Part shown: positions 1 to 64,000 of the stretch, piece by piece | How positions within the stretch are numbered: position 1 is the first letter of the stretch | Layout of the letters: each line of letters starts with the position of its first letter | From: Quercus robur | Lineage: Eukaryota > Streptophyta > Magnoliopsida > Fagales > Fagaceae | Length of the DNA stretch: 64,000 nucleotides | Direction of reading: 5' to 3' | NCBI RefSeq assembly: GCF_932294415.1 | Contig: NC_065539.1 | Location: 36,144,001-36,208,000, forward strand | Position numbers and translations under genes: made by a program | Notes under the pieces: model-generated | What the model was told of the DNA's origin: nothing | The model's database searches: none | Seen by the model: only the letters and a program-made list of their open reading frames with translations

Positions 1-477
1 GTAGAATACCTCAGATCGCCGAGCAATCCAAAGGAGGTCCAGGTGCTAACCAGCATGATAGTTGCACTAAACCGGTTCATTTCTAAGTTTGCAAAACAGT
101 GCCATCCATTTTATCAACTTTTGGAAAAATGGAGGGGATTTCAGTGGACCGAGGAATTTGAAAAGGCTTTCCAGGATTTGAAGGAGTATTTAATGTGGGC
201 ACCTATGTTGTCAGCTCCAAAGCCTAGTAAGGATTTGTTCATGTATCTTTTGGTATCCAAGCATGCCATAAGTGTTGTGTTACTAAGGGACCAAGGTGTA
301 CAGACGCTAGTATACTATGTAAGTAAAACTCTAGTCAACACTGAGACGAGATATTTACCCCTAGAGAAGTTGGTGTTGGCTTTAGTTCATGCCACATGGA
401 AGTTGCCTCATTATTTTCAAACCCATACCATCTACGTGTTAACCGAGTATCCCCTACAATCATTGTTGAAGTGATCT
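1..477 (+). pseudogene. Reverse transcriptase C-terminus and Ty3-type RNase H (element A)
   Basis: An open stretch of about 143 codons from 43 to 474 reads into the connection and RNase H region of a Ty3/gypsy polymerase. Landmarks are the ALNRFISK motif just after the reverse transcriptase thumb, the FQWTEEFEKAFQDLK motif and the VYYVSKTL-type RNase H start followed by ETRYLPLEKL. In intact elements this part follows the RT palm and degrades the RNA of the RNA/DNA hybrid. It is cut by the window edge at the left and ends at a stop at 472-474. In Tat elements this first RNase H is usually decayed and a second one follows, as here. Confidence 0.85.
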
Positions 478-591
478 GATTTCACGGGCAAGATAGGCAA
501 GTGGGGAACCCGATTGGGCGCTTTTGATATAAGGTACAGATCCAGGAGTTCAGTGAAGGGTCAAATTCTTGCTAACTTTGTTGCAGAATTT

Positions 592-1000
592 TCCCCGAGA
601 ATGAAGGTGGAGATTGTTTGTTGTATGAAGGTCCGGCCGTAGAAAGTATTTGTGGACGGTGCATCTAGTGCACTGGGGGCTGGGGCAGGAATTGTTATCA
701 TCACGCTGGAAGGGATAAGGGTGGAACATTTCTTTAGATTGGGTTTTAAGGCTTCCAACAATGAGGCTGAGTATGAAGCCTTATTTGCCGGACTAAGAGC
801 TGTTTTGAATTTGGGTGCCTGGGAAGTGGAGGTTTACTCAGATTCTCGGTTAGCTGTTAATTAAGTGCAGGGAAGCTTTGAAGCCAAAGATACTCGGATG
901 ATTGATTATTTACGGTTGGTAAAGCAAATTATGAATCAATTTCAGAAAGTAAAAGTCATTCAAATTGCTAGGGGGTAGAACCAGCATGTCGATTCTCTAG
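592..1000 (+). pseudogene. Second (aRH-type) RNase H domain, element A
   Basis: The reading frame around 640-864 shows an RNase H fold in the right order: VFVDGASS with the first catalytic Asp, then NNEAEYEALFAGL with the catalytic Glu, then VYSDSRL with the next Asp. A stop (TAG) sits just before the first strand near 640, the frame ends in TAA at 862, and the same frame goes on past it into a TAG near 976. This is the additional RNase H that marks the Tat group and lies between the Ty3-type RNase H and integrase. It is not functional as it stands. Confidence 0.8.
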
Positions 1001-1199
1001 CCACCTTGGTGTCATTGCAAACTGAGGAGGTGCTTCGGCTAATCAAGGTGGAGGTGGTAGCAGAACCAAGTATTGATGCAAGGGTTAATGTCTCGATGGT
1101 TACTATGTCTAAGCCATGTTGGATGGATCCAATCATTGACTTTTTGGCCGAGGATCGACTACCAGCTGATTGTAAAGAGGCAAACAGAATGCGCTAGAT

Positions 1200-2348
1200 G
1201 GCGGCTTGGTATTGGTTGTCAGTAGATCGTAAATTGTACCGAAGGTCTTTTGGGGACCGTACTTACAATATTTGCACCCTAGTAAGGTTGAGGAGCTCTT
1301 GACCGAGCTCCACGAAGGGGTATGCGGTAGTCATATTGGGGGACGTTCATTGGCCAATTGAGCAATGACCCTGGGATTCTAGTGGCCACAAATGCACAAG
1401 GATGCTACCAAATACATCCAAAAATGTGAGTAATGTCAGAAGCATGCCCCTTTGATACACCAACCTGTAGGAAGTTTGAACCCTATCAGTAGCCCATGGC
1501 CCTTTGCATAATGGGATCTAGATATTATTGGTCCATTTCCCTAGGATACGGGAAATCGAAGATTTGTTTTGGTAGCTGTGGACTATTCACAAAGTGGGCT
1601 GAGGTCGAGGCATTAGCCTATGTCTGTGATGTAGATGTTAAATATTGTAACAAGATTTGGAGTGCCAGAATCTCTAGTATCTGACAATGGATTGCAATTT
1701 GATAGTAAAGCTTTCCGAAAGTTTTGTAGTGACCTCGGTATTAAGAACAGATATTCCATCCCGGCATATCGGCAAAGTAATGGCCAGGCTGAGGCTATTA
1801 ATAAGGTGATTGTGAACGGATTGAGGAAAAGATTGGAAGGAACAAAGGGAATGTGGGCCGAGGAGTTACCAAATGTATTATGGGCATACCAGAAAAGCCC
1901 TAGAAGATCCACAAGAGAAACCCCGTTTTCACTGACATACGGAGGGAAAGTGGTGATACCAAATTGAAGTGAGCTTGTGCAATGCTCAGGTCTCAAGATT
2001 TGTCCTAGTTGAAAATGAGGAGCTTATGGTAAAACAGTTAGACTCGCTAGAAGAACACTGGGAATTAGGTTTGCTGAGTATCAATAGAAGCTAGCTCATC
2101 AATACAACCAGGATGTCAAAAATAGGGAGTTTAGCACTAGAGACTTAGTGTTGAGGAAAGAAGTGGGGAACATCCGAGATACCAATGCAAGAAAGTTAGC
2201 TCCAAATTGGGAAGGTCCATACAGGGTTACTATTACTTGGAGGATATGGATGAGAGACCACTCCCCAGGCCATGGAATGTCCAAAATTTACGAAGATTTT
2301 ATCACTAACTTTAGGAGGAATTACAAGTTACATACAACTATTGTGTAA
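1200..2348 (+). pseudogene. Integrase, element A, multiply broken
   Basis: Fragments of a Ty3/gypsy integrase lie in several frames. Near 1290-1440 are remnants of the zinc-binding HHCC domain (an LTELHEG-like start, then a CEXCQ-like end with the first Cys pair damaged). The core follows with VAVDYFTKWAEVEALA at about 1572-1620, SDNGLQFDSKAF at about 1678-1715, and SNGQAEAINK carrying the catalytic Glu at about 1775-1805. The RKRLEGTKGMWAEELPNVLWAY stretch (1825-1890) is typical of plant Ty3 integrases. The C-terminal LAPNWEGPYRV motif is near 2190-2230. Several frameshifts and stops separate these pieces. Confidence 0.85.
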
Positions 2349-2376
2349 AGAACAATGTTTATGCGTGTATGTATAG

Positions 2377-2690
2377 AGGTCGAATTACCTTTCTTGTCTT
2401 CCTAATCTCTATTTTTCTAAGAATAGAAGCTTATGCTCAGTTCAATCCTTATCACCAAACAAGTGGAAACCTTATTTCTATTTTTGCCAAGGACAAGCGC
2501 CTGTGCTCAATTAGATCCCTATCACCGAACAAGTGAAAACCTAATCTCTATTTTTTATAAGGATAAACCAGTTCACCAAACAAGTAGAGTCCTTATCTAC
2601 ATTTTACTTATGGCAAATGTGCTCAATTAGGGTAACCTTTAATTAATTTAACCCTTATCACCGACCACTAGCAAACCTTAATTAGTTACA
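2377..2690 (+). repeat. Short tandem repeat block downstream of element A pol, about 70-bp period
   Basis: The phrase combining TGCTCAATTAGATCC, TATCACCAAACAAGTGGAAACC and TTATTTCTATTTT recurs about four times between 2377 and 2690 with a spacing near 70 bp and clear divergence; the third unit is shortened. It lies between integrase and the antisense gene. Variable tandem repeats in this position are known for Tat/Ogre elements and can seed satellite DNA. Confidence 0.7.
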
Positions 2691-2954
2691 TAATCAGCAC
2701 AAATGCACAAGAGTAAAATATAGCAGAAATAATTTAATAGCAACGCAGAAATTATTCATAAATATGACTGAACTAGATGTCCTATCACCACATTATGGTG
2801 ACTAACTAAATGAAATAAAATTAACACAAACTAAAGTAAAATCAGTGTTTCGTCACCACATCCCAGTGACCATAAGCAAACTGAGCAAAGAAAAAATAAT
2901 AAATAAAGAAAAGAGAAAGCAAAAAAGTAAGGTAAGTTAAACATTTTCTACGGG

Positions 2955-5138
2955 CTTAAGTAGTAGGGTTAGTAGGCTGAGGTGGGATAGCGTCCTCGGC
3001 AGGCTGTGTTGGTACGTCCCTGGCAAGCTAAGCAACAAAGAATGGCTGAGCTTGAACATCCTGGCAAGTTGGGCACCCCACGTAGCATTAAGGTTGCTGG
3101 TGACTTCAAGATCAATTAACTCCCTTATGCACCAACTCCCTCATGTTGGGAGTATCCTCTTCATCGTCAACACCCAAAGGATTTTGATTGGGGGGAGGAG
3201 GCTCCAGAAATGGTATTTGCTCAAGATTCCTCAGTGGGGAATCATCGGGCACTCCCATGGCTTGTAGAGCAGCCATCCATCCTTCCCCAAACCCATGCCT
3301 CCGTGCTTGATAGACAATTGGTTCCACGAAGTTTTTAGCATCTGCAAAGCCCTCGTTGTGCCACTTCTCTTCACAAGTTTCAAGGGCCGCCTTTAGGTTA
3401 GCAATCTCATCAACCTATGCCAAATTCAAACTCTCCACTTCAGCCAACTTAAGCTTTGTTCCTCCCAGCTTCACACCCATCTCTTTCAGCTTCTACTTTG
3501 CCAGTATCTGAGCCTTCTCAGACGTATGTCCCCTATTTTTGGCAAGCTCGGCAGCCTTGCCGTTATCCTTTGTAATGGCTACAACAACATTCTTCAAAGC
3601 CTTTTCTCGGTCAACATCCTCAATAGCCTCCTTCAATTGGTCTTCTATTACATGAACTAGTTGTGCGGCCCGGTAATACAATAATGATAAACATGAAAAG
3701 AAAAAGAAATACAAGTACATTTGTGCAAGAGAGAAAAAGGTGTGTATTACCGCTATCGTATGTCACTGCAACCGGGCAGCTAAAGACTCATTGGTGCCAC
3801 CCGAGAAAAAGTGCACATCCTTAGGAAGTTAAAGGCCCTACACCAAACTTCGGGCAACTTGGCCACCCTCACCTTATGCCCAGGTCCTAACACTAACCGT
3901 CACGGGAAGAGGCTTATTCGTGAGCCTGAAGATGGTCTACCAATCCACATCTGGGTGGGAAGAGGATGCCACATTAGACCCGACTTGCGCGGCCAAACGG
4001 GGGCCACTAGTAGGTTCCCAAATGACTATGCCCTCTAATGTCCGAGGTGGTAGGGTTTTCGAAGGAGCATCTGAGACTCTTGGCGGTTGGTCGGTTGTGC
4101 GCTGCCTATTCCAACTGCGGGTAGGAGGAGGAGGAAGGGGAGTCTGACTCCTACCTTGGGTTTGTTACTGTTGCGCTGCTGGACGGGTGCTAGGCAAAAA
4201 ACGGTTAAGGGTCATTGATCTTTTGACCACCATCTCGTCTTCGCCTTGATTGGTGTCTACTTTGGAAGAGTTTACCAACTGGGCTACTGCTTGCTCGGCT
4301 GTCTGAACTCGGGCTTAGGGCTCCTCAACAGGTCTATGGACTATATGATTCTAGGACACGAAATTTGCTGAATTGTCCCTCACAGGTACTAGTGATTCTA
4401 TTCTAACTAGTCGGGGGCCAAAATTTCGAGCTTCACCTACAATGAGATTAGGGGGAAATAAATTAGGATGCCGCACGTCAATGTACAACAATAAGGGGCT
4501 ATCCACCAACAGGGCTTGTCCGAAGGGCTGCCAAATGGAGTAAACTGGATTACAACTGAGTATGAGATGAGATGCTCAGAGCTACCAGTCAGAATTCACA
4601 AATATCTCTAATTGGAGCACAAAATTTAGATCTCTCACATGCACAACCCTGATGTCCGGCTTAAACCTCTTGCCTTTTGCACCAAAATAAGACGAAAATG
4701 GGTTATTACATGTTTCAATGAAAATAAGGGCGAGCAAAGCACAAAAATGAAAACAGTTAAATATGCACGGTACCGACCAAAATCACATGGCAAATTTGGG
4801 CAAGTGAGCTCGCCGGCAAGCCAGTTGCTGCTCACTTCGACATACTCTCCCGCCGAGTTTCTGTTAGAATTGAGAAGACACGATATGAGCCGTACCCGTA
4901 CATCCCTGACCTTAAGGTAGTAGTCAGATTTAATGTTACTGCATAAATTGTATATAAATTTTATGTCATGGTAGTCTAGTTGTAACCCGTAGATTTGGTT
5001 TAATTGACTGATACAACTTACTACTCGATAAAAATTAGGGGGAAGTTGGTCAGGACATAAACCGTAAAACCTAAGGGTACCGAATGTTAGGGGGTCCACG
5101 GGAAAATCTAACCACTCCCTCCAAAATGGCCATTAAGG

Positions 5139-5184
<46 letters not shown>

Positions 5185-5480
5185 ACATAAGGGTGTCGCT
5201 GACGAACGATGTCACCCTCATGGCAAATAAGCAACATCTACGTCCCTAGGAATATCATAAACTACCCTAAAATTAGTCAAAGATTCTTCTGTGTTAAGAA
5301 AGTGTGAGTAACCCATTCTTAATTCTAGAGTGAGGAAAAGAATTTGAATAAAAAGAAAGAAGGAATGAAGAAACTTACTGGGGGCTCTAGGAGTTGGTGA
5401 TCTTGGTTGGAGAATCTATGCACGGGAGGAGTATGCTTAGTAGAGAGAAAGTTGATGGAGTAGGGGCATGAAAAAATAGT
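2955..5480 (-). pseudogene. Antisense accessory gene (aORF) of element A, degraded
   Basis: This gene runs opposite to pol, between integrase and the 3' LTR. Starting from 5480 on the - strand there is a leader with a good splice donor (CCCCA/GTAAGTTTC, near 5378), then a main coding part (about 5040-4780) with LPPNFYRVVSCI, YYLKVRDVRVRLI and the WLAGELTCP motif. A further donor-like site (AAG/GTAGG) lies near 4152. Next comes a charged, coiled-coil-like stretch (3720-3370), and the C-terminal part with VYQARRHGFGEGW and PLRNLEQIPF (3327-3112). The family is often annotated in plant genomes as an uncharacterised retrotransposon or plant-transposon protein; its job is unknown. Stops and a 44-bp poly-A block (5139-5182) interrupt it. 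Exon limits are inferred. Confidence 0.65.
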
Positions 5481-5498
5481 ATGAAGAGTTAGAAGGAA

Positions 5499-5508
5499 CT
5501 ATTTATAG
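5499..5508 (-). promoter_or_regulatory. TATA box for the antisense gene of element A
   Basis: On the - strand the sequence reads CTATAAATAG, a perfect plant TATA box, about 120 nt upstream of the first splice donor of the antisense gene and outside the LTR. Element B has the same arrangement (14811-14820), which supports a dedicated internal promoter. Confidence 0.65.
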
Positions 5509-5746
5509 GGAGAGAGCATTTAATGAAAAAGAAGCGAGAAAATATTTTTAAATTCTTTTTGCAACTCCAACACTCATGGCCTCGGTTCATGAACCGTCAG
5601 GTCATGATTGCGGTTAGACTTGACAGCCTGACATAACGCTCCTTTTAAAAGGGCATTAATTCATTTAATGACTGACGGTTAAGCTTCCCGAGGAGTCTCC
5701 AGCCTGTCAAATTGTCCTTGATTCGTTCCCGTAGCTGGACACAAAT

Positions 5747-5756
5747 CAAGAGGGGG
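5747..5756 (+). other. Polypurine tract of element A
   Basis: A CAAGAGGGGG purine run stops four bases before the 3' LTR start. This is the expected site for priming plus-strand DNA during reverse transcription. Confidence 0.7.
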
Positions 5757-6122
5757 CTATTGTACGGGACATGATCCCGAGTCCATTGGGCCTTGGGCCT
5801 TGGCCTAAACAATCTCTAGGAACATCACCAAGCCCAAGTCTAATGGTGAGCCGATTTCATTTTGGATGCATGATAGGCAAGCCCATAACAATCAGGTATG
5901 ACTTGGTCAGGGATACATTTACTCAGGTCAGCCCATGATCTCAGCAGCTCGGTATTGCCTTAGGAAGTATCACAGTTGAGCAATCTATTAGAGGCTGGAA
6001 CCAATACCAATGCCATTACCACTATTTCTAATGAAGCATATTCCTTGGCAGGAATGATTAAATCGGAGCCCACCACACGAGTGAGGCCAAAATGCAATCA
6101 TGAACACCTCACCAACCTCAAG

Positions 6123-6132
6123 CTATAAATAG
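6123..6132 (+). promoter_or_regulatory. TATA box in the element A LTR
   Basis: CTATAAATAG lies 40 bp upstream of the GA repeat, on the pol strand, where the retrotransposon's own promoter is expected. Confidence 0.7.
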
Positions 6133-6171
6133 GAGTGAGTAGAGAGAATGGGGGGTTGATCGGGAGTAAAA

Positions 6172-6173
<2 letters not shown>

Positions 6174-6225
<52 letters not shown>
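6174..6225. repeat. (GA)n microsatellite within the LTR
   Basis: About 52 bp of near-perfect GA repeat just downstream of the LTR TATA box. Such runs are common in plant leader regions and bind GAGA-type factors; a role here is only inferred. Confidence 0.9.
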
Positions 6226-6228
<3 letters not shown>

Positions 6229-6711
6229 TGCCCATAAAGAGAAGTCTGAAGGGGTGAGGAGAGAAATTCATGGGGGTTGTAGGGTGCAGTTAATATACCC
6301 AATAAGGAACTACCCATAGTAAGAAATTCAAAACCCACCTTACAAATAAATTGTGAGCCCAAATGTTAGTCCAATCCATTAAGGGGATTTTTGGGTACGT
6401 ACAACACTGACTTAGTAATTTCATTCATGTACAATTGCAACTATTTACAACACTATAAGAACAGAGGAGTCCAATGGAAAAGGCCTTAAGAGTGAAACCT
6501 CCTAGCTCCTCCTCTTAATAAAACCATTCTTTTCAAATACCCCACTTTAATAAGGATCAAATTTATAAGGTATTTCATCCAAATCTTCCAATGTCTTGGT
6601 CAAACTAATGTGCTATATGTTTAAGAGAAATGTTAATGAATGCCCTAAGCGCATTGGTTTAGGAACTATTTTTAGAAATATTGTATAGGAAAATAATAAA
6701 ACAATTAGGTC

Positions 6712-7384
6712 ATGTTTGGTAACTATTTTCGTTTTCTGTTTTCATTTTCTTGTTTTTAAAGAAAAAAGAAAAAAACAGATTTTTTGTGTTTTTAAAATGA
6801 AAAACACATTTGATTAGTGGAAAAGAAAAAAGCATTTTCTATCATACCTTTTTATTATCAAAAATCTATGGAAGCAATAGTAATTTTATGGCATGAGGTT
6901 ATATATGGGGACGCTGGGACATAGATTCATACGAAACACAAAAAATACCCATTTGACAATATCAATTAACCTCACACCAACAATTGACACTCAACAAATT
7001 TGATAGAAAATAAATTTTAGGTGCCAAAATTTGGGAGAAAAAATATATTAGACACGAGAACTAGAGGGAAAAAAAAATTCTATGAGTGGGAAAGGGAGTA
7101 AAAATAATATTAGATAAAAAAAAATGTTGTTAGGTGACTCGAACTAGTGTGTTGATTCATTAAAGTAGCATGTAGTCATTGTTTTCTCCTTGTTTTTGTA
7201 AGCTCTAGAAAACTGAAAAATGAAAAAGCCAAAGCTCTGTTTTCAATCTTCTTCATCATATGGAAATTAGAAACAACTTTTTTTTTTTGGCCTAAAATAA
7301 GTTACCAAACAAATTTTTTGGCCTAGGAAACAAAAAATTGTTCTAGAAAACAGAAAATTTAGGAAAAAAAAAATTACCAAACAT
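6712..7384. mobile_element. Non-autonomous DNA element with TTTGGTAA-type inverted ends
   Basis: The left end ATGTTTGGTAA (6712-6722) is repeated in inverted form as TTACCAAACAT (7374-7384). Near both ends there are matching runs of TTTTCTGTTTTC type and CAGAAAA type. The interior is A/T rich and codes for nothing. Superfamily is uncertain, and no clean target duplication was found. Confidence 0.55.
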
Positions 7385-7997
7385 AATTTTTTTTGTCAGT
7401 TTTTTATATTTCTTATGAAAGTAGTGTTAAAACTTTCCTAATATAATTTACTAAAAATTGTCTTAAGAGTACCCGTTAACATAACCCTAACACAAGCTAA
7501 CATCAATAGTACCACTACAATTAACCATACTCGTGCGTAAGCACGGATTTCATATTAGTTCTTTAATAAGGGGAGAGAAGAGATATTGAGAGAAAGAGTG
7601 CACATTTATTAATAAGTTCTACCCAAGCTAAAGTCCTTGCGCTTCTACATTGGGTGTATTTTTTTTTTTTTTAATTTTAATTAATGCATTGTACTAGAAT
7701 TAGTAAAATAATTCTATAATACATGTATCTACGATTTGTTTTTTATTTAATAATTCTTTTTATTAAAAAAAAAAATAAAAAATGAATCCCTTTACCATAG
7801 GAATTGTAAATACTCTAACAACTGCTCTTTGTCATGTTGAATTCTAATTGGCTCAAAATTGGACTTAAAAAAAATGGTTCAAAAATATTTCTAATAATTT
7901 GTAGGTTAGATAGATGGGATTATTTCAACTTGAAATGTAATTGGCGGATTAAAGGGGTTTATGAATTTTTTTTTAACAAATAAAATTAAGTTGGAAC
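7385..7997. other. Intergenic AT-rich stretch
   Basis: No coding or RNA gene is visible. A CGTGCGTAAGCACG palindrome at about 7533 resembles a Helitron hairpin, but no CTRR-T terminus follows it on either strand. Confidence 0.5.
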
Positions 7998-8015
7998 ATA
8001 ATAATAATAATAATA

Positions 8016-8055
<40 letters not shown>
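7998..8055. repeat. (ATT)n/(AAT)n microsatellite
   Basis: A run of AAT units turns into a run of ATT units, directly upstream of a SINE. Confidence 0.9.
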
Positions 8056-8059
8056 GAGT

Positions 8060-8190
8060 CTTCTAGCTCAATTGACACCACTTAATGTTCCAATTAAGAT
8101 GTCGAGAGTTCAAGTCTCCTACTCCCAAATACATATTTTATAACCACAGATAATTACAAGAGTTAGTTAAAAAGATTCATCTGAATAGGT
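8060..8190 (+). mobile_element. tRNA-derived SINE
   Basis: A box A-like TAGCTCAATTGAC (from 8064) and box B-like AGTTCAAGTCT (8107-8117) stand 43 bp apart, as in the RNA polymerase III promoter of tRNA-derived SINEs. The copy ends at a long T run starting at 8191. It shows no tRNA cloverleaf, so it is not a tRNA gene. Confidence 0.65.
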
Positions 8191-8710
8191 AAGTTTTTTT
8201 TTTTTTTTTTTTTCCTTGAGTTATTCACTTGAATTTAAATTCCTAGAGTGATATGTGATCAATTTTATCTAAGGAAACATGAAATAAACTTAAATAAATA
8301 AAATCAAAAGAACTGAATTAAATTACTGGGAACAAACTAACATTTGAAGAAAAAATACTTTCTAAAACATTTACCAATCAACACTTCCACAATACTGACT
8401 ACATTGGTTGATTGCCAATCAACAATATCAAATCCCAATTGACGCTTTCCTAATATTCCCAATTTGAATTAAAACAAAACCCCCCTTGGATTCCTTATGT
8501 TAGAAGTGAATGCATGGCATTTTTCTTCATGATTGCAATTTCAACTCTTCCCATCAAAACGGAATTTACACCCATCTCGGAGAGGACCAATTGAGAAGTG
8601 AAAGAGGCCAAGAGCTACATGAAGCATTTTAATTACTCTTAGATGAATTATGACACGAACCAATGGCAGTCAAAATCTCTATCTAAACACAAAGAAACAC
8701 TCCCCAAAGA

Positions 8711-8882
8711 GAAATGCTAGGATCACAAAATAATCTACAATTTTTGTCACAACTCGCCATGTGGTGAATTGCAGTCGAGATGTGAACTCATATAGATTTA
8801 CTATTTTATTTTCACCACTCACAACTCTCCACGTAACGAATTATGATAAAAATTGTAAATTATTTTGTGGCACTAGCATTTC
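8711..8882. mobile_element. MITE, 172 bp, long inverted ends
   Basis: GAAATGCTAGGATCACAAAA (8711-8730) is mirrored by TTTTGTGGCACTAGCATTTC (8863-8882). The match goes on inward for about 40 bp, including TACAATTTTTGTCA against TGATAAAAATTGTA. No coding capacity. Confidence 0.8.
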
Positions 8883-9160
8883 TTCTTTCAAATGGTTGCA
8901 ACTAAAAACAAAAAATTCATAATCAAGAACAACTTAAGCTATGTCAAACCAAGCTGTCCAATTGGGTGCCTACACTTTAGACTAGAAGAGTGGCCACAAA
9001 GGCCGCCAATGAGCTTCGAAAATTGGGCCCAAAAGAAAGATTTTCAAGGCCCCCGTTAATTTTGGAACAAAGTGTCGAAAGCCCATTTTTCTCGTTTTGT
9101 TTTGTTTATGTTTATTTTGATGCTCTCGTTTGTGAGAATAGAGATTCCATTTCAGCAAAA

Positions 9161-9170
9161 TATATAAATA
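9161..9170 (+). promoter_or_regulatory. Candidate TATA box, ubiquitin-like gene copy 1
   Basis: TATATAAATA lies 76 bp upstream of the proposed start codon at 9246, a sensible distance for a short 5' leader. The same site is not kept in copy 2. Confidence 0.4.
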
Positions 9171-9245
9171 AAATAAAAACATAGTGTTAAGAGCATCTCC
9201 AAAGACGAGGAGGGTTTTGTTAGTATTTTCAGCTTTTTGGTTTCC

Positions 9246-9588
9246 ATGGAACCACGGAGAAACCCAAATCGTAGATTCCCGTCAAGCTCTTCCTCTTCCT
9301 CCAACTCCACCGATGAAGAGGTTCTGTTTTTCCTTTTCTTTTTTTGTATCAAATTCTTCGTTTCGATTACTTTTCTGTATCCCTATGTCTCTGTTTGTAC
9401 GTATGTGTATATTATATTACAAGTTAAAGATAGATTTTTTGTTGTTATTTTTATAATTATTACTTGGGTTTCTATTATCGAGTTTTCGTGATTCTTGAAT
9501 TGCGTTCATTGTTGAGATTCTTAGTGTTTTTTTTGGGTTACTCTCTGTCTCTGTGAAGTGTTTGTTTTGTGAGAAACAGGGGGAATTA

Positions 9589-9623
<35 letters not shown>

Positions 9624-10818
9624 TGGTGAAGTTGAGTTGACTCTAGGTGTTTTGAAGATGAACATTCCGAACGCGTTTAAGAATATCAGGGTCCATTTCT
9701 TTTTTTTCTTCTTTCCTTTTTTGTTTGCTATATTTTCATTACACATTTCCTTGTTCTTAACACGCATGCTAAATTTCATGTTAATTAAATGTTATTTACA
9801 ATTCAATAAATAAGTGCATTGATTGTTTAAAATTTTTTAATTCAAAGAAAAAACGCTTTAAATTTAAACATTCTATGAATGAAATAGTTATTCATCCTGA
9901 TCATCATTATATTTTTGTAAGTATGGAGATTATAAAGAGGCAAAGTAATCCAATGTTGGATTTGTCAAAAATAAAAATAAAATTTTAAATATATATATAT
10001 ACATATATATAAAATAGAAATTGGGTGAAATGAAGTTTAATGATATTCACAGCGATCTTTGTATAGCTTAGGCATTTGAATTATAGTGGAACCAGTTTGA
10101 TGAATGATGGATGATTTGTGTGGCGCCAATAAGCTCCAGCTCAAATGGAACTTTGTCCTCCAATAATAATGGGATGGAGGATGAGGTCTTGGGTTCAAAT
10201 CTTAATGCATGTGTAATTAACCAATATATAAATAAATAAATAAAGGGTTGTCATTTATTAATGTAGCACATATATGTGTGTGTAAAGGGAGTGAAATGAC
10301 CCATAGGAGAATGGGGCATTGACGCTCTTATATATAAGTTCCTGGACTGTGCTAGACAGTAATTTAGTCATCTGTACCCATTTCCATTAACAATTGCCTC
10401 AGGTTTGAAGCTTTTTTTTTTTCAAGAGTGCTTATTGCTTGAGATTATAGAGATTGTGAAGTGTATAAAGGGTGGAAAACCCAATTTTAAGGTAGGATTT
10501 GAATGTTTCTCTGACATTTTTAGTAAAAAAAATAGTGCAGTAAAAGAGCATGGTTAACATTTGCTTGTATACTGAATTGAATGAAGAGATTTAGGGGTAG
10601 GACAAAGAGCCAAGATTTTATAACATGTGGATTTCTGTTTGGTGCTTGATTCTTGGTTCTTGCATTGCGCAAACATTATTGCCAAAAAAAAAAAAAAAGT
10701 TTTGTTTTGTGCGTGATAGGCATGCTTTTACTTTTGCACAAGCTTCTGATTTGGTCCTGCTATTTTTTGACATTATCACATCTCTAGATTATATACATGT
10801 ACAGATAACATGCACTAC

Positions 10819-10859
<41 letters not shown>

Positions 10860-11140
10860 GCGTGTGTTTTTAAACACGTATCAAGATAGAATACATACTT
10901 TAACAGAAGTGATTATTCTCTGTGTATTTTTCATATGAACTGAATTTCATTTTCCACGTCTTAGTATACATGCATAAACTGCAGCTAAGATTAGCTTCCT
11001 AGGTCTTTTAGGTATCTATTACAGTGGCGTTACCGCTCAGCTCCAATCAATCTTCCATTCTCATGGTTACAAGAGCTTCAGCAGTATATTCTTTTGTTTT
11101 TTCCCCAGTTGTATCTCTAGCTATATATATCTCTCACGTA

Positions 11141-11171
<31 letters not shown>

Positions 11172-12389
11172 ACCGTTCCCTGATGCATAAAACAAAATTG
11201 GGATATTATGTTTGTCAAAGAATATTTGCTGTTAAACAATTTTTGTTTGCTCTTAGTAAATTATGCTTACTTTTGGCAACAGATAAGTTTATACTTGAAG
11301 ATCATAAAGACAGTAGCCTTAAAGTTTGAACGGAATGGAACAATAAGCAATCTCAAAGCATTATTACGTGAGAAGGAAGCTCTTTCTGAGAATCATCAGG
11401 AGCTCTTTTTTGCTGGTAATCAGCTGGAGGATGACCAAAGGCTAGTGGATTATGGTATTGAGCAGGGCTCCACTCTCCACCTTGTTCTTCAGAATTTAGC
11501 TGGACTGAAGATATTTATTAAAATACCATCAGATCAGAGAACCATTGAAATTGAAGTGAGGACTTGTGATACCGTCCAAAACATCAAATCAATTATTCAA
11601 GCCAAGGAAGGGATTCCATCAGATCACTATACTCTTATCTATGATGGAAAAGTACTTGAAGATGATGGGATTGTATCCTCACTCAATATTTCAAATAAGT
11701 CAACCCTTCATTTGGTTTACAATCCAAAAGATGTCTTACCAATTTATGTGAGAGTAGGGACAGGAGAGATCTTGAAACTTGAACTTAAACTCCTGTTTAC
11801 CACTCGTGATGTCAAAGCAATAGCTGGGAGCATGATAGGTGTCCAGATGAATGATTGGGATCTGATCTATGCTGGGAAAAAACTTGAAGACTGCAAAACC
11901 TTGGCTTCTTATGACATCAAAGAAGGAACTATCTTAGAGATGTTTCCTGCTGTGATCCAGATATTTGTCAAGACATGGAGTGGGAAGACCATTACTCTTG
12001 ATGTGAAACAACAATCTACCCTCGGGGATGTCAAGGACAAGATTTTTCAGAAACTGAGGATTCCTGGTCATCATCAGAGCATTGTGTTCGCTGGAAAAAG
12101 GCTTGAAGATAACCGTGATCTAGCAAGTTATGGTGTCCAGATGCATTCCACTCTCAGTATGGTTTTTTCGCCTTCACAAAGAATCATTCCGATGCAATTA
12201 AATCATATTGGGAACCCAATACAAAAGTTTACTACCATTCGCATTTTGAAGTCTATGATTGAGAAGAAAATGCGATCTCCTGTGAAGGAAATATACTTTA
12301 ATGGACTAGCATTGCGGGATGACCGTTCACTGGCAGATTACAGGATTAACAGTGATGCAAAAATAAAGGTTGTCATGTATCAACAGTAA
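9246..12389 (+). CDS. Protein with five ubiquitin-like domains, copy 1 (exons 9246-9320, 11283-12389)
   Basis: Exon 1 gives a 25-residue basic/Ser-rich leader (MEPRRNPNRRF...STDEE). It ends at AGAG/GTTCTG, phase 0. Exon 2 starts after GGCAACAG and codes for 368 residues to TAA, 393 in total. Exon 2 holds five ubiquitin-like domains at about 26-99, 100-175, 176-248, 249-324 and 325-393. Ubiquitin landmarks are visible: LEDDQRLVDYGIEQGSTLHLV (domain 1), IQAKEGIPSD (domain 2), and IFVKTWSGKTITLDV with AGKRLEDNRDLASYG (domain 4). No domain ends in RGG or GG, so this is not a processed polyubiquitin. It more likely works as a stable multi-UBL adaptor; that role is inferred. The 2-kb intron carries a SINE. 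Exon 1 is the weakest part; a conserved 45-nt intron segment near 9649-9694 could be an extra exon. Confidence 0.75.
10118..10235 (+). mobile_element. SINE-like tRNA-derived repeat in the UBL intron
   Basis: Box A-like CAGCTCAAATGG (about 10137) and box B-like GGGTTCAAATC (about 10192) lie about 55 bp apart. The same repeat is in the intron of copy 2 (about 26768-26870), so it was in place before the gene duplicated. Confidence 0.55.
10829..10866. repeat. (TA)n(TG)n microsatellite in intron
   Basis: A TATATA run passes into a TG run. Copy 2 of the gene lacks this expansion at the matching place, so it arose after duplication. Confidence 0.85.
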
Positions 12390-13423
12390 AGGTTAACCCT
12401 GTAATGGAATCTGCATGCATCCGGAAACATTATCTAGACCTATCATATGATGAAGTGTTCTTGAAATCTATAGGACTGTGCTGTAGATGGTAAAGATATT
12501 TGAACAGAGATAATTTAGTGACTGGGTTGTGGTGGATTTTTACATATGAATTTGGTGAAATTTTATGCATAAGTAAATAGATTGGTACATGATAATGGAC
12601 ATGTGAATGTGAATTGCTTGAGTTTTGCTCAGTTGTTATAGACTGTAGTTTCCACGCTCTGAGATGAAATTATTTGATGTTATTGATGGCTGGCAGAGGA
12701 AGTGAAAAAAGAGTATAGCACCCTTTCAATTTAGCAAATGTCTTTATTTAAAATCTGTTCTCTCGCCCTTGAAACTTTTTTTTTTTTTTCCGTTGTTTCT
12801 AAATCCCAGACTTAAAGCTTGATCAAGAAGACCAGGGTTTAGTGGTTCTAATAAAATATTTTGTACAAAAAGGAAAAGAAAAAAAAAAGAAATCAAGATG
12901 TTCTGGGCAATATTTCGTTCCAATTTTACCTGCAATTTACCAGATTGAAGAATTTATTACGATTTACATAGGGTTGACAACGACAGGAAATGACTTACAA
13001 AAAAACACTAGAGTCAATCTAACTTTACACAATTTAATTTACCAAAAAACAAACTTATAAATTTTATGTTAAATATAAAGAAGAAAGAAAATGTAACACT
13101 TGCAATAGTTTAGGGGGAAAAGTTGTCTGAAAGTTTAAGGATAAAAAGTGAACTATAAAGTCAAGAATTTATATACATATTATTAAATTTTTACATTAGA
13201 GTTTTTTTAATTATTATTCTTTATTCTCTTAATTGTATTGGAAAGAAGATAAAACAATATGTTCAAGTCTAATTTATTTAATATTTTATGCATAAAAGGG
13301 TTCATATTTAGCTGACATGACCTGTGAAAGATTGGCTAAGAGTCATAAATTTCGTAACATATTTTAGTTCAAACAATTTTTAACATTTATATGCAACGAA
13401 ACCAATGAAAATATATGAATTTG

Positions 13424-13471
<48 letters not shown>

Positions 13472-13994
13472 AATAGTAGGGCAAAGGAGAGTAGGGCTTG
13501 AAATAAACATGGTAATAAGTTGGATTAATTAGGTTTGGGTTAAAAATGGATCATCCTAAACAAGTTGCAAGTGGGTCGGGTTGATTGGGTTACAGGTCAA
13601 TCTATATTTTTCACACGCAAAAATAAAATAAAATAAATGAATAAATTCTAAATGTCAAAAATAATAAAATACACAAAAAAATAAAAGTTAAATAATATAT
13701 AGATTCTTAAGTTTGCTGAATTTAAAGTTTCCTAATGATATCATCACTATAAAAGTTAGTTGGTTGTGTTAAGTGCCTATAAGCAACATGCTTTTGGTTT
13801 AAACAAATTCTTGAATTTAAAAAAAAAAAAAAAAAAATTAGAAAATTATAAGTGTCTATAACTCAGGTGGCATTATCAAGTGACAACAACGCATTTCTTT
13901 GACTCTCGTCCTCTTAGATACATACTTTGTTTCACTTGGAAATACTGAAAGAGATACTGTTTCACTTGTAGTAGATGAGATTGATAATGATAAG
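12390..13994. other. 3' flank of UBL copy 1 and AT-rich spacer
   Basis: The first about 150 bp are the 3' untranslated region and resemble copy 2. A CT run lies at 13427-13468, and a GGGTCGGGTTGATTGGGTT repeat-like tract near 13575. No gene is seen. Confidence 0.5.
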
Positions 13995-14608
13995 TGATAG
14001 TTCCTTGGATATCAGTAGGTTGATAAGCCTCGAACGCTGATGATCTTTGGGCTATATCCTATAAATAAGAACACTGAATCAGAGGAGACCGGTGGGGATC
14101 GGCCAAAAGTCCTCCAATGATGAAGTTAGTGAACTTGGAATTCTCTGTAAGAAGGGAGTATTTTCTTGAATAAAAATGTATGAATGCCTTACCTCTCATC
14201 GAAGAATCCTTATATAGTATGTGTGGAACGGTTATCTGCTTAATAACCGTTCCTAATGTCGAGGAGTCCGGAGAATTGGGGGTAACTTCCATAACCGCTA
14301 TGGAAGTTACCTTAGTTGGACAGATCGTTCCATAATAGTTAATGTAGAATTTGGCACTTAGTAGTTTAATCCAGTGAACTCGTCCATCTTTCATTAAGGA
14401 TGGACGAGACTATCTAGGACGGCTTGTCCTTGTAAAAATGATTAAGGATGGATAAGATTCCCATGGGATCTCGTCAGTCCAAAGACGAACGAGGTTAGCA
14501 AGGATGCTTGGGACGATCACTTCGTTTGTCTGATTCGCCCTAGCTTGTCTTTCATTGGACGAGCCATATGGACGAGTTCAGGAGTTGATGTTTTTTGTGA
14601 CACCATCA
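13995..14608 (-). repeat. 3' LTR of element B
   Basis: Reads TGATGGTGTC...GGAACTATCA on the - strand. Same length as the other LTR (614 bp). Contains a TATA box at 14210-14217 and five GGACGA/TCGTCC words. Confidence 0.95.
14210..14217 (-). promoter_or_regulatory. TATA box in the 3' LTR of element B
   Basis: CTATATAA on the - strand. The same box is kept in the 5' LTR at 22046-22053. Confidence 0.65.
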
Positions 14609-14610
14609 GT

Positions 14611-14623
14611 TGCCCCCTTATCC
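14611..14623 (-). other. Polypurine tract of element B
   Basis: On the - strand ATAAGGGGGCA lies next to the 3' LTR boundary, with a two-base gap, as expected for plus-strand priming. Confidence 0.65.
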
Positions 14624-14810
14624 ATGTGGGTCATCCAACGAGTTGGGTAAGCTGCCGACACGTCCTTGGACGTATATAATTGGTTAATAAATCAATGTGC
14701 CACGTGTTATTTTTTTATTGGCGACTGATCTCGTCGATTTAGTTTTCTGAGGTAGATGCCACATGTCATTTTCGTATTGGTGGTGTCGTTCAAATGCCCA
14801 AGTCAACATC

Positions 14811-14820
14811 CTATAAATAG
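14811..14820 (+). promoter_or_regulatory. TATA box of the antisense gene, element B
   Basis: CTATAAATAG on the + strand, outside the LTR and 164 bp upstream of the ATG at 14984. It is identical in sequence to the antisense TATA box of element A. Confidence 0.7.
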
Positions 14821-14983
14821 TGGAATGCCTCCCTTAACCCTTCTCATTTCAGAAATTTTCTTCCTTGACATCCATCGTCTAGAGCCTCGTCTAGGAGTTT
14901 CTCTGCGTCTAGAGTCCTCTTCCGTCTAGAGCCAGGTATTCTTCTTCTCTCCGTCTTTAGGTTCTGAGTTTCTTTTGTCAAAA

Positions 14984-16253
14984 ATGTCAATTGCTTCTTC
15001 GTCTACTGATAGCCTTGATAAGGCTATAGACGAGTATTATGAGGATAGTAGTGATAGGTCTAGTTCTAGCAATACTAGTGACGGTAGTGGAGGAAGTATA
15101 AACGAGAATTATTCTTCTGGAGCCCCTGGGTTCCCTATTGAAGTCGTCCAGGAGCAACTTAGAAGAGTTTCTGGCTCTCAGGCTGGCTCCTCGTCCAGCG
15201 TCCCTCAATCTAATCTGACGGACGAGGAGGAGACCGTCTTTAGTTGTGCAGTAGGCATTCATTCTAAGATGGATGAACAAAGATTAAATAATCTTAAATC
15301 CTGGTATCAAATTTCGGACGAGTTTAACCCTAGGCTGCTCGTTCGTGGAGAGTGGTGTTGTGATCCTCACTTTGGAATAGGCGTCTATGAAGCTTATTTC
15401 CTTGGTTGACTTAGGTTTCCATTAAATGCCTTTGCTAGAGAGTTGTTGGTCAAGTTAGGTTTAGGCATCTGTCAATTTAATCCTAATGCGTGGAGATTAG
15501 TTATCTCCATGCAAATTTTGTGGAGGGAAGTTTTTGGTGGGGATCGTCCTTTCACTGTGAATGAGTTCCTTTATTGTTATAAACCTTCCTAAATAAGTTA
15601 GTCTGAGGGTTTTTACCAGTTCACTGCTAGGGGGAATGATTGTAGGTTAATCAAGTCCCTAGTTTCGTCTGATAGAAAATGGAAGACGAAATTCATCTTT
15701 GTCTCTGGTTTCTGGGCAGGGAACCCTGTGGACATTGGCAGGGATCCCTTTCCTCCTTATACTGGGGACTTAGGGACCTTCGTCCAGAAGGTACATCCCT
15801 TCCCCTTGTTTATCTTTATTTTTCTCTTTCTATTTGAACTGTTTACAATTGCTAACCTTTGTTTACTCACTGTGTTGTAGCCGCCAAGCGTCCGTCTTTA
15901 AGCAAATTTCATTGTGATCACGTCCACAGGGCTCGTCTTCACACAGACAGGAGCTTTCATTCTCTTGTCACTCTTAGACGTCTTGCCAAGTGGGGTTTGG
16001 GTCCTGAGCCATCAAACGAAGCTATTGCACATGAGGTTACTGTGCGCAAAAGTAAGTTTTAAGCCTAGGGTTTTTTGTTTGTTTTTTTTTTTTTTTTGAA
16101 AGTTCTATGTTATACATTCCTGATCTGCTTATTATCTCATTTTAGGAATGTCAACAATGAAAGAAAACAAAGGGAAAGAAGTTGTGGGTGAGGGAAAACG
16201 TCCTGAGGGTCAGTCCCAGGATCGTCCTACGGCTAGGGATAAATATTTTGCCT
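14984..16253 (+). pseudogene. Antisense accessory gene (aORF) of element B
   Basis: Runs opposite to pol. Exon 1 (14984-15790) starts MSIASSSTDSLDKAI and has an acidic/Ser-rich N-terminus. It then holds a conserved core with FARELLVKLGLG, NEFLYCYKP, FYQFTARGND and KWKTKFIFVSGFW. Three in-frame stops (TGA 15407, TAA and TAG near 15590-15601) break it. Exon 2 (15881-16051) follows a GTTGTAG acceptor; it carries ARLHTDRSFHSLV and ends at AAAA/GTAAG. Exon 3 (16144 on) ends in TAA at 16251-16253. Reading exon 2 in its open frame needs a one-base shift at the junction, so an indel is likely. The core resembles the antisense gene of element A, but the coiled-coil and C-terminal halves seen there are missing. 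Function unknown. Confidence 0.7.
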
Positions 16254-16747
16254 AACTTTTCTGTCGTCCAGAGGTTGGATTGTTTCAGCTGGCTTTTGAT
16301 TCTCACCTTTAAATTGGACGAAAATGCTCTATAAGGCTTTTACTCGTCCATGAGTTGGACGAGTGTACCTAAGGTTTTTTCCTTGTTTTACTTAGGAAAA
16401 TTTAGACGTTACATCTCTATGTCCAGAGAATTTATTCGTCTTGAATCTTTCAGTCCCCTTGTGGGTTGGCTTGGACGAAAATAGCATGGAGATGTAAAAT
16501 TCACACAACATTTTGTACATAACATAAATATCGTTTACAAATAAGGCACATGCATACTAATGCCTTTTTATTTAATAAGTACAAACTTCATAACTTTGTC
16601 CATAATCATGACACAATCATAATAAATAATAAGGTAGTAGTTTCAAACACAAACAACATCAAACATTAGTATCAAACACAAACAGCATCAAACATAAGTA
16701 GAACATAAGTAGACGGACAAGGTCCAAGCTCGTCCATAGGTTCACTT
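16254..16747. other. Spacer between antisense gene and integrase end in element B
   Basis: No coding potential seen. It is rich in the words TCGTCC and GGACGA (for example at 16263, 16315, 16343, 16356 and 16729). It would be the shared 3' end of both transcripts. Confidence 0.5.
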
Positions 16748-17913
16748 TTACTGATAGTACCTCCTCAGGTGCTCCACATTCCAAGGATGTTCCAATTTTC
16801 TCCCGTCCAGGGCCTCCAAGTAGTAGGATCCTTGCCTTTTACAGTTGATAACTCTATAGGGTCCTTCCCAATTTAGGCCTAACTTCCCATGTGCTGGGTT
16901 TTTGGTTGACAAAGAGACTTTTCTCAGGACGAGATCTCCTATGTTGAAACGCCTTGGCTTCACCATCGCATCATACTGCCTAGCCATGAGGTTCTTGTAC
17001 TTTGCTGCCCTGTGTTCTACGTCTGCCCTTACCTCGTCTATCAGATCGAGGTTCAAACAGAGTTGCTCCTCATTATCCTTGTCTTGATATATCATCACCC
17101 TATGATTGGCCATATGTACTTCTACAGGTATGACTGCGTCGCTTCCATAGGCTAGCTTGAAAGGAGTCTCTCTCGTAGGGGTTCTCACTGTGGTCCTATA
17201 CGCCCATAAAACTCCTGGTAACTCGTCTGGCCATATTCCCTTTGCCCCCTCAAGCCGAGTCTTGATGATTTTCAACAAGGATCGGTTTGCAACTTCAGCT
17301 TGGCCGTTGGCTTGGGGTGTGCAGGTGAGGAATAATGGTTTTGAATTCCAAAGTGTAAGCAAAAGTCCCTGAACAGTGCATTATCAAATTGTCGTCCGTT
17401 ATCAGACACCAATACCTTCAGTACTCCAAATCTGCACACAATGTTCTTCCACATGAAATTTTTTACATTCTGTTGTGTGATATTTGCTAACGGTTCAGCT
17501 TCCACCCATTTTGTGAAATAATCGATGCCCACCACTAGAAACTTCATCTGCCTTGTGCCTAGAGGGAAAGGACCCAAAATGTCTAGTCCCCATTGTGCAA
17601 AGGGCCATGGTGCCACCATCGGGGTGATGTATTCTGATGGTTGTCTGGGGACGTTACTAAACCATTGGCACTGGTCGCAGACCTTGACGTATGCTTTAGC
17701 ATCAGCTTGCATATTTGGCCAGTAATACCCTGCACGGACGACCTTGTGGACAAATGACCTGGCTCCTAAGTGATTGCCACATGCTCTTTCATGAACTTCT
17801 CTTAGTACGTAGTTTGCTTCGTTTGGAGCTAAGCACCTAAGATAAGGTTGGGAAAAGCTTCTCTTGTATAGCACTTCGTCCATAAGAACGTACTTAGCCG
17901 ATCTCACTCTCAA
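16748..17913 (-). pseudogene. Integrase of element B
   Basis: Two overlapping frames together give a nearly whole Ty3/gypsy integrase. 17913-17272 contains the HHCC zinc domain (HERACGNHLG, then CDQCQ), the first catalytic Asp in the GLDILGPFPLG region, and SDNGRQFDN with the second. A frameshift at about 17290-17330 then moves the reading into 17362-16748, with NGQAEVANRSL (catalytic Glu), WPDELPGVLWAYRTT and, at the C-terminus, LNWEGPYRV and HPWNVEHLRRYYQ. All three catalytic acids are present, so the frameshift is the main damage. Confidence 0.9.
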
Positions 17914-17943
17914 CTTCCTGGCTTCGTCCTTCTCTTCTGGTAG

Positions 17944-18435
17944 TCATCCATCTTTCAAGTATGATATAATCGGAATCATCCAATTTCCTCTACTATCCAC
18001 CTGTTGTACTCCCGGGATATCTATACTTGGCATATACTGAACTTCATCAGATTCGTCCATTGATTCATTCGCTGAGGCTTCTTTTGCTATGGTATCAACT
18101 TCCACGTTCTCCTCCCTTGGGATTTGAACGAAGTCAGCTTTTTCAAATCTTTTCATAAGGCGCATCACCCTACTAAGATATTTCCTCATCCGTTCTTCCT
18201 TTGCTTCATACATCCCATTTACTTGCCCCATAATCAACTGAGAATCCTTCAGGACGAGTATAGACTTGGCTTCCACAGACTTAGCTAATTCTAGCCCTTT
18301 GAGAAGGGCTTCATACTCGACTTCATTGTTAGTTGCTTGGTACTGTAAACGAACCTTATGTTTCAGTTTGTCTCCTTCTGGGGATTGTAGGACCACACCA
18401 ATTCCACCTACATGCCGTGTAGACGAACCATCCAC
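17944..18435 (-). pseudogene. Second (aRH-type) RNase H of element B
   Basis: An open frame of 163 codons. MDGSSTRHVGGIG gives the first Asp, NNEVEYEALLKGLELA the Glu, and VLKDSQLIMGQ the next Asp; the usual Gly before DSQL is replaced by Lys. IPREENVEVDTIAKEA gives the last Asp, and a linker toward integrase follows. This is the extra RNase H typical of the Tat group. The upstream linker is broken by stops. Confidence 0.85.
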
Positions 18436-18654
18436 ATGGACGACCCATCTCTTACTATCTTCTGTCTCATCATGACTTAGGGTAAACTCCGCAATGAAAT
18501 CTACTAGTGCTTGAGCTTTTATGGCATGCCTTGGTTGATATCTAATGTCAAACTCACTGACCTCTACAGCCTACTGGATCAATCGTTCTACAGCTTCCAA
18601 TCTATTTATTGCCTTCTTGAGCAGATAATCTGTCATGACATTAATGACATGTGC

Positions 18655-20300
18655 CTAGAAATAATGCCTCAGCTTCCTGGAAGCGGTGATCAATGCGAAG
18701 GCTAATTTCTCCATTTGTGGATACCGTCCTTCTGCTCCCCTCAATACCTTACTCGTATAATACACAGATCTTTGCACTTTATCTTCTTCTCTTCTCATGG
18801 CATGCGGGGTTACTGCTATGTATAAATATAACTCCTCTCCTACTACTGATGAACTTAGTAATGGAGCCATGGTAAGGTATGCCTTCAGATCTTCGAAAGC
18901 TCTCTGACACTCATCGGTCCATTCGAATGCTTTACTAAGAACCTTAAAAAACGGCAAACATTTGTCAGTGGCTTTAGAGACAAACCTGTTGAGTGCAACA
19001 ACTTGTTCAGTAAGGGATTGGATTTCTTTGGTATTTTGCAGAGGCTTCATGTCCAGTATTGCTTGAATTTTATCAGGATTCGCTTCAATTCCCCTGTGGG
19101 AGACCATAAAGCCAAGGAATTTCCCTGATGATACTCCAAAAGCACATTTGCTAGGATTCAGCTTCATGTGATATTGTCTCAATGTGTCAAATGTCTCCTG
19201 CAGGTCATCTAGATGCCTTCCCTCGTCCTGACTCTTCACTAGCATGTTATCTACATAGTCTTCCACATTCCGCCCAATCTACGGGCGAAACATGTGGTTG
19301 ACCAATCTCTGATATGTCGCCCCTGCGTTCTTTAAGCCAAATGGCATCACCTTATAATAGAATAAGCTTTGACTGGTGACAAAGGATGTTTTCTCTTGGT
19401 CTGTCTCGTCCATCCTTATCGGATTGTATCCAGAAAAAGCATCCATGAAGCTAAGCAACTTGTGCCCCGCAGTTGAGTCTACCAGCTAGTCAATGCGTGG
19501 CAGCGGATAACTATCCTTGGGGCAAGCCTTGTTTAAGTCAGTGAAATCTACGCACATTCTTCACTTGTCGTTTGCCTTTTTGACCATTACTACATTGGCC
19601 AACTAATCCGAGTAGTACACTTCCCAAATAAACTTCGCCATCATCAACTTTTGAACCTCGTCTTTGATAGCATCATCTCTCTCAGGGCAAACACCCTCTT
19701 CTTTTGCCGCACTGGCTTGGAGGAAGAACATGCATTCAGACGGTGGGTAATGACACTAGGGTCTATACCCGGCATGTCCTCATGACTCCACGCAAACACA
19801 TCAATATTTTTCTTCAAAAACTGGACGAGGTCCTTCTTAATCTTCTCTTCTAGATCTACTCCGACCCTGGTACAGCTCTTAGGGTTATCTTCATCCAAGG
19901 AAATATCTTTCAATGCTTCAGTAGGCTCTGCTACAACTCTCTTTTCTTCAATATTCATGGCTTGAACTTGTTCATCCATGGCCAACATGGCCAAGTAACA
20001 TTCTCTTACTGCTAGCTAGTTGGTCCCCTTGTACCTGCCCTACTCCGTGTTTTGTTGGAAACTTGACTGATAGGTGATAAGTAGAGGTAACAGCCTTCCA
20101 ACTATTCAAAGTTGGTATTCCAATTATGGCGTTGTAGGAAGATGGACAATCTACCACAAGAAAGTTCACATCCTTGGTGATTTGTCGTGGGTATGCCCCA
20201 ACTACCACTGATAAGGAAATAGTACCCACGGGTTGCGCCTTCATTCCACTAAAACCTAATAGGGGGAGTTTACTGGACGGAGCTGGTCTCGTCCTAACCT
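18655..20300 (-). pseudogene. Reverse transcriptase and Ty3-type RNase H of element B
   Basis: Pieces in order along the - strand: an RT approach region with SYNAIIGIPTLN (20244-19972); DLVQFLKKNIDVFAWSHEDMPGIDP (19994-19644); the palm region (about 19640-19270), interrupted by stops; and an open frame from 19266 with YVDNMLVKS, LNPSKCAFGV and GKFLGFMVS, then the connection and first RNase H (VYYTSKVLRGAEGRYPQMEKL). The polymerase active site should read YVDD; its second Asp is Asn here, which abolishes catalysis in any reverse transcriptase. The change fits a G-to-A transition. Confidence 0.9.
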
Positions 20301-20306
20301 CATCTG

Positions 20307-21770
20307 CTAAAAAGCTGGATAATATAAAATGTCTGCCGAGCTTCCGTTGTCCACAAGCACTCTTCTAGTTGTGTAGTCAACAATTAATAAGGTGATGATG
20401 AGAGCATCATCATGGGGGTGATGAATTCTCTCAGCGTCTTCATCCGTGAAGGTGATTGCTTGTTCATCCGTCCCTGTGGTCTCGTCCAAGGAAATTCCTC
20501 AACTTCCCTTGCCTTATGAGATTTTCAATTTGCTGCTTTAAATCAAAACACTCGTTTGTATCATGACCATGATCCCTATGGAAGCGACAATACTTGTTCC
20601 TGTTGTGCTTATTGGGATCTCCCTTCATTTTCTCTGGCCACTTCAAGGAAGGATCTGCATAAGGACCTGCTCAAGTGGGATGTTCAAAGGGGTATATTGC
20701 TGGTTCCGTGTTGAAGAGTCTGGCTTCTTACTATCTCGGTCTTTCCTTTCTTCCGTCTGTCCCTTCTTTGGACGAAGGCCTTGCTCAGGATGGCAACTGG
20801 GGTTTGCGTCTACTCTCTCAGACCTCTTCCTCTTCTTAGCAATGATCGCGTCTTCTGCATTCATAAAATTTTGAGTCGAATGGACAAGTTCGGCCATGGA
20901 CTAGGGCTCTTTTTCATAGAGTTTATGTATAAACAAATCTGAATTCACCCCATTATGGAAGGCCGCCAATAAGAGCTTATCATCTGCTTCGTCCACACTC
21001 AGGGCTTCTCTGTTGAAACGGGTGATGAATGACCGCAAGCTCTCGTTCTCCCCCTGCTCTATGATCAACAAGCTGGACGAGGAACGCTTGTGCCTTTGTC
21101 CCCCAATGAAATTGTTAACGAACAACTTGCTCAACTCTTCAAATGAACTTACTGAATTTGGGGGTATTTTGCTGAACCAAACTCGTGCTGGGCCCTTGAG
21201 GGTGGTAGGGAAGGCTCTACACATTATTTCGTCAGGCACCCCTTGAAGATGCATGGTGGTCTTAAAGGTGGCGATGTGATCAAATGGGTTGCGTGTTCCA
21301 TCATATGAATCCAGAGAAGGCAACTTGAACTTTGATGGTAGAGGGTGACCGTTGATGGAAGCCATGAAGGGGGAATCAGTTCTGTGAACCAAATCTTCTA
21401 TCGGATTCACCCTCCTCATATTCTCTTTCATTTCCTCCATGACTTTCTTCATTTGGTCTATTTCTTCTTTCAAGTGTGGTACCGTTCGTGAAGTGGTGCC
21501 TCTGAACTAACTTCCAATTTCAGTATTCTCTCTATCACCATGACTCTGTGTTTGTCCTCTTTCTTCACGTTCTTCACGCATCTGGCTCCTCATATTAATC
21601 TCCATTTTTAACTCTTGGTTTTGGCGAGTCAACTCCACCATAGCGGCCGCCATAGATTGCGCATGTTGGACAGATGATGTTTGCATGATCGGTGCAGATT
21701 GGCGATCGCGATGAGGGTTGCTACTTCCCTGATGGCCTGGGCTAGTAGCCCTTAATCTAGTCCGAACCAT
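20307..21770 (-). pseudogene. Gag and aspartic protease of element B
   Basis: Gag is set to start at ATG 21770 (MVRTRLRATSPGHQ). The frame runs through an in-frame TAG at about 21507 into the retrotrans-gag core: DLVHRTDSPFMASI, YDGTRNPFDHIATFKT, FPTTLKGPARVWF and ESLRSFITRFNREAL. Another TAG (about 20901) splits EKEP and SMAELVHS and fits a CAG-to-TAG change. A frameshift near 20645 follows. The CCHC-like zinc knuckle is at CRFHRDHGHDTNECF (about 20590-20540). The protease has its LVDNGSSADILY motif near 20340, with Asn in place of the usual first Gly-type neighbours. Gag packages the RNA; the protease cuts the polyprotein. Confidence 0.85.
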
Positions 21771-21808
21771 CAACCTTTTGTCATGGAGAAGTAAACTGTA
21801 AAACAATC

Positions 21809-21830
21809 TCTTCCCACAGACGGCACCAAT
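21809..21830 (-). other. Primer-binding site of element B
   Basis: Directly after the 5' LTR end, the - strand reads ATTGGTGCCGTCTGTGGGA. A GGTGCCGTCTGTGGG-type site is common in plant Ty3/gypsy elements. I could not match it to one tRNA without a search. Confidence 0.65.
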
Positions 21831-22444
21831 TGATAGTTCCTTGGATATCAGTAGGTTGATAAGTCTCGAACGCTGATGATCTTTGGCCTGTATCCTGTAA
21901 ACAAGAACACTGAATCAGAGGAGACTGATGGGGACTGGCCAAAAGTCCTCCGATGATGAAGTTAGTGAACTTGGAATTCTCTATAATAAGGGAGTATTTT
22001 CTTGAATAAAAATGTATGAATGCCTTACCTCTCATCGAAGAATCCTTATATAGTATGTGTGGAACGGTTATTTGCTTAATAACCGTTCCTAATGTCGAGG
22101 AGTCCAGAGAATTGGGGATAACTTCCATAATTGCTATGGAAGTTACCTCAGTTGGACGGATCGTTCCATAGTAGTTAATGTAGAATTTGGCACTTAGTAG
22201 TTTAATCCAGTGAACTCATCCATCTTTCATTAAGGACGGACGAGACTATCTAGGACGGCTTGTCCTTGTAAAAATGATTAAGGATGGATAAGATTCCCAT
22301 GGGATCTCGTCAGTCCAAAGACGGATGAGGTTAGCAAGGATGCTTGGGACGATCACTTCGTTTGTCTGGTTCGCCCTAGCTTGTCTTTCATTGGACAAGC
22401 CATATGGACAAGTTCAGGAGTTGATGTTTTTTGTGACACCATCA
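21831..22444 (-). repeat. 5' LTR of element B
   Basis: Partner of 13995-14608, 614 bp. Only two of the five GGACGA/TCGTCC words remain; the three losses are G-to-A or C-to-T changes. TATA box at 22046-22053. Confidence 0.95.
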
Positions 22445-22731
22445 ATAAGGATGTTATAGGTTTTATTGCAAAAATTTGGGGTTTAGACTAATGCACTGAG
22501 CCTTTTTATCAGATCAAAGTATGTAGAGATGTTATTTCATTCTCTTTTTTTAGTTGAGAAAAAAAAATGTTATTTCAGTTTAAGCTACCTGTTGCTTTCA
22601 AAACTGGGTTTTACTAACCTATGCCCTTAAAATATATGTTAGCAAAATCATTTTAAGAATTTTTTTATTGAAAATTGAAAAAAAAAAATTGACACATTTT
22701 TCAATTTCTAATAAATTTTTTTTTAAATAGA

Positions 22732-22890
22732 TTTTTTTTTTTTGAGAGAGAGTTTTAACCTCTAGCGTTTGCTTCTAATGATAGCTCTTTATCAGCAGAC
22801 CAAGACATCAATCAGTTTTTGGTGTAGGTAGGGATTGAACTCCAAATCTCTTATTCAACTATCAGAAACTTTACCAGTTGAGCTAGCTAG
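22732..22890 (-). mobile_element. tRNA-derived SINE
   Basis: On the - strand: box A-like TAGCTCAACTGGTA (22885-22872) and box B-like GGAGTTCAATCCC (22843-22831), then a body with ACTGATTGATGTCTTGG and an A-rich end (the T run at 22732-22743). A diverged relative is at about 50378-50545. Confidence 0.75.
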
Positions 22891-22896
22891 AAGTAC

Positions 22897-23982
22897 TAGG
22901 GCTGTGCAAACTAGTACCAGAGCTGACAAGACCGACCAGCGTCGACCTTCCTGCACCGCCACTACAACCGACCGATAGAGCCGATGCCGGCGAACAGAAT
23001 GCGAAGAAAGTTCCGACTTCGGTGCAGTGCAGTAATTGGAGCAGCAAATCCAAAACCAAAGCCTTGCCGAACCATACCGACCCCTGTTTCAGAAGTTTGG
23101 AACTTTGGATATGGCGTCGTTTTACCGAGATTTTGTCTTTAAAAAAAAAAAAAAAAAAAAAACTACAAACCCATTAATGGTCTCCACCATGTTGCATGCC
23201 GTCGTTCTTCTTCTTCTTCCTCTTCTTCTTCTCTTCTTCGTTTTGCACCGGTTCTTCTTCGTTCTGCAGTGCACTGGTCTAGTCTTTTATTACTCTAGTA
23301 ATTCCTAGTTTCTATTGTCTTCTAGAGAGATTAGTACCCATTTAAAGTTTTAGTCTTTTAATGTTTCAACTTTTATGACCCCCATAAGTGTCTAGCTTGG
23401 AAATGACAAAAGAAAAGTTTAAAAGAAAAATCCAAGTGTCAGACTTAGATATAACTCAATTTTCCCACCACTGTGTAGGTCTACTGTGTAGGTATAGTGG
23501 TGTATAATATATACTAATATTTATCTATACTTAAAAAAAAAAAAAAAAAAGAATAATTATTAATGCTACGTTTACAATATTTTAACAATAGAAGCTATAA
23601 ACTATAAACTTAGTAATATTTATCATTTTTTTTTAGTAAAATGTTTTTTTTTTTTTTTTATCAATTTTTCAGCACTTATTTGGACTTTGTAGTGTTACAT
23701 TGTTACTTTAGTCTCATTGAACACTGAATAGGTTGAAAGGATTTTTTTATTTTTATTTTTTATATATACATAAAAATAAAAAATAAAAAAATAAAAACTA
23801 GAATTTTTAACGTTTCAAACCGACCAAACTGATTAAATTGAGTCGACCAAACTGCACCACTATAGGTTGGAAAACCGACCTTAATCGGTATGAATTGGTT
23901 TTAATTATGAGAAAACTGATCCCTATCAGTTCGGTAACAATTTTGAGAAAAAACTGAGCTAATCGAACCGCGCACACCCCTA
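22897..23982. mobile_element. Non-autonomous DNA element with TAGGGGTGTGC-like ends
   Basis: Left end TAGGGCTGTGC (22897-22907) mirrors right end GCACACCCCTA (23972-23982). Such TAGGGGTGT termini are typical of hAT-type plant elements. Both sub-terminal regions are rich in CGACC/GGTCG. The middle holds poly-A, a CTT-rich tract and poly-T. An 8-bp target duplication could not be confirmed. Confidence 0.55.
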
Positions 23983-24496
23983 GCTTGAACCCACTTTTAA
24001 AATATATTGTTAATGTATGTTCTGAGAGCATACATTAACCGGACTTCTCAAAATTTGTATTGTAAGCTCAATTTCTCTGAATATTATTGCCTTGTGGTCA
24101 AATTAGAAAGAAAAATTTTGGTAGTTGTTATTTTATTTAACAAAATCATTATCTTTGGATAGTTGACGTCATGTCACTTTTACATGATTTAGCATAAAAT
24201 ATAATTTTCGATCAATTGATTAATACTTCTTAATATGTAAATGGCCATTCTCTCTATCAAATTTTATATTAAAATATATATATAGAGTCGGATCACATCA
24301 ACTCGTTTTTGCTTTAAATAAAAAATTTATGGGGATTTTGAGTAGGCTATTTAAGCTGTGGGGTTTGGTTAGAGTTAACAGGTTTTGTCTGGTATAGTTC
24401 AAATTTCAAAACCACAAAGCAAAAACAGCACAAAGGACAATGGAGAATGACTTGAACCGTGGGGCCTACTAAAAATATTTGATAACATTTTATTAG
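23983..24496. other. AT-rich intergenic stretch
   Basis: No gene, RNA gene or clear repeat boundary seen. Confidence 0.45.
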
Positions 24497-24828
24497 TATG
24501 GGTACTTAAGGCATGCTTAGACATGCTTGCAATGTTCTTGGCCATCCTCGGCATGCTTTACAACGTCCTTGGCATGCTTAGCAACATCTTCGGCTGACCT
24601 CGGCAAGTAGTGGTACACTACTCCTTCACTTCAAAACTTATAAGGTAGAAAGTGGGGGGATTTCTCTTCGATGTGGGACGCTTAAGACGTTGCAAAGCAT
24701 ACCGAGGTCGGCTAAGGACGTTGCCAAGCATGCCGAGGATGTTGCAAAGCATGCCAAAGACGACCGAAGATGTTGCAAGCATGTCTAGGACATTGCAAGC
24801 ATGCCTAAGCATGCCTTAGGTACCCACA
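24497..24828. mobile_element. 332-bp hairpin element rich in GCATGC
   Basis: The left arm starts TATGGGTACTTAAGGCATGC and the right arm ends GCATGCCTTAGGTACCCACA, its inverted copy. Each arm is about 120-150 bp and is itself built from 20-25-bp units such as CAACGTCCTTGGCATGCTT. The palindrome GCATGC occurs seven times. ATTAG flanks both sides (24492-24496, 24829-24833). A read-through transcript would fold into a long stem. It codes for nothing. Confidence 0.75.
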
Positions 24829-24849
24829 ATTAGTATGACACGTTAACGA

Positions 24850-25015
24850 AAGTTAATTTTTTATTTTGACTGGGTTATCAATTTTTATCCAAAAAATAAT
24901 AGTAAAGACTAAATTGACACGGTACTGAAAAGTTAGGGACCAAATTGATATAATTGAAAAGTTAAGGACCAAATTGAAATATGGTGTATAGAATAGGGAT
25001 CAAATTCGTAGTTTA
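24850..25015. repeat. Short diverged tandem repeat
   Basis: The phrase GAAAAGTTAGGGACCAAATTGA recurs two to three times with a spacing of about 35 bp. This type of tract is frequent in plant intergenic DNA. Confidence 0.5.
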
Positions 25016-25290
25016 CCCTTTATTTTTGCTAATCTGATAGCATTTATTATTAGTAGTACATAACTCCAACTCTTCCAATTGAGCCCGTTTGGTAGAAAAA
25101 TTTAAGTAATATTGTTTGGGTATTTTTGATATATATATGTGAATAAAAAAGTATGTTAAAATTTGTGTAAGATTATTTAAAATATGAAAATATGTGTTTG
25201 AACTAACTAACCGGCCAAGTCCAGTCCAGTTGGAACTTGGAAGTCTTGTAACTTCACTGAAGTTGTTGATATATGTAGTGTATTTAAGGA

Positions 25291-25690
25291 AGGACAAAAT
25301 TTAGTTATAAAATTAGTTGTAATCTTAGGTTACAAACTTACTTAATATTTTTTTATTGGATGTGAATTTTAACAAATCCACCATTAGATTACATCTTCTT
25401 CTTATATCCTTCATGCTTGCAAAATTTCAAGAAAATTAAAGATCAATAGCTATGTCATCAATAAATTTTTTAAATTGCAAGTTTTTATAATTTAAAATTA
25501 TGTACAAAATATAAGCTTATAGATCATATAGTAAATGATATCCGATTGACACAAAATTTAACATGTGTATTAAAGGTGTAAAGAACATGCAATTCAACGG
25601 TTAGATTTTCAAAATATATTGTAGTATTTATTTTATTGAGTGAGTTTATAACCTTAAGTTACAACCAATTTTGTAACTAAATTTTGTCTT
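25291..25690. mobile_element. MITE, about 400 bp, with about 50-bp inverted ends
   Basis: Left GGACAAAATTTAGTTATAAA and right TAACTAAATTTTGTC are inverted copies, extended inward by TTGTAATCTTAGGTTACAAAC against GTTTATAACCTTAAGTTACAA. The flanks TTTAAGGA and TTTAAGTA may be a diverged 8-9-bp target duplication, pointing to Mutator or hAT. The interior (25430-25620) reappears at 30176-30370. Confidence 0.75.
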
Positions 25691-25862
25691 TTTAAGTAAT
25701 ACATTTATTTAGGATTAAAAAATACTAATAATTATCGAATTCGAAAGACCAGAGGAGTGGTCGACTTCATTCATTGACGATCCGATCCATCTGAGATACA
25801 CATACAATAAAATACAATACAAATTCCAAGGATTTTTATTTTTCTTTTCAGTTTTGCTTTCC

Positions 25863-26602
25863 ATGGGAACTCGGAGAAATCCCAATCGTTGGTTCCCGTC
25901 AAGCTCCTCCAACTCCAACTCTACCGCCGCCTCCACCTCTACCCAAGAAGAGGTTCCCTTTTTTATTATTATTATTATTATTATTATATGGTATCAAATT
26001 CCTCGTTTCAGTTACCCCCATCTGTATTTGTTTGCATTTTATGTGTTTCTGTGTATCTATGTTCCAAGTTTAAGACTTTTTCTTGTTGTTATTAATAATA
26101 TTATTGGGTTTTTATTACCTAGTTTTTGTGATTCTTGAAGTGCGTTCATTGTTGACACTCTTGAGTTTTTTTTTTTTCCTCTGAAGTGTTTGGTTTGAGA
26201 GAAAATAGGGGAAAATTATGGAAAATGGAAGAAATTTTGTATTGAAGTTGAGGTGACCATAGGTATTTTGAAGATGAATATTCAGTACGACTTTGAGAAT
26301 ATCAGGGTCCATTTCTCTTTTTTGCTGGTTATAACTTATAATTTACTTCTTTGCTTTTTCCATATATATGGGCTAAACTGTTGGATTACACAGTTCTCTG
26401 TTCTTGCTTAGCCCGCTGAGTTTTGATGTTATTTTATTATTCAATCAATAAACTCATTTATGTTGTGTAAAATTAAAATACAAGGAAAAAAAAAAAACTT
26501 AAAATTTAAATATTTTATGGATGAAATAGTTATTGATCCCTGGTCATCTTGATAACGTTGTAAGCGCGGAGAGTAATAAGAGGCAATGTGATCAAAACAG
26601 TG

Positions 26603-26634
<32 letters not shown>

Positions 26635-28885
26635 TTAAAAAAAAAACTGATCCAATAGATATAAGAAATAGAATTGAGTGAAATGAAATTTAATGATATT
26701 CACAATGATCTTTATAGCTTATGTGTTTGAATTGTAGTTAAGCAGTTTGATGAAGGATGGATGATTGGTGTGGTGCCAAATGCACTTCCTCCTTCCATAA
26801 TAATGAGATGGAGGGTAAGGTCTTGGGTTCAAAACTCACTGGGTGTGTATAATTTACCAATAAAAAATGGGTATGGTGAATTAATTGGCACATATACAAG
26901 TTTTTTGACTGTGGTAGTCAGTAGTTAAGTCATCCCTGCCCATTTCCATTAACACTGGCTTGAGGTTTGAGATTTTAGAGATTGTGAAGTGTATAAAGGG
27001 TGGAAACCCCAATTTAAGGGTTGGTTTTAAATGTGCCACTGACATTTTGAGACAAAAATAACTGCAGTAAAACAGCATGGTTAGCATTTGCTTTTATACT
27101 AAATTAAATGAATAGACTTAGGGGTGGGACATGGATATATGATCTTGTAATGTGTGAATTTTTGTTTGGTGTTTGATTCTTGCATCGCGCAGACATTTTT
27201 GCACAAAAATGTTGCTTGTTTTGTGTGTGATTGGCATGCCAATCTTTCTCTTAAATATCTGATTTGGTCATACTATCATTTTGCCATTATCTCATCTCTA
27301 GAATATATACATGTACAGATAACAATTACTTCTATCTCATCTCTTGATTATGTACATGTACAGATGACAATTTTGTTTGTACATGCATATGTTGTTTCTG
27401 CTTCTTCTATTTTTTTCACACATATCAAGAGGGAATAGACACGTATAGAAGTAATTCTTCTCTGTGGATATTTTGTATGAACTGAATTTAATTTCCCAGA
27501 TAATTCCTATTATTATACATGCTATAAACTGCAGCTAAGTTTAGCTTCCTAGGTTTGTTGGGTTTCTATAACAGTGGTGGTCCTGCTCAACAACTCTAAT
27601 CAATCTTCTGTTCTCATGGTTACAAGGCCTTCAGCAGTATATTCTTTTGTATTTGTCTCCCCCCCCCCCCAAAAAAAATGTTTGTTGGAACATTAAGTCT
27701 GTCAAAAAATATATGCTTCTTTTAAATAATCTTTGTGCGCTCTTAGTAAATTATACTAGCTTTTGGCCACAGATAAGTTTATACTTGAAGATCAAAAAGA
27801 CAGTGGGCTTAAAGTTTAAACGGTATGGGAAAATTAGTGAACTCAAAGCATTTTTACGTGAGAAGGAAGGCATTTCTGAGAGTCATCAGCAGCTCTTTTT
27901 TTCTGGTAATCAGCTCAAGGATGACCAAAGGTTGCTGGATTATGGTATACAGCAGGGCTCCACTCTCCACCTTGTTAGCCAGGATTTAGCTGGAATGAAG
28001 ATATATGTTAGATTACCATCAGATCAGAGAACCATTGTAGTTGAAGTGAGGACTTGTGATACTATCCAAAACATCAAATCAATCATTCAAGCCAAGGAGG
28101 GGATTCCGTCAGATCGGTACACTCTTATTTATGATGGAAAACTACTTGAAGATAATGGGATTCTAGCCTCACTCAATATTTCAAATGAGTCAACCCTTCA
28201 TTTGGTTTTCAATCCAAAAGATGCCATACAAATTTATGTGGGAGTAGGGACTGAAGAGATTGTGAAACTGGAAGTTAAACTTTTGTTTACCATTCATGAT
28301 GTCAAAGCAATAATTGGGGGCATGATAGGTGTCCCGGTGAATGATTGGGATCTGGTCTATGCTGGGAATAAACTTACGGGTTGCAAAACCTTGGCTTCTT
28401 GTGGCATTAAAGATGGAACTGTCTTATCGATGTTTCCTGCCATGATCCAGATATTTGTCAAGACATGGAGTGGGAAGACCATTACTCTTTATGTACAACA
28501 TCATTATACCATCAGGAATGTCAAAGACAGGATTTTTCGGAAACTGAGGATTCGTTGTGATTTTCAGAATATTTTATTTGCTGGAAAAATGCTTGAGGAT
28601 AACCGTGATCTAGCTAGTTATGGTGTCCAGATGCATTCCACTCTTAGTATGGTTTTTTCACCTTCACAAACAATCATTCCAATGCGAATAGATTGCATTG
28701 TGAACCCAATTCAGAGATTTACCACCATTTGCAATTTGAAGGCTATGATTGAGAAGAAAAGGCGATTTCCAGTGAAGGAAATATTCTTTCATGAAGAAGC
28801 GCTGCAGGATCACCGTTCACTGGCAGATTACGGGATTAACAGTGATTCAATTGTAAGGGTTGTCACATACAAAAGTAAAGTTTAA
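25863..28885 (+). CDS. Protein with five ubiquitin-like domains, copy 2 (exons 25863-25952, 27773-28885)
   Basis: Paralogue of the gene at 9246-12389, same intron place and phase. Exon 1 has 30 codons (MGTRRNPNRWF...TSTQEE) and ends at AGAG/GTTCCC. Exon 2 starts after GGCCACAG and adds 370 residues, 400 in total. Five UBL domains are present, e.g. QLKDDQRLLDYGIQQGSTLHLV (domain 1), IQAKEGIPSD (domain 2), IFVKTWSGKTITLYV (domain 4). Diglycine ends are missing, as in copy 1. Exon 1 differs from copy 1 by 15 nt, a multiple of three; this supports it as coding. The intron is also related over much of its length. No frame damage is seen. Domain 3 has TGCKTLASCGI where copy 1 has EDCKTLASYDI, so the two proteins may be diverging in binding surface. 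Confidence 0.78.
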
Positions 28886-29461
28886 CCCTGTAATGGAATC
28901 TGCATGGCGTTTGGAAACATTAACTGGACCTATCAGAGGTGGGCCGTGATTTATAGGACTTTGTTTTAGATGGTAATATTTGAACGGAAAGATTATTAAG
29001 GTTCTTTATTTTCTACTTATGTTTTCCTCATGTGCTTTTGTTTGACATGCACATGGTTTTTTGTTTGTCATCAAACGAAGCGTATGAGGTTCACTAGAAT
29101 CACTACCTAAGAAACTTGTTTCTCTTTATATACCCTTTCGTTTTCCACTATAATATTTATTCAGTAAATTCGAGGAATGCATGTTTCTTATAAATTTTGA
29201 AGTTATTCAGGTTCTCTCTCTATTTACTCTTTGCTTTTCTCTATAACATTTAGAAAGGTAAAATATTGTTTGTACCTGAAATTTGTATAAAGTTCGATTT
29301 TCATCTCCAAATTTTCTAAAATTCATATATATATATTTTTTTGTCCTTACTATTAAAAATGTTAACACTTTATTTCTCCAAAAAGAGCTTTTCCATATTT
29401 GGATGAAAATAAAAATTATTAAAAAAATCACTAAAAACACTCAAAACCCAGATGATAGTTC
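28886..29461. other. 3' untranslated region and AT-rich spacer of UBL copy 2
   Basis: The first about 100 bp match the 3' flank of copy 1 (CCTGTAATGGAATCTGCATG). The rest shows no gene. Confidence 0.5.
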
Positions 29462-29690
29462 AATACATGATCCAGATATTTGTAAAGACATGGAGTGGGA
29501 AGACCATTGCTGTGGAGTCTTGATGTACAAAAACGTTATACCATCGATTCAGCGATGTCAAAGACAAGATTTTTCAGAAACTGAGGATTCTTTGTCATTA
29601 TCCTTTTGGTTATCAGAGAATTGTATATGCTGGAAAAAGCCTCGAGGATAACCGTGATCTTGCAAGTTATGGTGTCCAAATGAATCTATG
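29462..29690 (+). pseudogene. Fragment of a third UBL gene copy (domain 4 only)
   Basis: From ATG 29467 the DNA repeats ATCCAGATATTTGT, ACATGGAGTGGGAAGACCAT and later AACCGTGATCTTGCAAG, the domain 4 segment of the two intact copies. The frame is lost after about 16 codons by an indel, and the flanks upstream and downstream are unrelated AT-rich DNA. It is a truncated relic. Confidence 0.85.
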
Positions 29691-29787
29691 AAAAAATACA
29701 AATAGCTTAGAAATTTAGCATAGAGACTGGATGACTTTACTTTTGGGGAACTGATACACGAACACAGCTCCTAGACCCATACCCACC

Positions 29788-30172
29788 ACGTAATATTAGT
29801 GGTTTTAAAGTGGTATTTCTGTAATATTAGTGGTTTTCAAGGCTATTTTATATTTTTATAGGGGTATATTAATGGTTTGCAAGGGCATTTTTGCAATTTT
29901 CGTTTTATAGGGGTATGTTTGCAAATTTAATGGTTTTATAGGGGTATTTCTGTAATATTAGTGGTTTTCAATGGTATTTTTGCAATTTTCTTTGTTTTAT
30001 AGAGGTATTTTTGCAATTCTATTGGTTTTAAAAGGGGTATTTTTGCAATTTTATTGGTTTTAAAGGGGTATTTTTGTAATATAGTGGTTTTCAAGGGTAT
30101 TTTTGCAATTTTATTTGTTTTTAGGGGTATTTTTGTAAAATTAGTGGTTTTCAAGAGTATTTTTGCAACTTT
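29788..30172. repeat. Minisatellite, about 31-bp period
   Basis: Units of the form AGGGGTATTTTTGCAATTTTATTGGTTTTAAA recur about twelve times, partly in pairs of about 60 bp where GTGGTTTTCAA alternates with TTTGTTTTAT. It abuts MITE-derived DNA at its right end. Confidence 0.85.
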
Positions 30173-30175
30173 CAA

Positions 30176-30370
30176 GAAGATGAAAGATCAATTACTATGT
30201 TATCAAACAAATGTTAAAATTTCAAGTCTTTGTGATCTAAAAATGTGTATATAAAATAAGTTTATTGATCGAATAGTAAATAATATTCGATTTGAATGAA
30301 ATTTGATATGCATGTTAAGAATATAAGGAACATAAAATTCAATAATTAGATTTTCAAAATTCACATTCAA
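30176..30370. mobile_element. MITE fragment related to 25291-25690
   Basis: Shares AAGATCAAT.ACTATGTTATCA, TTTATTGATCGAATAGTAAAT and CAAT.ATTAGATTTTCAAAAT with the interior of the MITE at 25.4-25.6 kb. The inverted ends are missing; the left side has been replaced by the minisatellite. Confidence 0.65.
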
Positions 30371-30962
30371 TATAAATATATATGAGAAGTTTAAAGAGTT
30401 TCTCTTTAAACTAGTTTGGAGAAAAACTTTGTTCCCACGTGATGCCATGGATCTATTATGTATAAAGTACAACCATTCCCATTGAATTTGGTTTTATGGG
30501 TTTGTGTTTTTTGTATATGGAAATGAAAAGGAAGAAAGAAGAACACATTGCCCCAATCTTCTTCTTCTTCTTCTTCTTCTTGAAGTGTTCTTTGTGTTTG
30601 GGTTTAAAAATTTAGTGATGATTGATGATTGATGATTACTTCTCATCCTGGATTGCTAGTAGTAGCTATCCTTCCTGGGCTAGCCAATCATCGCCAGTCT
30701 CCTTCCTCATTGTACACCGCCATGAGCCATCATCAAGGTGGTCTCCTCGCTCTCTCCCTCTATTTCTGCTTTTCTTGGACTCACCCACTTGGTCTCTCCT
30801 TCTTTGATTAGTGATATATCTAAGCTATGGTTGAAATTTTATTTTAGGGTTGGTGGTGATGGATTTTGTAGTGGTGGATTTGGGTTTGGTGGTGGCAATT
30901 CAGTTTTGGAGGTGGTGGATCTAGGTTAATGGTGTTGAAGGCTGAACCTAATGCATGTGACA
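30371..30962. other. Intergenic stretch with CTT repeat
   Basis: A CTT microsatellite lies at 30558-30581 and a TGATGATTGATGAT stretch near 30616-30637. Short open frames here lack support. Confidence 0.45.
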
Positions 30963-31145
30963 CTATTTGGTTACCATGAAATTGTAAGAAAGTAAAAAAG
31001 AAAATTGAGAAAATAAAAATGAAGATTTTTTTTGGTTAACAAGAAATAGCAAGAAAGTGAAAAAGAAAATTGAGAATATAAAAATAAAATATGCTTGGCT
31101 ACCGAGAATTTGTAAGAAAATTAAAAGAAAAAAAAAATAAAGAAA
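30963..31145. repeat. Three tandem units of about 60 bp
   Basis: TTTGGTTACCATGAAATTGTAAGAAAGTAAAAAAG and two diverged copies (TTTGGTTAACAAGAAATAG..., CTTGGCTACCGAGAATTTG...) follow head to tail. Confidence 0.7.
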
Positions 31146-31235
31146 AGGATAATTTTGTTTTTGATTAATTGGTTAAAAAAATATATTTTTAAATCTTGAT
31201 GGGCTATTTTTGCCATCTAAGAGGTGATGTTGACA

Positions 31236-31310
31236 CAATGGCGGCTCCACATGCAAGCCAGGGTGGTCATAGGACCATTCTGACTTGCAAAATCATGTAT
31301 ATACACACTT
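31236..31310 (+). mobile_element. Candidate terminus of a CAGTGGCGGAGCC-type element
   Basis: CAATGGCGGCTCCACATGCAAG resembles the start of plant elements with CAGTGGCGGAGCC ends. An element of similar start, inverted, ends near 60500. The far end was not found. Confidence 0.35.
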
Positions 31311-32757
31311 GCCAATATATATATATATATATATATATGTTAAACTAATCTATTGTGACCACTTTAATAAAAATGTTGAACACGCTAACTTGAGAATTAC
31401 AAAAATTTGAGTTCAACAAAAATAAGAGTAATGCTATATTCAAAACATTTTCACAATAATTTCGCAACAAATTCAATGTTGTAGACTGTTATTGATTCTA
31501 ATTTAGGCCTAATACTGATATTATTTTTTTACCCACTAATAACAGCTTTTTGCATAAGATTTATTGTAAAAATGTTGTGGACGTAACATTACTCCAAAAT
31601 TAATTTTTTCCCCCAAAAATAATTTAATTCCTTTAAAAAAAAATTAAATAACAACAATAAATATTAGCCCAAATAACAACAAACATAAACAAACAATAAC
31701 AAGGCAAGACCAAACACCAAAAAGTGAACAAATTCTTCAACAAAAAGCCTATTATAAAACAAAAAAATAAAACAAAATTTTTAGCTTGATCAACCTATTC
31801 GATAAAAAAAAATCTCAAAAAAAAAAAATCTCTAACTTCATTTTTCCTTAAAAAATGGTACTAAGAAAGATGTTGTGGTTGTGAGTTTTCCTTGATGGTG
31901 ACAACAGTTATATTCTTTTTGACTTTGCAATCGCAATAATTTTGCTCTTCTTAGCAACTCAACTTGCAGTTGTAGCAAATATTTAAGCTATCTATTAAAT
32001 TTTGTATAATTAAAATTTTTTAAGGACCACCCTAAAAACAATTTTTAGAGCTGCACTATGTTAACACTAAAATTTAGACACATCAGCATTAAACATGCCA
32101 GCAATGCACACCGTTAGCCACGTAGGTATCAAATTGACTGTAAATAAAAAATAACAGTGATCAAATTGACTATTACCAAAATGTAGGGTCCGAATTGACT
32201 ATGATCATAAATATAAAGACCAAAATGGTATTTTCATCTATTCTTATTTTTGACTAGCTCAATCCGTCTTCTCATAAAAATTCTATTTTATCTTGTGAGC
32301 TCTTGTGACTGTGAGCCCACTAACTGAACCTTGCTTCCTTATCAGCTCTTCATTTACTTGATTCTCAAGAAAAAAAGAAAAAGAAAAAATCTTCATTTGC
32401 TTGGCATGTATGCGTGCGGTAGATTGCAAAAGGAATGACAGTTAGTAAAAGAAGAGAAACACAATCGAATTAGGGTTGTAATTTGTTGTATGAAGAACAA
32501 AAAAATTATTAAAATAATAATAATAATAATAATAACAACAACGAATATACATGAGCAAACAAAAAGCCAAATCGACGGCTTCATTTTGGTTGTTAAAGAC
32601 ACAAATTATTTTATAAATTTTTTAACAAATGGTTGATGTGATAATTGGTTATTGGTAAGTAAAAAAATAATGTTAATAGTGAGCTCAGATAATAATCAGT
32701 AAAGATTTAACACATCAAAAATTTGTAAAATAGTTCATAATGGTTACATTACTCATA
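31311..32757. other. AT-rich intergenic stretch
   Basis: Contains an AT run at 31318-31339 and an AAT run near 32513-32537. No gene or RNA gene seen on either strand. Confidence 0.45.
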
Positions 32758-33015
32758 GGGGGCATTTGGTTTGCCGTGATGTGCCTTTAATGTGATGCGC
32801 ATTACTTTAATGTCATATTAGGTGTTTAGTTTATTTAATTTTTTTTTAACATTACCGTAATCTAATATTACAAAATATATCATATTATCTTAATTATATT
32901 ACTTTCTTAGAGGTGATCTTACATTATTCATGATAAACTCCAAATATGACATTAAAGTAACATGCATCAAGTGCATATCATGGACACATGGACACCACCA
33001 CCAACCAAATGCCCT
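32758..33015. mobile_element. MITE, 258 bp, GGGCATTTGGTT ends
   Basis: GGGGGCATTTGGTT (left) and AACCAAATGCCCT (right) are inverted copies. The match extends about 90 bp inward through ATTACTTTAATGTCATATT against AATATGACATTAAAGTAA. Confidence 0.8.
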
Positions 33016-33402
33016 AAAAGGCTAAAATGTGATTACAGCTCATGCTCTACATGTATTAATACAGAGAGAGAAGTTTTGTTGGAAGAATTAGGGAATCTAA
33101 AGAGAGATGGAGGTTGACTAATGGAATTATCATGCTAGGCTACTAGGATACCACTCCACTAATATTATACTCCCTTCGTCCCAGTTTGTTTGTCCTCTAT
33201 TCTATTTTAGGATGTCCCAAAATATTGTCCCGTTTCTAAAAATAAAAGTTATTAATTTACTAATGTTCCTATTATACCTCTTCTTTATTTTCAAAACTAT
33301 TTGAAAAAAAAAAAAAAAAAACTAACAAATATTAAAAAAAAATCAATCTAATTGGGGCACATTTTTAGTTGCCTCATTAAGAATAACTCTTTTAAAAAAA
33401 AA

Positions 33403-33612
33403 GGATAATTACATTTTACCCACTTGTGGTTTGCCTCTAATTCTATGTGCCCACCCATGGTTTAAATTTTGACACTTTGCCCACCTGTGATTCTGACCGT
33501 GAGTGCTCCGTAACCCACCTCAATATTTTTCGTTACTCTAACACCAAATAAGTAAAAAACACATCCCAAAACGGATCAAAACTCACTCTCACTCCCAAAA
33601 CTCACTCACTCC
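33403..33612. repeat. Left terminal inverted repeat of the MULE
   Basis: About 210 bp, mirrored at 42632-42842. It contains short internal repeats such as TTGCCCACCTGTG/TTACCCACTTGTGG and ACTCACTC. Confidence 0.9.
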
Positions 33613-35332
33613 ATCCAACCCAACGAAGATCCTACACAATGCAATGCGCTTCGCTTGAGACTCTAGACCAAGAATCATCTGGGCTTTGATCGTGCAAGTA
33701 ACCCGAGGAAGAAGGAGCTTTGATTCTGGGTTCATCTGAAGCTTGGGTGAGTTCGGGTCAGTTCATTGTGCAGTAAATATTTTGTATTTGATCCGTTTGT
33801 TTTCTCTTGATTCTGGGTTCATCTATTGCTTGGGTAAGCTTTAAGTTTTGGTTTTTCTCTGTCCATATGCTCCGTTCATCTGATTTTTTGAAACCTAGGG
33901 TTTTAAAATTTTTTTTCGAAATTGGGTCATCCTTCAATTTGCTCTGTGCTTAGCTTTGTTTACTTAATCTTGTACTTTTACTTAATGATATTAAGATATG
34001 AATATGGCTGGTTGTTGTTACATATGTGGGGTAGTTTTTTTTCCCCCAGAATTTTATGAGCTAGGAATGCTATATACTTGCCCTTATTTCTCCGAAATGA
34101 TGTACATTTATGAAGTTGCATTCAGATTTCCTGAGTTCATGTATATTTTTTTTTTGTAAAGGGAAGAAAAGCTCAATGCAGAGATGCCACTAGTGAAACT
34201 TACTATAGTATGGGGTTTACAACTTTTGAATTATAAATATGTTTTGTATTGACATTAGCCAACTAGTCTAAAATAATTTGTATGCAAGTTATATAATCTG
34301 TTTTTAGCTAAGAACTATATGGAGTTTCATCATGGCTGGGCAGTAACAGAATTTATAGGTTATAAATTGATTTGTAGTATCATGAAAGTGCTTAGTAGAG
34401 TTTGACTACTAAATAACCTTATATTCCTTTTATATAACCTTATTTAGTAGTCACTGTGGATTATTACACTGCAATTTTGTAATCTTATAATGACATGGTA
34501 TGCCATAGTGTACTATCAAAGGTTATGGAGTTAATTTTGGAACTTGGGCTGTAATGAAGAGGAAGATGGAATAAGATGACATTGTAGCAAATATTGGAGT
34601 CACTTGCTTAAATGCAGGGTGGGACACGAAATTGGGAAGTAGGTGGTGTGTATGGAAGAGTGTGGCTTTGCAGTTGGTATAAATAGAGAGATTAAAGGCC
34701 CCACACTACAGGTAAGGTGATAAGTTAGTTGATGGGGGAGTTATTCATGTGGACAAAGTGTGTATACAAAAATTGTGCAACTTGTTGGATGTGCTACTCT
34801 CTTTTCATTCCTTGTAGTGACATTGGTTTAGTGGGCATCTTTTACATCTCCATCATAAATAGAGAGATTAGAGGCCCCACATTGTGCAACTGGTTTAGTG
34901 GGCATCTTTTACATGACACTGATTAGATTAATGCTGACAGAGATGACTAAGATAGCTAGCACTAGATCTATATCTGCATAGTTTTTTAAGCCTTATCAAA
35001 TTATAAGGGTTATAACAGAAAGCATTGACATGGGATAAAGGTGAAAAGAATGGAAAGTCATTTATACAGCCTCTGTATGTGTATGTTTTAATTTGCCTCT
35101 GTTTTTGTAGTTGTAATTGAGTCCACAAAATATTACACATACAAAACCACAAATTAAAGCCAGATGGCAATACTAAGTGGTCAAATTGTTAATCAGTAAT
35201 TGCTTCTTTCTTGGAATTTTGGTGTTTCTTACAAATTTGAACTATGGTTTATGCTATCACACATGCTGAAAATTTGAACTATGCCACTTGTAATAGATTT
35301 GTTGGTCTATAAGCTTGTAACAAATTTTTGTT
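33613..35332 (+). other. MULE left arm: presumed promoter and leader of the GRF gene
   Basis: No open frame of note. A local direct duplication, with TAAATAGAGAGATTA(A/G)AGGCCCCACA at 34680 and 34857 and GGTTTAGTGGGCATCTTTTACAT at 34825 and 34890, lies in the middle. It may hold a leader exon, as in other MULE genes; this is inferred. Confidence 0.4.
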
Positions 35333-37011
35333 ATGTCTTCATCAACTTGCAATGGCTCTACAACTAGTGGTTTCTACCACGCCGAAGATGGTCATTTATG
35401 TATCCTTGAGAATTGTGCCCTACGAACAAGTCAAAAAGCTAGTAACTATGGAAGAAGATTCCTCGGTTGTAGTCAATTTAATGTAAGAAACAATTACATT
35501 GTTGTATTTGAATTGAATTGAATTATTAGTTGTGATTAATTGTGAACTGTGAAATTAATTGTTATAATTGTAATGATTAGGTTTGTAAGGTTGAATTTAA
35601 TCAACCATCTTGTTGGCTTTATTCCGTGCCAAATTTGCTTGTATTTCAGCATTTAGTAACCCTGTATTTATGTGGGTTTGTTGTAAGGGTAGTGAGTGAG
35701 ATAGAGTGATTGAATGCTCAAGAGTGTGCAAGAAAACAGAGTCTCGCGGCTTGATCTCACGGGTGACTCGCGGTTGTAAGCCGCCAGAAGCAGCACACGT
35801 GCCAAGCATGCCAGAAGTTGAAGCGTCATGCTAACTGAAGCACTACAGGACAAAATAGGACAACTGGCCGTTCTGTTATCGCGCGGCTGGATCTCGTGAC
35901 TCAGTCAAGCTGCGAGCCACCCCTGTTTTGAAAAACCTGACGTTTCACATTCTTCTCTCACCCCAGTATAAATACCCCTCATACCCACAAAAGAATGAGA
36001 GCTTCTAGAGAGAATTTTGAGAGAGAAACCCTAGAGTAAAACAAGATTGATTCATCTACAATCTTTACATAAGAGTCTCTTCAAATTCCTCAACTCTTTT
36101 CCTCTCCATTGTCAAATCCTTGAGAGGCATTTTACCAAAACCTTTTTCTCACCATATCCATTACTGTGAGAGAGCTGTTTGGTGTTCTGGGAAACAGTTA
36201 GGAAGGAACCAATTTACATCGGTTGATGCTATGGTCAAGTAGCAGAATCCGGGAAGTTAGAAAAGAAATAGGTTCGGCGCAATCTCGTTGGAGCAAGAAG
36301 CTTGGAGGGCTTAGGTGCACTAGGTAGATTAGGCTTGGAGGGTCTATTGCTGTCCATGTATCTCAACTACATTTTCTAGTGGATTGTTTACCGCTTGGAG
36401 AGCGGCGGAGAGGTTTTACGCCAAGGGCTTCGGTTTCCTCTTTGATAACACATCGTGGGTTGTCCTTGTGTTTGCATCTTCCTTCCCTTTTATCTTTGCC
36501 TTTTATTATCTGCTGTGGGTTGTGGTTTTAATTTGGCTTAGATTGTTTTCCAATTCTGTTTTATAGCTTTTGTTCATTTTCCGCACACTAGTTGTTTGAC
36601 ATAAAGCTTGAATTGATTAATTTGTAAATTGAGGGTCTAAACGTTCAAGGGTATTTTTACACTATTTGAACTTTCAAGGTTGGTCCCAAATGTGGCTTCT
36701 TTCAGTGGGTGGATAACGAAACTTGTAAGAGTAACTGTGAAAGGATAAGTATGCTTGAGAATGAATTGCAGCTTGCAAATCAGAGAGAAATGACAACTAG
36801 GGAAATAGAAGAAAGAGCTAACCGGAGGGAAAGAGAAACTCATGAGCTTTATGTAGAAGCTAGGGAGAAACTTAAGAGGGTTAGAGAGAGTGAGAGATTG
36901 TACAAGGTGGCACTAGTTTTGTCATGGTTATTTTTCATTTTTGTAATGTTGTTGTTGTGTTTTGCCTTAGTGAACAATAATGTAAGGGTGAGGAACCTTA
37001 ATTTGCCATGA
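35333..37011 (+). pseudogene. GRF zinc-finger, coiled-coil, transmembrane protein carried by the MULE (split by solo LTR)
   Basis: Exon 1 is 35333-35482 (50 codons, phase 0), with HLCILENCALRTSQ and GRRFLGCSQFN, ending at AAT/GTAAG. Exon 2 is 36679-37011 and starts V-G-P-K-C-G-F-F-Q-W-V-D, completing a GRF-type zinc finger (Cys pair, GRRF, GC, CGFFQW). A Glu/Arg-rich coiled coil follows (about residues 64-120), then one hydrophobic segment (VALVLSWLFFIFVMLLLCFAL) near the C-terminus. The rebuilt frame has 160 residues. Plant genomes have many such proteins, some annotated as At4g04775-like; their function is unknown. A 1093-bp solo LTR now separates the exons at the acceptor, so splicing would depend on the right-hand AG copy. 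Apart from that the frame is intact. Confidence 0.8.
35584..36676 (+). mobile_element. Solo LTR, 1093 bp, with AGGTT target duplication
   Basis: Starts TGTAAGGTTGAATTTAATC and ends TTTGAACTTTCA. The 5-bp duplication AGGTT is exact (35579-35583, 36677-36681). A TATA box, TATAAATA, is at 35967-35974 on the + strand. No internal retrotransposon sequence is present, so it is an LTR-LTR recombination product. A Copia origin is likely but not proven. Removing it restores intron end GATTAG and exon start GTTGGTCCC of the host gene. Confidence 0.88.
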
Positions 37012-37160
37012 TGCTTGGGGTGGGGGGGGGGGGGTGTTGAAATGTGATTGGGTAATTGAAATGTTATTGTATCTATCTCTTGAAATGGGGATGTTGAAAT
37101 GTGATTGGGATGTTGAAATGTTATTGTATCTATCTCCTAAAATGGAAGTGTTGTTTTTGT
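37012..37160 (+). repeat. G run and tandem duplication in the 3' region of the GRF gene
   Basis: A run of G residues (37018-37034) is followed by two copies of TTGAAATGTGATTGGG.A.TTGAAATGTTATTGTATCTATCTC, about 60 bp apart. Confidence 0.8.
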
Positions 37161-38204
37161 GCAAATATTCTTTAGTATAAATTTTTTTTTACTTCATTCT
37201 GTGATTGATATATATTGGCACAAAGTGTTATGTGGAAATGTTAATAACATGAATGGAACATGTTATTACATATTCATTTTGGTTCAATACATACGCATGT
37301 GTCAATGCAAGAATAATATTATGCTTTACAGAGGCAAGTTGGAACTTGGAACTTGCCAATGATTAATAATCTTCCATAAAAGCATTCTCATTTGGGTTTG
37401 TCAATTCACCTTTTATTTTGTGTTGGAAAGATTGTGCAATAATATAAAAGGAGCTGGGAACCCCATTGTTTTGGCCTATATAAATAACTCTGCACATTTC
37501 AAGGCTATGAAAATACTCTATCAAACAAAAAGATATTGTAGGTTGCATATAAACTTGTGGGATATATAATGAATAAATAATTGGTTCTAGACACAGTGTC
37601 CAATTTTTTTAGAACATACCAAAATAATACATAAAAATCACTCCTGTAACAACAAAATAATTTTCTTTGCCACCTATCATCTACACATAATGTAAACTTC
37701 ACATAGACAAACAAGCTCAAAGACATAAAGTTAAGGTATGGAACATGGCACATTAACTTTGCTGTGTCATAATTTTGCTATGACATAATTTTCTTTGCTG
37801 TGTTAATGCACACCTATGTAAATCCACCAAAAGCACAACAAGACAAGCAAAACACAGTCCTGTGTAAATCCACTAAAAGCAAAGACAAGCACAACACAAC
37901 AAAATACTTTATCTTGTGTCAATGCACATTAACTGCTTTTAATAGAAGTGAACAGTCATTGTAACTTTATGTCACATGCATACATAATTGCCAATATTGT
38001 TTTTGGCACATCCTGTGACTTTACACATCTTCCAACCAAAACCCAACTACTAGTCCACCACACATTAGACATATACATCTTCCAACCAAAATTGCCAATA
38101 TTGTTTTTGACACTTGACCATGCTCAAGCAAATACTTTAAGCAAATACATTAAGCGTGGGAACTATAACAAAAAAAGTGGTTGAAACTTTAACTTCTTCC
38201 ATCT
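37161..38204. other. Region between the two convergent MULE genes
   Basis: AT-rich. Short direct repeats of ATTGCCAATATTGTTTTTG (37988 and 38091) and GTGTAAATCCAC-type words are present. Both genes should end their transcripts here. Confidence 0.5.
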
Positions 38205-41200
38205 TTATTTACTGCTTTTGGTGCTCTTGCCAACTACCTTCTTGCCCTTTCCACCAACTAGTTAAAATTTTGTTGGCCTTGATACACCAAACGTTTTGCC
38301 TTTAAACCCCCTAGCAGCACCACCACCACTTCTTGACTTGGTACACCACTAGTGCTCACAGATACACCTGGCTACATAACCAAAATCTAGCAGTTAGCAA
38401 GATGGTCCAACAATAGCAAGAGGAAAAAAAATAAACAAAATAGAAGAAGGCAGAGGTGCTTGAGATGGTAAAGAATCCCATGTCTCTCTAGGGGTATGGA
38501 AGCTCAGTTGTGAGGATGAAGAGAACCAGTTGGCCCTAAATCTAGTTGGAGGTTGAGTTGCTACCTCAGATCTATTGTTTGGTACAGGTTGAGATGCAAT
38601 TTGACCAAAAGCTCTATATGCAAGCTGAGATCTAGTACTTGGTGGCTGAGATGCAGTTTGAGGTGTTGCAGTCTGCTTTGTTTTTGTAGATTTACTACCC
38701 TGTGCCTACAAAGAGGGTTGTACAAATTACATACACATGAAACATAGGAGGAAATGAATATAGTTCAAAGCATGGAAATACTTACAGCTTTTGATTTAGC
38801 AAGTCTATCTCTTTTCTACCATGGAGTTTCACCAGTGATGCCTACCTTGCACCCTCTTCCATTATATCCTTCTTTCTTGCACTTCCCACACTTGATTGTT
38901 TTGTTCATCCTAGAAACTCTATAAGGGTTCCTTAGCTCTTCAGGATCTCTTTTTCTTTACTTTGGTGGTCTGCTAGGTGGTTTATACACATGAGGAGCAA
39001 CAGGAGCAGGTTGGTTAGTCTCAACCCACTCAGACTGGCCAGGCATTGGTTGTATTATCTCTTTGTAAGTTTCAACAAATGTCTCTTTCCAACAACAAGG
39101 ATGCACATATTCCTTCACTTTCTCCAGGTTCTTAACAATAGCAAAGATCCCATGTTTGCAAGGAAGTCCTGTCAAATCCCAAATCCTACAACTGTATGCT
39201 TTCTTAGCCAAGTCAACCATATGTCTCTCACGACCATTATCAACCTCATACATGAAGCTGCCTACTGGAGTAGCACTGAAAGGTATAGACTCATGTTTTA
39301 ACTTCTCTAATATGTCTTGAATATTAGGACACACCGTTCCAGTGTATTTTTCTATACCTTTTTGTTTTTTGTATTGTTTGGTCATGAGCCTAACTTTGAT
39401 CCACTCCAACATTGCTAAAATTGGCTTATCCCTAACTTCTAAAATCATGGCATTAAAAGACTCACTCAAGTTATTAGCTAAACAGTCACACAAAGCTCTA
39501 CTACTAAAGTGAGACTTAGACCATTGTGCAGGGTTGATGTCAGCAAGATACTCCCATGCCTTGACATCCAAATCCTTCAGTTCCTGCATTCTTCTCTCAA
39601 ACTTCCTGATTGTTGTGGCTCCAGCGCATCTCCACAATGCATCCTTCAACTCCAAGCCCTTATGATCCACTTTAAAATTATTATAGATATGCTTCACACA
39701 ATACCTATGCTCACAAGTTGGGAACAGCATCTCAATTGCAGATATAAGGCCCTAATTCATATACAAAACAGATCAAGTAAATATGTTAGTTAAACATGTT
39801 GAAATGAACTCAGGCATGTATTATTGAACTTTAAATATGTGGGTTAAATATGTTAGTACACTACTAAAGTCATACTTTTTGTCTATTAGTGATGAAGACT
39901 AGATTAAGTTGCTCTAGATTCCCAATGTAATCTGAAAAATGCTGCAGAAACCATACCCATGAATCTTTGTTCTCTTACTCAATAACAGCAAATGCAACTG
40001 GGAAAATGTTATCATTTGCATCTCTAACTACAAGAGAAAGTATTTGCCCCCCAAACCAATGATTGGTCTACAACCTCCCAAAAAACCAACTTTTTGTGCA
40101 TTATACCTAATATACATTCTCTTAAATTTGGGCAGTGCATTTTCATCTTCCATTCAGTTTGCAAAATAACCCTACTTCCTTTATCATTCAATCTTATCAT
40201 CTCTGCATAATCATTAAGCTTCCCATATTGCAGCTATTCATCCCCAGTAATCAAGTCAGTAGCTTTCCTTTTTACCCTATACACCTGACTGTAACTTATG
40301 TCAATTTCAAGTGCTTGCTTCACATGATGTTGAACACCAGCCACTTTCCAATCAGGATTTTTGTCAAACTCCTGCATAAACTTCTTTGCAACATAACTTG
40401 AAGTCACTTGGCTGTGTTTGAAGGATTTAGGGCAGGTGCACTCTAGATTGAATGTTTTTATTTGGAATGTTAACTCCCCAGGTAGTTGAGATGCATAACA
40501 CCTCCATCCACATTCATTTATGCAATAAACTGATATCTTCTTCTTCTCGTTTAGCTTGAACTTGATATCTACTAGCTTCTTTATAGCATATTCCCTCAAT
40601 GCCTCCCTAAATACCTTAGAGTTTGGAAACTTCATTCCTTTCTTTAACTCTGGTTTTCTTATGTCAGTTTGGGCATTAAACTCAGGTTCTTTTGCAGCAA
40701 TTGGTGCTGGCTGATCATCATCAAACCCTGCTAAACTTTCCATGTCATCTTCAAGAGGTGGGTCAATCCATTCACCCTCTTCAAGAGGTGGGTCATTGTC
40801 AGCTGCAGTAGTCCTATGTGGAGCTACATACACAAGTGGATCCTCATGTGTAGATGACCCATCATCTCCCTCAGAGGGCCTATGTAAGGTTGTTGCATTG
40901 ATACTAACTCCATCATGTGTAGATGGCCCATCATCTACATTTCCAAATACATCATCATCAAAATCTGGCCCCTCAAACCCTTCCTCCAACCAATCAAAAT
41001 CTTCTCCACCACCTCCTTCAGCATCCACATTACCTCCCTCATGCAGCACAGTAACATCATCATCATCATTCTGACCCACCTCATGCACATCATCATCATT
41101 TGCTACTTTCTCATTACCAAATGGTTGTTCAACTGCAAGTGGCTCCTCACCACTCTCAACATATAGTATTATCTTATCTGTAGGCCATGCAGCATGAATC

Positions 41201-41459
41201 TCACACATATAAACTACATCATTATCTCCATTTATAAGCCTGAACCCTTGCTCCAAATTACCTCCAGGAATAGATAATGATATCTACTTGTATTAACTAC
41301 CCTCACATCATAACAAATATCTTGTATTTCAAAATAACTAAGTTTATCTGGGTCAACATTATCAACAAAAGAAGTACTACCTCCTAAATATACCAAATCT
41401 GGGTTCCACACAAACTGGCCACCATGATGAATCTCAAAATTGAATGCCAAGTCAACCAT
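38205..41459 (-). pseudogene. MuDR-type transposase of the MULE
   Basis: Starts at ATG 41459 with a PB1-like domain (FEIHHGGQFVWNPDLVYLGG), frameshifted at about 41260-41280. An acidic region rich in D/E (about 41130-40900) follows. The MuDR N-terminal DNA-binding region (PNSKVFREALREYAIKK, CGWRCYAS, HHVKQALEIDISYSQVYRVKRKA) is at 40640-40250. In the core (40240-39876) the stretch GLDGCHLKG, which holds the first catalytic Asp, is deleted between IIGL and GGQIL. The second Asp is lost as well (TNRQK for the usual SDRQK). A phase-correct intron lies at 39752-39875. Then come MLFPTCEHRYCVKHI and a SWIM zinc finger (CRIWDLTGLPCKHGIF) in 39730-38957. A CGKCKKEGYNGRGCK knuckle (about 38890) and a Ser/Thr/Gln-rich, basic tail end at TAA 38205. 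It cannot catalyse transposition. Confidence 0.88.
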
Positions 41460-42149
41460 TTGCATATAAAATACAACAGAATAAAGTATGAGATGGGCTT
41501 GCATGTGAAAAAGTATCATGTGGTCTTGTGGTCCACACAAAGCACAACACAAAAATAGACAATATTATTAAAAGTTTTTGTTCTGTTTTTGGGAGACAAA
41601 CCCTTTTTTTATGACAAGCATATTCCTTTTTTCACATTTGGTTTGAAAAGCACAGTATATATGTTGGCATATATACTCTCTCTCTCTCTATATATAACTT
41701 AGAATAATGAAGTGCTTTGTATGGGAGGAATGGGACCAGAGAGGAAATTTCCAAGCTAATCAGTAATTTAATTGAGTGCATGTGTATAAAAGGCACTTCC
41801 ATCCATTTTTCTTGTTCAGATGATCATGCAAATATAGAATGGAGTGCATGTGCTCAACTTTCCCATCCAAGAAAAATAAGTATGCATTGTATGCATAAAT
41901 GCAAGAGTTGATGTTACTTGAGAATCAACTTCCATTTTTTATTCTTGAAAGCTTATATAATCGAAGTGGGTGTACAGACAGTCATGTATCCTTTTTTACA
42001 ACCAAAAGATGGTGAGTGAAAAAAGAACAATATGCAGTCTAATCAGTAAGAGATATAAGAACTAAAAGAGGCTGAATGAAAAAAGAATAATACGCTTAAG
42101 AAGAAAAATATTTTGGTGTTGCCCGAGTTTGTGAGAAGTTGTCTGAGTT

Positions 42150-42550
42150 AGAGATGAAAATGGGTCAGATGCAACACTCTTCATCTCAACAATTAAAAAC
42201 CCAATTAAAAACCCAAATGCAACACTCTTCATCTCAACAATGGGTCAGATGCAGCACTACCAGTTTCATGGTTTCAAAAATTAAAAACCCAATTTGGAAG
42301 AAAGAATTAAAAACCCCAATTTGAAACCCTAGGTTTCAAAAATTAAAAAGTAAAAAAGGTTTTGATCTACCTGCAATAGTTGAACAGAGGAGGATGCACA
42401 ATCAAAACCCAGGTTCAATACCCATGATCAAAACCCAAGAGCATGCACGATCAAAACCCAAGTTCAATACCCACGATCAAAACCCAGGAGCATGCACGAT
42501 CAAAACCCATGATCAAAACCCAGGAGCATGCACGAATCAAAGCCCATTGT
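42150..42550. repeat. Subterminal tandem repeats of the MULE right arm
   Basis: Units with GCATGCACGATCAAAACCCA and TTCAATACCCA(T/C)GATCAAAACCCA repeat several times (42390-42545). GCAACACTCTTCATCTCAACAA occurs twice (42169, 42219). A donor-like GCAG/GTAGATC near 42370 on the - strand suggests that a leader exon of the transposase ends here. Confidence 0.75.
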
Positions 42551-42631
42551 AGGATCTACCACAGCTAAACAGAGGAGCAACTGTGTCTTTCTTCCTCAGC
42601 TCAGATCTGCCACAGTTGTCTCAAGCGAGTG

Positions 42632-42842
42632 GGAGTGAGTGAGTTTTGGGAGTGAGAGTGAGTTTTGATCTGTTTTGGGATGTGTTTTTTACTTATTTGG
42701 TGTTAGAGTAATGGAAAACATTGAGATGGGTTATAGAGCACTCATGGTCAGAATCAAAGGTGGACAAAGTGTCAAAATTTAAACCACGAGTGGGCACATA
42801 GAATTAGAGGCAAACCACAGGTGGACAAAGTGTAATTATCCC
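42632..42842. repeat. Right terminal inverted repeat of the MULE
   Basis: Inverted partner of 33403-33612. Confidence 0.9.
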
Positions 42843-43135
42843 AAAAAAAAAAACTGATAAATTTATTTAAGAGTAGTTTTGTAAACTTTTGCATTTTTAT
42901 AAAGCAGACAAGATAATAAATAATGTTCCCTTAAAAAATTTGACTTTTCAAAAAAGACAAACAAATTGGGACGGAGGGAGTATATTTTTTGGACAAGGCT
43001 GTTGCTTTTGACACGATCCCAACCCTTAATTTATGGGGTGATTCCACTAATATTGCTCAACATGAGTGGCTGCGGGTAAGATATTAGCTATCATTTCCAT
43101 TAAAAAAAAAATACTAGCTGTCATTAGTTTAGGTA

Positions 43136-43334
43136 ACCGTTTGGATTGCACAACTACACGTCCACATTTTAGCATTTTGCATTTTTTTTTTTTACCAGCA
43201 CTTGTTTAACTATTCATGAGACATTAACAGTGTATTAAAGCAAATGAACAGTATTTTCATTTGTGAAAAGTAATCGAAAATTATTTTTTTATTATTTTCA
43301 GTTTTCAGCAAAATAAGTAATATTCAAATACACC
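43136..43334. mobile_element. MITE family 1, copy a
   Basis: Starts CCGTTTGGATTGCAC, has GTTCAT/ATGAACAGT words in the middle, and ends TTTTCAGTTTTCAGCAAAATAAGTAATATTCAAATACACC. Copies b-d are at 43905-44090, 49881-50097 and 59672-59868. Confidence 0.65.
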
Positions 43335-43904
43335 TAAGCTAGTATGAAAAGAGCCATGGTTGTGGTCACGTTTTTTATTTTCTGAACGCATCCAATTAAT
43401 TTGTACCATTGGTTATATCCGCCACCCCACAACGAGGCATCATCATGGTGGATACCGTTTTGGCATCCAAGGTACCAGTGGCCTTCAAATGGTAATTTAA
43501 TTAGTTGGTAAGTTTTAATGGCCAACTCCAAGAGTTCATCGAAATAATTGACATTGGCCAGAGGTGGAGGTTTGGTAGACGACTTACAAGGTTCACGCCA
43601 TATAAAAATAAAACATCCATTTCCAAGATCCGATTGGACGTAACCTAATTAAAAATGTGGTTTATTTTATCTAGGATCTATAAGATAATGCATGGTTCAA
43701 TAAAGTTATGATCTAATTTTCAATTTTGATTATGGAATTAAAAAAAAAGGTAGAAATTGACAATTTACTATATAGAATATTGGTTTACAAAAATTAAAAC
43801 CTCATGTTGTATCGAGAAATAAATTATTATTGATGATTTGGCAGATTTACAACATTTTTTATCAAACAGTATGAGATTTCAATTGTATTAGATTTCTATT
43901 AGTA
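43335..43904. other. Intergenic stretch
   Basis: AT-rich spacer; no feature seen beyond small open frames without support. Confidence 0.4.
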
Positions 43905-44090
43905 TGTATTTAAATACCACTTATTTTACTGAAAACTGAAAATAATAAAAAAATAATTTCTGCAACACTGTTCATTCTTTTGACATTGTAGCTTTGCCTT
44001 AATGCATTGTTCATGTCCCATGAATAATGCAAGAGGAGCTGGTAAAAAAAAAAAAAAAAAAAAGAAAGGCAGATGCAAACGTTAATGAGA
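43905..44090. mobile_element. MITE family 1, copy b (inverted)
   Basis: ATTTAAATACCACTTATTTTACTGAAAACTGAAAATAAT starts the copy; TGTTCATGTCCCATGAATAATGCAAGAGGAGCTGG and a poly-A block follow. Opposite orientation to copy a. Confidence 0.65.
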
Positions 44091-44580
44091 AGGGAATAAT
44101 AGTTCAAAACATTAAAAAAAAAAAAATCACTAATTTACTAATTGTTTTCATAAAATTTTGGGCATTTTTATAATTGGAGATGGATCCTTTTCATAAAGGG
44201 GTCTTGCTGGTGCGTGCATGGTCAACATAAATTTGAGAGTTGGGTAAGGCTTGGCCGCTCAAGTACAGTGGAGGTAAGCTGAAGCTAAGTCCTTGGAAGT
44301 TATGTTGGAAATGTTCACTAGTTTCTTTGTGCCTGCGTTTGAAATCATTGATACAGATTCCAATTTGAAAACATCTAATAGAGTGTTAATATCAGATCAA
44401 ATAGGTGATAACTGTCGAGATGAATGAGTCTTCCTCTTGAAATGAATGAGCTTTTCAGTTAGTCAAATTGAGAATTTATTTTTATTTTTTTGATGAATAT
44501 AATAGTGAGTGAGAGAGAGAGTAATGAAAAAGAAGATCAATTATAGTCACGTCTTCAATTAGATTAGATTAAATTAAAAA

Positions 44581-46078
44581 TCACATATGTCCTCCTCCCT
44601 CTTCCTTCTCTTCCAAAACTGAGATTAGATTACTCTCATTGTTCTTCACATCATGCCCAGATCCAGGCCCGAATACCGTGTCCGAGAAAGGAATGTCTGG
44701 TAATGAATTCTGGCCTTTACTCCTCGACGACCTTATTGAGCCACCACTAGATCCAGATGATCCCTTTGATTTCCTCCGTCGAGAGTATTTGGGGACAGGA
44801 GGCGAGTCTTGTGATGGTGAGTCATGTCCATGGTTTGAATTCCGGAGACGCCTCGTGTGTCGTGTTGTGCTAGATGGTGATGGTGATGGTGATGGTGATG
44901 GTGTTGGAGAATCCAACGAATCCATTAAGCTGTGATGCCTCGAGGACTTTTGTGCATCTAAGCTCCAGCGTGGGGAGATACCAGGTGAACCATTACTTGA
45001 TGATCTAATATTTCCAAGCAGTGGTTCTTGAATTTCAGGGCCACTTGGCTTTTTATCTATAAATGTGGCAACAAGTAATGCAACATTTAGTGTTAAGTCT
45101 TTGTATTGGATAAATGATTTTAGAAGAAGAAGCAAACCTTCAAATGACAATGTGGCTTCTCCAAAAGAATCCAATGTCCCGGATGAGTCTTCTTGGGTAG
45201 ATTTATACTCCCTCATCTGCACAAATCATATTATCATAATCATAGTTTTTCAGATAAAGTACATAAAATATGTTTATACCTAAGCTTGGTTGTTAATGAA
45301 GCATGGCAAAGACACTCTTGTTTTTATTAAAGAAGTGTGGCATCCACTCATTGTGCGTGAGATATCCCGAAAACTCCCACTCCCACGAGTCGATAGTGTG
45401 GTAAACGAAACTTAGAACGTCTGGGTTTACAGCATGTTTTTCATGTCTATTGAGCTCACTACTCGGGCTATCCCTAAAGGGACAAGTGGCAAAGACTTTG
45501 AATTGGTTTTGTTCATAACAATGAATAAATTGAGGAGGCAAAAAAGAGGGAAAATGAATGCAATATACCCAGCTCGGTGAATCTGCAGATGGACCGTCCC
45601 ATCCAATATGCGCAACGTGTTTTACATCTGTGGGATAGCCAATTTGCATTTCTGGTTCTTTTTCATCTGCAAAAAATGACATTTTTTTTTGTCAGCCCAT
45701 ATTTTTCAACTGCAGATTGAGGAAATGATTTACTCATTATTGAGGATACTAAAATTAATGCCCATTTTCCATAGCTGATTAAACAGAAATATGCAAGACA
45801 ACCAAGAAAAAAAATTAAATTAAATTACAATGGTACGTACAATGATATTTTATAACCTGACCAAGAAAGATTGAAAAGAATAATTACAAAAGAAAAATGA
45901 TATACCATAATTGTAGATTGCTGGTTAATTTTGACAACATAATTGAGAGAAGGAAATTAATATAGACCAAGTACACTTTTGACAAAAAATATTTCAATTC
46001 AGAATAGTTTTCTTACTTACCAAATATTTGTGATATGTATCTTAGGCCTTTAAAAATACCCTTCACCTTGGTCGCCAT
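44581..46078 (-). CDS. ROP-interactive CRIB-motif protein (RIC family), four exons
   Basis: Exons 46078-46021, 45666-45569, 45216-45138 and 45056-44581 join in frame to 236 residues. Exon 1 gives [19 protein letters not shown]. Exon 2 (residues 20-52) carries the CRIB motif: I28-G-Y-P31, H36, H39-I-G-W-D43. Exon 3 starts MREYKST right after the SPSW end of exon 2, as in RIC6/RIC7-like proteins. CRIB proteins of this family bind active ROP GTPases at the plasma membrane and steer cytoskeleton and vesicle traffic in polar growth. The last exon codes for a Ser/Pro/Arg-rich, disordered tail with an SPSPSPSPS run, encoded by a GGTGAT microsatellite (44876-44905). All splice sites are GT/AG and there is no frame damage. 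A - strand TATATA at about 46097-46102 is close to the ATG; the promoter may lie further upstream. Confidence 0.9.
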
Positions 46079-47844
46079 TTTTGCTGAAGGACTTGGCTAT
46101 ATACACCAGAAAACTTACACTAGGGAAAAGTGCAGGTGAGCGTTCGCGTTGGGGTATCAAACTTTACACTGCAATATTTTGGAATTGTTAATAACAATGG
46201 TGTAAACATAAACAGAATATAATTGCAACATGAAAATTTTGTTGTCCCACTTATTTCCACTTGATATTATGTCAATTATCTATCACAATAATCTTAAGAC
46301 ATCTTTGTTTATCTTGCCATCATCCCATTAGCTATTAGATCTTTTGCTCATGTGATTTGCAATGCAAGATTATCCAATTCAGAAATAATTCCATAATTTT
46401 TTTTTTGGTCAATCTATGCTTTGTGGAAACTTGACAAAAAAATTGGCAAACTTTTAAAGACTGCATACATGATGCCCAAGATCAATTATAAGAAGAATAT
46501 CTATTATGAAGAGGGAAAAGTGTCCAACAATGTAGGTGTCTCTCTTCAATGTCAATGACACTTCCTTCTTTGTGATCAAATATCAAAGAAATTTTCTCCG
46601 AGGATCAGACAATCGGTCCAGGACCAAGCCACATGAAACGGAGGTCATTATTCAGTAGTTCAAATCTCCCCCTCCACCTTTCTTTGGGATCAAAACTTAT
46701 TAAAAACTAGAATTTTATTATTGATGAATATTAAAAACTATATAATATATACAACTTGTTCATGTTTATGCATTTATAAGTTACCGCAACTCTCTTAAAG
46801 GAGTTATGGATTTCTCATCAATCAAGAAAAAACAGAAAAGGTCTTTAAGAGAAATCATACCTTTAGACCAAAAATGAAGATGAACCTAAATTGGTAAAAC
46901 TGCATGATATTCTTGGCTTTTCCATCTGGTGCTAAAATCACATCACATTTTCTGACCAAACCCTCACAATACTTGATTCTAAAAGCCTCACTATTGTGAC
47001 CAAACGATAAATTTTCAAGTTATAATAAGAAATTCAAGAAAATAAAAATGCAAAATTATTCTATAGCAATTAATTCTTAGTTGTAAATTGTGTATGGTCA
47101 ATCCAGAAGAGAAGAGGGAGGAGACTTTGAATTGGAAAATCCAAAAATATGGGTTTTGATCGATGGACCCGTGACGCGGTGTTCGTTGGGTTCCAAGTCA
47201 AATCAAAACCATCAGCTCACCGGATTTTCAGGTATAAAATCCAGAGAGGTAGAGCTAAAAACCCCCAAGGACATGGCCTAAATTTGAGCTGGTCTCTTAA
47301 CTGTCATTGGTGTAAGCGTGGGAAAAACGGTTGTGAAAAAAGAAATGTAAGCCAATTAGGGAATGGACAAGAATAAATAAAAAGAAGATGAGTTAGTGTG
47401 GGTTGTAAAATCAGTACAAGAATTCTATTTTTGGTAAACGAAATTTTTTTTTTTTTAATTATTATTTTAGGTTCACAACAACAAGAAGTTCTAATAATTT
47501 ACTTAAAGATTGTTCGAATTAAACCAAAATGGTGATCCGGTTTTGAATGAACACGTTCAACATATCTAATTGTAATTGTTAGATAGAACTTTGGAGCTTT
47601 CTTTCTTTTTCATTTTATTATAAATTATTTAATTTTTTTTCTCCGACCATGTCAAAGGTATACAAAATTTTTTGGTTCAGGTTTAAGTCTAGTATCCAGT
47701 GGTACTTGACCCATTGAGATGGCGACATGTGTCCACTTTTAGACACGTGTCACGATTTAACCGGTTCCAATGCACTGGATGCATCAGACCTAAACCAAGT
47801 CCAAATTTTTTTTGGGGCAAATTATGTTCTTCCCTTATATATAA
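46079..47844. other. Upstream region of the RIC gene and spacer
   Basis: The proximal part should hold the RIC promoter; no clear element stands out. A GC-richer patch at about 47085-47350 has overlapping open frames but no recognisable domain. Confidence 0.4.
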
Positions 47845-48836
47845 CTAGACGATGTCTCGCGCGATGTGCGAATACGTTATGATTTTATTTGAAATCATTT
47901 TTATGTATATTATGACCTACTTATAATACTTATTTTGTTGTATAATATTTATATTTGCCCACAATGTTGTTGAATATTTTGAAACTTGATTTTCTTAATT
48001 CATATATATATATATATATATATATTTAAATTGTATAATACTATAAGACTATAACATATTATAATATTTACTGTTAAAAGTTGACTTTATTTTAAGCTCA
48101 TTAAATGATTTTGAAATCTATAAATAAGAATTTAAAGCATAAAATGCTTTTATATCCTAAAATTAAATAAATTTAAGCAACCTCACAAACACTTCCTCAA
48201 CCACTTTATTCTCACAATTAAATATGGAGACTTCAATCTCAAACACCCAATTCATTAACTCAATGAAATTAAAGAAATCATTTGTAAATATCAACATAAA
48301 GTTAACATGATTAAACAAAGATAAATTGGTTAAAAACACATCCATTTATCAAAATTTAATTGCCTTTAGTTGGGTTCCTGTATCCTTTAAAAAAAAGAAA
48401 AAGTAAAAAACACTTTGAAATCATCATCAATTTTTATTTTTATCACTATGGCTCATATCGCAAAAAATTAACAGTAAAAAAACTACAAATAAACATACAA
48501 AATATGAGTTCTAAAAAAAAAAAAAAAAAAAAGCTAACTTTATAAATAATCAATTAGAATTTTCTTTTTCTCTCTCTTTAGTTCTCAAACAAAATACATT
48601 TATGATTTTTCCAAACCAAAATCTCAAGCATCCAAAGACTCAGAGAATCATAACTTTCACAAAATTCACAACGTTTGACTTCAACATCAAAACCATTAAC
48701 TATTGTCACTAAATAAAATTGCAAGCCCCCTTCCTTCGTCATCCTACTCATGTGGGTTAGGATCAAATGGTATGACAATATTGGAGTTATGTAGGTGTCG
48801 TTGAAAGGTTGAAGGTAAATGAATTAAGTGAAAAGA

Positions 48837-48868
<32 letters not shown>

Positions 48869-49131
48869 GTAAAAGTGAAAAGAGTGAATGGAAAAGTCTT
48901 GAAATATTGAACCAAATGAAATATATAGTAGTCTTTAAACATTGAACCAAAGGAAATAAAGAATCTCTATTTTTAAATTTATTTTTATCTCTGATATGGG
49001 CTTAAGAGTATTTCAATTCTTCTTCTCAAAAAAAAAAAAAAAAAAAAGTATTTCAATTCTCTTCATAAAGTGTGCCACATGACAGAGTCTCATGCTCTCA
49101 CGCATGAGGTCTCTTCTTTTATATATATTGA
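47845..49131 (-). mobile_element. Non-autonomous Helitron, 1287 bp
   Basis: On the - strand it begins TCAATATATATAAAAGAAGAGACC after a host A, and ends with a GC hairpin (TCGCACATCGCGCGA) followed by CATCGTCTAG and a host T. TC start, hairpin, CTAG end and A/T insertion site are the Helitron signature. Contains poly-A and AT microsatellites and no genes. Confidence 0.7.
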
Positions 49132-49173
49132 TTTGTGGGTGATTTCAAGTTGCTCTAAATTTTAAGAAGTTTA

Positions 49174-49594
49174 GGAAATTATATTTTATCACCCTAAACT
49201 ATAGCTCATATTACACGTTGCACTCTATAATTTTCAAATGCACATTTTGTACCTTAAACTATGACAACTATTACACACTTACATTTTGTACTCTGATGTT
49301 AAATTTGTTGTTAACTTGGATGGAAATTTAAAGTTTAGGGTGCAAACTGTAATCAGGAATATAGTTTAGGATGATAAAATATAATTTATATTTTGTTTTT
49401 AAAGGATTGAGAAGAGAGGCAATTAAGTACTTTCACATGGTGACATATTTTTCCACCCAAATTAATGGCAAACTTGATGTCGAGTTACAAAATGTAACAA
49501 TGATCATAGTTTATGGTGCAAAATGTGCATTCAAAAAATTTAGAGTGCAATGTGTAATTAGGAGTACAGTTTAGGGTGGTTAAATGTAATTTTT
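49174..49594. mobile_element. Non-autonomous element with about 95-bp inverted ends
   Basis: Left ATTATATTTTATCACCCTAAACTATAG is mirrored by the right TTTAGGGTGGTTAAATGTAAT. Further matching words are TTACACGTTGCACTCT and AATGCACATTTTGTACC. The interior has a second partial pair near 49330-49385. Confidence 0.7.
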
Positions 49595-49880
49595 CTAAAA
49601 TGTTTTAATTAAAGTCTTAAAATTTTAAATTGTTTCAATTCACCTTCAAAGCTACGAAATAAAAATAATAATAAAATCAAGTAGATTGTACGTGAAGCAT
49701 TTATCAGCATTTAAAAAAATGAAAAAAAAATAATAATAATAAAGAATCGTCACCTTAACACCAGGTGGTATTTTGATACCAAAAAATCTCATCACAATTT
49801 CATTGAATTGGATTTATTTATTAGGATAGTTTATTATTGGGTAAAGGTTATAAGAATAACAACACATTTTAGTCTAGTAA

Positions 49881-50097
49881 GGCTGGGTTTGGATAGCGTT
49901 TGACGTCTGCGTCTGGGCGTTAGGTGTTTAAATAGTGGATCCTATACACTGTTCACAGAACTTAAAAAACTCTTTTTTCACTAAAACTTTCATTAAAAAT
50001 GAGTCTCACGGCACTATTCACACATTTAAAAATTATTTTGCTATAATATTTTCAGTTTTCAGCAATAAGTGATATCTAAATACACTAAGTTTCTAAG
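49881..50097. mobile_element. MITE family 1, copy c
   Basis: GGGTTTGGATAGCGTTTGACG starts the copy; ACTGTTCACAG and GGCACTATTCACACATTT lie in the middle; the end is TTTTCAGTTTTCAGCAATAAGTGATATCTAAATACAC. Confidence 0.7.
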
Positions 50098-50377
50098 ACT
50101 GGATTAAACCCAATCTATCATACTTGACCTGTTTGCCAGGTTTGCTTGGACAAGTCCAGATGTGAAATTTTTGGGAACTATTTAGGGTATGTTTCCTCTA
50201 GCAGGGCCATATTTCTATTTATAGTTTCATTTCCATGCAACTTTGAGAGTTTTTGCAAACTAAATAAAGACAAAAATGAAACTACCCCCTCGAAATTTGG
50301 GACAGTATTGAATTGAGACCATTTGCAATGTCGTCCTTTAATCCATCCTTATCAATGATGTAGAGGTTAAGTTCTAA

Positions 50378-50545
50378 CTAAGCCTCCTTTTTTTTTTTTC
50401 TTTTTTTTTTTTTTAAGAAAGTTTCAATTTATGCCATCGACTCATAATAATAACTTTTTGTCATTGGACTAAAATACCAATTAGTTTTTTGTGTAGACGG
50501 GGTGCTAACTAAGCATGTGATCATCACAATTGCTCTAGTTGAAGT
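50378..50545 (-). mobile_element. tRNA-derived SINE, diverged
   Basis: Related to the SINE at 22732-22890: both share the TCATTGGACTAAAATACCAATTAG / CAGCAGACCAAGACATCAATCAG line and GTTTTTTGTGTAGACGGGG / GTTTTTGGTGTAGGTAGGG. The A tail is the T run at 50392-50415. Confidence 0.6.
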
Positions 50546-50639
50546 GCACAATATCATTTAAAATGTGATTATCTAAAATAATATATCATTTAAAATGTAT
50601 CGCTCAAAAAATAAAAAATTTTGGGGGAAAAGCTAATCT

Positions 50640-50673
<34 letters not shown>

Positions 50674-51254
50674 AAAAAGAGGATAAATAAAGATTCAAAT
50701 GAAAAGGCTATCCATCAAGACCGGTTCAGTTCATTTTAGGGCCTAAAGGCTAGAGCAAAAACTTTGAGTTGGGTCTTTTTTTTGTATATTTATATATTAA
50801 TTAAATAATATTTATTTAAATTTTGATAATGTTGAATTTTGGTAATAAATTTGTAAAACTATTGATTTTGAAAGAGAGAGAGAGAGAGAGAGAACCAAAT
50901 AATCTATTCACCTTCTAACTATTTGGAAGATTAAATTTGTTTTACACTCTTAAACTATCCCAAATAGAGTAAAACACATTAGTTTCAGTTCAAGTCTCTA
51001 GCCCTTCCCATGTATTTTGTCCTGAGCTTAATGATTTGGATTTTAGCGGTAAAAATTGTGGGTGTTGGTGATGATGATGAGGGGGGTCTTTGCGAAAATG
51101 ATAAGGTTTGTTATAATGATTGAGTTCTCAAAGTCAATCTAGTTGATCGACATCTCATTTAGAAGAAAATGGGATTGGGGTTTTTGATTTTGAGGAGGCT
51201 AGTCCTAGATCATGAACATGTTCAAAAGTGAAAGAAATATGCAACAACGTTAAC
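50546..51254. other. AT-rich spacer with poly-A block and GA run
   Basis: An A run lies at 50641-50671 and a GA run at 50874-50893. No gene seen. Confidence 0.45.
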
Positions 51255-51545
51255 TTCCAACTACGTAAATATTGTCCGTTTTAGAGACTGCTATCCATTA
51301 AAAAGATGTCACTCCTTTTAATCACATTACCATGTGCTTTCCTAGGCAGTGTGGAATTCCATGGATTACAAGACCTCCCTTTTGGTTCTCTACAATCCAT
51401 CCCCTTATGGGTACACGCGTCTTCACACATGAGGCCCACACTTCTGGCTAGGGATAGCTCTGATACCATTTGTAACGACCTTAGCTGCTATATAAGGGAA
51501 ACAATGAATCATATAACATGGGAAATTATTACAAACTTTATGGAT
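51255..51545 (-). mobile_element. LTR-retrotransposon remnant: LTR end plus initiator-Met primer site
   Basis: On the - strand an LTR-like end (CTTATATAGC TATA box, then GGTCGTTACA at 51480-51471) is followed by AATGGTATCAGAGC. The primer site complementary to tRNA-iMet is at 51468-51457. About 200 bp of leader continue to the left. No gag or pol follows, so it is a truncated or TRIM-type element. Confidence 0.65.
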
Positions 51546-52089
51546 TAAAATTTTAGTTTTTAAATTTCAACGACCAAAATTAAAATTGCCACAAGCTTAA
51601 GGGGTACATTTTGTATATTAGTATTAAATAAATATTACTATTTGTCTCAAAATCCATGACAATGCTTTGGTTTTTAGAGCATTCACTAGTATAACCAAAA
51701 TTTTCTCTATTTAAACAAAATTTTACTTTTTGTACATTAAAAAAAAAAAGAAAAAAGAAAATCTTACATCCAACTCTTTATTTCCTTCTCTGTTTTATTA
51801 AAATATTAACTTTTTTAATGTTCATTAATTTTTCTCTCTTTACAAAACCTGCCTTCAAATCTCTCAATCTTAACCGTCTTGGAAACCCACCACAACAACC
51901 ATACCCAAATCTTGTTACCAAAAAAAAATAATAATAATAAAAAAAATCTAAAATAAAAATAAAAGAAAGGCTTGTCTTTTGGTTGCGGAGAAGACCTCGT
52001 GAAGAAAAGACCTCCCCAATCTCCAAGCATATTGCACCACACCAATCTTGGCGGCACCTCATTGAGAGAGGGATGAGATGAGGGGCGAC

Positions 52090-52134
<45 letters not shown>

Positions 52135-54782
52135 AATATAAAAATATATTTTTGCCTAAGCTACAACATTCTATATTTTTAAAGAACCTCTGAAACTAAA
52201 TGACATTTTGGCTAATAGATTGATAATTGAATATGGGTGATTTTTGGAGTCTTTTAGGAATATTTTGACTGGGTTAGTGTTTTAGCTCAACCAATGTGCA
52301 CTCTTAGCTAGAAGAAATTATAAAGCCTCTTTATAAAACGACCACAGTACAACATGGAATGGCTTTAATAACATGCATGCCCAAGCAAGTTGTTCATTTT
52401 GCCTTTTTATCTATATATAAAATAATAGGTGAAGCAGAGAGAGTGTGAAATTGAATTCCAAATTAGAACTCTAATTTTGTGCCATGTGTCTAAAATCTGA
52501 AATTGAAGTTGAATTTTGTATCACGTGGCTAAATGTATGTGGGCTCATTCTCATTAAAATCACTTCTATGTATCGGGTCAAGTGGGTTACTGTGCTAATT
52601 AAGTTTTTTCTTGATTTTGTAGTCAAACGTGAAAACCAAAGAGATTAATATCGGTGATAAGAACTTGGTTTGGGTACATTGCATAATTTCCAAAAAGATA
52701 GCAAAACCAGAGTTTGCATCTTTGTTATAAATTGCTTACAAAGTTTGTATCTTTACATTTGCACTGAGTTTCGGATTAAAGTGCTTTCTTCTTGGTTCTG
52801 ACACTGAGTTTTGTTTATTATTCACTTACGAAGTTTGCATCTTTACATTTGTTATAAATTGCTAATATGTGATTAGATGCACATTATGCCTAAAATTCAC
52901 TATCCTTATATTTGGCTTTTTGTTCAGGTTGGACACCTATAACAATGAAGAAAGCACTGCTGTGGACTGATGGATGATACTTTTTGTAGGCTGCAAAGGA
53001 ACTTAGTGATCAATGGAATCTCACACAAATTGGAGAGGACCTAGCTGTAGATGTCTGGATGGCAAGTGTGAGTCATTATGTTTTTAAAATGTTCAGTGAA
53101 GGTAAATGTTATGAACAATGTAAATTTTCCGAAGAGAGATTTATTATTTTATATTTACGCAAGTTTGGTCGCCTTCTTGGAGTGGATCACTCCACCCTGT
53201 CTTTCTACTGGAATTTTTTATTTAGATTGTTACAATTTAATTCGAAATTTTATTTGAATTTTCCTATTGTTGTTACTATCATATATTATCATTCCAATTG
53301 TTCATTCCAATTTTACTATACAAGTGTACAATCTAATTATTTTTAATTTTGCTATCATGTGCAGAAGCCAATGAGATGAAATTAATAACACATTAAACAC
53401 TCATGCTTTGGGAATCGGTAGTACCAATCTAAATTCATTGGACCTGCTTCGTGATAATATAACTATGAAGGATGTATAAAAACACGCACAAACCCATCTC
53501 TCTATAAAAAGAGAGTGGAGAGGATTTCTTTTATCAGCCATGGAACTTTAGAGGTCTTTTTTTCACACAAATGCCCATCATGTTACAAAATGACCCATCA
53601 TAAAACTACAAAATGAGTACAACTCTGAGGATTTTTTTTTTTTTAATTTAAAATTTTTTAAGCTGCGAAAATTTCAATCACAAATAGAGATTGAAAATTC
53701 AAAAGCGTGAATGGATCTTTTGGATAAACATTATCACCAAGGTTCATCTTTCTGTGTAAAATATATATACTGCTAAGTTTTGTTAATGAAATTTTCTAGT
53801 TTATAATAAAAATAAATCATTCAACATTCAACCCCCACCATCTAGCTTACATATTATTTCTCTCACAAACAAGTAAACCGCACACTATATAGAATCCACA
53901 TATTGTAAGAAAGAGATCATATATATTTAATACACCAGATGCTTTCAAGAAAGAGTCGATCTAAGCATCTCTACCTCCAAGAAGAGAAAATAATTAAATC
54001 TAAAGATGAATTCCAACTAGGTCAATTGAAAAAGTCTCTTGTCGTCCACTACATGACCTAGATTCAAATCAAGGAAGCCCCAAAATAGGATCCTAAGTAC
54101 AAGAGCTTTGCTTAAAATTATAAACCAAAGTCAAATCATAGGTCCAATGATCAATCACATTGAATTAAGATGAATGTCTGCCAATAGCAATAGTTAAAAA
54201 TACTGGCAACATAAAAACCACAATTCCATCTCAGAAAGAGTTGTATACCATTCTTTTCTTTTACTCATCTTTCCCACATTATCCCTAAATTCAAACATGA
54301 GTCAATCAAACCTTAATTGCAATCTAGATATACCTTTCCTCCTAGCTAAAATTTTTCTGCATAAGCAGCTAGCAATTGGTTAGATGCTAATTTGTCTGAA
54401 TGAAAACATCAATTGGTCAACCATCGATCTTCAGCACCAATGTTGACTAAAGCATTAGCACCTAAGCAAGTAGAATCTCAAGCAACTTTGAGTAGCATAT
54501 TCAATTTCTGGAGAAATTTTAACAAGAAATAGCTGATTAAAAATAGATAACCACATTAATGCCAAAATAGAATAACCAGAAACAAAGACTTGAAATGATT
54601 CAGGGCAAATTAAAATAAGATTCAAAGGAGCTGGAAGTTGACTTATATAAGGTTTCAAACTTTAGAACCAAATACAAATTATTCAATAGTCAAAACTGAA
54701 AGGTTAAATAAAAATAATAAAAAAGGTGTACAAAAACACCATCACTTGAAGCAAGAGCCACTCATCAGGAGACCTTGTTTCC
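51546..54782. other. Intergenic stretch downstream of the GLTP gene
   Basis: AT-rich. Contains a GA run (52092-52131), a TATCTATATATAAAATAATAGG tract at about 52408 that resembles a Helitron 5' end without a found 3' end, and a GC-richer segment at about 52990-53065 with exon-like edges. No recognisable gene. Confidence 0.4.
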
Positions 54783-55846
54783 TCATGAAGCCTTCAGATC
54801 ATCCAAGCCAACGCTAGCCTGTGCCAAGAGAGGAATTTTAATGAGCCTCAAATTAAAATTTTTTTAAAATGTAAGATTTTTTTTTTTGTAAAAAGACAAC
54901 TCTTATGTACAAAGGACATAGAGAAGCCTAAAGAATACAATTAAAACAAAATATCTATTGAAAACTCAGCACAATCTGTTTGCTTTACAACCTAAGGAAA
55001 TAAAATTGAATTAGACTATATGACATTATCCTTCTGGCCCAATGTAGTATTTTTGCGTTCTTATTTTGTGTGTCCGTTTGACATGATTAATTTTGCCACT
55101 TTTATTCTACTATTCAACTTATTTTTGCTACTAGACATAGGTTACACTGTACTATTTCAGCTAACTTTTACTTTTATCTATAGTACTTTTAACAAAAAGT
55201 TTTTAAGTCTCAGCAAAATAAGCAGATCCCAAACAGACCCTTAAAACACAACTTTCCACTCCACTATTTCAGACTCAAACCTCAAACTCCCATTCTCACA
55301 TTTGCTTTCTCCCTTAATCCAGGAGCACATACATCATTTCAAAAGTTGCTAAGAATAGAAATTATTTTTCCCTCTACTTTCTTCTTAAAGTTTCCTACTC
55401 AGTCGCTAATCATAAATTTTTGCAATCAAAATATGCCCAATCTCCAATACTCAAACTTTAACAACACATTCTGTTAAAGCAAGTCAATCAGCTCCATAAT
55501 AGCATAGGACATCTTACCAGAAACTTGTGATTCTCTTCAAGAAAAGGATAAAAGTTGGTGCAAAATTTTTCTATGTCACCATAGATATCACCGCTGCCTA
55601 TCACCTCCATGAACTTCTTTCTATCTGGAGCAAGCTTCATGGCAACCTGCAAAGTATGAAACAAATCAAAAACTCTGAATGACAATATTCCCCTTTTACC
55701 TAATTAATACAATTCAAAAGTTCTAAAAGGTCACACCAACCAGAGAAAAGTCTGTAAAACAGGGGACATATTGGAGCTAATTCTAAGTAAATACTATCCA
55801 AAAGTTTAAATCTATCCTTCCCCATCTCTTAAGGCCAAAACTTACT

Positions 55847-55896
<50 letters not shown>

Positions 55897-57823
55897 AAAA
55901 AGAATCCCAGTAAAGTTTCTACTTGTATAAAATAATTTCAGAATCACATTGAGGGGGCATCAAAGTCATTACAGTGAAACTTGAACTAGCAAGCCAGCCA
56001 TGCCATTTTTTCAGGGTCTTTCCGTAGGAATCTGAACAGGCCTGTGACATTGTCCAATCCTTATGCTCAAGTAAGTTGCGAAACAATTCCACCAAGAAAT
56101 CCATCGCTCTGAAGATTTAAAATTGAAGGTATCACAATTTGAAAATAAATGAAACAGCAAATGGCAAGCATAAAACAAGCTCCCTCTGAGATTCTCTGTC
56201 TACCTGCCTAAGATGATTTCAGATAAAAACCTTCCAGATAACAACAATGTTAACCATTACCTTTCTAATTGAAATCAATACTTTTTGGTTCAAACATGGA
56301 TGATGAAGTCATCGCTAATGGAAAATTCACAACTTAGTTTGAGCTTTTTAGAGCTCATTTTCAAAAGAGACAAGGATCACACACACACACAAGCATGCGC
56401 ACACACACAGAGTATGGGTGCAAGCCATAGCGTGTGCATCAGTTTACTAATATCTTCAAAGTATTTTCTTGCACATTTGTGTGTAGGTTTGTTAAGATTT
56501 AGAATAAGACCTCAAAGTTCTGTTTCATCCAATATACTTCTCTATAAGTGAACTATGTAAAGATAGGCATAAGTGAACTATGTAATGATACACATTTCTA
56601 ATTTCCTGAGTGCCTTACATGTTAAAAAAATGTATTACTTCTCTTTTTTGATAAATAACAAGCTTTATTAATGAAGTATGTATTACTTCTCAATTTCACT
56701 GTGTATTTGAATGTCCAGATGCAACAAACAGGCAGAAATTATTAGTATCATTCACCTTGTCAACCAAAGAAGACCATTGGTGCAACTGGATGATCCCTTC
56801 GCTGTTTTAGATGCAACCTCTGTTCTAACCATGCTATATAGGTGGTTGAATTCAGATGGATTTGAAGAATATTTAGACTCCAGTCTCTACAAGAAAAAAA
56901 GAAATACATATGGAGTAGGAACATATTGCCTTTAAAACTCAACAAGAAAAAAAGGTTACTTTAGTTTAGATATAACAAAAAGGTCATTCTAATCACATTG
57001 ATGCACTTATTGCAGATCATTCTATATGTCCTAGTTTGGTGACCTATAAAAGATATCTACCATTTCCCAAGCAAGCACTAAGTTAATGCAGAAATAGCAA
57101 AGGAAAATGAACTCTTAAAAAATATTTAAATTGCACTAACAAAAACAAAAGTGAAGCTCAAAATCTCCATCTTTATCAGCTTTTGCAGTTCAAGGCAAGC
57201 TAGGCATGCATTCAATTGAAATGTCACCAAAAAAAAAAATCTTTGCAAGGAAGATAAAAGTAACTCATCCTCAACTACTGTGCTTGAATGGATAAAAAGA
57301 CATGATAAGGACATCTTACCGAGACGTTTCCACCAATATCACTTTTGACAAGGGCCATAGCAGCTCCAAACTTTTCTGCCATCAGAAAGAATGGAAGAGT
57401 TCAATTTTTTATCTTGGAAACAAGCCCATAATGAGCAAGCACCCATACCATATAATCTGTGATTAAGTAGACTTTATCATACTCGCATGACAAAAACATC
57501 AGTTAAATAACAGTGGCACAAAGTTGTAGAAGTGAATGTTCTAGTGTTAAAAAAATGCCTGATTCAAATCAGAATAGGTCTTGAAAGTTTAAGACTAAAT
57601 TGCAGTTGCCATGTTAGACGTTACAAATGACAATGGTTCCACCTTTGGATATTGTTTCCCAATATACCCATTATGCTATGCAACTAAAGGGGTTGGAGAA
57701 TGCACCTATAACAGGCAGTATCTGCTTGCACACTTCCAGGAAAGGCTGGGCCAGGATTTCCCCTTGCTCGGACTTCACATGCTTCATTCCTTCCAAAGCA
57801 GGAGTGAAGACTGTTCCCTCCAT
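54783..57823 (-). CDS. GLTP1: Glycolipid transfer protein (GLTP1-like), six exons
   Basis: Exons 57823-57706, 57375-57320, 56886-56756, 56108-55973, 55646-55518 and 54818-54783 join without error to 201 residues, the usual GLTP length. GLTP proteins are cytosolic all-helical carriers that bind and move glycosphingolipids between membranes. The lipid-headgroup site is present: D52 and N56 in VKSDIGGNVSR, W99 in NGLLWLTR and H138 in KKWHGWLASSS. The human Lys55 position is Arg (R59). Start MEGTVFTPALEGMKHV and end KFLASVGLDDLKAS match the plant family closely. Every junction is GT/AG. Introns hold plain AT-rich DNA plus a 44-bp A block at about 55851-55894 (intron 4 side). An upstream leader exon is likely (see 59236-59300). 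Confidence 0.95.
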
Positions 57824-57835
57824 CTCTATGCTCTG

Positions 57836-58072
57836 CTGCACAAATCAGCCCAAGTAATTTTAAAAAGGGGAAAAGAGTCAATTGGCCTCTGATTTCAAAA
57901 TCAAGGAGAGAGGAGAAAGGCACAAGGCTTCAAAAGAGGGAGAAGGGAATCATGGCTAAAATAATCAAATTCAAAAATTGAAAGCACGGTTATTAAAATC
58001 TTACAATTTTAAATACTATGATTGTACGGATCCACAAAATTGTTAGATCTTGAACTGTATCTCTATAGATCC

Positions 58073-58112
<40 letters not shown>

Positions 58113-59235
58113 CGTGTTTAAGGAACACCAAATTAGATTTTAAAATTTTATTATTAGAGCCAAAAAAAATTTATAAGGGGGTGTTTATTCTTTTTATAAC
58201 AAAAATTCCAAATCAATTAGGGTATTATATTTTGTCACAATTGAAAGTAAAGAGAAACTTTAGCAAAGAATCAACCTATTTTCTGATGAAGCTCAATCAA
58301 GTAAGATAGTAGCTTCATCTACACTAACAGAAGGACCTTGTATTAAAATTTTTCCAACCCCATAGTCTTGTTCTTCTTGTTTTAGGCTAATTTGGGATAA
58401 TGGATGCTCATTAGTTTGAAACATAAAGTTATACATGCTAAATTTAATAGCTTTCAGCATTTTTACACTTTCAGCTTCAGATTTTCCAAAATTATATATA
58501 TATAAGATACTTAGTCATCTAGCTATAACTAGAAGTTAATTAATAGAACTCTAAGTTTGTAAAATCTTAGGATCCTTGACTTGATCCTAAGATCCCTAAA
58601 AACCCTCAAACCGATCATAGGTAAATTCCTGGTTTTAACAAGAGAGGTTGAAATTTTGAAAAATTCACCAAACCCATGATTTTGAAATTAAATTTACAAA
58701 GCAAAATTGACACAGATAATAATTCAAACTAATCTAGACCTGAATATTATTAGTTTATTGAAAGAAACACAAAAGAAAGTGAAAAGGCATTTTTGAATCA
58801 AAATACGAACTATATATAGCGCCCAAAGCTGTAAAAAAAGAAGAAGATGAGTAATCATCGTATTCGAAACAGCATGACATTATGCGACGGACATTGATCT
58901 ATAATTATCGATAATTTCCTATAAATAGCGTAAATATAAACATTTTTCATATTTACAAAATTTGAGTAATTCAGTTTGCTTAGAAACCAAACAAAAGAAG
59001 AGAGATCAGAAAATTGATAAGATGGATCATCAATAATCACAAAGATCAAAATAATAATAATAATAACAAATTATTCAGAGAGAGAGAGAGACATACAGTT
59101 GAGATTAAGTCGATCTGAAAGAAAATTACAGAAAGGAAATATGAATTTATGAATACGAGAAAAGATGAGAAAGGCAGAGGAAAATGTGGGTTTTGATTCG
59201 AACCTTTTTTCTTTTTTTTTTTGACGATGGGGAAC
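57836..59235 (-). other. Probable 5'-UTR intron of the GLTP gene
   Basis: An acceptor (TTTGTGCAG/CAGAGC) lies 12 bases before the ATG, and a donor-like CCACAG/GTTCCCC lies at 59236/59235, just downstream of a CT-rich leader. About 1.4 kb of AT-rich DNA with an AT run (58078-58105) and no frames would form the intron. Inferred from signals only. Confidence 0.5.
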
Positions 59236-59250
59236 CTGTGGAAGACCGAT

Positions 59251-59270
59251 CGAGAGAGAGAGAGAGAGAG
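59251..59270 (-). promoter_or_regulatory. CT run in the GLTP leader
   Basis: About 20 bp of CT repeat on the - strand, 45-70 nt downstream of the TATA box. Y patches of this type are common around plant transcription starts. Confidence 0.55.
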
Positions 59271-59315
59271 CGAATCGGATTCGAATTCGAATTCGGTTTC
59301 TATAACTGATTAATT

Positions 59316-59323
59316 TATTTATA
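59316..59323 (-). promoter_or_regulatory. TATA box of the GLTP gene
   Basis: TATAAATA on the - strand, placed so that transcription would start around 59285-59290, just before the CT run. Confidence 0.6.
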
Positions 59324-59671
59324 CCTTTTCAATTAAATTAATTTCAGAGAAACCGGTCGTGTCGGTTACTCGGTTTCACGTTAGTAGACCATGTAAAAAG
59401 TGTAACATTTGTTTTAGAGATCTGCTCCCAGCTTGCAACGCGCTAAGGTTTCAGTGACGTCAACGAGCGGTCGTTCGCCCCACCATGATAAAGCGTAAAC
59501 GGGTGGGTGGTATTAAATATAAATATCTTCTTCATATTCTAATTTAATTTTCTTTTGTTTCAAAAAAAAAAATTAATTTTCTTTACTTTATTTTTGGTAG
59601 GGAAAAAAAAAGAAAAAAAAAAAAAGGAAAGTCTGAACAGCATTCAGTAACAGAATTAACATCATGCGTTT
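59324..59671. other. GLTP upstream region
   Basis: Includes a GC-richer patch at about 59345-59500 with CGGTTACTCGGTTT and GACGTCAACGAGCGG, the latter an ACGT-core motif of the kind bound by bZIP factors. Regulation is inferred. Confidence 0.4.
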
Positions 59672-59868
59672 CGATACCACTTATTTTACTGAAAACTAAA
59701 AATTGAAAACTAAAAACAATAAAAATTTACTGTTCATGCTTGAAAGTACTGTTCATATGCATTGCATTGTTCATGTCCTATGAACAGTGCAATAGGCGCT
59801 GGTTTTACAATAAAAAAAATGAAAACGCAAATAAGCTGGATGTGAACGTGCAAACCAAATCGATCCTT
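59672..59868. mobile_element. MITE family 1, copy d (inverted)
   Basis: Starts ATACCACTTATTTTACTGAAAACT, has several TACTGTTCAT words and TGTTCATGTCCTATGAACAGTGCAATAGGCGCTGG, then ACGTGCAAACCAAATCG. Confidence 0.7.
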
Positions 59869-59879
59869 AATATAAACAA

Positions 59880-60500
59880 GCTAGGGGGGGGTCGAGGGGA
59901 GGCAGTTACCCCCCAGCCCGCACAAAAAATACCCTTAGTTATTATAGCTAATACTTATTAAATGCTCCTACCTACTTTTTGTTTTTGGGTTTATTAAATA
60001 CCACTCTGTTTCTTTAGTCTTGAAATAAAACACAACTTCTAAATAAACCATTGACGAACCTTAAGTCCTCCATTAGCATGTCTTGCACTGAATTTTTTAG
60101 TTTGTCCCTATCATATTATAATTTGAACCTATTATGAGTCCACATTAACCAAAATAATAAAAATTCATATATATTACACTTAGTATTTATCTAACTACTA
60201 ATAGTTTCATTCATAACTTGAGTTTTGGCTCTAAAAAAATTTAAAATATATCATTCATGTGAGAAATATCTCAATAGATAAATACAATATTATGAATAAG
60301 CATTTTTTTGTAGAGTTTTTTTTTTTTGGGTATAATTACATTAAATATCACTTAGTATTTAAATGAATAGCTTTTAATTTTTCAAATTGGTCTCAAATAT
60401 TATATATTCACATAATGTGTATAGGTGCGTGCATCATATATAAAATCCCCCCCCCCCCCCCCCCGGCCTCCCTTCAACTCAAATCCTGGCTCCACCACTG
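59880..60500 (-). mobile_element. Candidate element with G/C-run ends and TGGTGGAGCCAGG terminus
   Basis: The right end, read on the - strand, starts CAGTGGTGGAGCCAGGATTTG and passes a C/G run (60447-60464). The left end has a G run (59884-59891) and CCCCCC at 59909-59914. Similar termini are widespread in plant DNA. The exact family and left border are uncertain. Confidence 0.4.
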
Positions 60501-61096
60501 ATCCTAATCTCGAGTTGAACATTTTCTAGCCAATGCATCGACACACTTGTTTGCTTCACAAAAATAGTAACTCATTTTCACTTGAAAAATCTAGCTAACG
60601 AGAGTCTTGCAATTCAATATGAGAGAAGCATGATGTAAACTATTACTATTCTCCTTTGTTATCCAACCAAACATAAGGTAGAAAATTTCTTAGTTTTTTA
60701 ATAAAATTGCAATTTGTATTCTTACAGTCTGGACCATTTTTAACCATAGTAATATGGACTCTAAAGTTTAAATTTTGGATAGGTTAAAACATTATTTTAA
60801 TTTTTTAAATTTTATCCGAAGTTTTTTTTTTTTTTTTTTTTTGGGTTCTTAGACTTTAAAATGTTTGCTTTTTCTCTTTAAACTTTGCAATAAAGAGCTT
60901 TTTCCAGTAGTTTGAGGGAAAAAATAAAAACAAAAAATTTTAAGTTGAAAAACAAAAAGTGAAACATTTTCAATAATTTAAGGACAAAAATGAAATTCAT
61001 GTAAATTTTTAGGATGAAGATAATATTTTTAGCCTTTTGGATATGTGCTTCTAGCATTTGGTAGAGTTTGAAAAAAGGCTCCTTCATCCAGATTAA
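60501..61096. other. AT-rich intergenic stretch
   Basis: Poly-T at 60825-60842; no gene seen. Confidence 0.4.
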
Positions 61097-62482
61097 CTAG
61101 TCGCTAATCTGTGCAATGCACGGGAAATGTATTGAGTACAATATATAATTTAATCTTTGTTTATTTTACTACAACACCAAAATTGAATTTGTAAAATAAA
61201 ATCATATAGCTAAAACATTTGTTAACAGCTATACGTTTTAGACATTTATTAAACTATATTATTATTATTATTATTATCAACTTAACAGTATTTTAATATA
61301 TGATACCAACATGCTTCAAGAAAATGTCCAACACTGAAAACAATTTCGAAAACAAACTCAACTAAACAGTTTGATGAATAAATATATTACAATCTATAAT
61401 ATAAGCCAAGAAATAAACTTTGAAACCAATATGAACAAAATCCACGTCAAACAAAACCATTTCGATCATTAAGAATATGACTCACTAAAGTCATGAAAAA
61501 CACAGGATTCATTACCAAAAAAAAAGAAGCATATTTAGTCTTTATAGATTTTGCCTAAGTACCCAGATACGATGACACATACTCACACAAAAATCATTAA
61601 AGAAAGAATCAAAGAACATACACAACATGTACATACGCTATGAAAGTAAAAATAAGAAAAACAAAAGAGACGTAAACATGGACAATTAAAGAAAAAATAT
61701 AGGAAAAAAAAGTTAGGAATAGAAATATAAGATAAAGATGGTTTACCCTCAAAAAGAATAATCCATGGATATTCATTGAAATCTTCTAGATAATTTCTAA
61801 TAATAGAAAAAATAAAACCCAAAAGTTATGATGTTAAAACTTCCAAAAGGCCAAATTTTTTTTTTTTTTTTTTAAATCAGAAGATTCAAAGCTTCAAAAG
61901 TATTGAAATAAAACAATATATATATATATATATATATAATTATGCAATAGAGAAATACAATAGAAAGAAGGGAATCAATGATTATAGCTTTTCTACTATT
62001 GAAATTGGCCAGACAATTAAATGTATTGCAAAAAATGAACTTAAAAATTCATATGTAAACCAAACAATTAGAAGATTTTGAGCCAAGAATTTATTAAAAC
62101 AAAACAAAAGAAGATAATAGGAGATCTAATCATAAAATCTAAAATAAAAAGAATTTAAAATAAAAATAATAATAAAATAGTGGTGACCAATGGCCATACA
62201 TATAAATATAAGATATTGACCAACCTTTATAAAAAAATGTCAGTTTTAATATTCACTTTGTGGTGAGGGTCCTCAAACATCATCTTCTCCGTGAATAGTT
62301 TTTGGGACTTAGGTTTTCTACGCAAGCAATTCTTAAATAGGAGAGAGTAGAGGCGGTGGGAGAGTGTCCTTATTTGGCTAGAAGTCTAATTTGCATTGGA
62401 AAAAGAAAACAGTGATGAGGTGGAAAATTTAATTTAAATATTGTGCTAATATGAAAAATTGTGGGAGCTTCAAAAGCTTCGG

Positions 62483-62513
<31 letters not shown>
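61097..62513 (-). mobile_element. Non-autonomous Helitron, 1417 bp
   Basis: On the - strand it starts TCTATATATATA after a host A, followed by AAAACCGAAGCTTTTGAAGC. It ends with the hairpin CCGTGCATTGCACAG, then ATTAGCGACTAG and a host T. No genes inside; AT run and poly-T blocks are present. Confidence 0.75.
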
Positions 62514-63363
62514 TTAGTCGATAATTTTTTTTTTAATCTTTTATTGATTCGTTTTCATTTTATATTAAAATTATTTCATATATTTTTTTTCTTCTCACTT
62601 GCTCAGGGTAATCAACTAAGTTCTCACAGCATTCTCAAAAAAAAGAAAAAAAAAATCTAAGTTCTCACACAGACACTCATTCACCACCGAAGCTTTCGTA
62701 TCAAAAGTTATCCACCTTCATTGGTCATAATGGTAAAATTATAAGTCTTTTTTATAGAGAAAATTTTAATTTTTTGTTGACCTGTTTTCATTATATATTA
62801 AAATTTTGTATTGTAAATGAAAATACCGAAGAAACTACTCGCCAACTTAAGGTGCAATTCTCAAGAATGAATATTTCCACTACTACATCTATTATTAGCA
62901 TTGAGTAGATTAAGGTGCAATTCATATTAATTATTTAACTTATTTTCTTTACCTAACATGTTAGGTTTAATTCCTAAAACTTTACATATATAGTTACCTT
63001 TGTAGGTAATCTAAATTTATTTACATTTTACATGTATCATATGCACCTGATGAGATTGATAACGACATATCGTGATATGATCCATGTATAGTGTTTTTTT
63101 AAATTCTTTAGTGAACAATTTTGAAATATATAACCATAAGAAAATTATTTATTTATTATTTAATCTAGACCGTGTAAATTGAAGATTTTTACATATTATT
63201 TAACATTTTCTTTTTGAATGTTTTATTTATTTGTATTGAAAGGAAAATAAAGACAACATAATTAATTTTCTTTCTTTTTTTAATGTGAAATATACAAGTC
63301 ATACAAGTTGGATTGATCCTTAAAAGACCAAATTATGGTAATAAATTTAACAACCCGTTTAAG
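62514..63363. other. AT-rich intergenic stretch
   Basis: No gene, RNA gene or repeat border seen. Confidence 0.4.
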
Positions 63364-63586
63364 GAGAAATTATTAGGTTTACTAGGAGGACTGCTAACAT
63401 GGTCCTCCATAACCTCCCAACCAATAAATTGCTCTTATTTATGCAAATGTGACATTACCTGATAATTTTAATTTTTTATTCGTTGTGTTGATTGGGAAGT
63501 TCACTCACATATTTGCATAAATGACATTATCTTATTGATTGGAAGGACCACATTAGCAGTCCTCCTAGTGAACCTAATAATTTCTC
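63364..63586. mobile_element. MITE, about 222 bp, with 8-bp target duplication
   Basis: GAGAAATTATTAGGTTTACT (left) and AGTGAACCTAATAATTTCTC (right) are inverted copies, extended by AGGAGGACTGCTAACATGGTCC. CGTTTAAG flanks both sides (63356-63363 and about 63587-63595), pointing to the hAT or Mutator superfamily. Confidence 0.85.
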
Positions 63587-64000
63587 TCGTTTAAGATGAA
63601 CTATTTTGGCCTGAACTTTATATGACTAGATCTTGATTGGCCCAACCTATTTGCTAGGTCTACTTTCATATTCCTTTCTCTCTGAGAAAATGATGAGGAT
63701 GAAATTATTATTTTTTATTTTTTATTTTTAGTTTGTGAATTTTTTTAGAGAATTGTTTTAATTGCATAAAGTCTTTTTAGGCTATTCATTTTTTTATGGG
63801 ATTTAGGTTATTAATTTGATATGACATGAACTAATTAAACAGCTTAAACCAACTAACACATATGGCAAGTTTAAGTGACATTTACTGGCATGCTCATCAA
63901 TAGATATTGACAAAAGAACATTTTTTTTTTTCTAAATGCTACATAATGTTATGGGTACATATCCAAAATTTGAAAATTTGGGAGTAAAATTAAAATGATT

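Follow-up and report, generated by a model that had tools for sequence, protein, structure and literature searches.

We find that a gene for a small GRF zinc-finger membrane protein is very probably the regular second gene of a MULE lineage in Quercus robur, in which a terminal inverted repeat (TIR) is followed by the GRF gene reading inward, a convergent transposase gene and the opposite TIR. This conclusion follows from the co-occurrence of the two genes in the transposase places that were scored across the genome, and our high confidence applies to the two-gene lineage, the proposed action of the protein after excision and in re-insertion lying outside it. A poorly understood plant protein type with a GRF finger and a membrane segment is thus partly a transposon's own gene, which gives it a genomic home and offers an explanation for its copy number in Quercus robur.

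A single MULE insertion in the window

The window, by which we mean the whole stretch of 64,000 nucleotides that was analysed, contains one MULE at 33402-42842, with the following features.

33168-33401, no strand: left half of a MITE with TA flank and left 9-bp target duplication (33393-33401); from arms and alignment
33402-33612, plus: left TIR; 92.4% identity to the right end
35333-35482, plus: exon 1 of the GRF gene, encoding the initial part of the zinc finger; open frame with GT donor, same exon in L054 and L055
35584-36676, no strand: LTR-like insert (TG...CA) in the GRF intron, at its 3' end; AGGTT at 35579-35583 and 36677-36681
36679-37011, plus: GRF gene exon 2, with the remainder of the finger, a stretch judged coiled-coil-like by eye, a single membrane segment near the C-terminus and the stop
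38706-38956, minus: decayed 3' part of the transposase with a zinc knuckle that we take to be CCHC-like; from translation
38957-39751, minus: transposase piece with SWIM finger (0.002, below cut-off); matched in 40 scored genome places
39752-40233, minus: transposase DDE region, broken by a deletion, frame shifts and stops, with a probable intron; from translation, open in L055
40234-41283, minus: N-terminal half of the transposase with the MuDR DNA-binding domain (PF03108, 2.9e-11)
41284-41459, minus: transposase N-terminus in another frame, without a Pfam match, presumably PB1-like; from translation
42632-42842, minus: right TIR; from alignment to the left end
42843-42987, no strand: right half of the MITE, preceded by the right target duplication at 42843-42851; from arms and alignment

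An earlier note on this DNA had described an element at 33403-42842 with inverted ends of about 210 bp, a compact two-exon gene for a protein with GRF finger, coiled coil and one membrane segment reading inward from the left, and a MuDR-type transposase reading inward from the right. The long ends were confirmed (33403-33612 against 42632-42841, 210 nt, 92% identity, E 1e-84) and the interval is indeed one MULE, its start moved to 33402 by related elements, whose ends start with GGGATAATTA. The flanks, TAAAAAAAA and AAAAAAAAA, match at 8 of 9 positions, within the 8-11 bp of a MULE target duplication, although in their poly-A context this is weak evidence alone. The element interrupts a Stowaway-like MITE, one half of which lies on each flank; its inverted arms (33161-33194 and 42956-42989) are 88% identical, and the rejoined flanks pair over their ends. 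Since both flanks are halves of one MITE, the MULE is a single insertion, and this is stronger proof than the target duplication.

The description of the left-hand gene was borne out as well. The spliced protein of 160 aa matches Pfam GRF (PF06839) at 6.8e-8, with 32.9 bits against a cut-off of 25.9, and has a single hydrophobic segment at residues 127-145 (mean hydropathy 2.9), which ends about 15 residues before the C-terminus; beyond GRF, Pfam gave three weak matches. Scanning the left half (33613-38200) for inverted repeats revealed no ends bracketing the GRF gene, which the note had named as a sign of independent insertion; the only inverted repeat found there was a 51-bp palindrome at 34403-34453. 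As for the transposase, its type and orientation stood, the type being supported by the DBD_Tnp_Mut match, but the gene is broken. The Pfam MULE domain reached only 0.039 because the DDE region is broken, whereas copy L055 has an open frame across this region and a MULE domain at 5e-11. By eye against L055, the window transposase contains frame shifts and stops; of the two presumed catalytic Asp positions, the first has been lost with the stretch around it and the second is occupied by another residue. The transposase is a pseudogene and the window MULE a dead copy. About 7 disablements in the transposase stand against 0 in the GRF frame, a hand estimate and a difference that is not significant.

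The GRF intron contains an LTR-like insert of ~1.09 kb that is missing from L054 and L055, and the introns of the aligned copies measure 67-103 bp. The insert is younger than the GRF gene of this MULE copy and made the window intron longer; the splice acceptor was retained through the target duplication. We dropped the reading that the insert splits exon 2 with AAGGT duplicated, since copies free of it place the insertion at the splice acceptor, with AGGTT duplicated and TG..CA as its ends.

The two genes together across the genome

We searched the Quercus robur genome (785.7 Mb), from which the window comes, with the transposase DNA and scored the best 40 of 197 candidates, those most like the window's transposase. 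A convergent GRF exon lay 1.2-1.9 kb from the transposase, under a 5-kb limit, in 33 of these 40 places, while ~0.02 such pairs are expected by chance. Two further places, L077 (85% identity) and L080 (78%), retain the C-terminal part of GRF at 2.2 and 3.3 kb, respectively, indicating that the pairing survives 22% DNA divergence, and in three the GRF gene lies at 11.8-18.6 kb, so that the convergent two-gene core is present in 38 of 40. The earlier note had proposed a count of this kind and held that copies lacking the GRF gene would speak against its reading; the count came out in its favour. Its suggestion that the transposon spread the gene also holds for Quercus robur, where the GRF gene has been dispersed together with the MULE core.

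The converse search, with GRF exon 2, also yielded 40 scored places, 7 of which have no scored transposase (from the best 40 of 197) within 5 kb; one of these is a full-length 95% copy at C3:57717809. In 10-kb stretches, L054 and L055 share the two-gene core; each aligns with the window in the same order along ~4.6 kb, split into three pieces with 83-94% identity. Both ends are present in L054, where TAATAATAA flanks the element left and right (9/9 by eye, in a TAA run). Two convergent genes between ends are therefore conserved among copies, the window and L054 being the copies in which both ends were checked. Of 23 aligned GRF copies, 13 keep an unbroken frame with a GT..AG intron.

With so frequent a co-location, the idea that the GRF gene is a chance neighbour that entered the window MULE alone is considered refuted and retains next to no probability: the insert in its intron might hint at a separate event, but the gene has no bracketing ends and that insert is missing from L054 and L055.

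A possible role for the GRF protein

Maize MuDR, with long inverted ends and one MuDR-type transposase like the window MULE, has the same layout of two genes, mudrA and mudrB, reading inward, and mudrB is thought to be needed for re-insertion. The mudrB product is not known to be a GRF or membrane protein, and the likeness drawn here between the second genes is one of layout. Other second genes of MULEs are VANC, PMD genes and ULP1 genes, and the functions of such genes are mostly open. We take the window protein to resemble At4g04775-like plant proteins with a GRF finger, a coiled stretch and one membrane segment, which are numerous in plants, annotated as host genes and unexplained in role. 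In NEIL3-type repair proteins the GRF fold binds single-stranded DNA; NEIL3 itself is a nuclear repair enzyme without a membrane segment. The window protein has the finger alone in common with it, matching the NEIL3 GRF structures PDB 7omk and 7jl5 at E 2.4e-6 and 3e-4.

We tentatively suggest that the transposon uses the GRF protein as an accessory protein and does not merely carry its gene as cargo. An N-terminal finger, a coiled-coil-like middle and a membrane segment near the C-terminus would suit a tail-anchored protein that presents its finger at the nuclear envelope or the ER. Such a protein would most likely act once the element has been excised, by binding transposon DNA or gap DNA left exposed at the nuclear periphery, and might there favour re-insertion, the step ascribed to mudrB. 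It is thereby a candidate accessory factor, unusual in its membrane anchor.

A host GRF gene could instead have been captured once (transduplication) and amplified because it sits inside the ends, playing no part in transposition, which we consider a doubtful but serious possibility. Gene capture is frequent in MULEs according to the accessible part of one source (PMC13317346), transposon-free GRF genes are present in the genome, and GRF is lacking both from short non-autonomous elements with the same ends and from the truncated copy L076, one of the 40 scored transposase places. Moreover, no purifying selection on GRF was seen within the MULE family on either internal branches (14 silent, 44 replacing and 5 stop-related changes; neutral silent share 0.283; omega 1.33, p 0.33) or terminal branches (omega 0.91, p 0.56). 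Pairwise dN/dS ranged from 0 to 1.84 in 17 pairs, and variants relative to the majority comprised 16 silent, 43 replacing and 4 stop changes when shared and 26, 65 and 4 when private. Transposase pairs among the window, L054 and L055 gave 0.38-0.60. In favour of our main reading, GRF compared with the distant homolog L047 has dS 0.89 and dN 0.40 (dN/dS ~0.45). Against capture, the gene has its own intron and a full frame and is no fragment, it is kept in convergent orientation where transposases differ by 15-22% (L077, L080), and transposases of another type also have GRF genes, of a second set, facing them.

An unlikely alternative to the accessory role is that the protein lifts methylation from members of its own family in the manner of VANC. 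VANDAL/Hiun elements (VANA, VANB, VANC) are, like the window element, plant MULEs with extra genes of their own, GRF not being named there, and VANC is a precedent for such a task (PMC5735166, PMC13317346, as far as their accessible text goes). A chromatin factor with a membrane anchor would nevertheless be odd; VANC carries DUF1985/DUF287 (accessible part of PMC5735166), which the GRF protein does not match in Pfam, and VANDALs are described as non-TIR MULEs (accessible part of PMC13317346), in contrast to the 210-nt TIRs here. Dupeyron et al. 2019 describe the clades MUDR and MUDRAVI2, MULEs of flowering plants with 30-320-bp ends, SWIM and one or two genes, the extra gene often antisense; it is listed as PMD, whereas the window MULE has GRF, and the term 'GRF' is absent from the accessible portion of that text (PMC6446971). 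Our literature searches for GRF linked with MULEs found no paper.

GRF genes with other neighbours and searches with the ends

The earlier proposal that part of the GRF/membrane family is the second gene of a MULE holds for this lineage and not for all members. Two intact frames lie beside TIR-NBS-LRR-like genes, with no MULE or other transposon in their 10-kb stretches, and 30 kb around L047, whose GRF frame is interrupted by a stop and which served as the donor-gene comparison for the Pack-MULE/captured-gene class, held no transposase and no paired ends. A different GRF/membrane gene is convergent with a PIF/Harbinger-type transposase in 4 of 4 stretches; this transposase is unrelated to the MULE type, and the usual extra gene of PIF/Harbinger is Myb-like. 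Proteins with GRF finger, coiled coil and tail anchor may be an accessory module that recurs among plant DNA transposons, MULE and PIF/Harbinger being at least two unrelated superfamilies that adopted it in convergent orientation to their transposases. If so, a large share of the plant GRF/membrane family would consist of transposon genes and genes descended from them, and cut-and-paste transposition in plants would include a membrane-bound step; the parallel would widen the question to plant DNA transposons generally. Gene annotators should be warned that GRF/membrane 'genes' may be transposon parts.

The inverted ends, which the note had proposed as a probe for intact copies, found short elements and end pairs and proved a poor probe alone. 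They gave 41 genome matches including both window ends (best 40 of 1240 candidates scored). Among 30 loci, 2 were the window's own ends, 26 were matched by a second end, either within the locus or elsewhere in the list, marking elements of ~1.3-2.3 kb, and L014 and L026 had none. Neither gene was present in four 10-kb stretches inward from ends (L041 and L042, which correspond to L014 and L026, and L043 and L044, which are short end pairs). In 11 end pairs from 18 loci the target duplication was perfect in 8, with one mismatch in 2 and four mismatches in 1. Scans for the window transposase or GRF gene gave no match in viral and prokaryote collections and one match among plasmid records, in a Vibrio.

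The window element and its boundaries

An earlier note had described the Mutator-like element (MULE) of the window as enclosed by inverted ends of about 210 bp, with a compact two-exon left gene encoding a GRF zinc finger and one membrane segment, and a MuDR-type transposase running inward from the right end. All of these features were recovered, at the following window positions:

33402-42842, MULE, inverted ends of 210 nt with 92% identity
35333-35482, GRF gene (left), exon 1
35584-36676, LTR-like insert in the GRF intron, AGGTT on either side
36679-37011, GRF gene (left), exon 2
41459 to about 38.7 kb, minus strand, transposase gene (right), MuDR DNA-binding domain and SWIM finger

The GRF gene product comprises 160 aa, with a GRF finger exceeding the Pfam cut-off and a single predicted membrane segment at residues 127-145. 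The transposase gene, the SWIM finger of which scores slightly below the Pfam cut-off, is broken by several frame shifts and stops, and by-eye comparison with L055, another copy of this MULE, indicated that the first catalytic Asp is covered by a deletion and the second is changed. Judged from these lesions, the window copy cannot be the source of a working transposase.

Both MULE flanks are halves of one Stowaway-like MITE, which has inverted ends and TA flanks, and therefore both ends belong to one and the same insertion, 33402-42842. The target duplication matches at 8 of 9 positions and lies within a poly-A tract. In short elements related to the window MULE the ends start with GGGATAATTA. 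Among the 18 loci given, 11 end pairs were found: eight carry a perfect 9-bp duplication, two show one mismatch and one shows four. The same ends enclose many short elements (about 1.3-2.3 kb) among the fetched stretches L010-L044, with neither gene detected inside them; the matches to the ends in this set also include a group of places that score equally at 86% identity, which suggests a burst.

The GRF gene and the transposase are co-mobile

Searching the 785.7 Mb of the same genome with a 795-bp transposase piece (best 40 of 197 candidates scored) and with GRF exon 2 (best 40 of 57) yielded 40 places each. A GRF exon lay within 5 kb of the transposase in 33 of the 40 transposase places, which, being the best matches to the window copy, sample one lineage, and reciprocally 33 of the 40 GRF places had a transposase at most 5 kb away. 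The 33 pairs were all convergent, with gaps of 1.2-1.9 kb, and about 0.02 pairs would be expected from two random sets of 40 places. These data show that the two genes are co-mobile and that their convergent layout is conserved, bearing out the earlier expectation that other copies of the MULE carry the GRF gene. Identity to GRF exon 2 was at least 80% over almost the full exon in 36 of its 40 places (best 40 of 57).

Three of the seven other transposase places were separated from a convergent GRF exon by longer distances (11.8, 14.0 and 18.6 kb), for which nested insertions may be responsible. At C5:4950250 (L077) and C4:61499556 (L080), a convergent C-terminal part of the GRF gene was found at the stretch edge, at 2.2 kb (73% of 41 residues) and 3.3 kb (77% of 210 bases), respectively; the truncated copy at C3:32678527 (L076) had no GRF gene within 2.2 kb, and C2:15015796 (L078) was counted neither with nor without one. 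At the remaining seven GRF places no scored transposase lay within 5 kb; these were the three long-gap pairs, three partial matches (positions 147-333) and C3:57717809, a full-length 95% copy (L058). Three of the 33 pairs, at C40:5864636, 5894746 and 5924856, are spaced by exactly 30,110 bp, which suggests that a 30-kb block was recently duplicated in tandem or that the assembly is in error at this point.

In two other copies fetched as 10-kb stretches, L054 and L055, colinearity with the window extends across roughly 4.6 kb and falls into three pieces (83-94% identity); aligned to one another, the two match colinearly along 4.8 kb (91%). L054 has GGGATAATTAC at each end and is flanked on each side by TAATAATAA, the register of which is ambiguous owing to a TAA run, while L055 has 812-bp inverted repeats (94%) with a shortened right terminus. 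Since the end-adjacent regions of both are unlike those of the window, the two-gene core has been paired with different sets of ends.

GRF genes within and outside the MULE lineage

We aligned 23 of the 40 GRF places, mostly the most similar (the window, L054, L055 and 20 short fetches). An intact frame and GT..AG intron were retained in 13 of the 23, and many copies were almost identical, so the most recent spread of the family probably involved an intact GRF gene. Parsimony counts on a FastTree of 22 copies, leaving out the 5'-truncated L062, gave 14 silent, 44 replacing and 5 stop-related changes on internal branches and 53, 114 and 8 on terminal branches, against a neutral silent share of 0.283. 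This 22-copy tree gave no sign of purifying selection within the family; the internal branches make up a small set, some of them connecting dead copies, and are therefore weak evidence either way. Pairs of transposase pieces from the window, L054 and L055 gave dN/dS values of 0.38-0.60. Against the distant homolog L047, the MULE GRF gene has a dS of 0.89 and a dN of 0.40 (72 of 152 residues equal, the N-terminal part aligning poorly), values that point to long-term constraint on this type of protein, whoever the carrier. L047 itself (4918-5433; C3:34969259) is intronless, carries a single stop where the splice junction used to be, has no transposase or inverted ends in the surrounding 30 kb, and is possibly a retrocopy or stray.

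A GRF HMM search of the genome (best 150 of 235 candidates scored) returned 20 places, from which the window's own finger, split by the intron, is absent. Two kinds of GRF gene outside this lineage were located:

L045:5152-5574 and L046:5181-5612, intact GRF/membrane frames downstream of TIR-NBS-LRR-like genes (named from translation)
L039:4483-8958 (around L006), L040:1040-5412 (around L003), L048 and L049, PIF/Harbinger set, on C4, C40, C37 and C38

The first two (loci L007 and L001, at C40:8.14 and 8.16 Mb) are GRF/coiled-coil/membrane frames 18 kb apart, and neither MULE ends nor a transposase were found in their 10-kb stretches. In all four stretches of the second set, a different GRF/membrane gene is convergent with a PIF/Harbinger-type transposase, typed by Pfam in L040 (Plant_tran 1.8e-5) and L048 (DDE_Tnp_4 7.2e-14, Plant_tran 1.3e-8) and assigned by DNA likeness in L039 and L049. 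One end is clear, GGGCCCGTTTGG; a search for the second did not find it, so the element is only partly delimited. L005 and L008 have a core in common with this GRF gene, and five further HMM places may, as a guess from profile range only, belong to the set.

Possible role of the GRF protein and neighbouring genes

NEIL3, APE2 and TOP3A have GRF fingers that bind single-stranded DNA, and a membrane segment lying no more than about 30 residues from the C-terminus is the mark of a tail-anchored protein. We tentatively infer an accessory role in transposition, in which the GRF protein would be anchored in the nuclear envelope or ER, bind DNA and favour re-insertion. That the gene is merely cargo carried by the MULE is quite conceivable, if doubtful; an anti-silencing role seems unlikely. 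Maize mudrB has been linked to re-insertion in the accessible part of PMC6446971, which names mudrB, mutB, VANB/VANC and PMD as extra MULE genes and in which 'GRF' does not occur. VANC domains are described in the accessible part of PMC5735166, and that of PMC13317346 treats ULP1 capture and VANC, again with 'GRF' absent. Titles, abstract starts and term counts among the matches listed, with few subscription papers covered, gave no paper joining GRF and MULEs, which makes this absence weak.

Elsewhere in the window, two related genes (11184-12389 and 27572-28885) each encode five ubiquitin-like units (ubiquitin 5.5e-74 and 9.1e-69), and a broken retroelement, Gypsy-like by eye, lies on the minus strand at about 16748-21506; two of its pieces were scanned, one of which matched reverse transcriptase and RNase H.
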